Assembly: GCF_949774925.1 (NCBI RefSeq)
Contig: NZ_OX458932.1
Span: 1,488,001 to 1,552,000, forward strand
Direction: 5' to 3'
DNA: 64,000 nt
DNA from: Candidatus Methylacidiphilum fumarolicum
GTDB lineage: Bacteria > Verrucomicrobiota > Verrucomicrobiia > Methylacidiphilales > Methylacidiphilaceae
Positions within the stretch are counted from its first letter, which is position 1. The number at the start of each line of letters is the position of its first letter. The notes under the pieces were generated by a model. It saw only the letters and a program-made list of their open reading frames with translations, was not told the origin of the DNA and ran no database searches. Below, in pieces: positions 1 through 64,000 of the stretch. Position numbers and translations under genes: made by a program.

Positions 1-374
1 AGACCTACAGTCAGCAAAAACCGTTTTGATTTTTTAATTAAGTAGTCCTCCATCATAATCAACTTGATCAATATTTTTGCCCTCACATTTTTGAAATTGC
101 ATTCATATCACTAGCTTTTCCTCAGGTCTTCTAAGCTCTGGTATTCCTTAAGGTTGAGCTGAGCTGTGTATGGTAAGATTTTTCTCTGCTTCAAATAGCC
201 CAATCAATAATTTCAGACTACTAATCAGCCAACTTCATCAATAGTGTTGGGAACTTTATCGGTCTAATCAAACGAACATCATACTGCACCACTTAGCCAC
301 TTTAAAGGAGGTTTGAAATTCGTCTCTTTTCTCTTCTTCGTTTAAGAAGTTCGTTTTATATTTTTTTATTCCTT
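1..374. other. Intergenic region upstream of umuDC
   Basis: No convincing gene is visible. The stretch is AT-rich and ends just before the umuD ATG. A strong SD-like string (aaaggaggt) lies near 304-312, but the only start codon beside it is too close for normal spacing. I could not identify an SOS operator; the LexA box of this lineage is not known to me. Confidence 0.4.
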
Positions 375-965
375 ATGAAAGAAAAACTTGAAGATCGCGA
401 TTTGGAAAGGAACGAGCTTTGTGACAAGCAGCTTGAAGCTTTCCCCACTGCCAAGCTTTCTTCTTATCCTCTTGAAGGGCTATCGACTGAGAATCAACCA
501 GCCTTGGCTTTCCTATCGGAAGAAAAAGTCGCTGTGTTTTACAGATTAAAAAAAGAAGAAAGGCCTTGGGAATATCCTCTTTATGGTAGCCTGGTTGCTG
601 CCGGCTTTCCCAATCCGGGTGACGATTATCTAGAAAAAAGTTTGAGTCTAGACGAACTTCTGGTTAAAAGGCCCTCGTCCACTTTTTTTGTCAGAACCAG
701 CGGACACTCGATGGAAGGAGAAGGAATTCGAAACGGCGACATTCTGGTAGTCGACAGAGCTGAAACACCGAAAAACGGATCGATTGTGGTAGCAGCTATC
801 AATGGAGAGCTAGCAGTTAAAAAGCTGCGGATAGAAGGAGGTAGAGCTTGGCTACTATCGGTGCCGCACCATCGAGAAAGCAAAACTTTTTCTATGGAAA
901 TAAAAGAGGAAATAGAGTTAGTGATCTGGGGAGTGGTTACCGCCGTCATTCACAAGGTTGGTTAG
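375..965 (+). CDS. umuD: UmuD-like S24 peptidase, polymerase V accessory subunit
   Basis: This is a UmuD-type self-cleaving protein of the LexA/S24 family, which activates the translesion polymerase UmuC after RecA-stimulated autocleavage. The cleavage site AAGFPNP is visible, with Ala76-Gly77 as the likely scissile bond. The catalytic Ser112 lies in [10 protein letters not shown] and the catalytic Lys149 in LAVKKL; their 37-residue spacing equals that of E. coli UmuD. The protein has 196 residues, about 50 more at the N-terminus than classical UmuD, and no later Met offers a shorter start. That extension (residues 1-52) is highly charged and of unknown role. The umuC ATG follows one base after the stop, so the two genes are probably translationally coupled and co-transcribed. 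Confidence 0.9.
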
Positions 966-966
966 C

Positions 967-2232
967 ATGAATAAGCAGAAAAGATTTGGCCTCATCGACT
1001 GCGATAACTTTTATGTTTCCTGCGAGCGGTTGTTTAATCCTTCTCTGGAAGGCAAACCGGTGGTGGTGCTTTCAAATAACGACGGTTGTGTTGTCTCCAG
1101 ATCTAAAGAAGCTAAGGCCCTGGGGATTCCGATGGGAGCTCCTTTTTTTCAGTGGAAAGAGTTTTTTCAATCCCATAAGTTGATAGCTCTTTCGAGCAAC
1201 TACACTCTCTATGGGGACATCAGTAGCAGGGTCATGGAGCTTGTCGAAGCCTCCGCTCCTTTGGTAGAAGTGTACAGTATCGACGAGACCTGGGTGGACC
1301 TAACGGATAGCCCTTCACCCTATGAATATGCAAGGGAATTAAGAAAAAAAATCTGGAGGTGGACTGGCATTCCCGTAACCATAGGCATTGGGCCTACGAA
1401 AACGCTAGCGAAAGTCGCTTCAAAAATTGCGAAAAAAATGGATAATCTGCGGGGAGTCAATTTTCTTTCTAACGAGGATCAAATAATCGCAGCGTTGAGC
1501 ATCATAGATGTAGAAGATGTCTGGGGGATAGGCCACAGGCTAGCTGCAAAACTAAAAGAACTTAAGATCCACAGTGGCCTTGACTTGAGGAATGCGGATC
1601 CTTTCCATATAAGAAAACTATTCTCCGTGATGCTAGAACGAACGGTATGGGAACTAAGAGGGATAAGTTGTTTTGATTTCGAAGAAAACGCCAAACCGCC
1701 AAAGCAGATCCTTTCATCGCAGACTTTTGGAAAAGCTCTTTTTCAACTGGACGAGCTAAAAGCAGCTATGGCTAATTTTGTGAATGAAGCCGGAGGAAAG
1801 CTCAGACGCTTCGGTCTGGCCGCTGGAAGCATGACAGTATTCGTCAGGCATGGGTCTTTTCCCGGGCAAGTAACCTCAGCAACTCTCCGGTTTATAGAGC
1901 CAGTGGAAGATACGATCACTCTGTTGGACAAAGGAGAAAGTCTTCTCCAGTCCGTTTACAAACCCAACAGAACCTATACAAAATCAGGAGTACTTCTTTT
2001 CGATCTTCAGCCAAGAGAAAATCATCAGCTCGCTTTCTGGTCGAGAAAAGAGGAAAAAGAAGAAAAATTACGTACTCTTTCTCAACTTTTGGATGATTGG
2101 TCCATGGGGAGAAGCAAGCCAGCCCTGAGGGTAGGAACAGAACTGTTCAGCGAAAATTGGCGGCTGCGAGCAGAAAGGAAAACCCCTAGCTACACGAGCA
2201 GATGGAAAGAAATTCCCACAGTCCGGGCCTGA
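967..2232 (+). CDS. umuC: UmuC-like Y-family DNA polymerase V catalytic subunit
   Basis: This is a Y-family translesion DNA polymerase. The N-terminus [16 protein letters not shown] carries the first metal-binding Asp. [18 protein letters not shown] is typical of UmuC, and [10 protein letters not shown] holds the catalytic SIDE/D motif. A helix-hairpin-helix region ([14 protein letters not shown]) and a little-finger domain follow. The length of about 421 residues is normal for UmuC. I prefer the ATG at 967 over the TTG at 958, because it begins directly after the umuD stop and the alignable sequence starts nearby. It is the second gene of the umuDC operon, probably induced by DNA damage. Confidence 0.93.
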
Positions 2233-2560
2233 ACTCTGGAAAGTTAAGAAATTGGCGTTTTACGAGCTTATAGCTCGATGCCAGAAAACCCAGCGCTCTT
2301 AAAGATGTATGCCAACAGTCCGGACAGGACAAAAGGAAGGATAAGCAGGATAGGAAACGTCTGCTTTTGTAAAAAGGCGAGCAGAGGATGTACAATGAAA
2401 ATTAGCGTAATGAGACGCAGCAAAAACAAAAGACAATGTAGAGCGTATATAGGTAGGCAATACAAGGATCGGTTCTGAATAGCAAAAAGAGGATAAAAAG
2501 AGGATATAGAAAGACAGGGTAACCTGTTGGAATTATTTTTAGTAAAACAGAATAAGAAGT
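2233..2560. other. Intergenic; possible small hydrophobic ORF on the minus strand (2268-2465)
   Basis: No recognised gene. On the minus strand, 2268-2465 is open for 65 codons from a TTG start and reads as two or three hydrophobic segments (for example LLFLLRLITLIFIVHPLLAF). It could be a small membrane protein or chance, and no ribosome binding site supports it. The stretch separates umuC from the IS605 relic. Confidence 0.25.
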
Positions 2561-2564
2561 TTAC

Positions 2565-3660
2565 GAGTGAACGCCGGGAAAGGCCACACTTTTAAGAGTG
2601 GGATGAGAGGCGATCTCATAATGAGATATATTGCAGATATCTCATGATTGTATTATGATGTAACTTTGGACGGGAAACGATGGAAGCGATCAAAAACAGC
2701 CGTATACAATATTGGTTATCAGCTCATCTGGTGTCCCAAATATCGCCGTCCGGTTTTGGTGGGTGAAGTAGCGGCAGCGGCTAAAAGAGCTATTGCACGA
2801 GAAAGCCAGAAAAATCGAAGTGGAGATTGTGCAGGTAGAAGTTATGCCTGACCATATACACGAGTTCGCAAAGACCATTCCAACGAACAGCCCCACTTTA
2901 TCGTACAGCAGTTGAAAGGCTACCCTATAGAATATTAAGGGGAATTTCTATTATAAATCGATTGGTGGAGAAGTAGGAGTGGACTTTGGTATTGATTCGA
3001 AATTAACTCTATCTAACGGGATAAAGATAGACTTTGAATGGCAAGAGTTCACTAGGCTCAAGCGACTACAGAGAAAACTCACAAAGTTGAAAAACGATTC
3101 AAAGAATAAGAGCAAAGTTCAGAATCTTCTTAAAAAGGAACATGAGGAGATAAGAAACAAGCGAAAGGATGCCCAGAACAAGACTTTAGCATTTCTTAAA
3201 CTACACAGAGGAGTTGTCTTCCAGGAAGATTTTCTAAAGGATTGGGCAAGGCTCTTTGGCCGTCAGGTTCACGCCTCGGGTATAGGCGAACTGAAATCGA
3301 GGTTGAGGAACAGTCTTGAAACGCCTGTCTTCATAGGTAGATATGAACCAACTACTTAAGAGTGCTTTGCCTGCGGGAAACGACATAAGCTATCGATCTC
3401 AGACAGAACTCTCAAATGTTCTTGTTCCTGGGCTAGCGACCGTGATATTAATGCCGCCCTGGTTATTTTAAGAAAAGGGCTTGGCTTGAGCTATGATCAG
3501 ACCGTAGGGCTGGACCGTTCCGAACTAACGCCTCTGGAGAAGGAGACCGCTGCACGGATACTGAGAAGTAATTCTCATATTCGTGGAAGTTTCCTTCGAG
3601 GAAAGAGGAAGCCCACCCTTTTAAAGGTGGAAGGAGGTCACAATTATATCAGAGATAAGC
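2565..3660 (+). mobile_element. IS200/IS605-family element relic with both subterminal hairpins
   Basis: Both ends carry matching imperfect hairpins: CCACACTTTTAAGAGTGG at 2584-2601 and CCACCCTTTTAAAGGTGG at 3613-3630. This is the subterminal structure recognised by Y1 HUH transposases. Between them lie a frameshifted TnpA fragment and the C-terminal half of TnpB in the same direction. The total of about 1.1 kb is well below the usual 1.7-2 kb, so an internal deletion removed the end of tnpA and the start of tnpB. The exact outer boundaries are not visible. The right-end hairpin region is where TnpB guide RNAs normally arise. Confidence 0.75.
2648..2960 (+). pseudogene. IS200-type TnpA transposase, frameshifted relic
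   Basis: The 5' part encodes YNIGYQLIWCPKYRRPVL, the classic N-terminus of Y1 (HUH) transposases. A frameshift near 2800-2815 moves the reading to another frame. That frame encodes EVEIVQVEVMPDHIHEF, the DHxH region with the HUH metal ligands, then a TNSP/LKGYP-like continuation. The catalytic Tyr region further downstream is missing. The gene cannot make an active transposase. Confidence 0.75.
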
Positions 3661-3671
3661 AGAGGAATTAA
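2979..3671 (+). pseudogene. TnpB (IS605 OrfB, RNA-guided nuclease) C-terminal relic
   Basis: The segment begins at VDFGIDSKLTLSNG, which contains the first RuvC Asp. It continues through an Arg/Lys-rich helical stretch to VVFQEDF, the second RuvC acid. A stop at 3357-3359 separates this from CFACGKRHKL...LKCSCSWASDRDINAALVI in the following bases, which is the zinc ribbon and the third RuvC Asp (DRDINAA). The zinc-ribbon part is in frame with 3486-3671, the tail of the protein. The N-terminal guide- and DNA-binding half is absent. It is a decayed, inactive copy with the RuvC residues still readable. Confidence 0.75.
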
Positions 3672-3996
3672 CTAGTGATTTCTTTGCAGATATCCTTCTT
3701 CAAAAGAAGCAACGTTTGTCAGTGTAAAATGAAGCCTGTAAAGGAGCAAGATGATAAGATGGGAGGAAGAGAAACAGTCTTACATTACTTTTAGTTAAAC
3801 GATGCGACCAAGCTATTTTTTCATAGTTGGCGGCCAACTCATTACATGCCTTACAACGCTGGATGCGTATCCTTAAACACTATAAAAAGCATAAAGGTAC
3901 CAGGTCTCTATAGTTTTATTCTCTTAACCCATACTTCACATCAGATAATATAAAAAACACAGCAAGGCAGACACGGAAATGATGATGATTGGTCAT
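3672..3996. other. Intergenic, nothing recognised
   Basis: About 325 bases between the IS relic and the end of the glycosyltransferase gene. I see no ORF of note, no tRNA and no clear terminator. Confidence 0.4.
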
Positions 3997-5253
3997 TCAA
4001 TCATTCTTTTTATTAATCATTTCATTGAACTGTCGACCCACTTCCATTAGCTTTTGAGCATAATGAATTGGCGTGTGATGAGCTAAAACATATTCCTTTG
4101 CCCTATTGCCCATTTTTATAAGTTCAGATCGGTTAAAAAGAGACATTTTCAAAATTTCCTCCAGCTCTTTTTCAGCAGACTCCGGATTAAGCTTGAAAAC
4201 GAGTGTATTGGGCAGCTCTGCATACCAGCCTACGTTTAAAACTACCACAGGCTTAGACAAAAGCATTTGATTAAGCAGCGAACTTGATGTTTCTCCCATT
4301 GTCGGATCCCTTAAGGCAATGCAGAGATCAACGCATGAAAGAATTTCTTGCACCTTTTCAGGCTCTTGATATCCAAAGATCTTCACAATGGCTTGCAGTT
4401 TATATTTTTTCGCAAGACTGTGAATATTATACCAAAAGAATGTCCCTCCAACGATCCAGTATTCCATATGCTTTTGCAGCATGGGATTCGATTGCAATAC
4501 CTTGAACACCAGTTCATAGGCTTTATTAGGAAGCACATAGCCGAAAGTTGCTGCAATGAGTTTTGGTCTGTCCTTTGGAACCGAAAAGCTATACGAGTTG
4601 GACCGCAAAGAAGCCAGAGCCTCCTCAGGCAACGTATAAGGAAGATCAATCTTAACAACCGGTTTCGATAAAAACTTCTTTTTAATGTTTTGCAGAGCAA
4701 AATCAGAATGGACGACCAGCGCAGATGCCTTGGAAATGACTTCTTCATTCATTGGGTACCAAAGGATGGAATGCTCTACATAAATTTTTTTTAAAAAATT
4801 CAAGATGGCCGTACGCCTATCTACTGCTGTGTTTGTTGTGATCAAATCCAAAGCGTATAATTCTTTGAATTTTTCTATGTAGCCTGAAAAATTTCTTTTT
4901 TCGATTAAATAATAACCAGCGTAAAAGAACTGCAGCACGTAATCGTGCAGAATCACTATTCCAGGATATCTCAACAACAACTCGTAAACATAGGAATGAA
5001 AGCGAAAATCATTACTCATGTTAAAGAAGACTAGATCACAGGCTTCCACTTGCTCCAACACCTTCCAATTGATCCGAGCCTTTTCGACATACCGTACAAC
5101 CAGACAATCCCTAACCAAGGATTCCGTTGGCCAATAATCTTCCACAAATAAGATGAGTTTGGAAAATTTCTTTAAATAAGTCAGAACATTACGACTGAAA
5201 TCAGCAATCCCAGATTTTTTCGGAGGTAAAGGACTAAACCAAGCGATTTTCAC
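3997..5253 (-). CDS. GT4-type glycosyltransferase
   Basis: The protein begins MKIAWFSPLPPKKSGIADFS, the N-terminal Rossmann strand and sugar-acceptor loop of GT-B glycosyltransferases. The C-terminal half contains KLIAATFGYVLPNKAYE and then EPEKVQEILSCVDLCIALRDP. Around GETSSSLLNQMLLSKPVVV lies the nucleotide-sugar-binding ESSS/E-like region of family GT4. Length (418 residues) is usual. The start codon is GTG with no strong SD. No sugar-polymer operon surrounds it, so donor and acceptor cannot be named. An envelope polysaccharide or glycolipid role is likely. Confidence 0.8.
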   Translation of the reverse strand: MKIAWFSPLPPKKSGIADFSRNVLTYLKKFSKLILFVEDYWPTESLVRDCLVVRYVEKARINWKVLEQVEACDLVFFNMSNDFRFHSYVYELLLRYPGIVILHDYVLQFFYAGYYLIEKRNFSGYIEKFKELYALDLITTNTAVDRRTAILNFLKKIYVEHSILWYPMNEEVISKASALVVHSDFALQNIKKKFLSKPVVKIDLPYTLPEEALASLRSNSYSFSVPKDRPKLIAATFGYVLPNKAYELVFKVLQSNPMLQKHMEYWIVGGTFFWYNIHSLAKKYKLQAIVKIFGYQEPEKVQEILSCVDLCIALRDPTMGETSSSLLNQMLLSKPVVVLNVGWYAELPNTLVFKLNPESAEKELEEILKMSLFNRSELIKMGNRAKEYVLAHHTPIHYAQKLMEVGRQFNEMINKKND

Positions 5254-5377
5254 CTATGTAAGTTTTTCCAATGCAATTATCTCCATCTTTCAGATGAAAC
5301 ACAACAATTTCTTCTTAGGAATAATCCTTTCGGCTATTTTCTCATCATTTATCAAGGGAAAAAATCGATATTGGTTC

Positions 5378-5539
5378 TTACCTATGAAACATTCTTTCAT
5401 ATGGGCTTGATTGGTTGACGGCTGAAAAAAACAGCAAACCAAAATAAAGAAGAGAAAGCAACAAAAGAATCAGAAAAACATAAAAACTGGTTTTTCCGGA
5501 TTCCTTTTTTGATGGATCTTTTTTCTCATCATTTTTCAT
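5378..5539 (-). CDS. Small single-span membrane protein (53 aa), hypothetical
   Basis: This short ORF reads MKNDEKKDPSKKESGKTSF followed by a strongly hydrophobic segment (YVFLILLLLSLLYFGLLFF) and a short polar tail. A charged cytoplasmic N-terminus, one membrane span and a short outside tail are typical of real bacterial small membrane proteins. No clear SD precedes the ATG. It lies between the glycosyltransferase and slp-like genes, all on the minus strand. The function is unknown; chance cannot be excluded. Confidence 0.45.
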   Translation of the reverse strand: MKNDEKKDPSKKESGKTSFYVFLILLLLSLLYFGLLFFSAVNQSSPYERMFHR

Positions 5540-5706
5540 TACTGCTAGAAGATTGTAAAAGAAGATCAGTTTCTATTAAAGAAAGATACCCAACAAAACC
5601 ATTGAAAAATTTTTGAGAATATATCTTAGGATTCCTAAGGTGATTAATAGTCTTTAAAATTTATTCTCATTCCTATTGATGAAGAGCATTAAAAAAATCG
5701 ATATAT

Positions 5707-6162
5707 CTAATAAGTATCTGCCCAAAGATGAATATGTGAAGCAGATATTACTGGGTATTTATAGAATCTTTTTCCGATGATTCCTGGCTGTACGCGACTT
5801 AGTCTTCCTATTACAGTTACACTTTTTCCTCTAGTATAAATGGTAGGGTCTAGAAACTTTCTGGTGGAGACTAGAAACCTTCCATAGCTCAAGTCCGTTG
5901 TAAGAGGCACCTTAAAGCTTTTAGATAGGGGTTTGTGAATGACCTCTATTAAAGATCTATCGGGTAGGTTTTGAACCTGAGCAATGACTCCTCCTATAAA
6001 TAATCGAGTTCCAATATAAGCTTCGGGATGAGCCATAATGGCAGAAAAAGAAGGTTCGGTTTTAAGAATGAGCTTTTCTTCTTTAGTAAAGGGACCTGCT
6101 AGAGAAAAAGTTGCTGTAGAAAAAAAGAGGAGAATGCAAAATAGGAGAGACTTTATCCCCAT
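5707..6162 (-). CDS. Slp-family envelope protein lacking the lipobox cysteine
   Basis: The 151-residue protein has a signal peptide (residues 1-22) and resembles the Slp family of outer-membrane starvation lipoproteins. FSAIMAHPEAYIGTRLFIGGVI matches the family pattern of PxxYxGxxVxxGGxI, and the C-terminal IGKRFYKYPVISASHIHLW fits the usual conserved end. Unlike Slp there is no Cys at the signal-peptide junction (SLAGPFT), so it should be periplasmic or peripherally bound rather than lipidated. The family role in envelope or acid stress is only loosely defined. Confidence 0.7.
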   Translation of the reverse strand: MGIKSLLFCILLFFSTATFSLAGPFTKEEKLILKTEPSFSAIMAHPEAYIGTRLFIGGVIAQVQNLPDRSLIEVIHKPLSKSFKVPLTTDLSYGRFLVSTRKFLDPTIYTRGKSVTVIGRLSRVQPGIIGKRFYKYPVISASHIHLWADTY

Positions 6163-6319
6163 AAAAAAAAATATTCAATTTATAATTAAAAAAGAAAATT
6201 TTCTAAATTCAAAAGAATCAATTTTCCAAGGTGCTAAAAGCTTTTTTTAAGGAAGGTTAAAAAACGTTATGTTGATCAATCATGAAAAATTGTCTGCATA
6301 CTTTTTACCTCTGATCAAA

Positions 6320-6840
6320 TGATGGTTTGAACATACTTACGGTGTTCCCATGGATGTTCAAAAAGTGCTTTGGCCTATTGTAGGAGAAGTGAAAAATGTT
6401 GTCGTATCTTCTCCGACGGGCTCAGCAAAAACTTTAGCAGCATTCCTTGAAGTTATTGGACCTATGACCTGACTATTGAAAAATCTACGCCGAGATTGTC
6501 AAAAGCCACTGAGCCAGTTGTTCCAACTGAAAAAAATGAAAAGCTTGTGAGAATGTTGCTGCGTCGTTACGGTATTTTTTAAAAACTCTTCGATGAAGAA
6601 AAAGCTTATTATGCGCTATGGGCTCAGTTGCTCTCTATCCTTAGGCTTATGGGAATGCAAGAAGAACTCTTAGCCAGTCAATTTATCAATGGAATCGGTG
6701 GAAAACAGCTCTTGCTATCTGAGGCCATTTCAATGCTTAAAAAAATAAAAGAAAAGGCACCTGATCCCTTCTAACCTCCATATCAGCTTTTGATCCCTCC
6801 TCTCTTAGCGAAATAATTGAGAAGCTAGTCAAACAGTAAA
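6320..6840 (+). pseudogene. Lhr-like DEAD/DEAH helicase relic
   Basis: From 6323 the plus strand reads WFEHTYGVPMDVQKVLWPI and then VVVSSPTGSAKTLAAFL. This is the Q-motif and Walker A region of Lhr-type helicases, with the usual GSGKT changed to GSAKT. A stop follows near 6468. Further on, SQFINGIGGKQLLLSEAISML resembles the far C-terminal GRFVxGFxGEQFALPEA segment of the same family. About 1,300 residues of the normal protein are missing between the two parts, so this is a deletion scar of a large helicase gene. Confidence 0.6.
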
Positions 6841-6939
6841 ATAGACTCGTTCATTAAAAAAAAGAGCTGTCACAGATCTTTAAAACAAATGGCCTCCAAC
6901 AAGAGGAAAATTTAGCATAGAAACTGAAAGTGATAATTA

Positions 6940-7734
6940 TTAAGACTCAAAGTTTTCGTTCTCTGCCTTTAATAAGAAAATATGGTCTTTAGGGTCATAG
7001 TCGAGCTTTTCCAGCTGCTTGGCTTTTCTTCGGATCAAAGAGGTCCACCAATTTGAAATTTGGCGAGTAGTTTTTCCAAGTTTACAGGCAAGATCCTTAT
7101 TAGAAATTCTGCCTCCTGCTTCAGCCAGTATAGCCAGAACTTTTTCTGTCCTTATATTATCCTGTCCTCTTCTAGAAGATTCCACAAATTTAAAACGAGA
7201 TTTTTCAAGTTTGATATTTTTTAACTCCTTCCTATGTCTGCTTAAAAACACCCTTAAGGAACTCGATTTGACTCCTAATTTAGCAGCTAAGTCATCGATA
7301 TGTATTGGAGCTTCTTTAACAATTTCAATAAATTTTTCTACGGTCAGCCGGCTCCGACGTCTTAGAAAGGGTGGGATGACTGCAGGCTGAACGATTTTTT
7401 TCCTTGCGATCCGTTCTTTTCCAACAAACTCAATATCCTGCGAATGCACCGTAAGCATTTTCCCTATGGTATCCTTTGGACAACGAAGTTTATCAGAGAG
7501 CTCATCAAGACTAATTCCTGATTCTCCTGCTTCTTCAATCATCTTTAATAAAACATCCAAAGACGGTTCTGGAGATTTACTCTCCAAAGTCTCCACACTC
7601 ATATTCTGTAATTTGTCATTCGCAAGATGTAACGAGACAATAGATTTAATAAGCTCGTTGACTAGATTGATAGTTTCATCCGGCAAGGTTCGAAGTTGAA
7701 TGGCTGTAGCCAAAAATTTTTCATAGGCTTTCAT
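6940..7734 (-). CDS. Multi-winged-helix putative DNA-binding protein
   Basis: I do not recognise a named family. The protein carries at least three helix-turn-helix-like modules: GISLDELSDKLRCPKDTIGKML, APIHIDDLAAKLGVKSSSLRVFL and GRISNKDLACKLGKTTRQISNW. Each has the small-residue turn and amphipathic second helix of a winged helix. The N-terminal 60 residues look like a helical, possibly dimerising region. I prefer the Met at 7734 (MKAYEKF) to the one at 7752, which adds only six residues. Repeated HTH units suggest cooperative DNA binding or a nucleoid role. It stands alone, with the Lhr relic downstream on the opposite strand. Confidence 0.6.
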   Translation of the reverse strand: MKAYEKFLATAIQLRTLPDETINLVNELIKSIVSLHLANDKLQNMSVETLESKSPEPSLDVLLKMIEEAGESGISLDELSDKLRCPKDTIGKMLTVHSQDIEFVGKERIARKKIVQPAVIPPFLRRRSRLTVEKFIEIVKEAPIHIDDLAAKLGVKSSSLRVFLSRHRKELKNIKLEKSRFKFVESSRRGQDNIRTEKVLAILAEAGGRISNKDLACKLGKTTRQISNWWTSLIRRKAKQLEKLDYDPKDHIFLLKAENENFES

Positions 7735-7752
7735 AATAAAAATATGAATCAA

Positions 7753-8102
7753 AGCTATTAATAATTACAAGATAGAATACAAAAAAATCTTCTTTTTTTG
7801 TAGTATGCATGCCTTCATATTGAAACTTCAGAAGCCGTCTCTTCGTTAAAACCTTAAAAATATTTCATTGATTGTATAACTTTTTTAGTTTTTCGATTTT
7901 TTATTGACAGTACCGAGTTATTGATTTAATGCTTCCATTCTTATTTCTAAAAAGCTGTTCGGTTCTCTATTATAGATTAGCTGTAAGGATTGGGCAGCAA
8001 ATACAATCTTTTCCTACTCTTTGGAAAATATAGAAGAACTTCTATTTTAAGGAATAGGAAATAACTAAGGATTCTCTGATATATAGAAAGGTATAGTAAT
8101 TT
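7753..8102. promoter_or_regulatory. Divergent intergenic region with a candidate sigma-70-type promoter
   Basis: The region separates divergent genes and is very AT-rich. A good -35 box TTGACA lies at 7904-7909, with a weak -10 TAATGC at 7927-7932 after a 17-base spacer, pointing towards the kinase-like gene at 8103. The -10 match is poor, so the call is tentative. Confidence 0.3.
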
Positions 8103-9218
8103 ATGATTTTCTCTTCGTTTGTTTCCAACCGGAAAAACAAAAGGGTCCCCAAGGATTATGAAGATTGGGAAAAAAATTTTCCAAACCTGTTTTTTTTAGA
8201 AGCAAATCAACCGAAAGTTGAAAGCTATTTACAATCGATCCAATTTTTAAACCCTAAAGAATCGATTTTATCCTTAACAACTGAATCGGCACATAGAATA
8301 GATAAAATTATCAGAGTAGAAACCTCACATAGAACATTCCTTTTAAAACAATCCAGGCCATGGATTGATTGTTGTCCTTCCAATCGAGCACCTATGAGCC
8401 GAATCTTGAAAGAAGCAGAGTTTTATTTGCTTTGTTCCAAAGATCCTATACTGAGAAGCTATGTGTCCTCTCTCCTTTATGTGGACCGAACAAACTATTT
8501 GCTCATCTTATCAGAGCTCGGGGAAAAAGATTGCTCAGCAATCTATGAAAAAGAGCCCTTCTCTTTCGACGAACTAACTTCCCTCCTCGATTTTTTATCT
8601 TATCTGCACTCTTCCTTTTACAAAAAGAAAATGATTGTAAAATTCGAGAATCAAGCAATGCGTAAGTACCACTGGAGGAATCTTTTTGTTATCCCCATGA
8701 AACAAAAAAAATCGCTTTCGGATTGCAAAGAAAACGAAAGTTACGACTGGCTTAAACGAAAGTTTCTTACAGACTGGAAATTTTATTCAGCGATGAAACA
8801 AGCTTCGTATCGCTACTTAGACCAAGGTCCAACACTGATTCATGGAAATTTTTTACCCCCAAGCTGGATCCGTACGAGAACCGGTATTGGCATATCCGAT
8901 TTTGAATCGATGATTTGTGGGAGACCAGAAATCGATATAGGTCTACTTTTATCCCATCTTCTTCTAGCTGGATTAGTGGAGCATTTTTTTTATGCTTTAA
9001 ACTATTATAAATTACCAGAGAGCTTTGAGATAACTTTTGCATTTAAAATCGCTGGAGCTGAAATCTTTCGAAGATGCATAGGACCAGGCGCTTTAAGATT
9101 TCTTACACCTCAAAAAAAAGAAAACCTACTTTCTACAAGCTATAAGTTACTAACCGAAGAAAAAGATGTTCTTTTTAAATCGATTCGTAAGACGCTTAAC
9201 CGGCAATTGACTTTTTAG
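8103..9218 (+). CDS. Aminoglycoside-phosphotransferase/MTR-kinase-fold protein with altered catalytic loop
   Basis: The fold resembles methylthioribose kinase and APH-type kinases. FLLKQSRPW (Lys82) fits the ATP-binding lysine, ILKEAEFYLL the helix C Glu, and GPTLIHGNFLPPSW the catalytic loop. ISDFESMICGRPEIDIG is the Mg-binding DFE plus the conserved Asp of the C-lobe. The loop normally reads HGD....N; here it is HGN (residues 247-249), with the second Asn also gone, while Asp266 of DFE is retained. The protein is therefore either a pseudokinase or a divergent enzyme. There are no methionine-salvage neighbours. Length (371 residues) is near that of MtnK. Confidence 0.6.
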   Translation: MIFSSFVSNRKNKRVPKDYEDWEKNFPNLFFLEANQPKVESYLQSIQFLNPKESILSLTTESAHRIDKIIRVETSHRTFLLKQSRPWIDCCPSNRAPMSRILKEAEFYLLCSKDPILRSYVSSLLYVDRTNYLLILSELGEKDCSAIYEKEPFSFDELTSLLDFLSYLHSSFYKKKMIVKFENQAMRKYHWRNLFVIPMKQKKSLSDCKENESYDWLKRKFLTDWKFYSAMKQASYRYLDQGPTLIHGNFLPPSWIRTRTGIGISDFESMICGRPEIDIGLLLSHLLLAGLVEHFFYALNYYKLPESFEITFAFKIAGAEIFRRCIGPGALRFLTPQKKENLLSTSYKLLTEEKDVLFKSIRKTLNRQLTF

Positions 9219-9535
9219 CCAATCTGCACACTGTCAAATTAACTGACAAAAAAATAGCTGATTTGGATAGGCAGACTATACAAGAAAAAATACCGCTTGC
9301 CCTTAGCTCTATCTATCATCATCCCCTCTCCATAAAAGGATATCCATAGACACTATGTGTTTGCTATAAGCTTTTGTTTCTTGAATTACAGATAGAGACC
9401 TACGACTAAAGTTAGTGGAAAGGCTGACTATAAGACTCTTTTTTGTTTTTTTTTCTGCTTTTTTACGAATCTTTAGCTTTAAGGCCTGCAGAGAGTAGAC
9501 CCAAAGGAGGAGTCTGGATTATAAAGAAAATATTT
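9219..9535. other. Intergenic, nothing recognised
   Basis: About 317 bases between convergent genes. It is AT-rich with homopolymer T runs near 9440-9460, but no stable GC stem next to them and no ORF that looks coding. Confidence 0.4.
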
Positions 9536-10018
9536 TTAATACCTACGTAGTTGACTCTGACGCAACATAAATCTCAATTCCCAGATACCTAGTCGAAGCT
9601 GTTCAGATCGAATGGCAGCGACTCCTCCTTTGTCAAAAGGAAAAGCCTGAGGTCTACTGGCACCAATAAAATCGGATAGAAACTCAGCAAGACTTGGCAT
9701 ATGACCTATAAGAAAAAGAGAGGATTGGCTATCGTACTTTTTAATCACTTCAAGCAGTTCAGAGGAAGAATGCCCATTCTCCAGTTCAGGAATGATCACC
9801 ACTTCGTTTTCAAATTTCAATGTCTGAGCTATAACCTTTGCCGTTTGCAAGGCTCTGTTTAAAGGGCTACTGAAAATTACATCAGGTTTTATTCCAAGCT
9901 TTTTAAATCCTTTTCCTACAATCTTTGCTTCTTCCTTACCTTCAGGAACCAAGTTTCTCTGAGCATCCGTCTCTGCTTTTGGTTCCGCTGTTGCATGACG
10001 AATCAAATAAAGATTCAT
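9536..10018 (-). CDS. sixA: SixA-like phosphohistidine phosphatase (histidine phosphatase superfamily)
   Basis: The N-terminal LYLIRHATAEPKAET contains the RHG-type catalytic His and Arg. DVIFSSPLNRALQTAKVIAQ has the second conserved Arg, and LFLIGHMPSLAEFL the second catalytic His (GHxP). This set and the short length (about 160 residues) are typical of SixA, which dephosphorylates phosphohistidine on phosphorelay or phosphotransfer proteins. I chose the ATG at 10018: a G-rich SD (aaggggg) sits eight bases upstream, whereas the GTG at 10027 would lie against it. The physiological target is unknown; no histidine kinase is nearby. Confidence 0.8.
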   Translation of the reverse strand: MNLYLIRHATAEPKAETDAQRNLVPEGKEEAKIVGKGFKKLGIKPDVIFSSPLNRALQTAKVIAQTLKFENEVVIIPELENGHSSSELLEVIKKYDSQSSLFLIGHMPSLAEFLSDFIGASRPQAFPFDKGGVAAIRSEQLRLGIWELRFMLRQSQLRRY

Positions 10019-10259
10019 AAAGGACACCCCCTTGTAGATTCTTTTCTTTTTACATCCTTTTCCCTGCTTAGGTCAATGATCAGTTCCTCTGAATAAAATG
10101 ACGAAGCACCTAACAATAAAGTTTTTTCTTAAGCTTAAGAGTAGGCTTATAAAAAACTATAAACCCATTCACAAAGCTTTTTACTTCCAGTTTTCTTTTT
10201 TAGAATGCAAAGAACCATATTAAAGACGAACTTTTTATTCAACAAAAGGAGAAAAAAAA

Positions 10260-10547
10260 ATGGCTTCCACATTTGATACCCTAAAGCTCAGTAAGCGGCT
10301 AGAAGAAGCTGGTTTGACTCAAAAACAAGCAGAGATTATCTCTGAAGTACTTGTCGAAGGATTTCTTGAAGAAAACAAAAAAACCGACTCTTTTAACGCA
10401 GAACAGCGGCTGGAAATGCAACTGAGTCTTCGGATGGATAAACTAGAATCAAAAATTGAAAACCTCGATAAACGCCTCTCCCAATATTTTGGATTACTCA
10501 TGGGAAGCATCGTTCTTTTAGGCATCATTTTAAAAATCCATCTCTGA
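10260..10547 (+). CDS. Coiled-coil membrane-anchored protein (DUF1640/CCDC90-like)
   Basis: This 95-residue protein starts FDTLKLSKRLEEAGLTQKQA, the typical opening of DUF1640/CCDC90-like proteins. A long charged coiled coil follows (residues 30-72, LEMQLSLRMDKLESKIENLD). One transmembrane segment at the C-terminus (YFGLLMGSIVLLGIILKI) anchors it. A good SD (aaggag) precedes the ATG. Bacterial members often sit near toxin or phage genes or alone, and their role is unclear; nothing here sets it. Confidence 0.7.
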   Translation: MASTFDTLKLSKRLEEAGLTQKQAEIISEVLVEGFLEENKKTDSFNAEQRLEMQLSLRMDKLESKIENLDKRLSQYFGLLMGSIVLLGIILKIHL

Positions 10548-11050
10548 AAAAACCCCTCTGAGAAATGCGTTCTCAACATCTTAGTCCTAGAAGTCCTCTC
10601 TAAAGGTCAGTTGATAAAACTGTTTGACTTTTCTAAAAAGAAAGAAAGTGGCAACAGGACACTTGAGCGGTAGTGGAACAAAGTATTAGAGAAGAGCCAT
10701 CAGATTGCCAAAGGGAACGATAATGGAATAGAAGAAGAAAAGAAAGAAATGGCATTAGGTCTATATAAGATATGAAAAACTATCTGACAAAGTTTTAACA
10801 GACAACTTAGGAAGACAAATGAAATGACAGTACACTATGGCAACAGATTTTTAGACAGGAGATAAAACGCCGGCAACAAGATTAGGACTAGAAGACATAA
10901 GACTGAAGTTTATTCTAGAAAAACAATTATGACGTTCTTCCTATTCAATGTAAGTATTCTTTGATGCTAGCTAATAAAAGAAATGAGCAGAGGACAACAA
11001 GCTTGGAGTTTCCGAACGAAGCAGAAAAGGGCAAAAGAAACAGAATCTTA
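10548..11050. other. Intergenic with possible decayed coding sequence
   Basis: No intact gene. Around 10855-10925 the plus strand reads GDKTPATRLGLEDI, which weakly recalls the TPA.xxGL tail of some DDE transposases. Stops interrupt it on both sides. I regard it as a possible transposase scar, not as an established one. Confidence 0.25.
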
Positions 11051-12940
11051 TTAAAAATCTTTGATAGTTTTGGGTGGGAAAAGGGTTCTGAGTGCATTAA
11101 GCAATGAGAATACATCGATGATTTCTTGAAAGATTGCTCCTTCTACTGGACTCAATCCTCCTGTGGCCGCAATGCCCATGCCCATGCAGCTTAGCATCAT
11201 TCCACCAATTGCACTCTGTAGGGCAATCATCCTCATTCTTCTACCGATATGGAGAAACTCGTCAACCTTCATCAATGTATTTTCCATGATAACAATCTTA
11301 GCCGCCTCTGTAGTCGGCTCACTATTTGATCCCACAGCAATCCCAACCGTTGCTGCCAACATGGCTGGAGCATCATTTATGCCATCGCCTACAAACAATG
11401 TTTTTGCTTGACTAGTCTCATTTTTAACAATTTCTAGTTTTTGCTCTGGACTACATTGGGCATATAGAGTGGAGACCCCCACCTGTTTAGCGAGATAACT
11501 GACTTCAGATTCTCGATCACCAGAAACAATGAGAACTTTTTTAAATCCATGTTTAGCTGATAGATGAGCAATAAATGGTTTACTTTCTTCTCTTGGAGCA
11601 TCTCTAAAGCGAAAAGTAGCCGCATAAACCTCATCGATCAACACCACGCATTCCAACCCTTCGCTTTCTCTAGGCATCTGTTCTAGCCCCTTGATATCAG
11701 AAGACAACTTGGATCGGGCTGTGATCCTAACACTCATTTTTCTAAACAGGCCGCAAAGGCCTTTCCCTGGAGGTTCATGCACTTCAGAGAGCTCCATGAA
11801 CTCGATTTTCTTTTCTGCAGCCTTTTGCAAAACAGCCGCTGCAAGCGGGTGTTTTGAGTATCGCTCTAGACTTGCAACCAAATCAAATACAAACCGAGGT
11901 TCAAAAAAGCTAGAATAAGATTCTTCCACAAGCTTAGGCATTCCATAAGTCAATGTACCAGTTTTATCGAAAATGGCTGTCTGGCATTTGCTGATGAGTT
12001 CTAGAGCTTGACTGTCTTTCACTACAATCGATCGACGCGCACAAAGTGAAATGGATCCTAGTATCGCTACAGGAATCGCCAAAAGAAGTGGACAAGGGGT
12101 AGCAATGACCATGACTGAAAGGAATCGAAGTGGACTGCCAGAAACCATGCCCGCTACAGTTGCAATAAAAATGGACAAAGGAGTATAAAAAGCCCCTATC
12201 TGTTCAGCAAGCCTTCTTATTCTAGGCTTAGCTTCTTCGCTTTTTCTAATGACCTCCATTATTTTTGCATATCGAGAGTCTTCAGGTTTTCTGAGAACTC
12301 GGATGCGAATAGCCGAATTCCCATTGATAGCACCAGAAAGAACCGTGGAACCAACCGTCTTTGAAATCATGAAAGGTTCTCCAGTCAAATAACTTTCGTC
12401 CATAACCGTTTTGCCTTCGATAACGACACCATCGGCTGGACATATCTCGTGCGGATAAATGATAAGCTCGATTCCCTCGATCACCTCTTTCAAATCGATA
12501 TCTTTAATAGAACCATTTCGTTTTTGATGAGCTACTGTAGGCATCCTTCGGGCAAGCGCTCTCAACACTGCAGAAGCATGATAGATAGCCAATCTTTCTA
12601 ATAGTTGTCCACCGCTCAACATCAAAATCACTATTGCTCCTGCCAAATATTCTCTAAGAAGGAAAGAGCTAATGATCGAAATTCCAGCCAGAAGGTCAGA
12701 ACCAAACTCAAAGCGAAACAATTTCCATACCAATTCAATGAGAAGAGGGATACCACCGATTCCGTAGCTAAAAAAAAGAGGCAAAGTCGCAAAAAACGGG
12801 TCTAGCTTCAATAGATACCGTAGCACCACATACGCAATAATAGAAAAAAAAGAGCTAAGAGCGATAAGCTCAGTTCCTTTCTCTATAAATGTAAATGTCC
12901 TTTTTTGCTCCACCGTTTTTCTGTGTGTTTCTGGACTCAT
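11051..12940 (-). CDS. P1B-type heavy-metal-translocating ATPase with a TPC motif
   Basis: All P-type ATPase signatures are present: the A-domain GEP (LTGEPF), the phosphorylation site FDKTGTLTYG, the ATP-binding HPLAAAV, and the hinge VGDGINDAPAM. The membrane metal site reads VIATPCPLLLAIP, so it is TPC rather than the CPC of Cu/Zn pumps. There is no N-terminal CxxC metal-binding domain; the protein starts with a short charged tail and then membrane helices. At 629 residues it fits compact P1B pumps. The transported metal cannot be read from sequence alone. It probably exports a divalent metal and may protect this acidophile from dissolved metals. Confidence 0.85.
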   Translation of the reverse strand: MSPETHRKTVEQKRTFTFIEKGTELIALSSFFSIIAYVVLRYLLKLDPFFATLPLFFSYGIGGIPLLIELVWKLFRFEFGSDLLAGISIISSFLLREYLAGAIVILMLSGGQLLERLAIYHASAVLRALARRMPTVAHQKRNGSIKDIDLKEVIEGIELIIYPHEICPADGVVIEGKTVMDESYLTGEPFMISKTVGSTVLSGAINGNSAIRIRVLRKPEDSRYAKIMEVIRKSEEAKPRIRRLAEQIGAFYTPLSIFIATVAGMVSGSPLRFLSVMVIATPCPLLLAIPVAILGSISLCARRSIVVKDSQALELISKCQTAIFDKTGTLTYGMPKLVEESYSSFFEPRFVFDLVASLERYSKHPLAAAVLQKAAEKKIEFMELSEVHEPPGKGLCGLFRKMSVRITARSKLSSDIKGLEQMPRESEGLECVVLIDEVYAATFRFRDAPREESKPFIAHLSAKHGFKKVLIVSGDRESEVSYLAKQVGVSTLYAQCSPEQKLEIVKNETSQAKTLFVGDGINDAPAMLAATVGIAVGSNSEPTTEAAKIVIMENTLMKVDEFLHIGRRMRMIALQSAIGGMMLSCMGMGIAATGGLSPVEGAIFQEIIDVFSLLNALRTLFPPKTIKDF

Positions 12941-13417
12941 AGGCAGCTTCTTTCTAAGAATTGCATCCCACTGTCCCTAAATCAAAAAGAAAGACGAATT
13001 CTCTAATGACATTGTTCTATCAATTATCTTTCCATCGCCTTTAAACTCTAGAGCTTTGGTTTACTAGCAAAACAGGTATAGAGAAGCGGTAGGCAACCAC
13101 CCAGGAAGATCATTAAGATTTTATCCGGCTTACAAGATCTTGAACATAGGCTAAGATCGGACCGATTATTGTATGGTTCATTGGGAATTGGTTCTATCAA
13201 ATAGATAACCATTCATCTACGTTCGACCAATGAATAAGGCAAATGATAAAAATGCTCTTAGGTTCATTCTGAAAAAAGATGGAAACATTGTTGGAATCAG
13301 AGGGATAAAAATAACAACACAAAGCAACCTATTGAAAAGCAAGGACTAAAAATTGTACTTTTCTAAACTTTTCTCTAGTATAGATCTTATTTAAAAAACA
13401 TTGAATTTAGAAAAATC
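12941..13417. other. Divergent intergenic region, nothing recognised
   Basis: About 477 bases between the ATPase and the exported repeat protein, which are transcribed divergently. It probably holds both promoters. I could not find a convincing promoter pair, operator or small gene. Confidence 0.35.
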
Positions 13418-14452
13418 TTGAAAAGTCTAACAAAGAAAATCATTATCCTTTCTAGCATTTTTTTATACTCACTTATCCTTTTCCCTCATACTCGCACTTG
13501 GTCACAGAACACCCACAATTCTAAGAACATACTCCCCTTTGCTGAACTACATAAAAAGGTTTCCATACTAGGCACCAAACCAAAGAACGTCTGGACCTAT
13601 GGGGTATTCACAGCTTGGGCACCGGTGAAGGATGGGGTATTTGCGGCTGGTTTTCCTAAGCTACTCAGTTATAGTTTTTTGCAAAAAATGAGTGCTTTTA
13701 CAGTGTCTCCAACCGAAGTCATTGTACAAATGGCTATTTGCGAAACAGCTTTTGCCATTCCTGGGCTTAAAGAAGGAACACGATTTGAAATTACTGCATC
13801 AAATCCAGCACAGGTTCTGGAAATGATTCAAGCCGGCTCCTTTTATGCTAGGCTAAGGCTTTCCTCTGCTCCTAAAATTCTATCGATTCCTAAAGCCGAA
13901 AAATTGAAAAAAAAGGAAAAGCAACCTAAGTCAATGAATGGAGTCGGCTCTACTGAGGAAGTGTTTGAAGAGGGAGAAGCAGAGACAGTACAAAAAAATA
14001 GCAACAATAGTATAGAAAAAGGACCGTTGATTGTTCACTTTTCGGATATTGGCAAAGCTTTTAAAAAAAGAGGTATACACCCAAATGATACTTGGACTTA
14101 TGGGAGGTTTTCTGTGGATTCTCCCTACAAGGATGGGCTTTTTATTGCGCATGAAGCTGGTCTAGCCACGCGTCGAATTATCGAAGGAGTGATCAGTGCC
14201 GGCATCATCTTTCCTTTTGGGGAAAGGTATGATAGTGCGATATTTTCTTCGAGGCTGCCACACCTAAAAATCGACAAAAAAGATATCATAGAAATCACTA
14301 AAGACCATCCAGCAGAGGTAAAAGAAATTGTTCGCGCTGGAGGACTGATCGTTCGGATCGAACTTGCGGATCCTCCAAAGGTTGAAAAAGAAGGTTCTTC
14401 AGATGGGGCCAAGGACTTTTTTGCTCCACTGATTCGAATTTTCTCTCCCTAG
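13418..14452 (+). CDS. Exported protein with two related internal domains, function unknown
   Basis: A signal peptide (about residues 1-28) is followed by two halves that resemble each other. NVWTYGVFTAWAPVKDGVFAAG in the first corresponds to DTWTYGRFSVDSPYKDGLFIAH in the second. FEITASNPAQVLEMIQAGSFYARLRL corresponds to IIEITKDHPAEVKEIVRAGGLIVRIEL. A charged linker (about residues 165-205, KKKEKQPK and EEGEAE) joins them. This points to an internal duplication of a domain of about 100 residues, probably periplasmic. The only in-frame start is TTG with a poor SD, so the start is uncertain. I do not recognise the family. The downstream hydrogenase operon is convergent, so no link is implied. 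Confidence 0.65.
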   Translation: MKSLTKKIIILSSIFLYSLILFPHTRTWSQNTHNSKNILPFAELHKKVSILGTKPKNVWTYGVFTAWAPVKDGVFAAGFPKLLSYSFLQKMSAFTVSPTEVIVQMAICETAFAIPGLKEGTRFEITASNPAQVLEMIQAGSFYARLRLSSAPKILSIPKAEKLKKKEKQPKSMNGVGSTEEVFEEGEAETVQKNSNNSIEKGPLIVHFSDIGKAFKKRGIHPNDTWTYGRFSVDSPYKDGLFIAHEAGLATRRIIEGVISAGIIFPFGERYDSAIFSSRLPHLKIDKKDIIEITKDHPAEVKEIVRAGGLIVRIELADPPKVEKEGSSDGAKDFFAPLIRIFSP

Positions 14453-14472
14453 CACCTTCTCTCCTGCAATGA

Positions 14473-15162
14473 TTAAATGGATAGCTCTTGTTGTAGCTTT
14501 TGTATTCTCAAGATACTTCCGTCCAAATCTTCTCTAGCAGCCTTTACTATGGCAGGCACTTCATCGATCTCAATCGCTTGAAGTAAGCTTTTGCCTGCTG
14601 AATTAAAATGCTCGATCCACCAGATATTTTTGTACTGACTATTCTTGATTAGACAGTCCCCATAACCTTTGATGCGGATAAGTGTCTTTCCCAAGCCCAA
14701 AGTCGACTCTAAAAACTCCTTATCTTTCAGGGATAGTGGTAAGAGGCTAAGCTGGATAACCTGAGGTTTTTTTTCTATTTCATAGTCTGTCGCCAGTCGA
14801 TTGATTTCTACAAGAAGGTAGGGGGAGTTCATGAGTCCACCACTGAAAGGAGCAAGTTCTTTAAGAGAAAACTTGGGAATAGGGGGAAGAGACCTTTGAG
14901 TTTTCAATAAGACAGAAGGCAATTGGCCTACTTCAAGCCATTGAAGCTGATTGGAAAGACAAACAGCCCAAAGTCCAAGAATTTGAGTCTCGAAGATAAG
15001 AAGAGGGAATGGTTCATCAATAGTGATTTCGACTTCCCCTACACTTAGAAAATTTGCAACTGATTTGATATCGGTGGGGGTGCTAAGAGATATTTTTTCT
15101 GATTCCTTCCCACTCTTTGCCTTAAGGAAAGAATAGAAAATTTTTTCAAGCAGTGTCTGCAT
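14473..15162 (-). CDS. hupH: HupH/HyaF-type hydrogenase maturation protein
   Basis: HupH is an accessory protein for uptake [NiFe] hydrogenases, thought to help the small subunit or its Fe-S clusters mature. GEVEITIDE, followed by IFETQILGLWAV, matches the N-terminal family core. LLPLSLKDKEFLESTLG...IRIKGYGDCLIKN, then NIWWIEHFNSAGKSLLQAIEI and VPAIVKAAREDLDGS, match the C-terminal HupH domain closely. I chose the ATG at 15162, ten bases after the cytochrome b stop; the longer reading from 15207 overlaps that gene. It is the last gene of the hydrogenase operon. No hypABCDEF or endopeptidase genes are in the window, so they must lie elsewhere. Confidence 0.85.
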   Translation of the reverse strand: MQTLLEKIFYSFLKAKSGKESEKISLSTPTDIKSVANFLSVGEVEITIDEPFPLLIFETQILGLWAVCLSNQLQWLEVGQLPSVLLKTQRSLPPIPKFSLKELAPFSGGLMNSPYLLVEINRLATDYEIEKKPQVIQLSLLPLSLKDKEFLESTLGLGKTLIRIKGYGDCLIKNSQYKNIWWIEHFNSAGKSLLQAIEIDEVPAIVKAAREDLDGSILRIQKLQQELSI

Positions 15163-15172
15163 TTTTCTCAAC

Positions 15173-15868
15173 CTACGGTCGATCATCCCGAAGAGTCCTC
15201 CAACCATTGATCATCGTTTCGATGACACTGACTCTCCCCAGAATATCCTCACGAATCACGACATAGACATGAAGCAGTATAAAGATGACAAACACCCACA
15301 TTCCCAAATGATGAAAGGTATGCAAGTTTTGGCTGCTACCGAAGATTGGAAGGACCCAAATTGTAAACAAGTAATATGCCCATGTCCCCATCCCATCCAT
15401 TTCTCCAAACAAAGCCAATCCAGTGATAAGCATGAACCAGTCTAAAAGGAAAACAAAAAACGTTGCTAATCGATTCAAAGGATCAGCTCCAACATATTTT
15501 ATAGGCTCTTTTTCCAAAAATAGGTACCATTTGATTTTTTTTAACACTTCAGCCCACCAAAAACGATCAAACAAAGGCAAAAGAAGAAAATCCCTTCCGA
15601 ACCTATTGCCAGCAAGCGCCCAATAGATTCTAATCATAAGTCCAACATCGAACAGAAGTGCTGCTACAAAATGAACGTACCGGATAAAGGCAAAATTATA
15701 ATGACCGAAGGCTTCTCCTCCAATGCTTTGCGGAGGATGCGCAATGAAATACCCACTAAGGGCCAGGACGAAAATAGATGCCGCATTAATCCAATGCCAA
15801 AGCCTTAGGGGGGCTTCATACACATAGACCTGTTTTGTCTTAAGAGTCTTTTCTTTAATCGGCTTCAT
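15173..15868 (-). CDS. hupC: [NiFe]-hydrogenase cytochrome b subunit
   Basis: This membrane dihaem cytochrome b anchors the hydrogenase and passes electrons to quinone. It starts MKPIKEKTLKTKQVYVYEA, and LRLWHWINAASIFVLALSG holds a haem-ligand His. IRYVHFVAALLFDVGLMIRIYW and NLHTFHHLGMWVFVIFILLHVYVV carry the remaining His ligands. Four or more transmembrane helices are visible, as in HyaC/HupC. The ATG at 15868 lies 11 bases after the large-subunit stop; the longer reading from 15949 would overlap the hupL 3' end. The gene order small, large, cytochrome b is standard for group 1 uptake hydrogenases. Confidence 0.92.
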   Translation of the reverse strand: MKPIKEKTLKTKQVYVYEAPLRLWHWINAASIFVLALSGYFIAHPPQSIGGEAFGHYNFAFIRYVHFVAALLFDVGLMIRIYWALAGNRFGRDFLLLPLFDRFWWAEVLKKIKWYLFLEKEPIKYVGADPLNRLATFFVFLLDWFMLITGLALFGEMDGMGTWAYYLFTIWVLPIFGSSQNLHTFHHLGMWVFVIFILLHVYVVIREDILGRVSVIETMINGWRTLRDDRP

Positions 15869-15879
15869 AGGCAATGCTT

Positions 15880-17679
15880 TTAAACCACTCTCAGTTGGGC
15901 CAGCTTCCTTCCTTTTGCATCGATGAGATGGGTGGAACAGGCCAAGCAAGGATCAAAACTATGGAGGATGCGTAAAATCTCTAAAGGTTCTTCTGGCTTT
16001 GCTAATGGGGTATTCAGAAGAGAGGCTTCAAAAGCTCCCATCTTTCCTTTTGGATCTCTAGGCGAGCCATTCCATGTGGTGGGGACAACGGCTTGATAAT
16101 TTTCGATTTTTCCATCTTTTATTCGAATCCAATGACCAAGAGCCCCTCGCGGTGCTTCTACCAAGCCGACACCTTTGGACTGAATAGGCCATCTGGCTGG
16201 ATCCCACTTGCTAGTATCAGCTGTTGCCGTTTGACCGGATTGAATGTTTGTAAGGAGGCGTTGATAAAATCTTTTGAGCAGCTTTGCGCAGAGAGAAGCC
16301 TCCAATGCCCGAGCTAGCGTTCTGCCTAAAGTAGAAAATAGGGCTTCTAAAGGGAGCTCCAATTGACGAAGCGATCGTTCAATCAGTTCTTTAAATTCTT
16401 CTCTTCCCGAAGCATAGCCGATCAGAAACCTTGCTAACGGCCCAACCTCCATAGGCTCTCCTTTAAACCGCGGGGCTTTAATCCAAGAGTATTTACCTTG
16501 CTCATCCAGCTGTTGGATAGTTGTTCCGCTTCCCTTGGTGTTTGGCCCTAAGACAAAATAAGGTTCAGTGATCCCCTCCCAAGGATGCCTGCTTTCGGCA
16601 GGATCAGGATACTTGTACCAAGAATGAAAAACGTATTCTTGGATTTGAGACGAGTCCCTGGGATCGACCTCATGGATGTTTTTCAAATCCCCATTGAGGA
16701 TCGCCCCTCTAGGAAAGCAGAGATTAGCTGAGGAATGATCGCCAGCCTGCTCAGGGATTTCTCCATAAGAAAGAACATTTTTAGAAGATAGACCGCCGCC
16801 ATAAAGCCAATCTTTATAGAAGGAACCAATCGCAAGAATATCTGGCAGATAGACCGTTTCAACAAACTCAATCGATCGGTCGATAATCGAAGAGACTAAG
16901 TTGAGCTGACTCATATTAACGGGTGCTCCAGCTCCCATAGTTTCGTCGATATTAATAGCACAGGGCACACCGCCAACAAGCCAATTAGGGTGAGGATTTT
17001 TTCCACCAAAAACCGTATGGATTTTTACAATTTGTCTTTGAAAATCCAAAGCCTCTAGATAATGAGACAGAGCTAATAGATTGACTTCAGCAGGCAACTT
17101 ATAGGCGGGATGACCCCAATATCCATTTTTAAACAACCCCAACTGGCCACTTTCCACAAACTGCTTAAACCTATTTTGGATGTCAGAAAAATACCCTGGG
17201 GAGGATTTGGGGTAAGAAGATATTTTCTGAGCAATTTCAGAGGTGGCTTTGGAGTCAGCCTTTAATGCGCAAACAACATCGATCCAATCGAGTGCATGCA
17301 AATGATAGAAATGGACTAAATGGTCCTGAACCATTTGTGCTAAATGCATAATATTACGGATACAGTTGGCATTGTCTGGAATTGTTATGCCAAGGGCATC
17401 TTCTACAGCTCGTACGGAAGCCAAAGCATGCACGCCCGTACAGACCCCACAGATTCTTTGAGTAAATGCCCAGACATCTCTTGGATCCCTGCCTTTGACG
17501 ATCAGTTCAATGCCACGCCACATGGTTCCACTAGAGACTGCGTTTCGGATTATATTGTTTGCATCAATATTCACTTCACAACGCAGATGGCCTTCAATCC
17601 GCGTGATCGGATCGATCACAATCCTTTGATCAGAGGTGTTCAACGGAGAACTACGAGCAACTTTTTGCTGGTCATTCAT
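15880..17679 (-). CDS. hupL: [NiFe]-hydrogenase large subunit (group 1d-like)
   Basis: This is the catalytic subunit holding the NiFe(CN)2CO site. The N-terminal cysteine pair is in [20 protein letters not shown], and the C-terminal pair in DPCLACSTH. The 15 residues after that His ([15 protein letters not shown]) are the peptide normally removed by a maturation protease after nickel insertion. [10 protein letters not shown] near the N-terminus is also conserved. The length of 599 residues is normal. The start overlaps the end of the small-subunit gene by eight bases, consistent with translational coupling. It supplies electrons from H2 to the quinone pool and supports growth on H2. Confidence 0.95.
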
Positions 17680-18790
17680 CCTTTTTTCCTTTTTGGTCTT
17701 TTAAAGAATCAGCCGCAGAGGTTTCCTCCCTTTTCTTTTTGAAAATCCCACTAGCGACTGCATGCGCAGCCATCCCCACGCCTGCTGCCCCAAGAAGGCT
17801 AAAGCCAAGTGTATCGGCATCCGTTTCTACCCCTAACAATTCGATCTTCGACAGCCTACTATAAAAAGGACCATTATCCCAGAATCCATCCTCCGAACAG
17901 CCAATACATCCATGGCCAGCCTGGATCGGAAACGAAACCCCTCCATTCCACCGAGTAGTCGAACAGGCATTGTAGGTCGTCGGTCCACGACAGCCAACCT
18001 TATACAAGCAATATCCTTTTTTTGCCCCTTCATCATCCCACTTTTCCACAAACTGCCCAGCATCAAAATGACCGCGCCTGTAGCATTTGTCATGGATCCG
18101 CTGACTATAAAACATTTTTGGCCTATTCTGAGAATCCAATTCAGGGAACCGATCAAAAGTGACCATATAGGTGATGATTCCCGTCATAACTTCAGCAATA
18201 GGAGGACAACCTGGAACACGAATAATCGGCTTGTCTTGGATGATTTTATGGATAGGTGTCGCCCCTGTAGGATTAGGTTTTGCTGCTTGCACACAACCAT
18301 TAGAAGCACAACTACCCCAAGCAATCACTGCTTTAGCATCTTTTGCCGCCCACCGAAGTTGTTCTATGAACGGTTTGCCTCCAACTATACAAAACATTCC
18401 ATTTTCTTTGGTTGGGGGATTGCCTTCAACGGCTAAAAGATACTTGCCTTTATAATTTTCAACTGTTTCTTTTAAGGACTTTTCAGCCTGCCATCCGGAA
18501 GCAGCCATGAGCGTCTCATCATAGTCAAGAGATATCATCGATAGGATCACATCTTTAACAAGGGGATGGCCTGAGCGAATGAAGGATTCTGAACAACAAG
18601 TGCATTCCAGGCCATGAAGCCATATGACGGGTATTCTTGGCTTGGTTTCAAACGCATGGAGAATTTGCGGGACTACATCTATTCCAAGCCCCAAGCTGAA
18701 AGCTGAAAGAGTACAAAACTTTATAAAACTTCTTCTGCTAATTCCTTGTTTATGAATCAGCGCATAAAAACTTTCTTCTTCGTACTTCAT
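17672..18790 (-). CDS. hupS: [NiFe]-hydrogenase small subunit with six-cysteine proximal cluster signature
   Basis: The Fe-S electron-transfer subunit has a Tat signal ([16 protein letters not shown]), so the heterodimer is exported folded to the periplasmic side. [19 protein letters not shown] and VPGCPPIAE carry the proximal-cluster cysteines. They include the two extra ones that form the [4Fe-3S] cluster of O2-tolerant membrane-bound hydrogenases such as E. coli Hyd-1. HDKCYRR and the later Cys-rich stretch NACSTTRWN...[12 protein letters not shown] fit the distal and medial clusters. A C-terminal hydrophobic helix ([20 protein letters not shown]) anchors it in the membrane. I used the ATG at 18790, not the GTG at 18796. 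It is the first gene of the operon. Confidence 0.94.
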
Positions 18791-19114
18791 TAGCACTCTT
18801 TTTCATCCATTATACCTCAGCCCCTGGCTCTCAACAATTGAGCCTAAGCCTTGAAAAAGGCTCTTCGAATGACCTATAAAAACCATCTTCTCCCTGACAA
18901 TAATACTAGGGTTTTCCACGCTTTTACTCTTGGGAGGACTCATACGATAAATCCCATGAAATAAAGAATCAGCGCTAAAAATATAATTTGTAAAAAGATA
19001 AATAATATTAATTATTTTTATACATTACCAAAATTTAAATTTTAAATAATATTTTATTTACTTATACTTCTTTATGATGTATAAATTTTATTAATTAAAC
19101 CAAAGGAGAAAAAT
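18791..19114. promoter_or_regulatory. Divergent promoter region between the hydrogenase operon and fdh
   Basis: About 320 bases separate two divergent energy-metabolism units. The fdh-proximal 150 bases are extremely AT-rich (AT runs around 18975-19095), which suits an easily melted promoter. A clear SD (aaaggag) precedes fdh. I could not identify a -24/-12 box or a named operator. Confidence 0.4.
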
Positions 19115-20311
19115 ATGGCAAAAGTACTTTGTGTTCTTTATCCCGATCCAGTGGATGGCTATCCAAAATCTTACATACGGGATTCGGTCCCTAAAATTGA
19201 AAAGTATCCAGATGGTCAAACGGTGCCTAATCCTAAGCGGATTGATTTTGTTCCAGGAGAACTCTTAGGATCTGTCTCGGGAGGGCTCGGTCTAAGGAAG
19301 TATCTGGAAGAACTTGGACACGAATTTATTGTTACTTCGGATAAGGACGGACCGAATTCTGTTTTCGAAAAAGAGCTACCCACTGCTGACGTAGTCATTT
19401 CTCAGCCGTTTTGGCCTGCCTATTTAACTCCAGATCGCATTAAGAAGGCTAAAAATCTAAAACTGGCTATCACAGCAGGGATTGGTTCGGATCATGTGGA
19501 TATTCAGGCAGCCATAGAAGCGGGCATAACTGTAGCCGAAGTTACCTATTCCAATAGCATTAGCGTTGCTGAGCATGTGGTGATGATGATTCTTTCGCTT
19601 GTGAGAAATTATCTTCCTGCGCATGAATGGGCTGTCAAAGGAGGATGGAATATAGCCGATTGCGCCGTAAGAGCTTATGACCTGGAAGGGATGCATGTCG
19701 GTACCGTAGCGGCAGGAAGAATCGGTCTGGCCGTGCTTAGAAGACTAAAACCCTTCGATGTCCACCTACACTATACAGATCGGCATAGGCTTCCTCCTGA
19801 AATCGAAAGGGAGCTTGGTGTCACCTATCACCCAGATGTTTATTCTATGGTTCCCCACTGCGATGTCATCACCATCAATTGTCCTTTGCATCCTTCTACT
19901 GAGCATCTTTTCAACGATCAGCTTATTGAAAAATGCAAACGGGGAGTTTTTATTGTGAACACCGCCAGAGGGAAAATCTGTGATCGAGATGCGGTGGTAA
20001 GGGCTGTGAAAAGTGGTAAAATTGCAGCCTATGCTGGAGATGTTTGGTTCCCGCAACCGCCTCCCTCCGATCATCCCTGGAGAACTATGCCTTACAATGG
20101 GATGACACCCCATTACTCAGGAACAACCCTTTCGGCTCAAGCTCGATACGCTGCTGGCACAAGGGAAATTTTGGAATGCTTTTTTGAGGGTCGACCGATT
20201 CGAGAGGAATATCTGATTGTAAAAGGGGGCAAGCTTGCAGGAGTCGGTGCCCATTCCTATACAGCAGGCAGCACCACAAAAGGGGTGGAAGAACTATTAA
20301 AAAATAAATAA
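19115..20311 (+). CDS. fdh: NAD-dependent formate dehydrogenase (metal-free, D-2-hydroxyacid dehydrogenase family)
   Basis: This enzyme oxidises formate to CO2 with NAD+ and is the last step of methane or methanol oxidation, feeding NADH to CO2 fixation. The key residues of the family can be read. AGIGSDHVD and TYSNSISVAEH carry the formate-site Ile and Asn. NTARGKICD holds the catalytic Arg, and WFPQPPPSDHPWR the Gln. TPHYSGTTLSAQARY carries the catalytic His. The nucleotide fold GTVAAGRIGLAVLRRL ends in YTDRHR, whose Asp indicates NAD rather than NADP preference. The length of 398 residues matches the methylotroph enzyme. It needs no molybdenum or tungsten. It is monocistronic, with a terminator directly downstream. 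Confidence 0.95.
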   Translation: MAKVLCVLYPDPVDGYPKSYIRDSVPKIEKYPDGQTVPNPKRIDFVPGELLGSVSGGLGLRKYLEELGHEFIVTSDKDGPNSVFEKELPTADVVISQPFWPAYLTPDRIKKAKNLKLAITAGIGSDHVDIQAAIEAGITVAEVTYSNSISVAEHVVMMILSLVRNYLPAHEWAVKGGWNIADCAVRAYDLEGMHVGTVAAGRIGLAVLRRLKPFDVHLHYTDRHRLPPEIERELGVTYHPDVYSMVPHCDVITINCPLHPSTEHLFNDQLIEKCKRGVFIVNTARGKICDRDAVVRAVKSGKIAAYAGDVWFPQPPPSDHPWRTMPYNGMTPHYSGTTLSAQARYAAGTREILECFFEGRPIREEYLIVKGGKLAGVGAHSYTAGSTTKGVEELLKNK

Positions 20312-20337
20312 AAATACAGGTTTTTAACTAATACCTA

Positions 20338-20375
20338 CGGCTTTTTCTCCATTTCGGAGAAAAAGCCGTTTTTTT
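20338..20375 (+). terminator. Rho-independent terminator of fdh
   Basis: A perfect 13-bp stem, cggctttttctcc (20338-20350) and ggagaaaaagccg (20356-20368), closes a five-base loop. A run of seven T follows at 20369-20375. It lies 26 bases after the fdh stop and just before the end of the convergent rhomboid gene. Confidence 0.92.
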
Positions 20376-20378
20376 CTA

Positions 20379-21080
20379 TCAGTCTTCGATCGGAAAGATG
20401 TTCTTGAGGATCCAGCCCACCCCCACTCCTGCGACAAATCCGCCCACATGGGCCCACCAGGCCACTCCTCCTGCAGCCATACTTTCTGGACTCATAGCCA
20501 TAAGAGAGCCACTGAAAAGCTGCATGAAAAACCAGAATCCTAAATAGAAAACCGCGGGAATCTCAGCAAAAGTATACCATCCAAAAAAGGGAACTAGGGT
20601 GATGATCCGGCTATAAGGATAAAAAACAAAATAAGCGCCTAAAACGGCTGCAATGGCTCCAGAAGCTCCAATAATAGGTAAAGTAGAATGCGGATCGGAG
20701 GCTATCTGAACAATTTCAGAAACAAGGCCACCGAAGAGATAAAAAAAGAGATAACCTATGTGGCCAAATCGATCTTCGACATTGTCTCCAAAAATCCAAA
20801 GATAAACCATATTCCCAAGAATATGAAAAAACCCCCCATGGAGAAACATTGAGCTTATAAAAGGAATGTAACGGTGAGGATCCAATGTATCTCCGCCAAA
20901 TTCAGTCCAATAGACAAAACGAACAGGCACATTGCCATAATCCAGAAGAAAATTTTGAAGTTGTTTTCCACGAGTCAACTCGTAAATAAAGACAAGTATA
21001 TTGGTCAAAATTAAAAAATTATTTACATATGGTCTTCTTTTACTGGGTATAGTATCAGCAATGGGAATCATACAACACAA
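20379..21080 (-). CDS. Rhomboid-family intramembrane serine protease
   Basis: The catalytic dyad is visible as Ser140 in GASGAIAAVLG and His211 in WWAHVGGFVAG. HGGFFHILGNMVYLWIFGDN carries the conserved His86 and Asn90 that stabilise the oxyanion. About six transmembrane helices can be seen, the usual bacterial fold. Length (233 residues) is normal. The protein may start at MIPIADT (21071), as the preceding MCC adds little. The substrates are unknown. It ends directly against the fdh terminator. Confidence 0.9.
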   Translation of the reverse strand: MCCMIPIADTIPSKRRPYVNNFLILTNILVFIYELTRGKQLQNFLLDYGNVPVRFVYWTEFGGDTLDPHRYIPFISSMFLHGGFFHILGNMVYLWIFGDNVEDRFGHIGYLFFYLFGGLVSEIVQIASDPHSTLPIIGASGAIAAVLGAYFVFYPYSRIITLVPFFGWYTFAEIPAVFYLGFWFFMQLFSGSLMAMSPESMAAGGVAWWAHVGGFVAGVGVGWILKNIFPIED

Positions 21081-21299
21081 ATTGCTTTTCTAATGATATC
21101 TTTTCAAAAGCCGAAATCCTACAAAACAAACTATAGATTTATTTTCTTAAAAATCTTAAAAATACCTATCCCCAAAACAAGCATTTTACCTAATTCTCTA
21201 CAAAAAAGAAAATGCTTGCCTCAGCCTGTTCCAACTTACTATTTTTAGAATAAGCAACTCGTTTTCCTTTTTGTTATTTTTCCACCTTTTTTCTCTAAC

Positions 21300-22556
21300 A
21301 TGAACACGATAGATAACTCTCTTGTTAAAACAGCTCTAGCTTATGGAAAAACTGTAGATGAAGTCCTTGATGTCCTTCAAAAACAAGGGATTCTCAAGCC
21401 TGAATTCACAATTTGTTTTATCTCAAGCACTTTCAATCAGCAACAGGTAGTCAGTCAAATTAAAAAGTCATTAAGCGGTCATCTGTGGGGACTGTCGAGC
21501 GCTGGAGAATTTAACGGCATAGAAGAAGCTATGACTTGTGGGGGTATTTTCCTGCTCTCTGTTGAGCCATTAGCAAACGTCTTAAAATCCAATGTTTCCT
21601 ATGGGACCATTGGCGTCGACGCTGAAAACAGCGCCAAAGCCATCGTACAAAAAGCCTTTGAAGGACTTCAGTTTGATCCTGAACTGCTCTATCTAGGATT
21701 TTCAGGGAAAAAACCGGCGGATCTGCTTAAAGCTACTCCTTTCTCTCTTCTTATCGCTCATTCTCAGATTGGGACCGAAGAGAAATGCCTAAAAGGCATT
21801 TGCGAATATGTTGGGCGCGGGGTCCGAATTTCAGGTGGGAGCGGAGCTGACTCCCTCTATTTAGAAAGAGTCACGGAGACCTACTGTTATGCAGACGATA
21901 AGGCAGAAAAAAACGCTCTCTCGGTTCTTTCCCTAGCCACTACGCTGAAAAATGGAGTAGGCATAGCGAATGCTTTCCGTCCCGTACCAGGCAAAGGAGC
22001 GTTTGTGACAGAAAGCTTTGGAAGAGTCGTCTATTCTTTAAATCACCGCAGAGCTGCTGATGTCTACATGGAGTTGACGGCTTCTTCCTCATGGCAAGAA
22101 GCCTTTCATGCTTTTAATAGTCATCCTTTAGGAATAGTAGAGCCAGTCAGTCACTATTGGCATATCCATAGCCCGGCTGCTATTCAAAAGGATGGTTCGA
22201 TGGCTTTTTTTTCTGAAATTCCTCAAGGCTCAGGTGTATCCTTGCTCGAAGCTGATTCTCAAAGTCGGATTGAATCTACCCGTCTGGCCGTACAAAGAGC
22301 CATAGCCGATGCTGGTTATCCTCAAAAAATTGCCGCAGTCGTTCTCTTTAACTGTATCCTTTGCCACCAACAGTCCGAAAGACTTAAAACCGGGAGAGCA
22401 GAAATCCAAGCTGTCAAATCTTTAGTCGGCGAAAATGTTCCCCTGATCGGAGCTTCGACTTATGGGGAAACAGGCTACACTATCGCAGGCACTGTAGGCC
22501 ATCACAATCAAACTACAACTGTCTGGCTTCTAGGCGATGAGCCGATTACACGTTAA
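21300..22556 (+). CDS. FIST-domain sensory protein
   Basis: The protein has the FIST_N and FIST_C layout. The N-terminal part reads ICFISSTFNQQQVVSQIKK, then GHLWGLSSAGEFN and GGIFLLSVEPL. The C-terminal half includes VVLFNCILCHQQSERL and, near the end, VPLIGASTYGETGYT. FIST proteins are thought to bind small molecules, possibly amino acids, and often work with kinases or GGDEF proteins. None is adjacent here, so it may be free-standing. Length (418 residues) is typical. The next gene on the same strand starts 171 bases later. Confidence 0.8.
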   Translation: MNTIDNSLVKTALAYGKTVDEVLDVLQKQGILKPEFTICFISSTFNQQQVVSQIKKSLSGHLWGLSSAGEFNGIEEAMTCGGIFLLSVEPLANVLKSNVSYGTIGVDAENSAKAIVQKAFEGLQFDPELLYLGFSGKKPADLLKATPFSLLIAHSQIGTEEKCLKGICEYVGRGVRISGGSGADSLYLERVTETYCYADDKAEKNALSVLSLATTLKNGVGIANAFRPVPGKGAFVTESFGRVVYSLNHRRAADVYMELTASSSWQEAFHAFNSHPLGIVEPVSHYWHIHSPAAIQKDGSMAFFSEIPQGSGVSLLEADSQSRIESTRLAVQRAIADAGYPQKIAAVVLFNCILCHQQSERLKTGRAEIQAVKSLVGENVPLIGASTYGETGYTIAGTVGHHNQTTTVWLLGDEPITR

Positions 22557-22727
22557 TGCCCCTTAGCTGAGTTCAAAAAGAACTAGAGATTGGATTTCAT
22601 GCTGAAAGCTCAACAAGGAGCCCTCGTTCCCTACCCTCAAGAAAATCACAAACTTTTTTCCATCAAATTCTTTATTTTTCTTTTCTCTTCTCGTTTCCAA
22701 GGTTACGTTTAAAATCATTCTTCCAAC

Positions 22728-23081
22728 ATGAACCGAAATATTGGCAAATGGGTCCTTGCTCTTTTGTACTGTGATTTGATCCTCGCCTTTTCTTCGTTGC
22801 CAGGAGCTTCGCTTTCTGTAATCACTAAAAATGTATCGGATAAAATCCTCCACTTTTTTGGTTATTCGATTCTCGGATGGCTTTTTTGCCAAGCTTCAAC
22901 GAAACTTCTCTATGGAATAGCCTTCGCAGCACTCTTTGGGATGATTGACGAAAACTATCAAAGACTTATCCCCGGCCGACAGTGTGATTTTTACGACTGG
23001 TTAGCAGACTGTCTTGGAGCAACGATTGGCGCAATAATAAGTGTGGGCATACTTAGACTTTTCAAAGCAACGAAAAAATGA
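22728..23081 (+). CDS. VanZ-like small membrane protein
   Basis: This 117-residue protein contains SDKILHFFGYSILGWLF, the DKxxHFxxYxxLG hallmark of VanZ-like proteins. GMIDENYQRLIPGRQCDFYDWLADCLGA is the conserved DExxQxxxPGRxxxxxD end. Four hydrophobic helices are expected. The family includes the teicoplanin-resistance VanZ but most members have unknown envelope roles. It may be co-transcribed with the FIST gene. Confidence 0.85.
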   Translation: MNRNIGKWVLALLYCDLILAFSSLPGASLSVITKNVSDKILHFFGYSILGWLFCQASTKLLYGIAFAALFGMIDENYQRLIPGRQCDFYDWLADCLGATIGAIISVGILRLFKATKK

Positions 23082-23129
23082 ACAATTTTTCTGATAATAA
23101 AACTAAAGAGAAATAAATAACTCTCCTAG

Positions 23130-23543
23130 CTAATGGGAGCTTTCAGAATTAATTTCCAAGAGATGGCCATCGGGATCCAAAAGAAAAATTTGAGGAAACC
23201 CAGCAACACTATTCAGATTGATCTTTAATCGGAAGGCTGGATCAGTTTGCTCTTCACTGTAGCCTTTTCCTTTTAGCCAAGTCAAAGCCTCCGTTATATT
23301 TTTAACCCGAAATGCTACATGTCTAGCTTTGGTGTCTATCCAACGGCTTTCTGTATTAGGAATCGGAGAAGACACAACAGTTAGATGCAGTTGCTGGTTT
23401 CCAACTTCAAACCAAGCACCAGGGAAAGAAAAGGGAGGCCTTACAATCTGTTTTAAACCGAGGACTTCAGTGTAAAACCGAATCGAGCGTTCTAGATCTT
23501 TTACTGGAAGAGTAACATGGTGTATGGCTTCCATTACAACCAT
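23130..23543 (-). CDS. VOC-superfamily (glyoxalase/dioxygenase fold) protein
   Basis: The two beta-alpha-beta-beta-beta modules of the vicinal-oxygen-chelate fold are clear. IHHVTLPVKDLERSIRFYTEVLGL opens the first and RHVAFRVKNITEALTWLKGKG the second. LDPDGHLLEINS supplies the usual Glu metal ligand, and His residues in IHHV, QLHLTV and RHVAF could be the others. The substrate is not predictable. The better start is probably MEAIHHV (23534). Confidence 0.8.
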   Translation of the reverse strand: MVVMEAIHHVTLPVKDLERSIRFYTEVLGLKQIVRPPFSFPGAWFEVGNQQLHLTVVSSPIPNTESRWIDTKARHVAFRVKNITEALTWLKGKGYSEEQTDPAFRLKINLNSVAGFPQIFLLDPDGHLLEINSESSH

Positions 23544-23617
23544 AAGAAAAAGAATCTTATTGTTTTTTTGTATCTCTCTGGTAAACTCTTTTCAATTCCA
23601 ATTTAAATAAAACGTCT

Positions 23618-23827
23618 ATGAAATGCTGGTTTTGCGAAGAAGAAGCTCGGGGAACCTGTGCAGCCTGCGGTCGAGCCCTATGCCATCGTCATGCTCATAT
23701 CCATGATGAAATGACATTAGCCAAGTCGGATACAAGCACTGGGTATAGTAGTTACTATAATGTCTATGGTGCCTTAAAATGTTCAGAATGCAAATTGGAA
23801 TGGCGTTCGTACAAACCACATGGCTAA
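23618..23827 (+). CDS. Small zinc-finger protein (DUF2180/B-box-like)
   Basis: The 69-residue protein begins MKCWFCEEEARGTCAACGRALCHRH, a CxxC...CxxC...CxxH pattern that would bind zinc. A second CxxC follows in LKCSECKLEW. Similar small proteins are annotated as DUF2180 in other prokaryotes; their role is unknown. It is divergent from the VOC gene and its 3' end is close to the convergent GH13 gene. Confidence 0.7.
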   Translation: MKCWFCEEEARGTCAACGRALCHRHAHIHDEMTLAKSDTSTGYSSYYNVYGALKCSECKLEWRSYKPHG

Positions 23828-23861
23828 CGAACGAAATCTACGCTATGAGTGGAAAATTGAT

Positions 23862-24821
23862 TTAGGAATGAGTCAACTGCCTGATTCTTTCCGACAGGTT
23901 CCATCGACCAGGCAACTCTTCAATCCACCACCTTTTGGTGGTTTTGACTACATCAAGTTTTCTTCTAAATCCAAATTCAAAGCCCGCTGGAATGAGTATG
24001 CCATCACTCTGCTCATAGGCTCGATGCAATTTTAACAGAGCTTCCTCAAAAGAAGCGCATCGTACAGTGTCATGGCTTTCAGGAAAACCTATGAGTTTGA
24101 TCGATTCCTGACTATAGAGTTCCCGCTGTTGCGGCCACCATTCTGCCTTCCCATCCCACCAAAAAATGGAGCTTGCCATATAATCAAAGCCACTTTTAGC
24201 AATGCTGACCACCTGTTCTGGAGGACAGCCCAAAGCTTCCCCAAAAAACTGAACGTTCAGAAGAATCGACCGGCCATAAGCAATCAACTCTTTCCAAATA
24301 GCCGGTGAAATCCCATAAACGTAATCAGCTCTAAATCCATCGACTCCCAAATCCAACCAGTATTTAATGACCGATTTCTGATAATCAACGACGCTTTCAT
24401 TTGAAAAGTCAAGTTGAGCAAGATCTTTCCAACTGATCCACTGACCATTGTCAACGCAACCAGGATTTTTTGGCTGACCACCTTCCCAAACAATCCAATC
24501 AGGATGCTCTTTGATTAAGGGAGAATCTATGGCGATGTGGTTAGCCACCAGATCAACCCATACTTTAAGCCCTTGCTGATGACAAAGATTTAAAAACCGC
24601 TGGAATGCTTCTTCGGTTCCATATTCAGGAGCAATTGCTTTGGGGTTTAATATGGAATAGATACTTCCAGAAGCACCACAAGGGCTAATTGGATTGAGAA
24701 AAAGGATGTCAAAACCCATCCAAATAATCCTCCCCAGATGACTTTCCCAATCCTTTATTGTACCCAAAAGCCTTGGGAAAATATTATAGATCCAAATTTT
24801 TTTCTGCTCTCTTCCCATCAT
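23862..24821 (-). CDS. GH13-family alpha-glucan-active enzyme (compact)
   Basis: The (beta/alpha)8 barrel motifs of the alpha-amylase family are visible in order. VWVDLVANHIA is region I, and GVDGFRADYVYG region II with the nucleophile Asp. FFGEALG is region III with the acid Glu, and IGFPESHDT region IV with the transition-state His-Asp. At 319 residues it is a bare barrel without accessory domains, close to maltose- or oligoglucan-transferring members rather than secreted amylases. There is no signal peptide. It is adjacent to GH57 and GT4 genes on the same strand, so it probably acts on intracellular alpha-glucan. Confidence 0.8.
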   Translation of the reverse strand: MMGREQKKIWIYNIFPRLLGTIKDWESHLGRIIWMGFDILFLNPISPCGASGSIYSILNPKAIAPEYGTEEAFQRFLNLCHQQGLKVWVDLVANHIAIDSPLIKEHPDWIVWEGGQPKNPGCVDNGQWISWKDLAQLDFSNESVVDYQKSVIKYWLDLGVDGFRADYVYGISPAIWKELIAYGRSILLNVQFFGEALGCPPEQVVSIAKSGFDYMASSIFWWDGKAEWWPQQRELYSQESIKLIGFPESHDTVRCASFEEALLKLHRAYEQSDGILIPAGFEFGFRRKLDVVKTTKRWWIEELPGRWNLSERIRQLTHS

Positions 24822-24940
24822 TTCTTTAAGTTTTTTTTAATTTAAAAATAATTAGTGAATAATCAATAAATACTTATGCATGCAGTCGTGCCCTTGCCTC
24901 TATTTTTCCAATAAGCAGACTGTACAAGTAGGCTATTTTT

Positions 24941-26086
24941 TCAAGGCATTGCTTTGTAGGCTTGATCAATCAGATCATAAAGCTTGGGAAGCCATGATTC
25001 TCCCCAGAAGAGATAACAACTAGTTTCTGCTTGCAGCAGTAATTTGCGCATTTCTTGAAGTTTCCTTGTATATTCCAGCCCACTATTCACTTGCTGTTCT
25101 TTAGCTTTTTCCCAGTATTTGGCACTAAGTCTGTATATGGCTTCTAGAGCTTTCTTTTGGGATTGAGAGCCTGTCCACTGTGAAAAATCATACCCTGAAG
25201 TCGATCCAACATTCCATGCCCCAGTCTGTACATGCACCTTCTCTGTCGGAGGATGTTGTTCAATGTATTCAGCCAAAAATACCAATTCAAAATCTCCTTG
25301 AGCCTCAATTTTTTCCAAATATGGTGAAAAGAAATAGCCCCAGAAATTCGCCGAATCGCTTAAGTTTCTAAACCATCCCCCATTTTCACCGTCCGTCCAT
25401 GTTGTGATCAAGACAGGAGAAGCAAATGACTTCGTCTTGTTCTTCGCTTCACCCAAGAACCATACCGGGTCCATTCCGCTTTGCTGGGCATTGCTTAAAT
25501 CTCTTTCTCTAGGAACAATGGCAATACTTTTACCTTTCCATTCAGCAAGATACACCTGATATGGGGCTGTGGGTTGACCGTCTTGTCTGCGAATATGAGC
25601 ACTGTCCACAATGACATAGCTATAGCCCACCTCCACCAAATAAGGGATCATTTCCATGGTAAAACCCATTTCGGGAGGGAAAAAACCTTTAGGCTTTCTG
25701 CCAAAAACCTTTTCAATACATTGGCGGTGCAGCCATAATTGTTCTTCCCAATCTTCTATAGGGATGATGGGAAAGACGGGATGAAAATACCCCATTCCCA
25801 CAAGCTCTATACTAGGAAGTTGCTTGTAGGCCTCAAGCATCCTTCCAAGATCGAGAATATCTTGGCTCTTTTGCTGGATTGCAGGATCTAAAAACTGTTC
25901 CAGTAAGGTCCCTGAAAAGCCAAAATGGACTTTGGCCTTATCTCCATACCGTCTTAAGAAATGGATAGGCCGTTCATAAGCTAAAAGAATCTGCTGAGCT
26001 TCCCACCGATTAGTATCCAACAATAGATTCAAATTCCCTAGAGGTTGATGCATATGAAGGCCAAGGGCATGACATATTTTTGGCAT
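24941..26086 (-). CDS. GH57-family glycoside hydrolase or alpha-glucan branching/transfer enzyme
   Basis: The N-terminal ICHALGLHMHQPLGN carries the conserved HxHQP motif of family GH57. GFFPPEMGFTMEMIPYL contains the catalytic Glu, and LITTWTDGENGGWF the catalytic Asp. The length (about 381 residues) is at the short end for GH57 amylases and amylopullulanase-like proteins. I chose the ATG at 26086, because a strong SD (aaggaggt) lies eight bases upstream, rather than the GTG at 26092. The GT4 gene lies 45-50 bases upstream in the same direction, suggesting an operon for making or trimming an alpha-glucan. Confidence 0.85.
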   Translation of the reverse strand: MPKICHALGLHMHQPLGNLNLLLDTNRWEAQQILLAYERPIHFLRRYGDKAKVHFGFSGTLLEQFLDPAIQQKSQDILDLGRMLEAYKQLPSIELVGMGYFHPVFPIIPIEDWEEQLWLHRQCIEKVFGRKPKGFFPPEMGFTMEMIPYLVEVGYSYVIVDSAHIRRQDGQPTAPYQVYLAEWKGKSIAIVPRERDLSNAQQSGMDPVWFLGEAKNKTKSFASPVLITTWTDGENGGWFRNLSDSANFWGYFFSPYLEKIEAQGDFELVFLAEYIEQHPPTEKVHVQTGAWNVGSTSGYDFSQWTGSQSQKKALEAIYRLSAKYWEKAKEQQVNSGLEYTRKLQEMRKLLLQAETSCYLFWGESWLPKLYDLIDQAYKAMP

Positions 26087-26136
26087 AACCACACCTCCTT
26101 TGGATTGAATCTTTTAAGAAGCCCCTCACAAATGCC

Positions 26137-27294
26137 CTAAAATAAGGAATAATAACAACGTTCTGTCAGCGCTGCAACTGAATCCCAACTAAAAGATTCT
26201 TCGGCAGCCTTTCGGCCGTTTTGACCCATCCAACGACTATGCTCAAAATTTTTCATGATTTCGCAACAACCCCATGCTATCGATTCTGGGGTTGGATATA
26301 CCTTGTACCCATTTATCCCATGCCATACAAATTCTGAACCATTATGTGTTGCGATAACAGGCTTTCCCGCTGCCCACCCTTCAAGGACAGCTATGCCAAA
26401 GGGCTCGTTCCGCGAAGGAAGAACCACCGCATCAACCGCACGAAAAAGATCATGCAGATCAGCCCCAAACCTATGTCCTATGAATCGTACAGCATGCCTT
26501 ATGCCAAGCTGCCAAGATCGATTTTCCAGCTGAGATCTCAAGTATCCATCACCAGCAAAAATGAACTTAGCATTGCCATTGAATTTAAGAACCCAAGGAA
26601 TTGCTTCTAAAAGAAGATCTGGACCTTTCTGATGGGTCAATCGGCCACAAAAAAGAAATGTTGGATCCATCGGTCCAATACCATATCTTCCCTTGACTGC
26701 TGCCGGATCAATAAAACCGCTAAAAGGAGTCACACTAATCCCATTGGGAATTACCCAGATTTTGCCTTCCCATTGGTGATAAATGGAAACAATTTCCCAT
26801 TTCAACTGATTGGAAACAGCTATAATTCTATCCGCATAATGAGCACCTTCTCCTTCTAAGTGACGAATCCTCGCAGAATTGCCTCCATGATGACAGTTCC
26901 CACAGCGGCCATATTCAGTAGAATGAAGGGTAAAAACAAAGCGTCTGCCACGACCCCATTTTGCCCATTTTCCAGCCATTGAGGTCAACCAGTCATGTGA
27001 ATGGATAATGTCAAATCCCCCAGCATAATCTTCTTCCTTCCAAAGATGTCCAATAAATGATCTGCATAAATTATGCATTTCGGTTATAAAATCTGGATGA
27101 AAAGCAAAATCACACCGATGATAATGCACCCCATCAATACAATCATAGTGACTCATCCAATTCTGTCTTCTAGTAAAAACATGTACCTGATGGCCCCGAC
27201 GGGACAACCCAGCGGCTAGCTCTGTAACATGTACAGCTAATCCTCCAACAGCAATTGAATGAAGAGTTTCCCAAGAAAACATAGCTATTTTCAT
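26137..27294 (-). CDS. GT4/GT5-like glycosyltransferase (glycogen-synthase-like)
   Basis: The start MKIAMFSWETLHSIAVGGLA carries the GGLA loop found in glycogen synthases and their GT4 relatives. IIHSHDWLTSMAGKW and VFTLHSTEYGR match the HDW and acceptor regions. FLFCGRLTHQKGPDLLLEAIPW is the donor-binding strand. PSRNEPFGIAVLEGWAAGKPV holds the E..FG..xLE nucleotide-sugar motif. At 385 residues it is shorter than GlgA. With the GH57 gene directly downstream it probably extends an alpha-glucan, though the sugar donor is not certain. Confidence 0.82.
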   Translation of the reverse strand: MKIAMFSWETLHSIAVGGLAVHVTELAAGLSRRGHQVHVFTRRQNWMSHYDCIDGVHYHRCDFAFHPDFITEMHNLCRSFIGHLWKEEDYAGGFDIIHSHDWLTSMAGKWAKWGRGRRFVFTLHSTEYGRCGNCHHGGNSARIRHLEGEGAHYADRIIAVSNQLKWEIVSIYHQWEGKIWVIPNGISVTPFSGFIDPAAVKGRYGIGPMDPTFLFCGRLTHQKGPDLLLEAIPWVLKFNGNAKFIFAGDGYLRSQLENRSWQLGIRHAVRFIGHRFGADLHDLFRAVDAVVLPSRNEPFGIAVLEGWAAGKPVIATHNGSEFVWHGINGYKVYPTPESIAWGCCEIMKNFEHSRWMGQNGRKAAEESFSWDSVAALTERCYYSLF

Positions 27295-27568
27295 AATGTA
27301 TTTTAAAGGCTCAACAGGTTAACATTGTGATGATTAATACAATAAATCCAGATTATAATCCAAAACCACCTTAGAGCAGACTAAGGGTTTGCCTAATTTA
27401 AAATAAATGTTTTTCTGTATATTGACTTAGCATTTTTACGCTTATTGTTCTTTTTAGAGCCATCAGTCCTCGGATCAAAGCTTCTCTACAATTGGCTTTC
27501 TTTTTTTCTTTCCTATTTTTAAAGAGTCGTTACTCTTTTTTCTCAATCCTGCCTAAAAAATCCACTCT

Positions 27569-28687
27569 ATGAGTTTCAATATTCAACCTTTCCATATTCC
27601 CAAGCGATTATTGATGGGGCCAGGCCCTAGTCCTGTGCACCCGTCAGTTCTTGAAAAAATGAGCTGTGCACCCATAGGCCATCTAGACCCCTTTTTTCTT
27701 TCTCTGATGGAAGAAATAAAGACAATGCTAAGAGCTGTGTTTCAGACTTCCAATGAATTTACTTTTCCGATCAGTGGCACGGGAAGTGCAGGTATGGAGT
27801 TTTGTCTTGTCAACTTAATAGAGCCGCAAGATAGGGTGCTTGTAGGAATTAATGGGCTTTTTGGCAGACGTATTGCTGATCTAGCAATAAAACTGGGGGC
27901 AGAAGTCAAAACCCTAGAAGTCCCATGGGGACAATCGATCGAAGTCGAGCAGCTTAAAGAGGCGATATCAAAGGAAAAGCCCAAAGTTGTGGCTTTAGTG
28001 CATGCTGAAACCTCAACTGGAATTTGCAATCCAATGGAAGAACTGGCTCCCATTGTTGCTGAAAGCGGTGCTTTGTTCATTCTTGATACGGTCACTTCTC
28101 TTGGAGGATCCCCTGTTTTTATCGATCAATGGAAAGTGGATGCCACCTTTAGCGCCACCCAAAAATGCATAGGCTCTCCACCTGGATTATCGCCTGTTTC
28201 CTTTAGCCCTAGAGCCCTTGATGTGATAGCGAAAAGAAAAACGAAAATTCCCAGTTGGTATTTTGATTGTTCTCTCCTTTATGGTTACTGGGGACATGAA
28301 CGGCTCTACCATCACACTGCACCGATTAATAATAACTATGGACTGCATCAATCCCTAAGACTAATTCTGGAAGAAGGACTGCAAAATAGATGGCAACGGC
28401 ATTATCAAGCTCATTTGATGCTAAAAGAAGGACTATCCCAACTCGGTTTGAAGTTTTTTACTCCCGAAGACCGTCGCCTCTGGCAACTCAATGCGATCAC
28501 AGTTCCAGATGAAAAAACTGAAGCTTTCCTACGTAAAAAACTGCTTGATGCTTATGGAATCGAAATCGGACCTGGGTTAGGACCTCTCAAAGGAAAAATA
28601 TGGAGGATTGGTCTTATGGCAGAAGGGGCAAGGAAAGAAAATATTGAGAGATTACTCGAAGCTTTGAAAAAAATTTTATCAAGATGA
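27569..28687 (+). CDS. PLP-dependent alanine/serine-glyoxylate aminotransferase family
   Basis: This is a class-V fold aminotransferase. LLMGPGPSPVHPSVL and ISGTGSAGMEFCLVNL are conserved in the AGXT/SGAT group. LVHAETSTGICNPME precedes the PLP-ring Asp in LFILDTVTSLGG. ATQKCIGSPPGLSPVSF contains the Schiff-base lysine. It most likely converts glyoxylate to glycine with alanine or serine as donor. That would remove glyoxylate formed by phosphoglycolate salvage in a Calvin-cycle autotroph, or serve the serine pathway. A glcD-like gene at 63 kb supports the first reading. The 3' end overlaps the convergent arsC-like gene by nine bases. Confidence 0.88.
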   Translation: MSFNIQPFHIPKRLLMGPGPSPVHPSVLEKMSCAPIGHLDPFFLSLMEEIKTMLRAVFQTSNEFTFPISGTGSAGMEFCLVNLIEPQDRVLVGINGLFGRRIADLAIKLGAEVKTLEVPWGQSIEVEQLKEAISKEKPKVVALVHAETSTGICNPMEELAPIVAESGALFILDTVTSLGGSPVFIDQWKVDATFSATQKCIGSPPGLSPVSFSPRALDVIAKRKTKIPSWYFDCSLLYGYWGHERLYHHTAPINNNYGLHQSLRLILEEGLQNRWQRHYQAHLMLKEGLSQLGLKFFTPEDRRLWQLNAITVPDEKTEAFLRKKLLDAYGIEIGPGLGPLKGKIWRIGLMAEGARKENIERLLEALKKILSR

Positions 28688-29083
28688 ACGATTAAAAACG
28701 GAGTGAAGGAATTCTTTAATGCATTCAGGGGGCCTTCCAAGAATCGCTTTATCTTCAATTTCAAGAATCGGTCTTTGAATGAGTTCAGGATGGGCAGCCA
28801 TTATTTCAATCAATGCTTCATCACTAAACGGATGCTTATCAAGCTTAAGTTCAGTAAAGGTCTCTTCCTTGGTTCTTAATATTTCAATAGGCTTTTTGCC
28901 CATCTTTTTTAAAAGCTCTGCCCATTTTTCTTTGCTTAGAGGATGGCTAAAATAGTCAATTTTTTCATAATCGACTTTCATTTCATCTAGAATGCCAACC
29001 GCCTTACGGCAAGTAGAACAAGTAGGTTTGATATAAATAAGAACTTTGTGAGCCATTCGCTTTGTCAATTTATTGCTGAGCAT
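28679..29083 (-). CDS. ArsC/Spx-family thioredoxin-fold protein
   Basis: The motif KPTCSTCRKAVGILDEM is the ArsC/YffB/Spx-type redox site with a CxxC pair. ILRTKEETFTELKL and IQRPILEIEDKAILGRPPE match the RP loop that contacts arsenate or glutathione in this fold. It could be a glutaredoxin-dependent arsenate reductase or an uncharacterised YffB-like reductase; no ars genes are near. MAHKVLIYIK (29056) is a plausible alternative start. Confidence 0.8.
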   Translation of the reverse strand: MLSNKLTKRMAHKVLIYIKPTCSTCRKAVGILDEMKVDYEKIDYFSHPLSKEKWAELLKKMGKKPIEILRTKEETFTELKLDKHPFSDEALIEIMAAHPELIQRPILEIEDKAILGRPPECIKEFLHSVFNRSS

Positions 29084-29250
29084 TGAAAAAAGTCAATAGA
29101 TTTAGAGAAAAGAAAAAACTAACTCAGAAGAAAAGCCCTAATTGATTATCAGTTTAGGATAAATGAACCATCTTAAGCAAAAAAACTAAGGATTAAAAGA
29201 AAGCTCAAAGCCACTACCAAGCCAAGCCCTGACTACAGACGTTAACCCTT

Positions 29251-30192
29251 TTAGGGAACATTCTCCCTATATCGACAAAACCAACCCAATACCGTAAACT
29301 CTTGAGCCCATTGCAATAGCTGTAGCTCAGAGAAATTTTCTTCCCCCTTATCATTGTCTGTTACAAACGCTTCACAAGCTTCATAAAGAGTATGCCCCTT
29401 TTCTAAGAGACTCAAAAAACGAAAGACTTGGTACTCAACTGGTTTAATATAAGGAACATTCCTAAACCGATGCACTACTACCCAATGCTTTTGTCTTCTA
29501 AGAGAGAAAGACCGTTTGGGTTTTTTAAGTGGTTGCTTGCGCCTATAAACTATCCCCATTTCTAAAGTACCGATACCAGATTTTTCTAAACCGAAAAGTA
29601 GAAAATCTTCGATTGCGTATTGAAGCTCAAGCAGGCTGATATGCGGTTGAAGGCCTATTCTCAGAACTTCAGGTTTTGCTTCCATAATATCCTTAGAAGA
29701 TAAAGAAGGATAGTCTGGGGCATCAAAAGCTTTAAACAGAGCCCTTTCCAATCGAACCATGTCTACAGCCGCTTCTTGAGAAGTGGCACCTAAAAAATCT
29801 GGATTTTCTCTTAAAAAGGCTTCTAATTCTGATCCAATATCTCCAAGTCTAGCAGAGCGAGGCGGATATTTCCCTAAATAGGCTTCTACCAGTTTTCTAA
29901 ATCGCCTTTTTCCAATAAGATAGCTTAACCCGCTAAAATCCTGATAGAAAGCCTCTAGCATTTTAAACCAATATTGTTGGTTGTAAACTTCTAGGCGTTC
30001 TAAGCTGGTCATCGTCCGACTAGGTTCAAAGATCCTTTGTGCCAATGCCTCAATAGACTCCCCATCTTCGGCCATTTTCCTTATCCGATCCTTTGAATTA
30101 AGCGGACGACGGATCAAGGTTAGAACCAATCGCTGAAGCTTTCTCAAGCTTTCAGGACTTTCCGCATCTAGGGTCTGTAGATTGATAGGCAT
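29251..30192 (-). CDS. bufC: BufC-like protein (DUF2063 domain), partner of the MNIO enzyme
   Basis: The N-terminal 100 residues hold the DUF2063 pattern, with ERLEVYNQQYWFKMLEAFYQDF, then YPPRSARLGDIGSELEAFL. These proteins partner with DUF692/MNIO enzymes, probably as precursor-recognition factors. The C-terminal half (VVHRFRNVPYIKPVEYQVFRFL) fits the usual variable domain. It overlaps the 3' end of bufB by 41 bases, a sign of tight coupling. It is third in a bufA-bufB-bufC operon. Confidence 0.85.
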   Translation of the reverse strand: MPINLQTLDAESPESLRKLQRLVLTLIRRPLNSKDRIRKMAEDGESIEALAQRIFEPSRTMTSLERLEVYNQQYWFKMLEAFYQDFSGLSYLIGKRRFRKLVEAYLGKYPPRSARLGDIGSELEAFLRENPDFLGATSQEAAVDMVRLERALFKAFDAPDYPSLSSKDIMEAKPEVLRIGLQPHISLLELQYAIEDFLLFGLEKSGIGTLEMGIVYRRKQPLKKPKRSFSLRRQKHWVVVHRFRNVPYIKPVEYQVFRFLSLLEKGHTLYEACEAFVTDNDKGEENFSELQLLQWAQEFTVLGWFCRYRENVP

Positions 30193-31015
30193 CGATAAAC
30201 GCTTTGGCTTTTAAGGCTTCCTGATAGACCTCCTCAAAAGAAGGAATGGCATCATCCCATTCAAGAAGGGTTGGCCGTGGACCACTCCGTCGAATAACCT
30301 CGCTGTAGAGTCCCCACACCGCTGATGATACAGGCTGATCATGGGTATCAAGGATATACTTTGGAAGTCGACTATGTCCAGCAATGTGAAACTGTATGAC
30401 TCGTTCTAAAGGAATATGGTCCAAATAAACTAGCGGATCAAATCCGTGGTTTTGCGAGTTGACATATAGGTTATTCACATCAAGGAGGATGCCACAGTCA
30501 GCCGTTTCAACCACTTCGGTTAAAAACTCCCACTCCGCCATTTTAGAAGAGCGATACTGGGCATAACTACTGATGTTTTCCACCCCAATCGGAACTTCCA
30601 GAAAATCCTGTGCTTCTTTTATTTTTTGAGCCGTCAGTTTTGCTGCCGCTAGGGTATAAGGCATAGGTAAAAGATCATGGACATAGGTTCCATCCACACT
30701 ACCCCAAGCTAAATGGTCCGATACCCAGGGGGTTTTTGTTTTTTTAATAAGTTTTTTCAGTCGCTTTAAATGCTCACGATCTAGCGGATCAACCGACCCA
30801 AAATACAACCCTACCCCATGCGGCACTACTTTATAACTTTCCAGTATCTTATCCAATAGAATCTCTGGCTTTCCTCCATTACCCATAAAGTTTTCAGAAA
30901 TAACCTCAAACCAGCTCACTCCTGGCTTCTTCTCCAATATATGCTGGTAATGAGGGATTCTTAAGCCAATCCCTATTCCATAGGCCTCGAAAAACTTTGA
31001 AAACTTCACAGACAT
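30152..31015 (-). CDS. bufB: BufB-like multinuclear non-haem iron oxygenase (DUF692/MNIO)
   Basis: This is a TIM-barrel DUF692 enzyme that modifies cysteines of a precursor peptide, as in bufferin and methanobactin-type pathways. Its signature residues are visible: GIGLRIPHYQHIL and WFEVISENFMG at the start, HGVGLYFGS, SDHLAWGS, VENISSYA, LLDVNNLYVNSQNHG, FHIAGHS and DTHDQPV. Together they supply the His/Asp/Glu ligands of the iron centre. I start at the ATG 31015, which has an SD (aggga) just upstream; the TTG at 31030 is less likely. It lies between the precursor gene and bufC. Confidence 0.93.
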   Translation of the reverse strand: MSVKFSKFFEAYGIGIGLRIPHYQHILEKKPGVSWFEVISENFMGNGGKPEILLDKILESYKVVPHGVGLYFGSVDPLDREHLKRLKKLIKKTKTPWVSDHLAWGSVDGTYVHDLLPMPYTLAAAKLTAQKIKEAQDFLEVPIGVENISSYAQYRSSKMAEWEFLTEVVETADCGILLDVNNLYVNSQNHGFDPLVYLDHIPLERVIQFHIAGHSRLPKYILDTHDQPVSSAVWGLYSEVIRRSGPRPTLLEWDDAIPSFEEVYQEALKAKAFIDAYQSTDPRCGKS

Positions 31016-31069
31016 GCTTTCCCTATGCAAAAAGAGGCACAGAGATAGATTCTAAACAAAGTAAAAAAC

Positions 31070-31303
31070 TTAACACCAACAAGAGGTTTTCGATTCTGAG
31101 CTTTGAGGTTCTTCACCCTTCTTGCTTTTTTTCTTTCCTTTGCAGCTTTGCTTTCCTTTACAACTCATCTCGGCAAAGGCTCTAGGATCTGCTGATTTTC
31201 CAGCTAATTTATCCAGGTTTTTCACCTGCCCATTCAGAGCTGTTCCTGCAAGCATTCCAACCATAACCGTGCCAACAACTGCAGAACGAAGTTGTTTTTT
31301 CAT
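31070..31303 (-). CDS. bufA: Bufferin-type RiPP precursor peptide (BufA-like)
   Basis: This 77-residue peptide has a signal-like N-terminus (MKKQLRSAVVGTVMVGMLAG) and a Cys/Lys-rich tail. The core contains SCKGKQSCKGKKKSKK and ends TSCWC, giving Cys at 48, 54, 75 and 77. Repeated CKGK motifs are typical of precursors found beside DUF692 enzymes. Those enzymes convert cysteines to copper-binding thiooxazole-type residues, and the product is exported to the periplasm to buffer copper. Its immediate downstream neighbours are bufB and bufC. For a copper-dependent methanotroph this suggests protection against, or trapping of, periplasmic copper. Confidence 0.85.
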   Translation of the reverse strand: MKKQLRSAVVGTVMVGMLAGTALNGQVKNLDKLAGKSADPRAFAEMSCKGKQSCKGKKKSKKGEEPQSSESKTSCWC

Positions 31304-31775
31304 CCAATTTCACGGGAAACCCCGACCTTCAGACTGGGGAGGGATAGCGCGGCGGCCTGAGCCGCCCCTGTTCCCGCATCTCCTTTCTCTAATGCTATCT
31401 TGGTTCATAAATATCCATAAGGGAAGAGAGAGGAGGTTTCACTACGTCTCCCCCCTTCCCAGGGCTTACGCCACATCCGACTTTTGTTGGTGATGGAGCC
31501 AGGCTGGCGTTCCCGACTCGCTTCCCTCGAGAAAGTGTGCGACCGGCTACCCGCATGCGCAGGAGAAGGGAACCTTCGGCGCTTTGTCTTGTGCCTGCAT
31601 GATCCCCTCCTTCCAGGGTCCAGGACTGAGGAAGTGTCCAGGATTGGGTCTTGTATAACCTATCGCTCACGTTGTTATTTCTTTGCATCGACACTGCTCC
31701 GTAACTGACCCTGATCAACTCGGCTTGTAGTTACCTACAAGCCCCTCCCATTGAGGGAGGGGTAGTTGACATTTT
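31304..31775 (-). mobile_element. Non-autonomous IS605-like relic (internally deleted)
   Basis: The segment is richer in GC than its flanks. A perfect hairpin CCCCTCCC/GGGAGGGG at 31742-31762 resembles an IS605 left-end structure. On the other side, 31310-31385 carries GC-rich inverted stretches (for example ggcggcc/ggccgcc) and a ggtcggggttt-like terminus. The minus frame 31395-31718 is open and Arg/Gly-rich like a decayed TnpB tail, but no RuvC or zinc residues can be read. I infer a deletion derivative mobilised in trans; the exact borders are not certain. Confidence 0.4.
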
Positions 31776-32086
31776 CTATATTCCTTTTAGAAGATTCGCT
31801 CTTTTTCTTTTATCCTTTGATAACAACTTCTACAAGAAAAAAACCAATTATATTTTTTGAAAAATCTTGAATTTGCAACCCTTTGCAATCCCATTTTACC
31901 ATGTCACTTCTCTTGACTCTTTCTTCCAAAATCCTACAATAAATAAAACGCTTAGGCCTAAAAGCTGCTTTGCTCCAATCTAGAGTTTATGGAAAAATGA
32001 TCTTTTGCTTTTCTTTCTCACTCCCCCTTTTATCTTTATATACTTTTTATGCTTTTTTAAAATTAAACCAACCAAAGGTTTAGTTT
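31776..32086. other. Intergenic region upstream of glgX
   Basis: AT-rich, no gene. It should contain the glgX promoter. A short in-frame Met upstream of the chosen start was not used, because similarity to GlgX begins near 32087. Confidence 0.35.
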
Positions 32087-34228
32087 ATGGAAAAAGATAC
32101 CATCTATACCGCATTGCCTGGCCGAATCTATCCTTTAGGAGCAACCTGGGATGGGCAAGGCGTCAACTTCGCTCTCTATTCCGAACATGCCACCAAAGTC
32201 GAGCTTTGCCTGTTTGACTCAGCGGGAAAGGAAACAAAAATACCGATAACCGATTGTACTGATTACATCTGGACTGTCTATATTCCCTCCCTTTCACCAG
32301 GACAGTTGTATGGCTACAGAGTTCATGGTCCCTATGAACCTCAGGCAGGGCATCGGTTTAATCCTCACAAACTCTTGCTCGATCCTTACGCTAAACTTGT
32401 CAAAGGTGAACTCAACTGGAATGAGGCTGTTTTTGGTTACAAGATAAATGACCCTCAATCCGATCTTTCTTTTAACGAGACAGACAGTGCTCCCTATGTT
32501 CCTCTATCGGTCGTAGTAGATTCCAAGCAGTCCCCAGGAAAAAAGGAGCCTAAGCCATCTATCCCTTGGCATAAGACCATCATTTATGAGCTACACGTCA
32601 AAGGATTTACTCAGAAAAATGAAAAAATCCCACCAGAATTCCGAGGAACTTTTTTAGGCTTAGCTTCCCAACCCGCCATTGACCATCTGCTTAATCTAGG
32701 GATTACAGCAGTGGAATTAATGCCCATCCATCAACATATCTCTGAAGAACATTTGATAAGAAAAGGACTGGTGAACTACTGGGGTTATAATACTATAAGT
32801 TTTTTTGCTCCCGATCAGCGTTTTGTAGCTTCTCAAACAGATCTTGACCCCATTACTCAATTTAAAACCATGGTCCAAGCCCTGCATGCCGCAGGGATCG
32901 AAATCATTCTCGATGTTGTTTACAATCACACAGCCGAAGGCAATCAATTAGGCCCTACCCTTTGCTTCAGAGGCATTGACAATGCTGCTTACTATAGACT
33001 TTCTGTTGATAACCCTAGATACTACATGGATTTTAGTGGCTGTGGCAATGGATTTAACATGCAAAACCCAAGAGTTATCCAGCTGATCATGGACAGTCTT
33101 CGCTACTGGGTAGAAACGATGGGAGTTGATGGGTTTCGTTTTGATCTAGCAAGTGCTCTTGCTAGAGAACTCTATGAAGTGGATAAACTATCAACTTTTT
33201 TCGATGCCATTTTGCAAGATCCCATTCTTTCTCAGGTAAAACTCATTGCTGAGCCGTGGGATGTAGGAGATGGGGGCTATCAAGTTGGCAATTTCCCTGT
33301 CAGATGGGCTGAATGGAATGGTAGATACCGAGATGATGTGAGAAAATTCTGGAAAGGGGATCTTGGCACATTGCCTGAGTTTGCCAATCGGCTGGCAGGT
33401 TCGAGTGATCTGTATGAGCAGAGTGGACGAAAACCCTATGCAAGCATTAACTTTGTTACTTGCCATGATGGTTTTACTCTCATGGATCTTGTAAGCTACA
33501 ACCAGAAGCATAACGAAGCCAATCTAGAAGAAAATAGAGATGGGAATAACGATAATAATAGCTGGAATTGCGGAATAGAAGGTCCAACCGATGATAAATC
33601 AATTTTAGAGCTTAGAACACGACAGAGAAAAAATTTTCTTGCAACACTCCTTTTTTCCATTGGAGTGCCAATGCTCCTTGCTGGAGATGAATTAGGCCAT
33701 AGTCAAAAAGGAAATAACAATGCTTACTGTCAGGACAATGAATTGACATGGTTAGACTGGAATTTGGAAGAAGAAAAGAAGGAATTTCTGCAATTTATTA
33801 TAACATTGATCAAAATCCGTAAGGAAGAACCGGTGTTTCAAAGAAGCAAATTTTTTCATGGAAGAACAATCCGTGGTACAAACATAAAAGATATTCTTTG
33901 GTTGGACTGTGATGGCAGCCCTTTAACGGATGAAAAGTGGAACGCAGGATTTATTAAATCCTTTCAAGTCTATATGGCAGGTGATCTCATAGGAGATATT
34001 GATTCAGAGGGTAAACCCATAAAAGGAAATTCTATCTTGATCTGTTTTAATGGGTCTGAAAATGACATTGTCTTCAAGTTGCCGACAAGAAGAAATAATC
34101 GCAGTTGGACTAGAGTGATCGACACATCCTATGGGCAGCTTTCTGCAGAAGACTTTCCTGGAGAATCTACTTACCAACTAAAAGATCGGTCCCTGGCTCT
34201 CTTTAGAGGATTAAGACCAAAAGAATAA
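32087..34228 (+). CDS. glgX: Glycogen debranching enzyme, isoamylase type (GlgX/TreX)
   Basis: This enzyme hydrolyses alpha-1,6 branches of glycogen. An N-terminal CBM48-type domain (YPLGATWDGQGVNFALYSEH) precedes a GH13 barrel. Its motifs are DVVYNHTAEG, DGFRFDLASALAREL (nucleophile Asp), LIAEPWDVGDGGYQVG (acid Glu) and FVTCHDGFTLMD (His-Asp). NEANLEENRDGNNDNNSWNCG is a typical GlgX loop. The length of 713 residues is normal. The gene appears monocistronic. With the GT4/GH57/GH13 group and the GH15 gene it indicates turnover of an internal alpha-glucan store. Confidence 0.95.
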   Translation: MEKDTIYTALPGRIYPLGATWDGQGVNFALYSEHATKVELCLFDSAGKETKIPITDCTDYIWTVYIPSLSPGQLYGYRVHGPYEPQAGHRFNPHKLLLDPYAKLVKGELNWNEAVFGYKINDPQSDLSFNETDSAPYVPLSVVVDSKQSPGKKEPKPSIPWHKTIIYELHVKGFTQKNEKIPPEFRGTFLGLASQPAIDHLLNLGITAVELMPIHQHISEEHLIRKGLVNYWGYNTISFFAPDQRFVASQTDLDPITQFKTMVQALHAAGIEIILDVVYNHTAEGNQLGPTLCFRGIDNAAYYRLSVDNPRYYMDFSGCGNGFNMQNPRVIQLIMDSLRYWVETMGVDGFRFDLASALARELYEVDKLSTFFDAILQDPILSQVKLIAEPWDVGDGGYQVGNFPVRWAEWNGRYRDDVRKFWKGDLGTLPEFANRLAGSSDLYEQSGRKPYASINFVTCHDGFTLMDLVSYNQKHNEANLEENRDGNNDNNSWNCGIEGPTDDKSILELRTRQRKNFLATLLFSIGVPMLLAGDELGHSQKGNNNAYCQDNELTWLDWNLEEEKKEFLQFIITLIKIRKEEPVFQRSKFFHGRTIRGTNIKDILWLDCDGSPLTDEKWNAGFIKSFQVYMAGDLIGDIDSEGKPIKGNSILICFNGSENDIVFKLPTRRNNRSWTRVIDTSYGQLSAEDFPGESTYQLKDRSLALFRGLRPKE

Positions 34229-34665
34229 GAGAATTTCTTTTTTCTTCTATTCCTACTCAGTCTTCTCTTGCTCTTTGGCAAAATGAGAACCTTCCCGGTT
34301 TGAATGCTAGAGATTCATAAAGCGATCAGACTGGACATTAAGCCGCCCTGGCTCACTTCGGTGAGTTCCCACTGCTGGCGAGCTGTCTACATTGCTCCCT
34401 TCCCAAGCAAACCGGTCAATGCCCAACTCGTCACCAACCCTACCACCATTGGCTCATCTACTTCCTAATTCACCCCTTGTCGCCTCACAGCCTTCAAACC
34501 TTTATGTACTTTACATCCAACAGAATGAGCTGCATAGGCATAGATATCTATCAGTAGTGCTGCTGAGTGATCACATGATGAATTGTGCAAGCCTCTAGGA
34601 AACTAACAGGATGGGAGGGTGGATGGAGAAAAAAAATCTGTTTTTATTATTTTTAAGGTTCTTTT
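34229..34665. other. Intergenic, possible decayed coding sequence on the minus strand
   Basis: The 34330-34620 part is more GC-rich than its surroundings. Minus-strand readings give short fragments such as LIDIYAYAAHSVGCKVHKGL broken by stops. I could not match them to a known gene. It may be an old insertion. Confidence 0.25.
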
Positions 34666-35463
34666 TTATCTCTCTGACTTTGTAGCCACAACCAATATAC
34701 AGAGATGTTTTCTTTCAATGCCTTTTGGAGTCCTTAATTTTTCAAGATCTCTTTTAATATCCGCAAGAATTTGAGACTTATGTTCCAAAGGAATTTGAGA
34801 AAGGAAATTTCCAAAGCTGCTTGACTCCAGAAAAGTAATCAGTGCTTCAGGGCTATGTGAAAAGGTTGAATATTCAAAAAGGCGGAACTGTTCGATGTGA
34901 AGCCCACTTTTATTGATTAGCGATTTAATTTCTTCAGAACTCAATAGGAAAGGTGAAAATGAAAATTCAAAGGCATTTTTAACGTATTTTCTTACGGATT
35001 GCTCGACTAGTTCCCGAATCGTAGTTTTGTAATTTTTATCACCCGTTGATATTCCAACTCTTCCCCCAGGCTTTAAAATTCTTTTTATCTGTTCTAAAGC
35101 CTCTGCTTTGTTCTCTATCCAGTGAAAAACACTATTCAAAAGGATACAATCAAAAGAATTTTCTTGGAACCGATGCAAATCCAAAGTTCCCCCCACTTCA
35201 AAAAAAAGATTTTTCGTTTCTTTTTCTTTTGCAATTTTGATCCTATAGGGCAATGGATCAATTCCAATAATTTTCCCACCTCTCAGTAATTCTGAAATGT
35301 ATTGAGTCAGTCTTCCTGTGCCACACCCAATGTCTAACACAAAGTCTGATGACTTTATTTTAAGCATGTTAATGAGGACCTTGCCATGGAAGAATTGTGA
35401 ATCGCTAAATTTTTCGTAGCTCTCGGCAAGTTCAATAGAATCTAAATCAAAACGAAGCTGCAT
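34666..35463 (-). CDS. Class I SAM-dependent methyltransferase
   Basis: The SAM-binding motif I is FVLDIGCGTGRLTQYI (residues 41-56), followed by GGKIIGIDPLPYRIKIAKE with the ribose-binding Asp. FDCILLNSVFHWIENKAEALEQI is the post-motif region typical of small-molecule methyltransferases of the trans-aconitate/ubiquinone type. ILKPGGRVGISTG closes the core. The substrate cannot be inferred from neighbours. Confidence 0.82.
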   Translation of the reverse strand: MQLRFDLDSIELAESYEKFSDSQFFHGKVLINMLKIKSSDFVLDIGCGTGRLTQYISELLRGGKIIGIDPLPYRIKIAKEKETKNLFFEVGGTLDLHRFQENSFDCILLNSVFHWIENKAEALEQIKRILKPGGRVGISTGDKNYKTTIRELVEQSVRKYVKNAFEFSFSPFLLSSEEIKSLINKSGLHIEQFRLFEYSTFSHSPEALITFLESSSFGNFLSQIPLEHKSQILADIKRDLEKLRTPKGIERKHLCILVVATKSER

Positions 35464-35691
35464 AAATACAAAAATACAAAGTATACTGATACCCTACAAA
35501 AGAATAAAACGATAGAAGGTTTCGAATAATTTTCCTTCCATTCTTTTATTCTTCGTTTCTTTTTCCTTATTTTCTATGTAAAAGATTTTTCTTGTGAATA
35601 AGGATTTCTCCCTGTGCATTCATTCTCACCGATATCTTAGAAAAACGGAGGGACTGCAATCAAACTTTAACGTACCGGAGGATGATTCTTG

Positions 35692-37536
35692 TCATTCCTC
35701 TTTTGCTTCAAGAACCTTGTTCAGATTATAAGCTGCACTAATTAATGAAAGATGGGTCAATGCTTGAGGAAAGTTCCCTAATGCCTCCCCACTAAACCCT
35801 ATTTCTTCGGCATACAAGCCTACATGATTGGCAAAGCCAAGCATCCTTTCAAATAGTAAATGAGCTTCTTCCAATAACTGAGGCCGATATTGACCGGCCC
35901 TAGTCAATGCTTCTACAAGCCAAAACGTACAGATATTAAAAGTCCCTTCTTTTCCTTCTAATCCATCGTCTGTTTTTCTTAAATTGTATCGATACACCAA
36001 GTTATTTGCTAAAAGCCCACCCTCATGGGAGGATCGCATAATAGCTTGCAAGGTGCTCAACATCATCGGATCTACGGGCGAAATAAAAAACACCAAAGGC
36101 ATCATCAGAATGGAGGCATCGAGTGCCTCACTCCCGGAGGATTGGACAAATGCCTTTTTCTTCGCATTCCATCCTTTTTCCATAATAAACATATAGATCT
36201 CATTACGAATCTTTCTCCACCTAGAAATATCGGCAGGAAAGGATCTTTTCTCTGCTAATCGCAAGCCACGATCCAAGGCTACCCAGCACATCAATTTTGA
36301 ATAGATAAAATGCCGCTTTTTCCCTCTGACTTCCCAGATCCCTTCATCTTCTAATTGCCAGTTTTCACAAACCCACTCAATAAGATGTTTGACTTCAAGC
36401 CATTCCTCAAAGGAAATTGGCGCCCCATACTTGTTACACAGATAAACGGCATCTAACAACTCTCCATAAATATCCAGTTGTAGTTGCTGATAGGCACCAT
36501 TACCCACTCGGACAGGTCTTGAACCTTTATATCCATCCAGATGGTTAAGCTCCATTTCTTTCAATTCATGCCTACCATCTATGCCATACATAATTTGTAA
36601 GGGTGGATTTTTTCTTGAAAAACCTCTATAAACCTTTGAAAGAAATTCCATGTAATTTTGAGCTTCTTCAGTGAAGCCAAGTCGCATAAATGCATAAATA
36701 GTGAAGGCAGAATCACGAATCCAACTAAACCTGTAATCCCAATTCCGGATGCCACCAATTTCTTCAGGAAGACTGGTCGTTGGTGCTGCTATGATGGCTC
36801 CTGTTGGCTTAAAAGTAAGCAGTTTTAAAGTTAAGGCTGAGCGATATACCATCTCACGCCATCTTCCCGAATATTTGCAACGAGCAATCCAATTCCTCCA
36901 ATAACAAACGGTTTGCCTAAAAAGATTTTCTGCTTCCCTACTCGATATATGCATCCCCCATTCGGAACCAGGTAAGAGTTGAACCAAAGCAAAGTCTGTG
37001 GTCTGTCCTTCCCTGAGAATAAACTTCGAAACCACCCCATTTTCGGAGATTTCTAGCGGTTTATCTGTCGTCAATAAAAGTCTTAGTTTTTCTGTTGAAA
37101 AAACTGCCCCAATGGTGGTGAGTTCTGTTTCATGCTGATCCTGGGCATAGTTGAAGGCAGGACGACATTCAAAACTAAAGCTTATCGTGCCTCTTACCGC
37201 TGTTAGACGGCGAATCAGCCGGAATCTATGCGATCCTGTATAATCTGTAGAGTTAACAGGCATAAAATCCGTCAGTTCAGCAGCTCCCTGTGTAGAAAGA
37301 AATCTTGTAACAAGGACGTTGGTCTCAGGCCAATAAAACTGTTTATAGCTGACATGGTGTTCCAAAGGAGCTATTTTAAAAAAACCTCCTTTTTTGTCAT
37401 CTAATAAGGCCCCAAAGACGCTTGGAGAATCAAAATAAGGAATGCACAACCAATCAATCGACCCATCCATGGCCACTAAGGCCACAGTGTGCATATCTCC
37501 AATGATGGCATGATTTTCAATTGGCTGATAAGCCAT
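35692..37536 (-). CDS. GH15 glucoamylase/trehalase-family protein
   Basis: The N-terminal domain starts [20 protein letters not shown] and [19 protein letters not shown], which is the GH15 beta-sandwich common in bacteria. [20 protein letters not shown] is the conserved start of the (alpha/alpha)6 barrel. The C-terminal part has [19 protein letters not shown] with a likely catalytic-base Glu region. There is no signal peptide, so the substrate is intracellular: glycogen-derived maltodextrin or trehalose. Its start is five bases from the wrbA stop on the same strand, so wrbA and this gene are likely one operon. The 5' 124 bases are duplicated at 52 kb. Confidence 0.9.
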
Positions 37537-38153
37537 GAGAATTATTTAACCAGTTTTGCCGCAATGGAAGCAACATGTTTTCCTTGGAATTTAGCTCCAG
37601 CCAATTCAATCTCGCTAGGCATTCTTTCTCCAGCACCTCCAGCTATGGTTGAAGCTCCATAAGGAGAACAGCCAGCAACTTCATCCACTGCCATTTGTCC
37701 AGTAAAAGAATAAGGCAGTCCTACGATGACCATTCCCAAATGCAGCAATGTAACCATGAAGGTTAACAATGTTGTCTCTTGGCCACCATGTTGCGTATTA
37801 GAACTACAAAAAACGCTACCAACTTTTCCGATAAGCTTGCCTGACAACCAAAGTTTTCCAGCCGCATCCAAAAATTGTCTCATCTGACCACACATATTAC
37901 CAAATCTTGTAGGAGTTCCAAAAATGATAGCATCGGCTTCACCCAGCTCCTCAATAGAACATATAGGAACATGTGCAAAGGCTTTTTGAGGTTCTATAGC
38001 CCCCATTTTATGTAGCACGGATATTGGAAGGGTTTCAGGGACACGTCGCAATTCTACATGAGCTCCAGCTACCGATCTTGCTCCTTGAGCTACCGCTTCA
38101 GCCATTTTATAAATATGACCATACATCGAATAAAAGACCACATAGATTTTCAT
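37413..38153. repeat. Source copy of a 741-bp duplication (wrbA plus the 5' end of the GH15 gene)
   Basis: This segment aligns without gaps to 52133-52873 (constant offset 14,720). It runs from caaagacgcttgg inside the GH15 gene to the wrbA start codon. Scattered substitutions separate the copies, so the event is not very recent. Confidence 0.9.
37542..38153 (-). CDS. wrbA: WrbA-type NAD(P)H:quinone oxidoreductase, copy 1
   Basis: This flavodoxin-fold enzyme uses FMN to reduce quinones by two electrons. [18 protein letters not shown] is the FMN phosphate-binding loop. [21 protein letters not shown] and [15 protein letters not shown] are the other FMN contacts typical of WrbA, and [13 protein letters not shown] is a WrbA hallmark. 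Length (203 residues) is standard. It precedes the GH15 gene by five bases. A second copy, with seven differing residues by eye, lies at 52262-52873. Confidence 0.93.
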
Positions 38154-38785
38154 CTTAAATCCATTCTCACTTCTGTTTGTCTAAAGCTCACAATTAGAAA
38201 CAATCAAAAGAGCAATAATTCCTCTTATACCTATTATCTAGGATTATAAGAAAAAAAGATTTATCAACAACAAAACGACAATGATGAGTGAAAGGATGTC
38301 CCCACGCACCCTTACTGCTTGTCAATGATGTTACGCAAAACATACTCGGGACATACTCACGCCTGACCCAAGTTCGTCCTTTTTGCCATGGGTTTGGACC
38401 GAGCGGTCCTCGGAATTGTCAAGGTCTTTTCGTTCTCCGGTTGATTAGCAACGGAGGGGATGACCCTGCAGAGGACGGTTTGCCTTGTGCCAGACGAAAC
38501 CTTTCCAGAGATCCCCGCTAATTCCTTGAGACTTTTGCCCAGCACTGGAGACTTTTGTATATGCGCTGATGAGGTGCTCTTGTCGCCTTTGCCCTATCAC
38601 CCGCAGATAGTTCTCATAGGGATTGTAGCGCCGATTTGCCTGAGTCCGTTTTGCGGGCGCTTCCCCTTCCCGTCCTCTTTTGCTGCTTTCTGTTTACATT
38701 CTGACCGATCAGTGCGCCAAACTTCTTCGGAGAATTTATGTTTGCCACGCTTATTTGCATGGCAATATCAATTAACTATTCATTA
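38154..38785. other. Intergenic region, nothing recognised
   Basis: About 630 bases. The part 38330-38700 is GC-rich compared with its surroundings, like the IS relic regions, and broken Arg/Lys-rich frames are open on the minus strand. I could not identify any transposase motif in them. Confidence 0.3.
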
Positions 38786-39045
38786 CTCCTCTTTATTTGT
38801 AATCACATATTATTTAGTGCGTGGGTCTCTATCCATGAAACTAGCAAGTCCCTTGAGGTTGCTGTATAAAGACTGTGACTCTAGGAATAGGTAGTCAATT
38901 GTTTTCCATAGGACTGTGGCCTGAATTGATGGGGATGCTAATCGAGCTCTCTACTACATTCCGGTCACCACCCCTACTCTTCCTTGCTCGGTCTCCTTAG
39001 TTATTGCGTTTTGCCACAAGGCGGATAGGAGCCTCTCTTCCGCTT

Positions 39046-39057
39046 AAACGATCGTTT
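39046..39057. promoter_or_regulatory. Perfect 12-bp palindrome upstream of gene A, copy 1
   Basis: The sequence AAACGATCGTTT is perfectly self-complementary and lies about 95 bases before the gene A start. It is preserved in copy 2 (43376-43387). It could be an operator or part of an RNA hairpin; being inside a recent duplication, its conservation alone proves little. Confidence 0.4.
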
Positions 39058-39150
39058 GTGAAATGATAAATCGTATATTCTCCTTCTTAAGATTGAGGAG
39101 GTGATGGAAGGAGGGGTTCAAGAAAACAATCAATCTCCTATTAAAATATT

Positions 39151-39861
39151 ATGAAACAAATAAATTGGCTTTGGAAAAAAGAAATACTTGTCCTTTTCTT
39201 ATTTTTTCTTTGTACAGCGAGGCTCTTTGGAGCTCAAGATTATCTTTTAAGCTTAATCGGGGAAAAGACAATCAACTTCTCGGAGATAAAGAGGCTTATG
39301 ACCTGGATAACACACTCTAATTTGAATGGTATCATAATGGATATATCTGAAGATAAAAAGAACTTTAGGTCTCAACATGATTCTTCCAAAGCCAAATACT
39401 CGCCAAGTTCCAAGGAGAAATCTGGTTCCGACTACAAAATGCACTACAATAAAGATATTTATGTCTATACTTGTCCGAGCACTGAGGAAAAGGCTATTAA
39501 AAAAATTGTAGCAATCAGAACTCAAGCTTTTCGTTCTCACATCAAAGATGGGATAGGGGCATGGGGGTTTTGGGGGTACTTGTGGCAGCTGCAATCTGCA
39601 ACAATTGTAATCACAATAATTTTCGATGAGAACAAAGTGGCATGTAGCCCAGAGGAGTTTATAAAAGGTTTTGGTCTCCAAAATCAGCGCTTGAAAAGTA
39701 ACGGTTCTTTAGAGCTGCCAAAGCAAGGAAGTAACAATCGAATTTCTGTCAGGTGCACATTCAACTCTAATAATCTGAATGAGCTGCAGTTCTCCGCTAA
39801 CAAAAATTATTCGGATGCTATCCACAAGTTAGATGACATAGAACTTTTAGAAGGTTTATAA
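39151..39861 (+). CDS. Cassette gene A, copy 1: exported protein of unknown function
   Basis: A hydrophobic signal peptide (ILVLFLFFLCTARLFGA) precedes a mature part of about 200 residues. The first 60 residues and a later block (VACSPEEFIKGFGLQNQ and ELPKQGSNNRISVRCTF) are nearly identical to copy 2. Residues 70-150 and the C-terminus differ strongly, including length. I do not recognise the family. A 16-codon upstream ORF (39104-39154) ends in an ATGA overlap with this start, and no separate SD is visible, so translation may depend on that coupling. Gene B follows closely. Confidence 0.7.
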   Translation: MKQINWLWKKEILVLFLFFLCTARLFGAQDYLLSLIGEKTINFSEIKRLMTWITHSNLNGIIMDISEDKKNFRSQHDSSKAKYSPSSKEKSGSDYKMHYNKDIYVYTCPSTEEKAIKKIVAIRTQAFRSHIKDGIGAWGFWGYLWQLQSATIVITIIFDENKVACSPEEFIKGFGLQNQRLKSNGSLELPKQGSNNRISVRCTFNSNNLNELQFSANKNYSDAIHKLDDIELLEGL

Positions 39862-39867
39862 GAAAAT

Positions 39868-41081
39868 ATGAAAATACATTAGCAGTTCTTTGTGGTGAAA
39901 AACATGATCGTGATCATTATAAATCATTGCTCCAGGCTCTTCCACAACTGGATCAGCATCATTTTGTGTTATCTTTGGAATTACCTAGGGATTATAACCC
40001 AATGATTAAGCGTTTTATGCAGAAAGCCTCCCATATCTATGAAATGTATGATGATGGCAAGATGCAGTTTGAAGAGGCCGAAAAGAAAGTAGATAAGCTA
40101 GAAGAAAAATTAATAAATTCAATGATAAAAAAAACTCCAGGTGTTCTTTACCTACAAGTTGACAAGAAGAATTTTTATTTAAGAAGGGAAGAGAAAACCA
40201 GAGAATGGGTGGCTGAAAATAGACTCACTGAAAAAGAACATAATCGAAAAGATCATAAGCTAGATTTGGGTCATATGACCGATGTAATCAAAGAGGTTGT
40301 AAGGCATAATGTTCTGAACCGTGGCAATTTGGAAGTTTATGCGGTGGACATTAGCACAAGAGAAATGAAAGAGCAGGAAAGAAAAGGAAATTTATATGTA
40401 AGTATAAAGGTACCCGAAGCATGCCAGCAGTTGGTTGAGGATTACCTAAAGAAAGCAGGAAAAAGTGCCAGGCTAGGGAAAACCCCAACCGAAGGTCTAA
40501 AACAGCGCATAACAGACGCCTTCCAGAAAGCGGGGCTTAGTCCAGATGATAAATTTTTTGAGGATTTCTTTGATAGATTAAACAATGTTGCAAAAAGGCA
40601 GCAAAAAGACAAGGACCTGAAGGTTAAATTCGAACCTATGGATGAATTTTTTGGCGTAGCACAAGACATAACACGAGCATTTGTAGATTATAGGGATCAA
40701 AGAATGGCAGGCAACATAGAGAAAAAGGAGGATAGTAGGTATGGACTTTGCAACATCAAAAGAATAGCTCAGTCTAGAAATTTTTATTATCCAGGTCCAA
40801 GATTGATCCATTGGGGAGGAGCTTACCATTTGGGAGAAATAAAAAGAGAAACCAATCTTTCAAAAGAACTAAAGAAAGTGGGTTTTCCCTATGTTGTTAC
40901 TGCTGATGCGTATACTGGCGAATTAAGAAATTATCCGACGGATTTTGTATTTGAAAGTCATAAAGGCTTACTCAAAGCAGTGGATGATGGCATAAAAATG
41001 CAGCTGAAATCCCAAGGATTCCCAGTTCATCCCCATGTGTATCCTACAAAAGCCCAAGACCGTGAAAGAGGTGGAAGATAG
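39868..41081 (+). pseudogene. Cassette gene B, copy 1, with a frameshift at the start
   Basis: The body is almost identical to intact gene B at 44197-45411. After the ATG, copy 1 has four A residues where copy 2 has five, so the ATG frame reads MKIH and stops. The correct frame resumes with TLAVLCGEKHDRDHYKS but has no ATG, GTG or TTG until a TTG at 39927. A product from there would lack the N-terminal GE..H motif. The 3' end is intact, so the gene could be a recent pseudogene, a slippage-controlled gene or a sequencing error. Confidence 0.8.
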
Positions 41082-41163
41082 TAAAAGAGAGAAAGGAATA
41101 GACCGCCTCTCATATAATTCAAGTAACGCAGAGACAGTCTAATTTATCAGGCAGAGGAAGCAT

Positions 41164-43114
41164 AGCTTCTCTATGTATGGAACTAACCCATGTTAGGTGA
41201 AACTTTAGTAAGGCATTGGTATCAAGAAGCATTTTTACAATGTGTCACTACGTAGAGGATCTGATAGCTATTTTTTAGGTTTCAAGGTTCCAAGGAGCGA
41301 TTCTCAAGGTGGAAATAAACAGACATGCCTGTTGGTTCATGTTGCAACCCTTCGGTTATTGGATGCCTTCGACGTCTGCCTCGGTCTCCAACCACTGGAC
41401 CTGAGCTTGTTCGCTTCCCTAACAAATTAGCCGATTGACCATAAGAACATAAGCCATCGTGCCTAGCGAAAGAACTTGCTGCCTTTTAGCAGATTCTCCC
41501 TAATTTTACGGAAACCCCAATTCCTCCTCAAAAACCCTGCTACAAAGCTCAACCATTAGTTGGCTCTAATTCCATCTTCCATTTCCCTGTCGTTTTCTGC
41601 AGCACTCTGTGCAAAAGCTTAATAAGCCTTTCCAAGTAGTCAGGAGCTAATAGATCCTCTCGCTAGAAGATTTGCAATCGTTTGACTTTCTTAATCTTTC
41701 CTCCTACCTCCAAAGGCGGAAGCTATAAAATACAAAAAGGAGAGCTATGCTTACAATGACCTGCCCGCCTTTTTGAATTGCTGTAGTCACAAACTGAAAG
41801 AACTTTTGGATAAGGTGATAAGGCTTGGAGCATTCCCTATATAAGCCCCATTAGGTTGATAGCTCTCTGGAAGGTTTTTTTGGCATAGACCCTAGAAGAA
41901 GAGAAAAAAAAAGACTTTTTTTGTTCATTTATTAGGACTTCTAAAACTATTAACAGGAGACCAAAAAGCCATGCAGACTAATTAAAGGAAAATAATGTGG
42001 AACTTTCTTGACATAACAAGCAGGCGCCAACGAACGCATACACTTTTAATAGGGGTTGTTCTAGTTGAAAAAACTTTGAAAAAAAAGGCAGAGGAGCCTT
42101 GCTTCGAAAGCTAAAACATCATTGAAAACTCTATGCTTTATGAGGTAAAGGACTCCTATGTGATTATTTAAGAACTTCGGACTCTTCTTATTAAGCAATA
42201 GAATATTTATCTTTTTGCATTTACGACAGGCGTTCTTCGAGTTTTATGTCTGAAAGAAAGAAGACACAAAAAGGAAATCTAGTTTTATTTTTCATCTGCC
42301 AAATCGGGACTCAAAAATTATTATGACTGAATTCCACTTAGCTTTTCTAGCTAAGAAAGAATTCCGCATATTTTCCTTCTGGTCTTTATAAAAGAAAGAA
42401 AAGAGCTGCTGAAGTTATAAAGATTCTTCTTAATAGTGCACACTAGGTTTTGACTATTTTTAGCTTTATTTAAATAAGAAAAGAAACATTAGAAGCTTTG
42501 GAAAACCCATTAGACGATCACAAAAGACAGCGAGGATTATTGCTACTCCTCATGAATATAAAGTAAAGTGTGTGAAAGTTGTGGTATAATGGTTATGAAT
42601 ACGACTCTGTTTTGTTCCAATTGTAATGACTATCGGTTTGATTGACCGAAGGAAATGGTTATAGCAAAGGCTGAATTTTAAGCCAAAGTGAGTTTACCTC
42701 AATTTCCCAATAAGATTATTTTTGGAAATTGTTTGACATGGCACTATTGTTCAAACTTCTAAGGGAATCAGCCTAATTATTCTTAAAAACTATAATGAAA
42801 GGGTAAAAACCATTTCTCCTGGAAAGAGTTTTGTTATAATTTTGTGAAAAATGCAAAGGCCTTTGGGTACCAAAAAAACGGATGTAATCTATTTTTCTTT
42901 GTGTTGATAACAGCCAATGGAACAATTGCCCTGGATTGTGCAAAGGTTTTAATCCACCCAAGAGTAGAGAAGAAGATCCCAAGAGTTCCTTTCTTAGCAT
43001 TCATTATGGAGGGTATTTCGCATTTGTCTGCTTACAGTTCTTAAAGGAAAATGGTTCTGCCAAGGTTGCTTAAGCTTTTAAGTAGTCAAGGAAACAGAAC
43101 TATTTTATCAGTAG
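41164..43114. other. Spacer between the two cassettes, mostly non-coding
   Basis: Almost 2 kb without an intact gene. Around 42553-42646 a broken reading frame encodes VCESCGIMVMNTTLFCSNCND, a two-CxxC zinc ribbon cut off by an upstream frameshift, which suggests a decayed small zinc-finger gene. The 42840-43040 stretch also has open but unrecognised frames on both strands. I see no repeat ends, so how the cassettes were duplicated is not apparent. Confidence 0.35.
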
Positions 43115-43480
43115 CTCCTCTTTATTGTATAATCACATATTATTTAGCGCGTGGGCCTCTATCCATGAAACTAGCAAGTCCCTTAAGGTTGCTGTATAAA
43201 GGCTGTGACTCTAGGAATAGGTAGTCAATTGTTTTCCATAGGACTGTGGCCTGAATTGATGGGGATGCTAATCGAGCTCTCTACTACATTCCGGTCACCA
43301 CCCCTACTCTTCCTTGCTCGGTCTCCTTAGTTATTGCGTTTTGCCACAAGGCGGATAGGAGCCTCTCTTCCGCTTAAACGATCGTTTGTGAAATGATAAA
43401 TCGTATATTCTCCTTCTTAAGATTGAGGAGGTGATGGAAGGAGGGGTTCAAGAAAACAATCAATCTCCTATTAAAATATT

Positions 43481-44161
43481 ATGAAACAAATAAATTGGCT
43501 TTGGAAAAAAGAAATACTTGTCCTTTTCTTATTTTTTCTTTGTACAGCGAGGCTCTTTGGAGCTCAAGATTATCTTTTAAGCTTAATCGGGGAAAAGACA
43601 ATCAACTTCTCGGAGATAAAGAGGCTTGTCACATGGATAACACACTCTATGAATGGTATCATAATGGACATATCTGAAGATAAAAAGAACTTTAAGTCTC
43701 AAGATTATTACAAAAATAAGCACTTACCACATAAGGAGATATACAATATAAAAGATGTTTATGTCTATACTTGTCCGAGTACTAAGGAAAGGGCCATTAG
43801 AAAAATTGTAGCAATCAAAAATGAAGAAAGTTTCCGAGATTGTGGTCATCATAACATCTCATTTTTAATGTTTGGGGAGCTGGAGCCAATTAAAGGGCAC
43901 GAAATGACTACAATCACAATAACTTTTGATGGGAACAAAGTGGCATGTAGCCCAGAGGAGTTTATAAAAGGTTTTGGTCTCCAAAATCAGCACTTGAAAA
44001 GTAACGGTTCTTTAGAGCTGCCAAAGCAAGGAAGTAACAATCGAATTTCTGTCAGGTGCACATTCCACTCTAATACCTTGAGTGAACTACAGTTTCACGC
44101 TGAGGAAAGATTAGGACGCTTAGAAAAGATTAGGACACTTTTTAGCTTTGCCGAAAGATAA
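43481..44161 (+). CDS. Cassette gene A, copy 2: exported protein of unknown function
   Basis: This 226-residue paralogue shares the signal peptide and first 60 residues with copy 1. It then diverges (CGHHNISFLMFGELEPIKGHE in place of the copy 1 middle) and returns to near identity at VACSPEEFIKGFGLQNQ. Both keep VYTCPSTxExAIxKIVAI, so the overall fold is probably the same. The C-terminus differs again (RLGRLEKIRTLFSF). Such sharp borders between conserved and variable blocks suggest recombination or gene conversion on either side of a diversifying segment. The family is not recognised. Confidence 0.72.
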   Translation: MKQINWLWKKEILVLFLFFLCTARLFGAQDYLLSLIGEKTINFSEIKRLVTWITHSMNGIIMDISEDKKNFKSQDYYKNKHLPHKEIYNIKDVYVYTCPSTKERAIRKIVAIKNEESFRDCGHHNISFLMFGELEPIKGHEMTTITITFDGNKVACSPEEFIKGFGLQNQHLKSNGSLELPKQGSNNRISVRCTFHSNTLSELQFHAEERLGRLEKIRTLFSFAER

Positions 44162-44196
44162 GAAAGATAAATAACACACTCGCTTTTTAAGAAAAT

Positions 44197-45411
44197 ATGA
44201 AAAATACATTAGCAGTTCTTTGTGGTGAAAAACATAATTGTGATCATTATAAATCATTGCTCCAGGCTCTTCCACAACTGGGTCAGCATCATTTTGTGTT
44301 ATCTTTGGAATTACCTAGGGATTATAACCCAATGATTAAGCGTTTTATGCAGAAAGCCTCCCATATCTATGAAATGTATAATGATGGCAAGATGCAGTTT
44401 GAAGAGGCCGAAAAGAAAGTTGATAAGCTGGAAGAAAAATTAATAAATTCAATGATAAAAAAATCCCCAGATACTCTTTACCTACAAGTTGACAAGAAGA
44501 ATTTTTATTTAAGAAGGGAAGAGAAAACCAGAGAATGGGTGGCTGAAAATAGACTCACTGAAAAAGAACATAATCGAAAAGATCATAAGCTAGATTTGGG
44601 TCATATGACCGATGTAATCAAAGAGGTTGTAAGGCATAATGTTCTGAACCGTGGCAATTTGGAAGTTTATGCGGTGGACATTAGCACAAGAGAAATGAAA
44701 GAGCAGGAAAGAAAAGGAAATTTATATGTAAGTATAAAGGTACCCGAAGCATGCCAGCAGTTGGTTGAGGATTACCTAAAGAAAGCAGGAAAAAGTGCCA
44801 GGCTAGGGAAAACCCCAACCGAAGGTCTAAAACAGCGCATAACAGACGCCTTCCAGAAAGCGGGGCTTAGTCCAGATGATAAATTTTTTGAGGATTTCTT
44901 TGATAGATTAAACAATGTTGCAAAAAGGCAGCAAAAAGACAAGGACCTGAAGGTTAAATTCGAACCTATGGATGAATTTTTTGGCGTAGCACAAGACATA
45001 ACACGAGCATTTGTAGATTATAGGGATCAAAGAATGGCAGGCAACATAGAGAAAAAGGAGGATAGTAGGTATGGACTTTGCAACATCAAAAGAATAGCTC
45101 AGTCTAGAAATTTTTATTATCCAGGTCCAAGATTGATCCATTGGGGAGGAGCTTACCATTTGGGAGAAATAAAAAGAGAAACCAATCTTTCAAAAGAACT
45201 AAAGAAAGTGGGTTTTCCCTATGTTGTTACTGCTGATGCGTATACTGGCGAATTAAGAAATTATCCGACGGATTTTGTATTTGAAAGTCATAAAGGCTTA
45301 CTCAAAGCAGTGGATGATGGCATAAAAATGCAGCTGAAATCCCAAGGATTTCCAGTCTATCACCATGTGTATCCTACAAAAACCCAAGAACGTGAAAGAG
45401 AAGGAAGATAG
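44197..45411 (+). CDS. Cassette gene B, copy 2: TraB/ChaN/Tiki-superfamily-like protein
   Basis: This 404-residue protein has no signal peptide. Three features recall the TraB/ChaN/Tiki/EreA fold: LAVLCGEKH near the start (Gly10-Glu11, His13) with LSLELP after it, RDQRMAGNIEK at 276-286 (pattern RxxxMAxxI), and IHWGGAYHLGEIKR near the end (GxxH). Members of this fold are metalloproteases, haem-binding proteins or esterases, and the match here rests on spacing and motif alone. The insert between residues 50 and 260 is highly charged and family-unknown. It follows gene A by 35 bases and should be co-transcribed with it. Confidence 0.6.
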   Translation: MKNTLAVLCGEKHNCDHYKSLLQALPQLGQHHFVLSLELPRDYNPMIKRFMQKASHIYEMYNDGKMQFEEAEKKVDKLEEKLINSMIKKSPDTLYLQVDKKNFYLRREEKTREWVAENRLTEKEHNRKDHKLDLGHMTDVIKEVVRHNVLNRGNLEVYAVDISTREMKEQERKGNLYVSIKVPEACQQLVEDYLKKAGKSARLGKTPTEGLKQRITDAFQKAGLSPDDKFFEDFFDRLNNVAKRQQKDKDLKVKFEPMDEFFGVAQDITRAFVDYRDQRMAGNIEKKEDSRYGLCNIKRIAQSRNFYYPGPRLIHWGGAYHLGEIKRETNLSKELKKVGFPYVVTADAYTGELRNYPTDFVFESHKGLLKAVDDGIKMQLKSQGFPVYHHVYPTKTQEREREGR

Positions 45412-45499
45412 AGTTAGAACGGGAGTGAAAGGAATAGCCTGCCTTTCATATAATTCAAGTAACGCAGAGACAGTCTAATTTATCAGGCAGAGGAAGCAT

Positions 45500-46254
45500 C
45501 ACTTATTCTTAGTGATGATCCCCTGCAAAACCTCATACCCATCCCGCAAACAAACTGTTTAACGGATTTAGCCATAACGCTTGTTCTTACATTTGTATCT
45601 GTGCGATTCCATAAGCTATGTCCCAGCTTTGTGGCGTCAGATCAGATGCTACAGGATCAGATGGCAGCGGTGAACATCGTGCCGAAACTTACTGTTCATC
45701 TTGCGAAAACATCTCTTGGAGGTTAGGGAAAAAAACTGTATGAAAAATTCTGTATGTTTTGATAAACATTCAGCCATACTGCTTAGTCTTGTATTTTTGG
45801 TAAAAGCCTTGATCAGTTACTGTCCATAAAAGATTTGGCTATCCAAGTAAGTTCTTTCAAGATTAGCTTCATTCCACTACTCTACCACCCTCACATGGCA
45901 ATCGGCTATAAGAGCTATGGAAAGTTTGTGTCGAAAGTCTTTTCTTGTATTGGTAATAGAAAGGCTGAACGTTTACTTGCATCAAATTCCTTTTGAGTAC
46001 GAAAGTTATTTCTTGTTTGCGTTACCCTTCCTCTTTGTAAGACCAATCCTAACTTGTTTCTCTAAAACCTGTCTACACGCATAGGAAGAGAAAAATAATT
46101 CTTTGATTCTTATGCGACCAGAAAATCCATTTTATGACGGTAGAGTTAATAACTCTCAACAAATAATAATAATCTCGATTCGTGCAAAAAAGAGCTAAAA
46201 ATTGAACAATAGAGAATTAGAAAGCAATCCCTACTAACCCTATTATTTTTATGC
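45500..46254. other. Intergenic region upstream of the TonB-dependent receptor
   Basis: About 750 bases with no supported gene. The 46150-46254 stretch is AT-rich and should hold the receptor promoter. No Fur-like box was recognised with confidence. Confidence 0.35.
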
Positions 46255-48681
46255 ATGAGAAGGTTCTTTTTTTTCTTAAAAGAGAATTATTATTATTCTT
46301 CCTTTTTCCTAACCTTAGAGTTTGTTTTTCTGATACAACATTCTTTTCTATCGCCTATTGAGAGCAAAGCTGAACCTTTAAACTCTTATCCTGTATCAAG
46401 CCTTCCAGAAGTAACAGTCGAAGCATCCAAAGCAGAATCTATTCTCCAAACCAATCAATCCATCACTTCTGTTTATGGAACACCTTTCAACATTATGGAT
46501 ACCCCAAGAACCGTGACTCCAATAAATAAAACACTAATGCAATCCGCAGGGATCGGTTCTCAAGGATGGCCTGATCCTCTAAGTATCACCATGATCAGCC
46601 CAGCAGCCCAGTTTGATGCTTCAGAACTCTACGAAATGTCTTCACCTATTATTCGAGGAAAACCTGGTCTTACCTTTATCAACGGTATAGAGCAAAACGT
46701 GAATAACGATGGATTTTTCAACCCTCCATGGAATTTTAATATGGTGGAAAGTTTCGACCTTGTTGAAGGTCCTCCAGGAGCAGTTTTCGGCGCCACTCAG
46801 CCATCCAATGGATATATAAATTACATCACAAAACAACCCTATTTCGATAAATTCAGAGGGAACGTTTGGAATACGACCGGAATGTATGAAAACTACATGT
46901 GGGGAGCTGATATAGGAGGGCCAATCCAGGAAGGAAAACTTGCTTACAGGGCAAGTTACATGGGGATCGATAATAGGCTCTATTATCAATACGTCCGCAA
47001 TGAACAACAAAATTTTTATTTCGCACTTGGTTATAGACCCACAGAAAATTATCAAATCGATTTTTATTCGGATTTTGGCATAGCTGATTATACTCCGATT
47101 GAATTGCTCCTTAATAGGCCAACTCAATCCCTTATCAACAATGGGCTTTATCTTACTGGATTTTTACCTCCTTCTCAGGTTATTGCTGGAACCGAACACA
47201 ATCCTCCTGCAAATACCTATTTGAATTCAGAATTTCCAATAAGTCGGAGAGCCACTGTGAAATATCCAGCTGACATTGGCCAAGCTACTGTTGCCATGAG
47301 TCAAGTTATTCAAAGAGTGCATGTAAGCGACAATTTAGACATAGTGAATAACAGTTTTTTCTGGTACCAAGACCAAACAGCTATCCGTTTTGAAACTTAC
47401 GAAGCCAATGTCTTTAAGGGTGATTACGAAATCGACAACCGAACTGAAATTAGAGCCAATTTCAATTCAGATTTCCATCATAGTACAAATACTTTTCTTC
47501 TTAAACATTTTATTGATTCAGGTTTCGAATTTCGTTTTCAACGCACTCTTGATTATCAATCCGAGGTCTATCTAGGAAACAGCTGGGATGCTATCACAGA
47601 AAACCCACAATTATTCAACTTTCTTTTGTCCAATAACTTCGCTAACTTTGGTCTTTATCCAATACCAGGTGCTCCAGCTGGTGGATTTTTTATTCCTCTC
47701 AATGATGAAACCAACCAGACCAAATTTTTTCGTCTTTCCCCCTTCTATCAGCATCAAATGGATCTTAATGAAAAAATCATCCTTTTTATCGGAGCAAGAA
47801 TGGATAGTTATTTTATCCATTCACAAACACCACCTGGCACCCCAACTTTTTTGTTTCAATCACTCAACACTACGCAACTCAATCCACTCGTCAATGCCGC
47901 TATTACTTATAGACCGACTCAGCGCATAAGTCTTTATTTCAATTACAACTGGCAATACACAACCAATGCTTCAGGTGGCGGAGGATACTCTCCTATCTTT
48001 CCAGCCACCGCTTTTCATCTGCTGAACCAACTCATAGAAGGTGGGGTTAAATTTAATCTTCTTCACGACAGATTGTATCTTTCCATGTCTGGATTTTCCG
48101 AAGACACTTTTTTGGGAAATATTGAATTTCCTTCGACTCCAGCTTCTTTTCAAGGCCTTGAAGCTAATCTAACTTATCAGCCGAACAGACATTTCTGGAT
48201 AAGAATGGGTTATCTTCTTGAGCAGGGCGTAGAAGATTGGAGCGGTTTTCCTGAAGGACCAGAAATGGCTCAAACATATTCCACCAATTTTGCAAGACTC
48301 TACGGTCTTCCCCTCAACAACAATGGGACTTTCTCTCCTGGGAAATACGCTTTGATCGGATGGCCAGATCAGGTTTATAGTGGAATGATAACCTATAAAT
48401 TTGACTCTGGATTCGGTTTAACCGTTGGAGCTCTTGTTCTTTCCGATCAGTATCTAGGGTATGATTATCGAACCAGAATTCCTTTACAATTTATCTTGAA
48501 TAGTTCTTTTTTCTATTCTAGCCCTAAATGGGAATCACGGCTTAATGTTTTTAATTTCACCAACCAAAAATATTGGCTCCCTGCAGGGGTGGGAATGTCT
48601 CCCACCAGAGAATTGGATTATACATCTATTGTTCCCGGTCTGCCATTCTGGATCCAAGGAACTATCTCATATAAATTTTAA
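46255..48681 (+). CDS. TonB-dependent outer-membrane receptor
   Basis: A long N-terminal signal (about residues 1-38) is followed by LPEVTVEASKAES, a typical start of the plug region. The plug domain contains SSPIIRGKPGLTFINGIEQN and VEGPPGAVFGATQPSNGYINYITKQP, the conserved plug end. A 22-strand barrel follows, and the protein ends in aromatic Phe (WIQGTISYKF), as outer-membrane proteins do. The length of 808 residues is typical of siderophore or metal receptors. No TonB, ABC transporter or siderophore genes are adjacent, so the ligand (iron chelate, copper chelate or lanthanide chelate) is open. Confidence 0.9.
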   Translation: MRRFFFFLKENYYYSSFFLTLEFVFLIQHSFLSPIESKAEPLNSYPVSSLPEVTVEASKAESILQTNQSITSVYGTPFNIMDTPRTVTPINKTLMQSAGIGSQGWPDPLSITMISPAAQFDASELYEMSSPIIRGKPGLTFINGIEQNVNNDGFFNPPWNFNMVESFDLVEGPPGAVFGATQPSNGYINYITKQPYFDKFRGNVWNTTGMYENYMWGADIGGPIQEGKLAYRASYMGIDNRLYYQYVRNEQQNFYFALGYRPTENYQIDFYSDFGIADYTPIELLLNRPTQSLINNGLYLTGFLPPSQVIAGTEHNPPANTYLNSEFPISRRATVKYPADIGQATVAMSQVIQRVHVSDNLDIVNNSFFWYQDQTAIRFETYEANVFKGDYEIDNRTEIRANFNSDFHHSTNTFLLKHFIDSGFEFRFQRTLDYQSEVYLGNSWDAITENPQLFNFLLSNNFANFGLYPIPGAPAGGFFIPLNDETNQTKFFRLSPFYQHQMDLNEKIILFIGARMDSYFIHSQTPPGTPTFLFQSLNTTQLNPLVNAAITYRPTQRISLYFNYNWQYTTNASGGGGYSPIFPATAFHLLNQLIEGGVKFNLLHDRLYLSMSGFSEDTFLGNIEFPSTPASFQGLEANLTYQPNRHFWIRMGYLLEQGVEDWSGFPEGPEMAQTYSTNFARLYGLPLNNNGTFSPGKYALIGWPDQVYSGMITYKFDSGFGLTVGALVLSDQYLGYDYRTRIPLQFILNSSFFYSSPKWESRLNVFNFTNQKYWLPAGVGMSPTRELDYTSIVPGLPFWIQGTISYKF

Positions 48682-48845
48682 AATCAAGTCCTTTTAAAGA
48701 ACTTTCGATCAAATGAATCAAAATTGTCGTTAGTTTTTGCATTTTATTGATGAGACCTTCCTCTCTGCTAGGAGGAACATCCTATATCCATCATTATTTC
48801 TACTGCTAAAAAGAGAAAAAGATTCAAACAATATTTAAGTCAATA

Positions 48846-48921
48846 TGGTGGAGCCTAGGGGATTAGAACCCCTGACCTCCTCAATGCCATTGAGGCGCTC
48901 TACCAACTGTGCTAAGACCCC
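48846..48921 (-). tRNA. tRNA-Ala (anticodon GGC)
   Basis: The complement forms a full cloverleaf: acceptor GGGGTCT pairs with AGGCTCC, the anticodon stem CCTCA/TGAGG encloses ATGGCAT with anticodon GGC, and the T arm contains GGTTCTAATCC. The 3' CCA is encoded. It lies alone between the TonB receptor and a TnpB relic, a common insertion neighbourhood. Confidence 0.93.
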
Positions 48922-48999
48922 ATATATCCAATCAAATTATATTCTTTAGCAAATTATTCTCAATGTAGAGACACTCTCAATCCGCTAGAGCAGGCGAGC

Positions 49000-50590
49000 T
49001 TCTAGCTAGTAGGCACAGCTTGTGGGCAGTCTTCGTTGGGAATCCGCCGACGAACTGGTGGAGGTTGAAGCCATGCTTCAGCTAGACAACTTTGGCCCCT
49101 GTCCAGGCTACTACTGCCTCCCGGCTGCCGGTTATTCATCCCGGTGGCCCTGCAAGCCTCATTTCTGACCTCGCCCATTCCGTCCTTTGGGCTTATGGCG
49201 ATGGCCACCTTCTGAACAGCAGCAGGGCCTTCCCCGTTCATCCCCAGTAAAGCACCCGATGTGGGTTTGCTCCCTCTTCTGTATCAAATAGTCTACCTCC
49301 TTGCCATATTCCCACTGGCTGATCCGCTGGTCATGATCGCACCCGCAGGAGCCGCGACGAACGCTATCCGGATTGTCTGCAAATATGGACTGAATTCCAT
49401 GATACAGGCAGAAGTCCACGACTTTACGGATGCCTTGATGGCGCAGGTCGAGATGCCTGCGTTTATAACGCAGTATGCACTTCGCTCTGGCTCGTCCGAG
49501 CTTGCGCAATCGCCGGCTGCCCTTCCTGCATCGGGACCGCTTTTTCTGGATTTTGCAAAGTTGCTTGCTGGACAACCGCTTGATGGTGCGCTAGCCTTGC
49601 CCGGAAACGACCAGGCTACCCCCCCATTGTTGGAGACTGCGGCAGTCTGGTGGATCCGACCAAGGTTCCCCAGCGCATGCCTTTCCGTGGTCCCTTGCGA
49701 GTCCGAAGCGAGTGCCGATTCAACCAGGGCTAGGTGCCATTCGTTGGGCAGATCATTCCAGAGGATCAGGCAAGCGGATTTGCGCAAAAGCCAAGCGGGA
49801 CGCGATAATATTAGAAACGACCCTCCTCGTCCCATAGAGAGAACGCTCCGCTTTTCCTCCATTCCCATTGCTTAGACCGGCTGCATCAGAGGGGAAATAG
49901 CGCTTGCCCTTATATGGATAGCGGATGGCCGCTGCAGCCTACGTGGTAGCTTTGTGGTATTCTCTATCTCCAGGTCATGGTGCATTCGTCTGGTAAGCCT
50001 CGAGATGCATGTCATGACAGACCATCCAGACCTTGGCCGCATCCATCTGGCCTTTTCGGATGATGGGAGCCTATCTTCTGGAGATACGCTTTAGGGATAG
50101 GAGGCGGATCCGTTCCATAGGTGTTATCTTCGCGCTATGACTGATCCATTGCAAACTGGAAAAACGCAATGGCCGCACTATCAGCTCGCCTATCCCTTCG
50201 TATGGATACTAAAATACTAACGCAGAATCCACTCAGGCGAGGTGGGGGTAGCCTGCAAGGCTCTGATCGCCAAATGCTGGCGGTAGCACGGCTTCCGGCT
50301 GCCAGCTTTGGAAAAGGACGTCGACCATGGGCATCGCTTCGTATCGGCCCCGCCTCGTTGAGCGACTTCAGCGATCGTGGGACTCCTCAAGAGTTACACG
50401 TTCTGCGTGGCTCTCGAAAAAGGTTTCCGAAGCTCAAAAACATTGGGTATCGCCGGGAACATCTAAGGACGCAATCCTATTATGTGGGAACAGCTGGGAC
50501 CGTATCAGCGGAAGTCACCCGCCGATTCATTGCGGAACGTCAAGGCAAATAGCTCTAATTCTTGAGTGCGGCGCTCTCATCTCAATCCAC
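49000..50590 (-). pseudogene. Decayed TnpB of an IS200/IS605-type element
   Basis: On the minus strand 49159-49575 encodes RKVVDFCLYHGIQSIFADNPD followed by VRRGSCGCDHDQRISQWEYGK and KPKGRN, a TnpB signature with zinc-ribbon debris (GDERGRPCCCSEGGHRHK). Upstream fragments in other frames continue the same protein, with multiple frameshifts. The region is much more GC-rich than its flanks, which suggests recent foreign origin before decay. The left-end palindrome (gggaatacccatcccc-like, near 50600) fits an IS605 end. No active copy is present. Confidence 0.65.
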
Positions 50591-50701
50591 TAATGGGGAT
50601 GGGTATTCCCGCGCCGGTTTTACATCAAACGAAGAAGATAAGAAACTCTTAACATCGCTTATGCTATATTGAACTTAACCAAATTGAACTAACCAAAACA
50701 G

Positions 50702-52225
50702 ATGAACGAACTTGTAAAGGAAGCCCATATTGGAATAAAACGGGCCAGGCTACTCGAAAAACTTGGGATAGTATCTAAAAAAACCCTTCTTCTTTATTTG
50801 CCTTTTCGGTATGAGAACCGCAGCGAGCAAAAATCTTTATTTGAGGTGGCTGAAAATGAAACTCTACTGTTTAAAGGAACAATCACGGTTGTTCAAAAAG
50901 GACAACTTAAGGCCAGAGCAACTGTTAAGATCAACCTTCTTTCTTTCAGCAATCAGAGGGAACAACTGGTTTGTATCTGGTTTTGGAAAACCTTACCACA
51001 CTACCTTTCAGTGGGCCAAAAACTTGCTGTCTATGGAACAGTGCGGCTATACAAAGGAAAATGGACGATGTGGCAGCCGGAAGTCGAGCCGTTCGAAGAA
51101 GAAAAGGAGCTTTCCTCTTCCCTTAATTTATTCCGAATTGTCCCCATCTATTCAACGACTTCGGGACTCTCTCAAAAAGTTTTTCGGCAAATCATGCATG
51201 CACAACTCCAGAAAATTAATCTTGAGTCTACTGACCCTTATCCATTGCCTGAGAACCTTAAGCTTCCCACTCTTGCCTTTGCCATTAAAAAAGTGCATTT
51301 CCCAGACTTTTTTTCTCAAATTCAACAGTGCAGGGATCGGATCGCCTATCATGAATTTTTCGTTGAGCAGCTTCGCATGGCCTACAGAAAATTAACTAGA
51401 TCAAAAATCAAAATCCAAAGGCCCACTAAACGACTTTCTCTTTGCTCGACTTTTTTTGCTTCTCTTCCTTTCGTTCCAACTTCAGCTCAGAAAAAAGCAA
51501 TCGCAGAAATCGATCACGATCTGGAAGCTTCCACCCCCATGAATAGGCTACTTATGGGTGATGTGGGATCGGGCAAAACTCTCGTGGCTGTATACGCTGC
51601 CATAAAAACAGTTGAAAGAGGCCAAGACGTTTTATTTATGTCACCTACAAGCACTCTGGCTAGTCAGCACTATTTGACCTTAAAAAATTGGCTAACCTCT
51701 TTGCACATTCCCATTTTCTATGTAGGCAAAGAATCAAAGCAAAATGGAGAATTAGCATCTACAAACCAGAGCCCCTATCCTCTTTTCAAAGGAGAGTCTT
51801 CTTCGACTGCTCTTCCAGGTAAAGTGTTCGTTGGGACTCATGCACTACTCTTTCGCTCTTTCGATCCACAATCCCTGGGTTTAATCATCATCGATGAGCA
51901 GCATAAATTTGGAGTTGCACAGCGCAGCAGCCTTGCCAAAAAAGGGGTCTATCCTGACATATTGACGATGACAGCAACTCCTATCCCCAGAACACTGGCC
52001 TTATCCCTCTATGGTGATTTAGACTTTTCTATTCTCGATGCCCTTCCTTCCAACCGTGGAAAGATTGTAACCAAAACTCGCTCTTCAGATGCCCTTCCAA
52101 AAATATGGGAATTCATCAAGGATCAGCTACGGCAAAGACGCTTGGGGAATCAAAATAAGGAATGCACAACCAATCAATCGACCCATCCATGGCCACTAAG
52201 GCCACAGTGTGCATATCTCCAATGA
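50702..52225 (+). pseudogene. recG: RecG helicase, C-terminally truncated by a duplication
   Basis: RecG remodels stalled replication forks. The N-terminal wedge/OB part (residues 1-150, KRARLLEKLGIVSKKTLLLYLPFRYE) and helicase domain 1 are present. Visible are RLLMGDVGSGKTLVAVYAA (Walker A), IIIDEQHKFGVAQR (DEQH) and TMTATPIPRTLALSLYGDLD. After residue 477 ([11 protein letters not shown]) the frame runs into foreign sequence and stops about 30 codons later. Helicase domain 2 with motifs IV-VI, some 200 residues, is missing. The junction is exactly where the wrbA duplication begins (52133). Without domain 2 the protein cannot translocate. Another recG copy elsewhere is possible. Confidence 0.85.
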
Positions 52226-52873
52226 TGGGGTGATTTTCAATTGGCTGATAAGCCATACGAATTATCTAACCAGTTTTGCCGCAATGGAAGCAACATGTTT
52301 TCCTTGGAATTTAGCTCCAGCCAATTCAATCTCGCTAGGCATTCTTTCTCCAGCACCTCCAGCTATGGTTGAAGCTCCATAAGGAGAACAGCCAGCAACT
52401 TCATCCACTGCCATTAGTCCAGTAAAAGAATAAGGTAGTCCTACGATGACCATTCCCAAATGCAGCAAAGTAACCATGAAGGTTAACAATGTTGTCTCTT
52501 GGCCACCATGTTGAGTATTGGAACTACAAAAGACGCTTCCCACTTTTCCGATAAGCTTACCTGACAACCAAAGTTTTCCAGCTGCATTCAAAAATTGCCT
52601 CATCTGACCGCACATATTACCAAATCTTGTAGGAGTTCCAAAAATGATAGCATCGGCTTCACCAAGCTCTTCAATAGAACATATAGGTACACGCGCAAAG
52701 GCTTTTTGAGGCTCTATAGCACCCATCTTATGTAGCACGGCTTCTGGTAAGGTTTCAGGGACACGTCGCAATTCTACATGAGCTCCAGCTACCGATCTCG
52801 CTCCTTGAGCTACCGCTTCGGCCATTTTATAAATATGACCATACATCGAATAAAAAAAGACATAGATTTTCAT
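52133..52873. repeat. Target copy of the 741-bp wrbA/GH15 duplication
   Basis: Gapless match to 37413-38153. The left edge coincides with the loss of recG homology and the right edge with the wrbA start codon. The 129 bases before wrbA stop derive from the 5' end of the GH15 gene and are non-functional here. Confidence 0.9.
52262..52873 (-). CDS. wrbA: WrbA-type NAD(P)H:quinone oxidoreductase, copy 2
   Basis: Full-length (203 residues) paralogue of the 37.5-kb gene. The FMN loops [14 protein letters not shown] and [17 protein letters not shown] and the [13 protein letters not shown] motif are intact. About seven residues differ from copy 1 (for example PISV/PEAV, FAH/FAR, FLD/FLN), mostly conservative, so it is probably functional. 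Its promoter region upstream of 52873 is not shared with copy 1, so its expression may differ. Confidence 0.92.
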
Positions 52874-53190
52874 AACGGATTCTTTTTGTCCTATCTGAAG
52901 ATCGCCTCACAAACTATCAAAAGACTACTATCTCAATCCATATGCTTATTGCATAGGTTATACAAGTAAAAAGGATCGAGCAGAAAAGAAGAAATACGAC
53001 AAGAAAAATTCTTCTTATCGTATTTCAAAAGCTTTGTTCCTCTTTTAAGAAAGAAAAAAAATAGAAAAGAATCCTAAGGAAGCGGTCAGAATTTCTCTTT
53101 TAGTCTTCCATTACTCAAGCTTTTTCTTTTTTCTTAACAGGCAGGTAAGAAGGTATTTTTATAGTATTAATCCAGATACCATACATTGTT
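52874..53190. other. Intergenic, nothing recognised
   Basis: About 317 bases, AT-rich, between wrbA copy 2 and the end of the barrel-like gene. No gene, tRNA or clear terminator. Confidence 0.35.
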
Positions 53191-53976
53191 TTAGAACATG
53201 AATCCTATATTGGCTGTAAGTAGGGGTTCATAAACTTGATTCAGATTAAAAGAATTAATACCAGCCTTAGAATTATGGTATCCATTGAGATTCTGATCAA
53301 AGAGCCAGAATAACGTGGCACCGGTAAACCAATGCTTGTCTATTAAATAATTAAACCCTAATACTGGAGAATACCAACTTCCCCACACAGAGCCCAAATA
53401 GGCATTACTGCTTTCTAAACTCAAGACCACACCACCTCCTGCCATTCCGATGTAAGGAACAAATTTTCCAGTAACATATCCCACAATGGCAGATAGGCCT
53501 AAGAAGCCTCCTATTGCAGAATTATTATCCATTTTTTGTAATCCTTGGACATAGGACAAGCTCTGATTGCCTAAAAAAGCACCGACAAATGCAATACCGA
53601 ATGTTAAATGTTTCCACCGAGAAGGATCATACCACAGCACTCCAACTTCAACTGCTGGAACATAGGAGTAGTTTTTTGCAAAATCTGTTGTCATTCCATT
53701 TAAAGTTGAAGATCCAGAATAGGGAAAAGCAGGTCCAAAACCACCAAGAACGAAGAGATGATAAGGTTTAGGCTTGCTGATTTCATTATTTTCTAAGAGT
53801 TGCTTCCTATGCTCTAAATAGGTTTTTGATTGATCTCCTTCGCTCTGATCATCTGATAGGCTATCACTTGTATTAGCAAGAAGAGTTGCATTATTTAATA
53901 TTATAATACATACAAACAATATAATATATATGAATTTCATATACATCTGTTTATATAACCTCATTATAGTTTTCAT
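53191..53976 (-). CDS. Predicted outer-membrane or exported beta-rich protein, unknown function
   Basis: A signal peptide (residues 13-35) precedes a short linker and then alternating hydrophobic strands (HLFVLGGFGPAFPYSG, TFGIAFVGAFLGN, YIGMAGGGVVLSLES). The last residues are TANIGFMF with terminal Phe, as in outer-membrane barrels. An excellent SD (aggaggt) precedes the ATG at 53976. It starts 16 bases after ppsA and may be the last gene of the pmo transcript. The family is not recognised. Confidence 0.65.
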   Translation of the reverse strand: MKTIMRLYKQMYMKFIYIILFVCIIILNNATLLANTSDSLSDDQSEGDQSKTYLEHRKQLLENNEISKPKPYHLFVLGGFGPAFPYSGSSTLNGMTTDFAKNYSYVPAVEVGVLWYDPSRWKHLTFGIAFVGAFLGNQSLSYVQGLQKMDNNSAIGGFLGLSAIVGYVTGKFVPYIGMAGGGVVLSLESSNAYLGSVWGSWYSPVLGFNYLIDKHWFTGATLFWLFDQNLNGYHNSKAGINSFNLNQVYEPLLTANIGFMF

Positions 53977-53992
53977 ATACCTCCTATTTATT

Positions 53993-56446
53993 TTATTTAT
54001 TTATATTAGTTTCTATTTCTGAAGCTTTTAAGAGTGTAGAGTATATAGAATTAGGATTAACAGATATACTATCTATACCTTCTTTTATAAGAAATTCTAA
54101 AAAATCCTTATAATTGCTTGGTGCTTCCCCACATATCCCAATTTTTCTTTTGTTCTTTTTGGCTATTTGAATCATGGAAGCGATTAATCTTTTAACAGCT
54201 TCATTCCGTTCGTCATAAAGGGAAGCAATAATTTCAGAATCTCTATCCACACCAAGAACCAACTGAGTCAGATCATTGGAACCAATCGAAAAGCCATCAA
54301 ATATTTCACAGAATTCTTCAGCTAAAATGACGTTGCTTGGTATTTCACACATCATGAATATCTCCAAGCCGTTTTCACCTCTTCTTAGCCCATTTTTTTC
54401 TAACTCCTCTATGACTCTTTTGCCTTCTGTTACAGTTCTAACCATTGGAATCATTATCTTAATATTCAAAAGACCAAAGGTTTCCCTGGCTTTCTTAAGG
54501 GCCAGACATTCCAAAGCAAATCCTTGTTGATAGCGAGGGTGGTAATAGCGAGAGGCTCCTCGAAAACCAAGCATTGGATTTCTTTCAATGGGTTCAAAGT
54601 CTGTGCCACCTAACAAATTGGAATATTCATTGGATTTGAAATCACTAAGCCTAACAATGACATCCTTTGGGAAAAAGGCCGCAGCGATTAATCCGATACC
54701 TTCGGCTAGTTTATCGACAAAGTAGTCAGTTTTCTGTGGATAATTTTCTGTTAGTTGCCGAATTTTCATTTTTTCAGGTCCTTCCCTGAGCCGATCAAAG
54801 TGCACCAAGGCCATGGGATGAACCTTGACATAATTTGTAAGGATAAATTCTTGGCGAGCTAGACCCACTCCATCATTAGGAAGAAAAGAAAAATCAAAGG
54901 CTTTATGAGGATTACCCACATTCATCATAATCTTTGTTCTTGGACGAGGGATTTCCATGAGATTGATCTTTTCAATCGTATACGGAATATCCCCTTCGTA
55001 GACTTTCCCAATTTCCCCTTCTGCGCAGCTAACCGTTACAAACGATCCGTTTTGAAGCAGCTTGGTGGCATTTTCTGTTCCAACGACTGCTGGTACACCA
55101 AGTTCCCTACTAACAATAGCTGCATGACAGGTTCTGCCTCCCCTATCTGTTACAATTGCTGCCGCTTTCTTTATTACTGGTTCCCAATCAGGATCAGTTT
55201 TTTCTATGACCAGCACCTCCCCTGGTTGAAATTGATCCATTTGTTGTAGGTCTTGGATGATTCGAACTTTTCCTTGCGCTATTTTTTCCCCAACCGCTTT
55301 CCCTTCGACAAGAACCTTGCCTTTGGTTTTTAATTGATAGACCTGAATAGTTTTTTTATTTTGTCCTCGATGGATTGTTTCGGGTCTTGCTTGAAGAATA
55401 AAAAGCTCACCACTGATACCATCCTTTGCCCATTCAATATCCATGGGCGTACTGCGTTCATTCTTGCGAGTATAATGTTCTTCTATAATACATGCCCATC
55501 TACTAAGAGTTAATATTTCAGAGTCTGATAATACATACTTGTTTCTATCTTCAATTGGGACAGGTACATTTTTAACATAAGTACCCTTCATTAATCGTTC
55601 GCCATCGATGTCGTAGACCAGTTTGATATCCTTACTCCCCAATTTTTTCTGAATAATTGGCTTATAGCCTTTCATTAAAGTAGATTTAAAAACACAGTAT
55701 TCATCAGGGGTGACTACACCTTGGACAATATTTTCACCTAATCCATAAGAAGCATTAATGAGGATGACTTTTTTAAAGCCCGATTCAGGATCAAGAGTAA
55801 ACATGACACCAGAACAGGCAAGATCGGAACGAACCATTCTTTGAACCCCAACGGACATGGATATATTAATGTGTTCATATCCCATCTCTTTTCTATATAT
55901 TATGGCTCGTTCCGTATAGAGCGATGCGTAGCATAGTTTGATAGCATTTAAAAGATTTGCTTTACCTTTAATGTTGAGATAGGTATCTTGTTGGCCAGCA
56001 AAACTTGCTAGTGGAAGATCTTCTACATTCGCACTAGATCTGACAGCCACATCAACATCTTCTATACGCGAATCTTTAGATAGATAATTATAGGCGCTAA
56101 TTATAGCCTTTTTATATTTATAGGGAAATTTAGAATTAATAATAATATTTCTAATATATTTACTAGCTTCTTTAACATTATTTATGTCAGAATAGTTTAT
56201 ATCTTGTAATTTATGATCTATGATATCTCTAATATTATTATAGCTTATAAATTGTTCATAAGCCCATGATGTTATAGCAAAACCGTTTGGTATCTTTATT
56301 CCAAATGGTGATAATTCTTTCATCATCTCTCCAAGCGAAGCATTTTTACCCCCTACTTCAGCAATATTTTCTAATGTTATTTGATTATACCATAAAATAT
56401 AATCTATAGTATTATATACAGATTTATAATTCATATTATTCCCCAT
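53993..56446 (-). CDS. ppsA: Phosphoenolpyruvate synthase
   Basis: PpsA converts pyruvate and ATP to PEP, AMP and phosphate, providing PEP for gluconeogenesis and, here, for glycogen. The N-terminal ATP-grasp domain starts EVGGKNASLGEMMKEL and has VAVRSSANVEDLPLASFAGQQ. The mobile domain has the phospho-His in DRGGRTCHAAIVSREL. The C-terminal PEP-binding barrel includes GLARQEFILTNY, GFRGASRYYHPRY and GICGEAPSN. The length of 817 residues is normal. The first 900 bases are visibly more AT-rich, with many ATA codons, than the rest. The gene starts four bases after the PmoD-like gene, so it is probably in the pmo transcript. Confidence 0.93.
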   Translation of the reverse strand: MGNNMNYKSVYNTIDYILWYNQITLENIAEVGGKNASLGEMMKELSPFGIKIPNGFAITSWAYEQFISYNNIRDIIDHKLQDINYSDINNVKEASKYIRNIIINSKFPYKYKKAIISAYNYLSKDSRIEDVDVAVRSSANVEDLPLASFAGQQDTYLNIKGKANLLNAIKLCYASLYTERAIIYRKEMGYEHINISMSVGVQRMVRSDLACSGVMFTLDPESGFKKVILINASYGLGENIVQGVVTPDEYCVFKSTLMKGYKPIIQKKLGSKDIKLVYDIDGERLMKGTYVKNVPVPIEDRNKYVLSDSEILTLSRWACIIEEHYTRKNERSTPMDIEWAKDGISGELFILQARPETIHRGQNKKTIQVYQLKTKGKVLVEGKAVGEKIAQGKVRIIQDLQQMDQFQPGEVLVIEKTDPDWEPVIKKAAAIVTDRGGRTCHAAIVSRELGVPAVVGTENATKLLQNGSFVTVSCAEGEIGKVYEGDIPYTIEKINLMEIPRPRTKIMMNVGNPHKAFDFSFLPNDGVGLARQEFILTNYVKVHPMALVHFDRLREGPEKMKIRQLTENYPQKTDYFVDKLAEGIGLIAAAFFPKDVIVRLSDFKSNEYSNLLGGTDFEPIERNPMLGFRGASRYYHPRYQQGFALECLALKKARETFGLLNIKIMIPMVRTVTEGKRVIEELEKNGLRRGENGLEIFMMCEIPSNVILAEEFCEIFDGFSIGSNDLTQLVLGVDRDSEIIASLYDERNEAVKRLIASMIQIAKKNKRKIGICGEAPSNYKDFLEFLIKEGIDSISVNPNSIYSTLLKASEIETNINK

Positions 56447-56450
56447 TATA

Positions 56451-57092
56451 TCAATTTTTCACATAGTTGTTATTTTTTTGCACCACTCGGAATATTATTC
56501 CAATAATAATACATATTATAATGGCTATTATTGGAATTATCATAATTTTATATTTAATCCATGACAATATATTTCCACTATTTACTATAAATGGAAATAC
56601 AAAATTAACATTTTTATCTTCAATGAGGATGCCATATTGATTAAGTTTTGTTATTATTCCTTGATCACAGAATATATTTATTTTAGATATATATGATCCT
56701 GGCTTAAGATAAACACGCTTCCATATTACACCGTTTACCGGAACTTCTGACCATGAATAAAGATATTTATCAGGTTCATTTTTATATGTAATATATATGT
56801 TTATCTTATGATCATTTAAAATATTACCGATTCCTACTATATCGTATACTAATGAAACCATACCACTATGTGGGATTTTGTTGCAATAAGCATTCATAAA
56901 ACATCCTCGCTTATATGGTAGAGGATACTCTGGATAGATTGTAAAATGAGCCGCAAAGTAATTATTGACCACAAATCCACACTTATCATACGTTTCACAA
57001 TTCGATATAGCACATTTACATACAACAACATACATAATTATTATTACAGATATGCATCTATATATATAATTATGTTTCATTGAAATATACAT
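56451..57092 (-). CDS. PmoD-like periplasmic membrane protein downstream of pmoB
   Basis: The 213-residue protein has an N-terminal signal/TM segment, a periplasmic part of about 140 residues and a C-terminal TM helix (IMIIPIIAIIICIIIGIIF). The periplasmic part has a Cys- and Met-containing stretch (KRGCFMNAYCNKI) and a beta-rich core (VYLKPGSYISKINIFCDQG). This layout and the position directly after pmoB resemble PmoD of other methanotrophs, which binds copper as a membrane-anchored dimer. Sequence similarity to proteobacterial PmoD could not be tested. Codon use is extremely AT-rich, unlike pmoCAB. The pmoB stop abuts the ORF start. Confidence 0.55.
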   Translation of the reverse strand: MYISMKHNYIYRCISVIIIMYVVVCKCAISNCETYDKCGFVVNNYFAAHFTIYPEYPLPYKRGCFMNAYCNKIPHSGMVSLVYDIVGIGNILNDHKINIYITYKNEPDKYLYSWSEVPVNGVIWKRVYLKPGSYISKINIFCDQGIITKLNQYGILIEDKNVNFVFPFIVNSGNILSWIKYKIMIIPIIAIIICIIIGIIFRVVQKNNNYVKN

Positions 57093-58333
57093 TATTGAAA
57101 GACTGGAACGACAAACTGATCTGCTATAGCGATAATATTTCTATTCCCTGCTGTATCTCCGAAAAAGATGAGACCACCAAACCTACTGGAGGATTCCTTA
57201 TAAATTGTAGATAGTCTTTCTACTTCCCAAGCTGCACCTTGAGCTTTTATGTGTAACTGTTTTGTTTCACCAGGCAGAATGGGTTCATTGGGAGTAATTT
57301 GCAATTCTCCGCCATTGACTTCTGGCGAATCGGCTGGCCATTGATTGTCGGGAGCAGCCGGATTCAGAAAGGCAACATTAGCTGTTTGAAACCGTCGCAA
57401 ATAAACTTTTTCATTTCCTTTATTGGTTACAATTAAATCAAAATCGAGGCTCCGTTGCTGAACATAATAGGTTGCTTTACTGACTTTTGCCTCAACAAAT
57501 GTTGATTCCTTTGGCAAGGGATTAATTCTAACAAAGGTTTTTTGGAGGGGTATAACAATTGGAAACTGTTTGGAGGTAATAAAAGCCCCACCAAATACTA
57601 GTACAATAACAATAGCCAAGAATAAGAATCCAAACTTTTGATCTTGCTTGGTAACCAATTCGTCCTCTTTTTCCAAGTAGGCAAGCCCTAGTCTTGGAGC
57701 TGTTGGCTTAAGAATAAGCCAATAATAGAGCCATCCTATTCCTAACAATACCCAAAGGAAGGACCATCCCATGGCTCGACTTAATCCATAGTTTTCAAGA
57801 TTAATGGATTGTCCGGACAAGGTTTGGACTGTATTTGTAAATGGAGCAGAGGAAGGATCGATCGTGACTTTAATGGAAGGCCCTACGATGGGGCCAATAT
57901 CTTTAATATTCATGGTTACCCCTACTGGCCAAGTACCTGGTCTACGCGCGGTCAATACTTCTTTAAAGTCATAGGTGTCTCCAAGCTTTACGATCATGCT
58001 GGAAAACACTGGCTGGCCATTTACGACAGTTTCCTTGCGGACAAGCCTGGGGCCGGGTTCAAAGAAATTGATATAGGCAATACCAGAAAAACCAAGTTCA
58101 TGCGGCCATATAGGCAAAATCATGACTTTTCCAGTAACTACAAGATCTTCCCCTACTTTCAGATGATTCGAAGAGAAGCGAACATCGTAAAATTGGGCTG
58201 TTCGCATCCTCAGAATTGCTTCCTGAGCTCTTTCCCCTATTCCAGAGGCATAAAGGCAAGACGAAGCAATAATTGCAATTATTACAGTACATGCTAATAT
58301 TAATGTGTTTATAGAGTAATTATTTATTTTCAT
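57092..58333 (-). CDS. pmoB: Particulate methane monooxygenase subunit B without the CuB histidines
   Basis: PmoB is the periplasmic cupredoxin-domain subunit of pMMO. After a signal peptide, RAQEAILRMRTAQFYDV, PGPRLVRKE and TYDFKEVLTARRPGTWPVG align readily with the proteobacterial protein, as do the two TM helices and the second cupredoxin domain (FRTAN-like block, AWEVERLSTIY, SRFGGLIFFGDTAGNR). All histidines of the classical dinuclear/CuB site are absent. The equivalents of M. capsulatus (Bath) H33, H48, H137 and H139 are I32, Q47, P136 and G138, from the constant one-residue offset. This is a known trait of verrucomicrobial pMMO and implies that PmoB does not hold the active site here. 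Confidence 0.95.
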   Translation of the reverse strand: MKINNYSINTLILACTVIIAIIASSCLYASGIGERAQEAILRMRTAQFYDVRFSSNHLKVGEDLVVTGKVMILPIWPHELGFSGIAYINFFEPGPRLVRKETVVNGQPVFSSMIVKLGDTYDFKEVLTARRPGTWPVGVTMNIKDIGPIVGPSIKVTIDPSSAPFTNTVQTLSGQSINLENYGLSRAMGWSFLWVLLGIGWLYYWLILKPTAPRLGLAYLEKEDELVTKQDQKFGFLFLAIVIVLVFGGAFITSKQFPIVIPLQKTFVRINPLPKESTFVEAKVSKATYYVQQRSLDFDLIVTNKGNEKVYLRRFQTANVAFLNPAAPDNQWPADSPEVNGGELQITPNEPILPGETKQLHIKAQGAAWEVERLSTIYKESSSRFGGLIFFGDTAGNRNIIAIADQFVVPVFQ

Positions 58334-58378
58334 GGCAATTTTTTCCCCTTTAGCGTTTTTTCTTGAATGCTCTGATAT

Positions 58379-59128
58379 TTATATCTTCTTTACCCAACGA
58401 TTTCTGGTGCACTGATCTCCAATCCACCAAAAAATTGCATATATAAAAATACCAACAACACCACTGAAGAATATGGCTGGGCCTAAGGCTCCCCCTTCAA
58501 AGGTCCGAAGAGTCCCACTTTCAATCATTCTTAAATACTCAGGAATGGCAGAACGGACATAGGAAAATCCGATGTAATCGGCTAGACTCAAAGTTTGGCC
58601 TAAGGCTTCTAAGGGTTGATGAAATGGAGCAATCATCACCCAGTTAGCAGGGTAAAAGGTTAAGGCAAAAGCATAGGCACCAAAAAGATAAGTCAAGAGA
58701 AGTTTTCTAGATAAAAGCAGAACACAATCCGCAGCAATGGCACACGGAATGACAGTCTCTGGAAACAATTCATTCATTGGATAACTGAACCATCCCCACC
58801 AATTGACATATCTTTCAAACCATTGCCAGAGATTGATTCCTACCGCACATAGAGTCATTCCCATGGGAAGTCTAGCTTTAATCCAACAAGCTGCCTGAAC
58901 GCTGACTAACATCAACATATAGGAGATGACTCCTAAAATTGGAAAATAACGTCGATCTTTCCAATCTATCCAGAAGCTCCAGTCTCCTTCTAGTAATGAC
59001 TGAGAGGCGAATGTTCCGACTGTCACAGTCATTCCTATGATAACCCATGCTACAAACTGAATTCTTTTCCCAACTTCTAAACCTTCTTTTTGAAGTTCTG
59101 GGGAAGTCTTTATCGTCTGTGTTTGCAT
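58379..59128 (-). CDS. pmoA: Particulate methane monooxygenase subunit A
   Basis: PmoA is a membrane subunit of pMMO that contacts the metal sites of PmoC. LEGDWSFWIDWKDRRYFP is the universal PmoA/AmoA signature. INLWQWFERYVNWWGWFSYPMNELFPETVIP and FTYPANWV-like FYPANWVMIAPFHQPLE also match. Six to seven transmembrane helices are visible. The length of 249 residues is normal. It lies 45 bases before pmoB and 101 bases after pmoC, the canonical order pmoC-pmoA-pmoB. An SD (aaaggag) precedes the ATG. Confidence 0.96.
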   Translation of the reverse strand: MQTQTIKTSPELQKEGLEVGKRIQFVAWVIIGMTVTVGTFASQSLLEGDWSFWIDWKDRRYFPILGVISYMLMLVSVQAACWIKARLPMGMTLCAVGINLWQWFERYVNWWGWFSYPMNELFPETVIPCAIAADCVLLLSRKLLLTYLFGAYAFALTFYPANWVMIAPFHQPLEALGQTLSLADYIGFSYVRSAIPEYLRMIESGTLRTFEGGALGPAIFFSGVVGIFIYAIFWWIGDQCTRNRWVKKI

Positions 59129-59152
59129 TTTTCTCCTTTTTTTGTATTGCGG

Positions 59153-59174
59153 AAGGGAGAGTTGGCTCTCCCTT
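59153..59174 (-). promoter_or_regulatory. Perfect 9-bp stem-loop in the pmoC-pmoA gap
   Basis: The stem is AAGGGAGAG and CTCTCCCTT with a four-base loop. On the minus strand it is not followed by a U run, so it is unlikely to be a strong terminator. A second AAGGGAGAG lies just upstream (near 59180-59188), allowing alternative pairing. Similar hairpins between pmoC and pmoA in other methanotrophs or in nitrifiers are thought to set differential mRNA stability; the role here is inference. Confidence 0.6.
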
Positions 59175-59229
59175 GTTACTCTCCCTTCCTATTTTTAGTT
59201 GGTGACCGGGGAAATTGATGTTTTTAAAA

Positions 59230-60093
59230 TTACATCCCAGGTAATGTATGCACTGGATTGGTGGCTTCCTCAGGGTTTTCCATTGCCTCTGCAGCAGACA
59301 TGCATTTTTCACCAAAATAGGTGGCTTTTAGAACAGCAGCTATCCTTGGAAACATGTCAAATCCATTGCCTAAGAACCAAACAGCAGCCCATGCAAAAGG
59401 CACAAATGTCCAGTGCAACGGAGCTGCAAACCATTCTTCTAAAATCCAGGCACTATGTCCCCATTCGTTTTCTCCAATTAATGGAATAAACATTATCGGC
59501 CATGCTACTTCCATAACTAATGGCAGCAGCCATTTTTTGCCCATTACCGGAAGCCTTGTTCTGGTTAACATCAATCCGGCCACCCCAAAGTTAATGAAAA
59601 TAGGCCAGCTAAGATAAAAATTGAAAATATGGCTAGGAGTAAACTCTGTGTCCCTAATCATGGATGAATGCCATACTCCATCCTGTTCAACAAAAAAGAC
59701 CGCCCAGACCAAGCACCAAGCATACACTCCAAGGGTTATTAGCCAGTTAGAGTACCAGCGTTTCAATTCCTCTCCGGGATTTAGTTGTTCTAAATGACGA
59801 TCCCTATAGACAAACCAAATCCAACCCCATGTCAGTCCCCAAATGATAACATTCATTATTGTTATACCCCAGAAAAGATTCATCCAATAAGTCTGGAAGT
59901 CCTGTGAGGTATAATCAATTCCTTTGGATATCGCAAATGCTCTCTGATAAAGCATGCAAGCTCCATAGAAGAGCGATATCAATATGCAATAAAGATAGAA
60001 TCTCCAGTTATTAAAATATTCCTTTTTAGGCACCAGTTCAGCAACGGCTGATACATCCATTGCTCCAACTGTTGCTACTCTTTCATTAGCCAT
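59230..60093 (-). CDS. pmoC: Particulate methane monooxygenase subunit C with both metal sites
   Basis: PmoC carries the CuC and CuD sites of pMMO, which are now the leading candidates for the catalytic metal. Both ligand sets are present. EQDGVWH gives Asp138 and His142, and TEFTPSH gives His155 (Bath Asp156, His160, His173). ENEWGHSAWILEEWFAAPLH gives Asn209, His213 and His227 (Bath Asn227, His231, His245). All six keep the same offset of 18 residues. About six TM helices are visible. A strong SD (aaggaggata) precedes the ATG. It is the first gene of the pmoCAB operon and is divergent from the VOC gene. Confidence 0.97.
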   Translation of the reverse strand: MANERVATVGAMDVSAVAELVPKKEYFNNWRFYLYCILISLFYGACMLYQRAFAISKGIDYTSQDFQTYWMNLFWGITIMNVIIWGLTWGWIWFVYRDRHLEQLNPGEELKRWYSNWLITLGVYAWCLVWAVFFVEQDGVWHSSMIRDTEFTPSHIFNFYLSWPIFINFGVAGLMLTRTRLPVMGKKWLLPLVMEVAWPIMFIPLIGENEWGHSAWILEEWFAAPLHWTFVPFAWAAVWFLGNGFDMFPRIAAVLKATYFGEKCMSAAEAMENPEEATNPVHTLPGM

Positions 60094-60389
60094 ATACTAT
60101 CCTCCTTTTTTGTTTTTCTTTTTTTTTTTTTGCGTCTGTACGCTTAGACATATTTTTTCGAGCATAAGGTATGCCAATTTTAACATTTTTCTTTCATTGA
60201 GGATTAGTGCGTACATTCCTTTGGAAAATAAAGCTGAAATTTTTTCTGTTACTGTTGCATATTGCTACATATTGCATAGCTAAATGCATCATCTGCAGCA
60301 TTTCATTAACACGGATTTTGTCATTTCTTCCTGTATTTCTCAGATGGCACATTTTTTGCTCTGAATCGAACTAAAAGGAAGGAGGATTA
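60094..60389. promoter_or_regulatory. pmo promoter region with a 10-bp-phased direct repeat
   Basis: Two copies of CATATTGC lie at 60258-60265 and 60268-60275, exactly one helical turn apart. Their spacing and location upstream of pmoC make them a candidate operator. A long A-rich stretch (60103-60131 on the minus strand) is the pmoC leader. A GGAAGGAGG SD serves the VOC gene. No sigma-factor boxes were assigned. Confidence 0.35.
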
Positions 60390-60779
60390 ATGGTTCATCG
60401 TTTTTTACATGTCAGATATCGTGTCTCGAATTTGGAAAAAGCACTCTTTTATTTTGTCAATTTTCTTGGCCTTAAAGAAGTCGGAAGGATTACTTCTCCA
60501 AGAGGCTCTAAATTGGTTTTTTTACAAGCTCCAGAAAATGGAACACTGCTTGAACTCTGTGAGTATCCTGATAGTGGAAAAGTCATCGTACCTCCAGACT
60601 TAACGCATCTGGCTTTTTCTGTTAATGACCTTGAAGCAGCTCGCATCAAATGCAAGCAAATGGGATGGCCATTTACTGATGAAATTCAAAAAGCTGAAAA
60701 CGGACAGTATTTTACATTCATTGATGCCCCGGATGGCTATGAAATTGAACTGATACAAGAAGACAAGAAAAAGGAGTGA
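60390..60779 (+). CDS. Glyoxalase-I/VOC-type metalloprotein
   Basis: The protein matches glyoxalase I: FLHVRYRVSNLEKALFYFV, LLELCEYP, LTHLAFSVNDLEAARIKCK and DGYEIELIQ. These provide His7, a Glu, a second His and a second Glu, the four usual metal ligands. It may detoxify methylglyoxal, but VOC members vary. A strong SD (aaggaggat) precedes the ATG. The gene starts 33 bases before the subunit-3-like gene and could be in the same operon. Confidence 0.8.
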   Translation: MVHRFLHVRYRVSNLEKALFYFVNFLGLKEVGRITSPRGSKLVFLQAPENGTLLELCEYPDSGKVIVPPDLTHLAFSVNDLEAARIKCKQMGWPFTDEIQKAENGQYFTFIDAPDGYEIELIQEDKKKE

Positions 60780-60811
60780 ACTTTTGATTGGATAGATACA
60801 AAGGTTCAATT

Positions 60812-61387
60812 ATGAAAATATCTAGAAGAAAATTCTTCTTTTATTTTATTGGTGCTCTCTTTTTCGTAGAAAAAAAACAACAATTACTTAGTTCAAGTTG
60901 TTGTTCCGTAAACCCTTCTTTTTTTGGAACATCCAAGCTGATTGAAAATAATGTTCAAAATAACTTTCTTAATGATCTTCAACAAAAAAACCTCCAGAAG
61001 TTTATAGCAATCGTTGTTCCTCATCAGGGAGAGATCTTTGAAAAGGCAAGGAACATCTCGTATCATAACCTCCTTGAAAGTTGGTCTACCAACACAGATT
61101 CCAATAAAAAACACAAACTAGAAGCCTACTTGGATTTGCTGCAAAAATACGCTCAAGAATTAACCAAAAAAGACTTCTACCTGCTTTCATTGCCGGATGG
61201 AACTAATATAGTCAAAAAAACAGAAGACCAAAAGATATTTCAGGACCTTCTCAATCAGATCCTTTCTACCTTCTACAACAATAAAGGGGTATGGACAGCT
61301 ATTGGTTATCCTGGCCCCTCAATGAATGACAATGGGAAGTATCTTGGAGGTTATGTGAACAAAGGATTCGATCAACTCGATTGGTAG
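60812..61387 (+). CDS. Gluconate 2-dehydrogenase subunit 3-like protein
   Basis: The N-terminus MKISRRKFFFYFIGALFFV has an SRRKFF Tat-like twin Arg and a hydrophobic stretch, so the protein is exported. GVWTAIGYPGPSMNDNGKYLGGY, near the C-terminus, is the conserved end of gluconate 2-dehydrogenase subunit 3 (gamma) proteins. These subunits work with a GMC flavoprotein, encoded here by the next gene. I use the Met at 60812, as the longer reading from 60788 adds a non-conserved leader. The haem-c subunit of the classical complex is not nearby. Confidence 0.82.
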   Translation: MKISRRKFFFYFIGALFFVEKKQQLLSSSCCSVNPSFFGTSKLIENNVQNNFLNDLQQKNLQKFIAIVVPHQGEIFEKARNISYHNLLESWSTNTDSNKKHKLEAYLDLLQKYAQELTKKDFYLLSLPDGTNIVKKTEDQKIFQDLLNQILSTFYNNKGVWTAIGYPGPSMNDNGKYLGGYVNKGFDQLDW

Positions 61388-61425
61388 CATTAAAGCTCTT
61401 AAAAATTTAAAAATAAGATACAATT

Positions 61426-63006
61426 ATGGCCACAACATTTTCTAACGAAACAGTTGATGTATGCGTCATAGGAACAGGAGCCGGGGGAGGAAATCTAATC
61501 CGGGAGCTTTGTCTTCAAGGAGTTAAAGTGACAGCTCTAGAGGCAGGCCCACGGCTCGTTCCTGAAAAGGATTTTGAAAATGATGAATGGGCCATGTTCT
61601 TAAAGACAGCATGGCTTGATCCAAGGGAAACACAAGGAGAAGATATCACAGGCCTTGCAGCCTGGACATGTAAAACAGTTGGAGGAACGACTCTTCACTG
61701 GGCAGGAGCAGCATTACGCATTCAACCATGGGAATTTAAAGTAAAGTCTCTTTATGGAGAAATCCCTAAAGCTAATCTAGCTGACTGGCCAATCAACTAC
61801 GAAGATCTCTTACCATACTATGAAAAAGCTGAAAAAGCTTTAGGCGTTTCTGGACGAGTTATGCCTTTTCAACCTGGAAACACCAATTTTCTGGTCATGA
61901 AAAGAGGGGCTGAAAAACTTGGGATCCAAGCAACACCAGGTTTTATGGCTATCAATAGTATTCCTTTTGATGGACGGCCTCCCTGTGATCAATGCGGTTT
62001 CTGTTTTCAAGGATGTACAATTAAAGCAAAATGGAATGTTCTCTATGAGGCTATTCCCAAAGCAGAGCAAACAGGTAATTTAGATTTGAGGCCACAATGC
62101 CAAGCAATTCGTATTGAAACAGATTCTAGGAAAAAAGCAAGCAGCGTCATTTATGCAGACAGCCAAGGAAAGCTTCATCAACTTAAAGCAAAAGTGATCT
62201 GTGTTGCCTGCAACAGTATTGAAACAGCCAGGCTATTATTAAATTCAGAATCTTCTAAATTTCCTCATGGATTAGCTAACGGCAGTGGAATGGTTGGGAA
62301 AAATTATATGCGCCACTTAACTGCTTCTTCATATGCTCTATTTCCCAAACCCGTACACGCCTATAAGGGGATAACCATGATGGGACTTATAGACAATTTT
62401 GCCCAAAATGAGCCAAAGAGAGGCTTTGTGGGTGGATTTCATCTAGAAACAATTATGCTCGGACCAGCCTTTTTATCGATTTTTCTTAGGCCTGGTCCAA
62501 ATACTTCTACTCCTCAAGCAAGAGCCTTATGGGGTGAATCACTTAAGAACTTGATGGAGAACTACACCCATATTGCTGGCATGTGGATTGTTGGAGAAGA
62601 TCTTCCTCAACTGACCAACGGAGTTAGTTTACACAAAGAAAAAAAAGATCGATTCGGAATGCCTATTCCTGTCATTACATTTAATGATCATCCTAATGAT
62701 AAACGGATGCGCGAATATGCCTGGAAAAGGGCAAGAGAAATTTATGAGGCTGCAGGTGCAATAGAAGTCTATGATACTCCCCCTTATCCAGCGACTCATA
62801 ACTTAGGAACTTGCCGTATGGGAAATAATCCTGAAACCTCCGTGACAAATTCTTATGGTCAATGCCATGAAGTAAAAAATCTTTTCATATCTGACGGAAG
62901 CCTATTTCCTACAGGAGCTTGTGAAAACCCCACGTTGACTATATCCGCTTTGGCAATTCGACAAGCCGAATACATTATAAGGGAAATGAAAGCATTAAGA
63001 CTTTGA
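61426..63006 (+). CDS. GMC-family FAD oxidoreductase (gluconate dehydrogenase-like)
   Basis: The FAD-binding motif is VCVIGTGAGGGNLIREL with LEAG eight residues later. A four-Cys stretch PPCDQCGFCFQGC could bind an Fe-S cluster, as in subunit-containing GMC enzymes. PATHNLGTCRMG carries the catalytic His, and TGACENPTLTISALAIRQ the FAD-contacting end. The length of 526 residues is normal. Together with the subunit-3 gene it should oxidise a sugar, sugar acid or alcohol and pass electrons to a respiratory chain. The native substrate is not predictable. It is 38 bases after the subunit-3 gene and 31 bases before glcD. Confidence 0.9.
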   Translation: MATTFSNETVDVCVIGTGAGGGNLIRELCLQGVKVTALEAGPRLVPEKDFENDEWAMFLKTAWLDPRETQGEDITGLAAWTCKTVGGTTLHWAGAALRIQPWEFKVKSLYGEIPKANLADWPINYEDLLPYYEKAEKALGVSGRVMPFQPGNTNFLVMKRGAEKLGIQATPGFMAINSIPFDGRPPCDQCGFCFQGCTIKAKWNVLYEAIPKAEQTGNLDLRPQCQAIRIETDSRKKASSVIYADSQGKLHQLKAKVICVACNSIETARLLLNSESSKFPHGLANGSGMVGKNYMRHLTASSYALFPKPVHAYKGITMMGLIDNFAQNEPKRGFVGGFHLETIMLGPAFLSIFLRPGPNTSTPQARALWGESLKNLMENYTHIAGMWIVGEDLPQLTNGVSLHKEKKDRFGMPIPVITFNDHPNDKRMREYAWKRAREIYEAAGAIEVYDTPPYPATHNLGTCRMGNNPETSVTNSYGQCHEVKNLFISDGSLFPTGACENPTLTISALAIRQAEYIIREMKALRL

Positions 63007-63037
63007 GAATTGCTCGATGAGCTTTTTATTGTGATTT

Positions 63038-64000
63038 ATGGCTAGTCTAAACTTTTCCAACGAAGCTCTAAAGAGTTTGATCGATCATTTTCCTGAAAGC
63101 TCCCTTTTAATTTCCAAAGAAGATCTTATCCCTTATAGCTTCGATGCTACAGCTACTTTTTATCATGCTCCGCTGGCTGTCTTATTCCCTTCTTCTATTG
63201 AAGATATTCTCTGGGTCCTGCAATGGGCCAAATCAAACCACGCTTGCATTCTTCCTCGAGGATCTGGAACAAGCTTAAGTGGTGCCGCTGTGCCTCAAAA
63301 GAACTCCATAGTTCTTTCTATGACCAAATGGAATAAAATTTTAGAAGCAGATCCTTATAACTTGACCCTCTTGGTCGAACCTGGCATTACCACCCAAGCT
63401 GTACAAGAGGAAGCCGCTAAGTTTTCTCTTTTTTATCCGCCCGATCCTGGCTCCTATAAAATTTCGACCATAGGTGGCAATGTGGGACATAATTCTGGAG
63501 GGATTCGAGGATTAAAATATGGCGTAACAAGAAATTACGTCTTAGGAATGGAGGTCGTATTGCCAAATGGCCAGGTGATATGGTTAGGGAACAAATGCGT
63601 AAAAGACTCCGCAGGCTATTCACTAAAGGATCTTTTTATAGGCTCGGAAGGTACGCTTGGTATTGTTACTAAAGTATTGCTTCGACTTATTCCAAAACCA
63701 CAAGAAAGGCAGGTTATACTAGCTTCTTTCCCCACCCTTGAAGTAGCATCAGAAGCTACATCAGCAATCATAAAAGCAGCCTTAATCCCTAGTGCTCTAG
63801 AGTTTCTTGATCAAAAGACAATTGAGTGTATCGAATCCTATTCACCAGCAGGTTTTCCCAAAGAAAGCCAAGCCGTATTGCTCATTGAATCGGATGGCCA
63901 CCCTCAAGCGGTCCGGGATGAAATCACTCGGATCAGTCAAGTCCTTAAACAATATGGTCCATTGGAAATTAGAATCGCTGAAAATCCTAAGCAACAAGAA
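63038..64000 (+). CDS. glcD: Glycolate oxidase FAD subunit GlcD (partial, runs off the window)
   Basis: The reading frame from the ATG at 63038 is open to the end of the window (321 codons seen of about 460). PRGSGTSLSGAAVPQ is the FAD-pyrophosphate loop of the PCMH fold. IGGNVGHNSGGIRGLKYGVTRNYVLG and IGSEGTLGIVTKVLLRLIPKP are highly conserved in GlcD. It oxidises glycolate to glyoxylate, usually with GlcE and GlcF. Glycolate arises from the oxygenase side reaction of Rubisco, so this fits a Calvin-cycle methanotroph. The aminotransferase at 27.6 kb could take the glyoxylate on. The missing 3' end should bring the FAD-oxidase C-terminal domain. Confidence 0.9.
   Translation, partial: MASLNFSNEALKSLIDHFPESSLLISKEDLIPYSFDATATFYHAPLAVLFPSSIEDILWVLQWAKSNHACILPRGSGTSLSGAAVPQKNSIVLSMTKWNKILEADPYNLTLLVEPGITTQAVQEEAAKFSLFYPPDPGSYKISTIGGNVGHNSGGIRGLKYGVTRNYVLGMEVVLPNGQVIWLGNKCVKDSAGYSLKDLFIGSEGTLGIVTKVLLRLIPKPQERQVILASFPTLEVASEATSAIIKAALIPSALEFLDQKTIECIESYSPAGFPKESQAVLLIESDGHPQAVRDEITRISQVLKQYGPLEIRIAENPKQQE

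Follow-up and report, generated by a model that had tools for sequence, protein, structure and literature searches.

The window, a stretch of 64,000 nucleotides from Candidatus Methylacidiphilum fumarolicum, carries three minus-strand ORFs in a row at 29251-31303, bufA, bufB and bufC (Table 1), as the earlier note had described. The bufB and bufC frames overlap by 41 bp, and the gap between bufA and the bufB ATG is 54 bp. ATG 31303 is the sole full-length start of bufA, because an in-frame TGA lies three codons upstream. For bufB, the ATG at 31015, which has an AGGGA just 5' of it, appears likelier than the program-listed TTG at 31030. The six neighbouring genes that were scanned encode ArsC-like, class-V aminotransferase, GT4, GH57, isoamylase-type and methyltransferase proteins, and none of the six is a DoxX, sigma factor or copper gene.

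Table 1. Features at the buf locus, in window positions
Feature	Position	Strand	Description
bufA	31303-31070	minus	77-aa precursor
bufB	31015-30152 (ATG) or from TTG 31030	minus	MNIO (DUF692) bufferin maturase, 287 aa from ATG
bufC	30192-29251	minus	DUF2063-RRE type partner (PME type 1), 313 aa
IscB/IS200-605-type non-autonomous element	31304..31770	minus	~467 bp, directly 5' of bufA ATG
former bufA leader with AAAAGGAATATAGAAAAT ribosome-binding region	31771..31850	minus	from G010 alignment

Integrity of the operon and the element before bufA

The bufA ORF is a real gene under purifying selection. It was strongly matched in four of the five genomes of the genus, the fifth (G009) giving only E-values of 0.19-0.32. 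Compared with G010, bufA shows 10 synonymous changes and one nonsynonymous change (dN/dS 0.023); the corresponding numbers are 6 and 1 for G011 (dN/dS 0.040) and 27 and 17 for G008 (dN/dS 0.10). Against G010 and G011, dN/dS was 0.095 and 0.12 for bufB and 0.33 and 0.32 for bufC. The bufA genes of the sister genus gave 0.08-0.17 in four distant pairs, and 0.37 and 0.49 in two close pairs with few changes.

Directly in front of bufA lies an insertion that the earlier note had missed. At 31770-31515 it matches the HEARO omega-RNA (RF02033) with 70.8 bits and an E-value of 1.5e-13, under the gathering score of 83. The element sits exactly between the former ribosome-binding region AAAAGGAATATAGAAAAT and the bufA ATG, and the leader now lies about 467 bp upstream. 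The congener G010 has a clean empty site at the bufA ATG. G008 likewise has no inserted stretch, and its diverged leader places GGGAGC a short distance 5' of the ATG. In G011 an element (67.8% identical across 354 columns) occupies the same ATG, and the former ribosome-binding region is cut off from bufA both there and in the source genome, G000.

Elsewhere in the source genome the element is repeated. RF02033 was found at nine places, two of them above the gathering score, and there were ten matches to the ~467-bp stretch, itself included. One copy (L071) runs on into a 526-codon stop-to-stop frame with an HNH-like motif, which we read as a putative IscB. Six near-complete copies, including the one at bufA, end directly at ATGA; at five of them the ATGA starts an ORF of 77-369 aa and at the sixth one of 15. 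NTGA is the target-adjacent motif of the related IsrB (PMC9581776). For the partial copies L071-L073, no right ends were found.

Since the element separates bufA from its ribosome-binding region, the expression of bufA in the source strain is uncertain. The operon could be silent or decaying there, the element having cut bufA from its leader and left the ORFs as recent remnants. The exact position of the insertion would fit this, as would a crude promoter scan of the minus strand between 31304 and 32120, which found nothing. A further point in its favour is G009, which lacks the operon at an otherwise conserved locus where arsC and the aminotransferase, glycosyltransferase and GH57 genes are in place, with no bufABC match in 18 kb. 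We nevertheless regard a silent operon as unlikely. All three ORFs are intact in the source genome and also in G011, where an element occupies the same ATG. The 6 to 1 ratio of synonymous to nonsynonymous changes in bufA between these two genomes points in the same direction, although this selection may predate the insertions. Furthermore, four more intact ORFs, of 184-369 aa, have the same element immediately in front of them, so it seems to be tolerated.

The maturation enzyme and its partner

BufB matches PF05114 with 349.9 bits (Pfam cut-off 25) and belongs to the curated family NF050167 (MNIO_BufB), with about 339.9 bits at a cut-off of 310. Its earlier identification as a DUF692/MNIO enzyme is thereby borne out. 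The NF050167 cut-off was exceeded by all four Methylacidiphilaceae BufB proteins scanned, and the same four scored far under the cut-offs of the HvfB, ApyH, ChrH and MbnB models. No MNIO gene other than bufB was found in the source genome.

Two related systems were considered and rejected. Like the oxazolins and fontiphorins (HvfABC, FonABC; EGKCG, Lys-Cys), the window combines an MNIO, a DUF2063 partner and a Cys-containing precursor. Unlike in these systems, the window precursor has no EGKCG repeats, Asp rather than Phe follows the catalytic Asp of the enzyme, and BufB scores 249.4 bits on the HvfB model NF003818 (cut-off 360). With methanobactin (MbnABC) the operon shares an MNIO acting on Cys, a copper theme and a methanotrophic host. 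It differs in having a DUF2063 partner instead of MbnC and a precursor with a signal-like N-terminus, and BufB reaches 48.4 bits on the MbnB model TIGR04159, at a cut-off of 325.

The active site of BufB instead resembles that of the Cys-Lys captophorin enzymes. The residue after the catalytic Asp, which has been modelled against the substrate Lys, is reported to be Phe when the enzyme belongs to the Lys-Cys (EGKCG) group and Asp when it belongs to the Cys-Lys group, where conservation of the second Arg is lost (PMC13097082). Window BufB has both Cys-Lys features. It carries D254-D255 where 3bww aligns as D-F, and R19-I20, so that the first Arg is present and the second is replaced by Ile, as in all four BufB rows of the genus. 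The DD pair was found in 4/4 rows of the genus, 9/9 of the sister genus and 90/98 others. It is not a strict mark: five loci (L028, L076, L086, L118 and L137) have several Cys-Lys pairs without the second Asp, and DD is kept in the nine sister-genus rows, where no Cys-Lys pair occurs.

Among the His, Asp, Glu and Asn positions that are at least 97% conserved in 102 BufB proteins from outside the family, the majority of the four genus rows keeps all except H227, which is Gln in three of them. Which of the conserved residues bind iron we presume from the MbnB and TglH structures. The C103 position (in DHLCW) is Ala in all four genus rows, while Cys stands there in all nine sister-genus rows and at 97 of the 98 other loci.

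The partner claim also held. BufC matches PF09836 (DUF2063) with 48.6 bits (cut-off 27.2), and its predicted fold is like that of NGO1945. In an AlphaFold2 model built from a 31-row alignment (pLDDT 87.9), residues 67-310 matched NGO1945 (3dee) with a Z-score of 15.1 (rmsd 3.7, 197 aligned), and TglHI chain A followed at Z 12.6; since the DUF692 protein is chain D, we take chain A to be TglI. Foldseek E-values for these fold matches were 1.2e-6 to 8.7e-5. Residues 175-308 matched the RRE proteins TbiB1 and ThcOx (5v1u, 5lq4) at Z 8.0, a match that is weak taken alone, because unrelated proteins come next at Z 7.2-7.8. The 3dee structure is of the DUF2063-RRE type, a build termed PME type 1 (PMC12452194), and BufC, with a DUF2063 and an RRE-like domain, is of this type. 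BufC is not a member of the HvfC family NF050145 (16.3 bits, cut-off 142), and sequence searches of the PDB with BufC gave nothing or chance matches only. Across relatives, the BufC motif was found at 94 of 121 BufB loci, the other 27 not being counted as absences.

A trimmed Cys-Lys precursor

BufA consists of a signal-like N-terminus (MKKQLRSAVVGTVMVGMLAGTAL...), the core EMSCKGKQSCKGKKKSKKGE and a C-terminus ending in TSCWC. The N-terminus was judged by eye, and no canonical AXA site was seen. In Pfam, BufA matched no family at E ≤ 1, so it has no PF10048 (DUF2282) domain and is not a BufA1. The only NCBIfam match was sub-threshold (14.2 versus 45 bits) and to an unrelated family. Neither the window precursor nor those of G008 and G007 matched the BufA2 family NF050166 (cut-off 60). 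Three precursors of relatives reached 36.8, 49.0 and 33.3 bits on this model, which suggests that such precursors are BufA2-like yet outside the curated family.

Relatives were collected with a scan using a verrucomicrobial query, which gave at least 577 confirmed loci. The best 80 of these were kept; titles assign 79 to Acidobacteriota or Verrucomicrobiota and leave one unspecified. In most of them the precursor combines an AGL-like signal with a double unit, for instance HSCKGKNDCKGKGGC-KSSDNGCKGKNSCKGKGGC; HSCKGKNDCKGKGGCKSSDNGCKGKNSCKGKGGC is an example. A 74-row precursor profile was built that left out L091 and L123 (misassigned), L097 (none found), L124, and the Methylacidimicrobium loci L103 and L127. 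On this profile the window bufA scored 23.1 bits (E 1.9e-6), compared with 13.2 bits for the best of 200 shuffled sequences (ten family precursors, 20 each), and no other among 204 window ORFs tested scored above 2.0 bits. BufA is thus a remote relative of the "Cys-Lys" precursors, most of them with six Cys, that stand beside BufB in Acidobacteriota and other Verrucomicrobiota.

The signal regions also share the motif G[LMIFV]xxG, which occurs in 106 of 111 precursors and in 4/4 of the genus, compared with 4/46 long window ORFs. These control ORFs are not signal peptides, however, and the profile used to select the precursors itself contains the motif. Preliminary published evidence indicates that recognition by BufB-BufC involves the signal (PMC12452194). 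By analogy, the BufA signal may likewise contribute to this recognition.

We next compared the Cys content of the precursors, counted after residue 24 of the profile-chosen start. A precursor was obtained at 111 of 115 loci, the exceptions being L091, L097, L123 and L041, although L041 does have one that a separate comparison showed. Among the 98 loci from outside the family, the count after the signal is exactly six Cys in 61, higher in 22 and lower in 15 (2-4 in 12 of these). It is 3-4 in the four Methylacidiphilum-type loci, with two of the Cys in Cys-Lys pairs, and the Methylacidimicrobium-type rows (nine rows representing seven genomes, two seen twice) have two Cys and no Cys-Lys pair. 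Two other Methylacidiphilales, L016 and L136, keep six Cys, so the loss seems to belong to Methylacidiphilaceae. The CKGK-rich character of the precursor was confirmed, the core CKGKQSCKGK being identical in all four Methylacidiphilum-type loci. The description of a four-Cys core stood in part: the two CKGK Cys are conserved and the C-terminal ones vary among congeners, with CWC in G000 and G011, SWC in G010 and SCC in G008.

These features place the operon beside the Buf2 (BufA2B2C2) "Cys-Lys" captophorins (PMC12452194; PMC13097082). It shares with them the bufABC order, a BufB above the NF050167 cut-off, a DUF2063 partner with the NGO1945 fold, a signal-like N-terminus, Cys-Lys motifs and the DD pair in the enzyme. 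Unlike the six-Cys double unit of Buf2, the window precursor has two Cys-Lys motifs, no GGC and variable C-terminal Cys, and it falls outside NF050166; DoxX is also missing from the scanned neighbours. With the Buf1 bufferins (DUF2282) the operon shares the BufBC machinery but not the precursor domain. The operon is ordinary in kind and unusual in detail.

The enzyme of the family is strongly diverged as well, and window BufB ranks with the most diverged. Median tree distances from the 13 family BufB tips to the rest were 1.19-1.50, compared with at most 1.18 in 97 other rows, from which five loci with odd precursors and equally diverged BufB (L018, L029, L038, L040 and L041; 1.39-1.51) had been set aside. 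L013, with its very long branch, was left out of counts and trees. The family clade had support of 85 and 93 in two quick trees and did not group with L016 and L136. Divergence of precursor and enzyme correlated with rho -0.41 over 111 rows. With three clades reduced to one row each (98 rows), rho was -0.14 and not significant (p 0.17). We do not rely on this correlation, because the reduced clades were chosen after the precursors had been inspected. That BufB divergence accompanies the trimmed precursor is only a hint.

A trimmed precursor beside a diverged enzyme might mean that the product is no longer a bufferin, and that its modification by BufBC serves some other purpose, involving a different metal, redox or envelope stress. 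The drop from a mode of six Cys in relatives to three or four here, and to two without Cys-Lys in the sister genus, would agree with such a change, as would the long BufB distances. Moreover, in a related system copper protection could not be assigned to the authors' own EGKCG cluster (PMC12538549). Conversely, low Cys counts also occur in 12 of the 98 other loci, the divergence of BufB may reflect a lineage-wide rate, and its correlation with the precursor loses significance in the reduced set. We hold a changed purpose to be distinctly improbable.

Copper, pMMO and the likely role of the peptide

The earlier note had tied the operon to the copper demand of pMMO. The source genome has three pmoA copies, one of which lies in the window at 58388-59089, and each of the 13 family genomes has at least one. 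PF05114 was found in 11 of these 13; in G009 and G012, pmoA is present and an MNIO was not found. Within the phylum, NF050167 was matched in 32 of 387 sampled genomes, 30 of them above the cut-off. None of the 25 sampled verrucomicrobial genomes from outside the family with BufB above the cut-off has pmoA, as judged with a model that matched all 13 family genomes and none of 14 control genomes. These counts do not support a special link to pMMO. Given the BufB genomes without pmoA and the two family genomes without an MNIO, the operon looks optional, more like a stress or buffering module than a pMMO accessory.

The same counts weigh on the possibility, one of several roles raised by the earlier note, that the peptide serves copper acquisition or delivery and supplies pMMO in the way methanobactin does, either as a chalkophore or as a Cu donor in the periplasm. 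Three pmoA copies and a single MNIO in the source genome speak for it, and Methylacidiphilum sp. IT6 required added copper to grow on methane and acetone (PMC8630023). However, the MbnB model scores BufB far under its cut-off, BufB and pmoA part company in both directions in the genomes sampled, and thiooxazole pathways often respond to an excess of copper, to gold or to oxidative stress by induction, while methanobactin is induced by copper starvation (PMC13097082). Published work on relatives likewise leans towards the sequestering of excess copper and not uptake (PMC13097082; PMC12452194). We thus consider a role in acquisition highly improbable.

Our preferred reading is a Cys-Lys bufferin (captophorin) operon with a trimmed precursor, whose peptide is exported and binds metal; we put its probability at roughly 0.6. 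The peptide itself is probably a small, exported, copper-binding bufferin in an unusually shortened form. Its thiooxazole chemistry, export, copper binding and protective role we infer by analogy with relatives. BufA would be made with an N-terminal Sec-type signal that doubles as leader. BufC would bind this leader through its RRE-type domain and present the CKGKQSCKGK core to BufB. BufB, as a multi-iron enzyme, would then oxidise one or both core Cys to 5-thiooxazoles, with the reported loss of 4 H for each (PMC12538549). In the periplasm, the exported peptide could lower the free metal by binding Cu(I) or some other soft metal, the variable C-terminal Cys probably serving as a disulfide or as auxiliary ligands.

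A bolder and rather unlikely idea is that in methanotrophic Verrucomicrobiota a six-Cys copper-storing bufferin was pared down to a minimal peptide with one or two sites, its enzyme diverging alongside. Instead of a bulk sponge, such a peptide would be a carrier or sensor with low capacity for Cu(I) or a different soft metal. If so, it would work in a periplasm presumed to be very acidic, where ordinary thiols bind poorly. The two genera differ in what is left of the core, with two Cys-Lys pairs in Methylacidiphilum and a lone CxxC without Cys-Lys in Methylacidimicrobium.

As a probable Cys-Lys bufferin with a trimmed precursor, the operon offers a concrete, testable candidate for copper handling in verrucomicrobial methanotrophs, which depend on copper enzymes. 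Because its core is small, the precursor would also lend itself to studies of the minimum number of Cys in a bufferin and of the way in which MNIO specificity tracks the precursor. Among the open-licence literature matches listed, none mentions Methylacidiphilum together with MNIO, bufferin, DUF692 or DUF2063, whereas two mention it together with "chalkophore". The FEMS review PMC8498564 contains neither the word methanobactin nor the word chalkophore.

Elements at start codons

In all six near-full copies of the HEARO omega-RNA element, comprising the one inserted 5' of bufA and five elsewhere in the genome (L066-L070), the right end directly abuts an ATGA. This ATGA is the start of an intact ORF in five of the six. 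These ORFs included bufA (77 aa) and a 184-aa ORF, as well as three named by eye as alcohol-dehydrogenase-like (331 aa), permease-like (369 aa) and synthase-like (295 aa). Therefore, the insertions split genes from their ribosome-binding sites but leave the ORFs uninterrupted. Judged by eye from its frame and HNH-like motif, a longer copy (L071) is probably an autonomous IscB element.

Element copies and the third pmoA
Feature	Position	Strand	Remarks
IscB-type omega-RNA element, ORF-less	31304-31770	-	right end directly at ATGA
IscB-type omega-RNA elements, ORF-less	L066-L070		right ends directly at ATGA
Longer element copy, 526-codon frame	L071, own genome 1049119-1052403		HNH-like motif, read by eye
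pmoA, third copy, divergent	58388-59089	-	226.5 bits vs 338-344 for the other two pmoA

The bufA region in related genomes

In G011, a genome of the same genus with bufA and an element at the same ATG, an apparent TnpB gene end was seen by eye beyond the first element on the upstream side of bufA (L005/L061, contig 43). On this reading, the bufA leader region in the G011 lineage looks to contain a second insertion. G009, of the same genus, possesses two very large ORFs (1283 and 844 aa) with a common N-terminus beyond arsC, where bufABC would sit (L161, 10813-17516).

BufB beside Cys-Pro precursors

In another verrucomicrobial family, precursors adjoining BufB at three loci (L038, L040 and L041) contain repeated DDCPGKDK-like (Cys-Pro) units, and a fourth (L029) contains mixed Cys motifs. 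Precursors were scored for L029, L038 and L040, and in the BufB of all three the Asp following the catalytic Asp is replaced by Ala or Gly, which may mark a separate specificity class.
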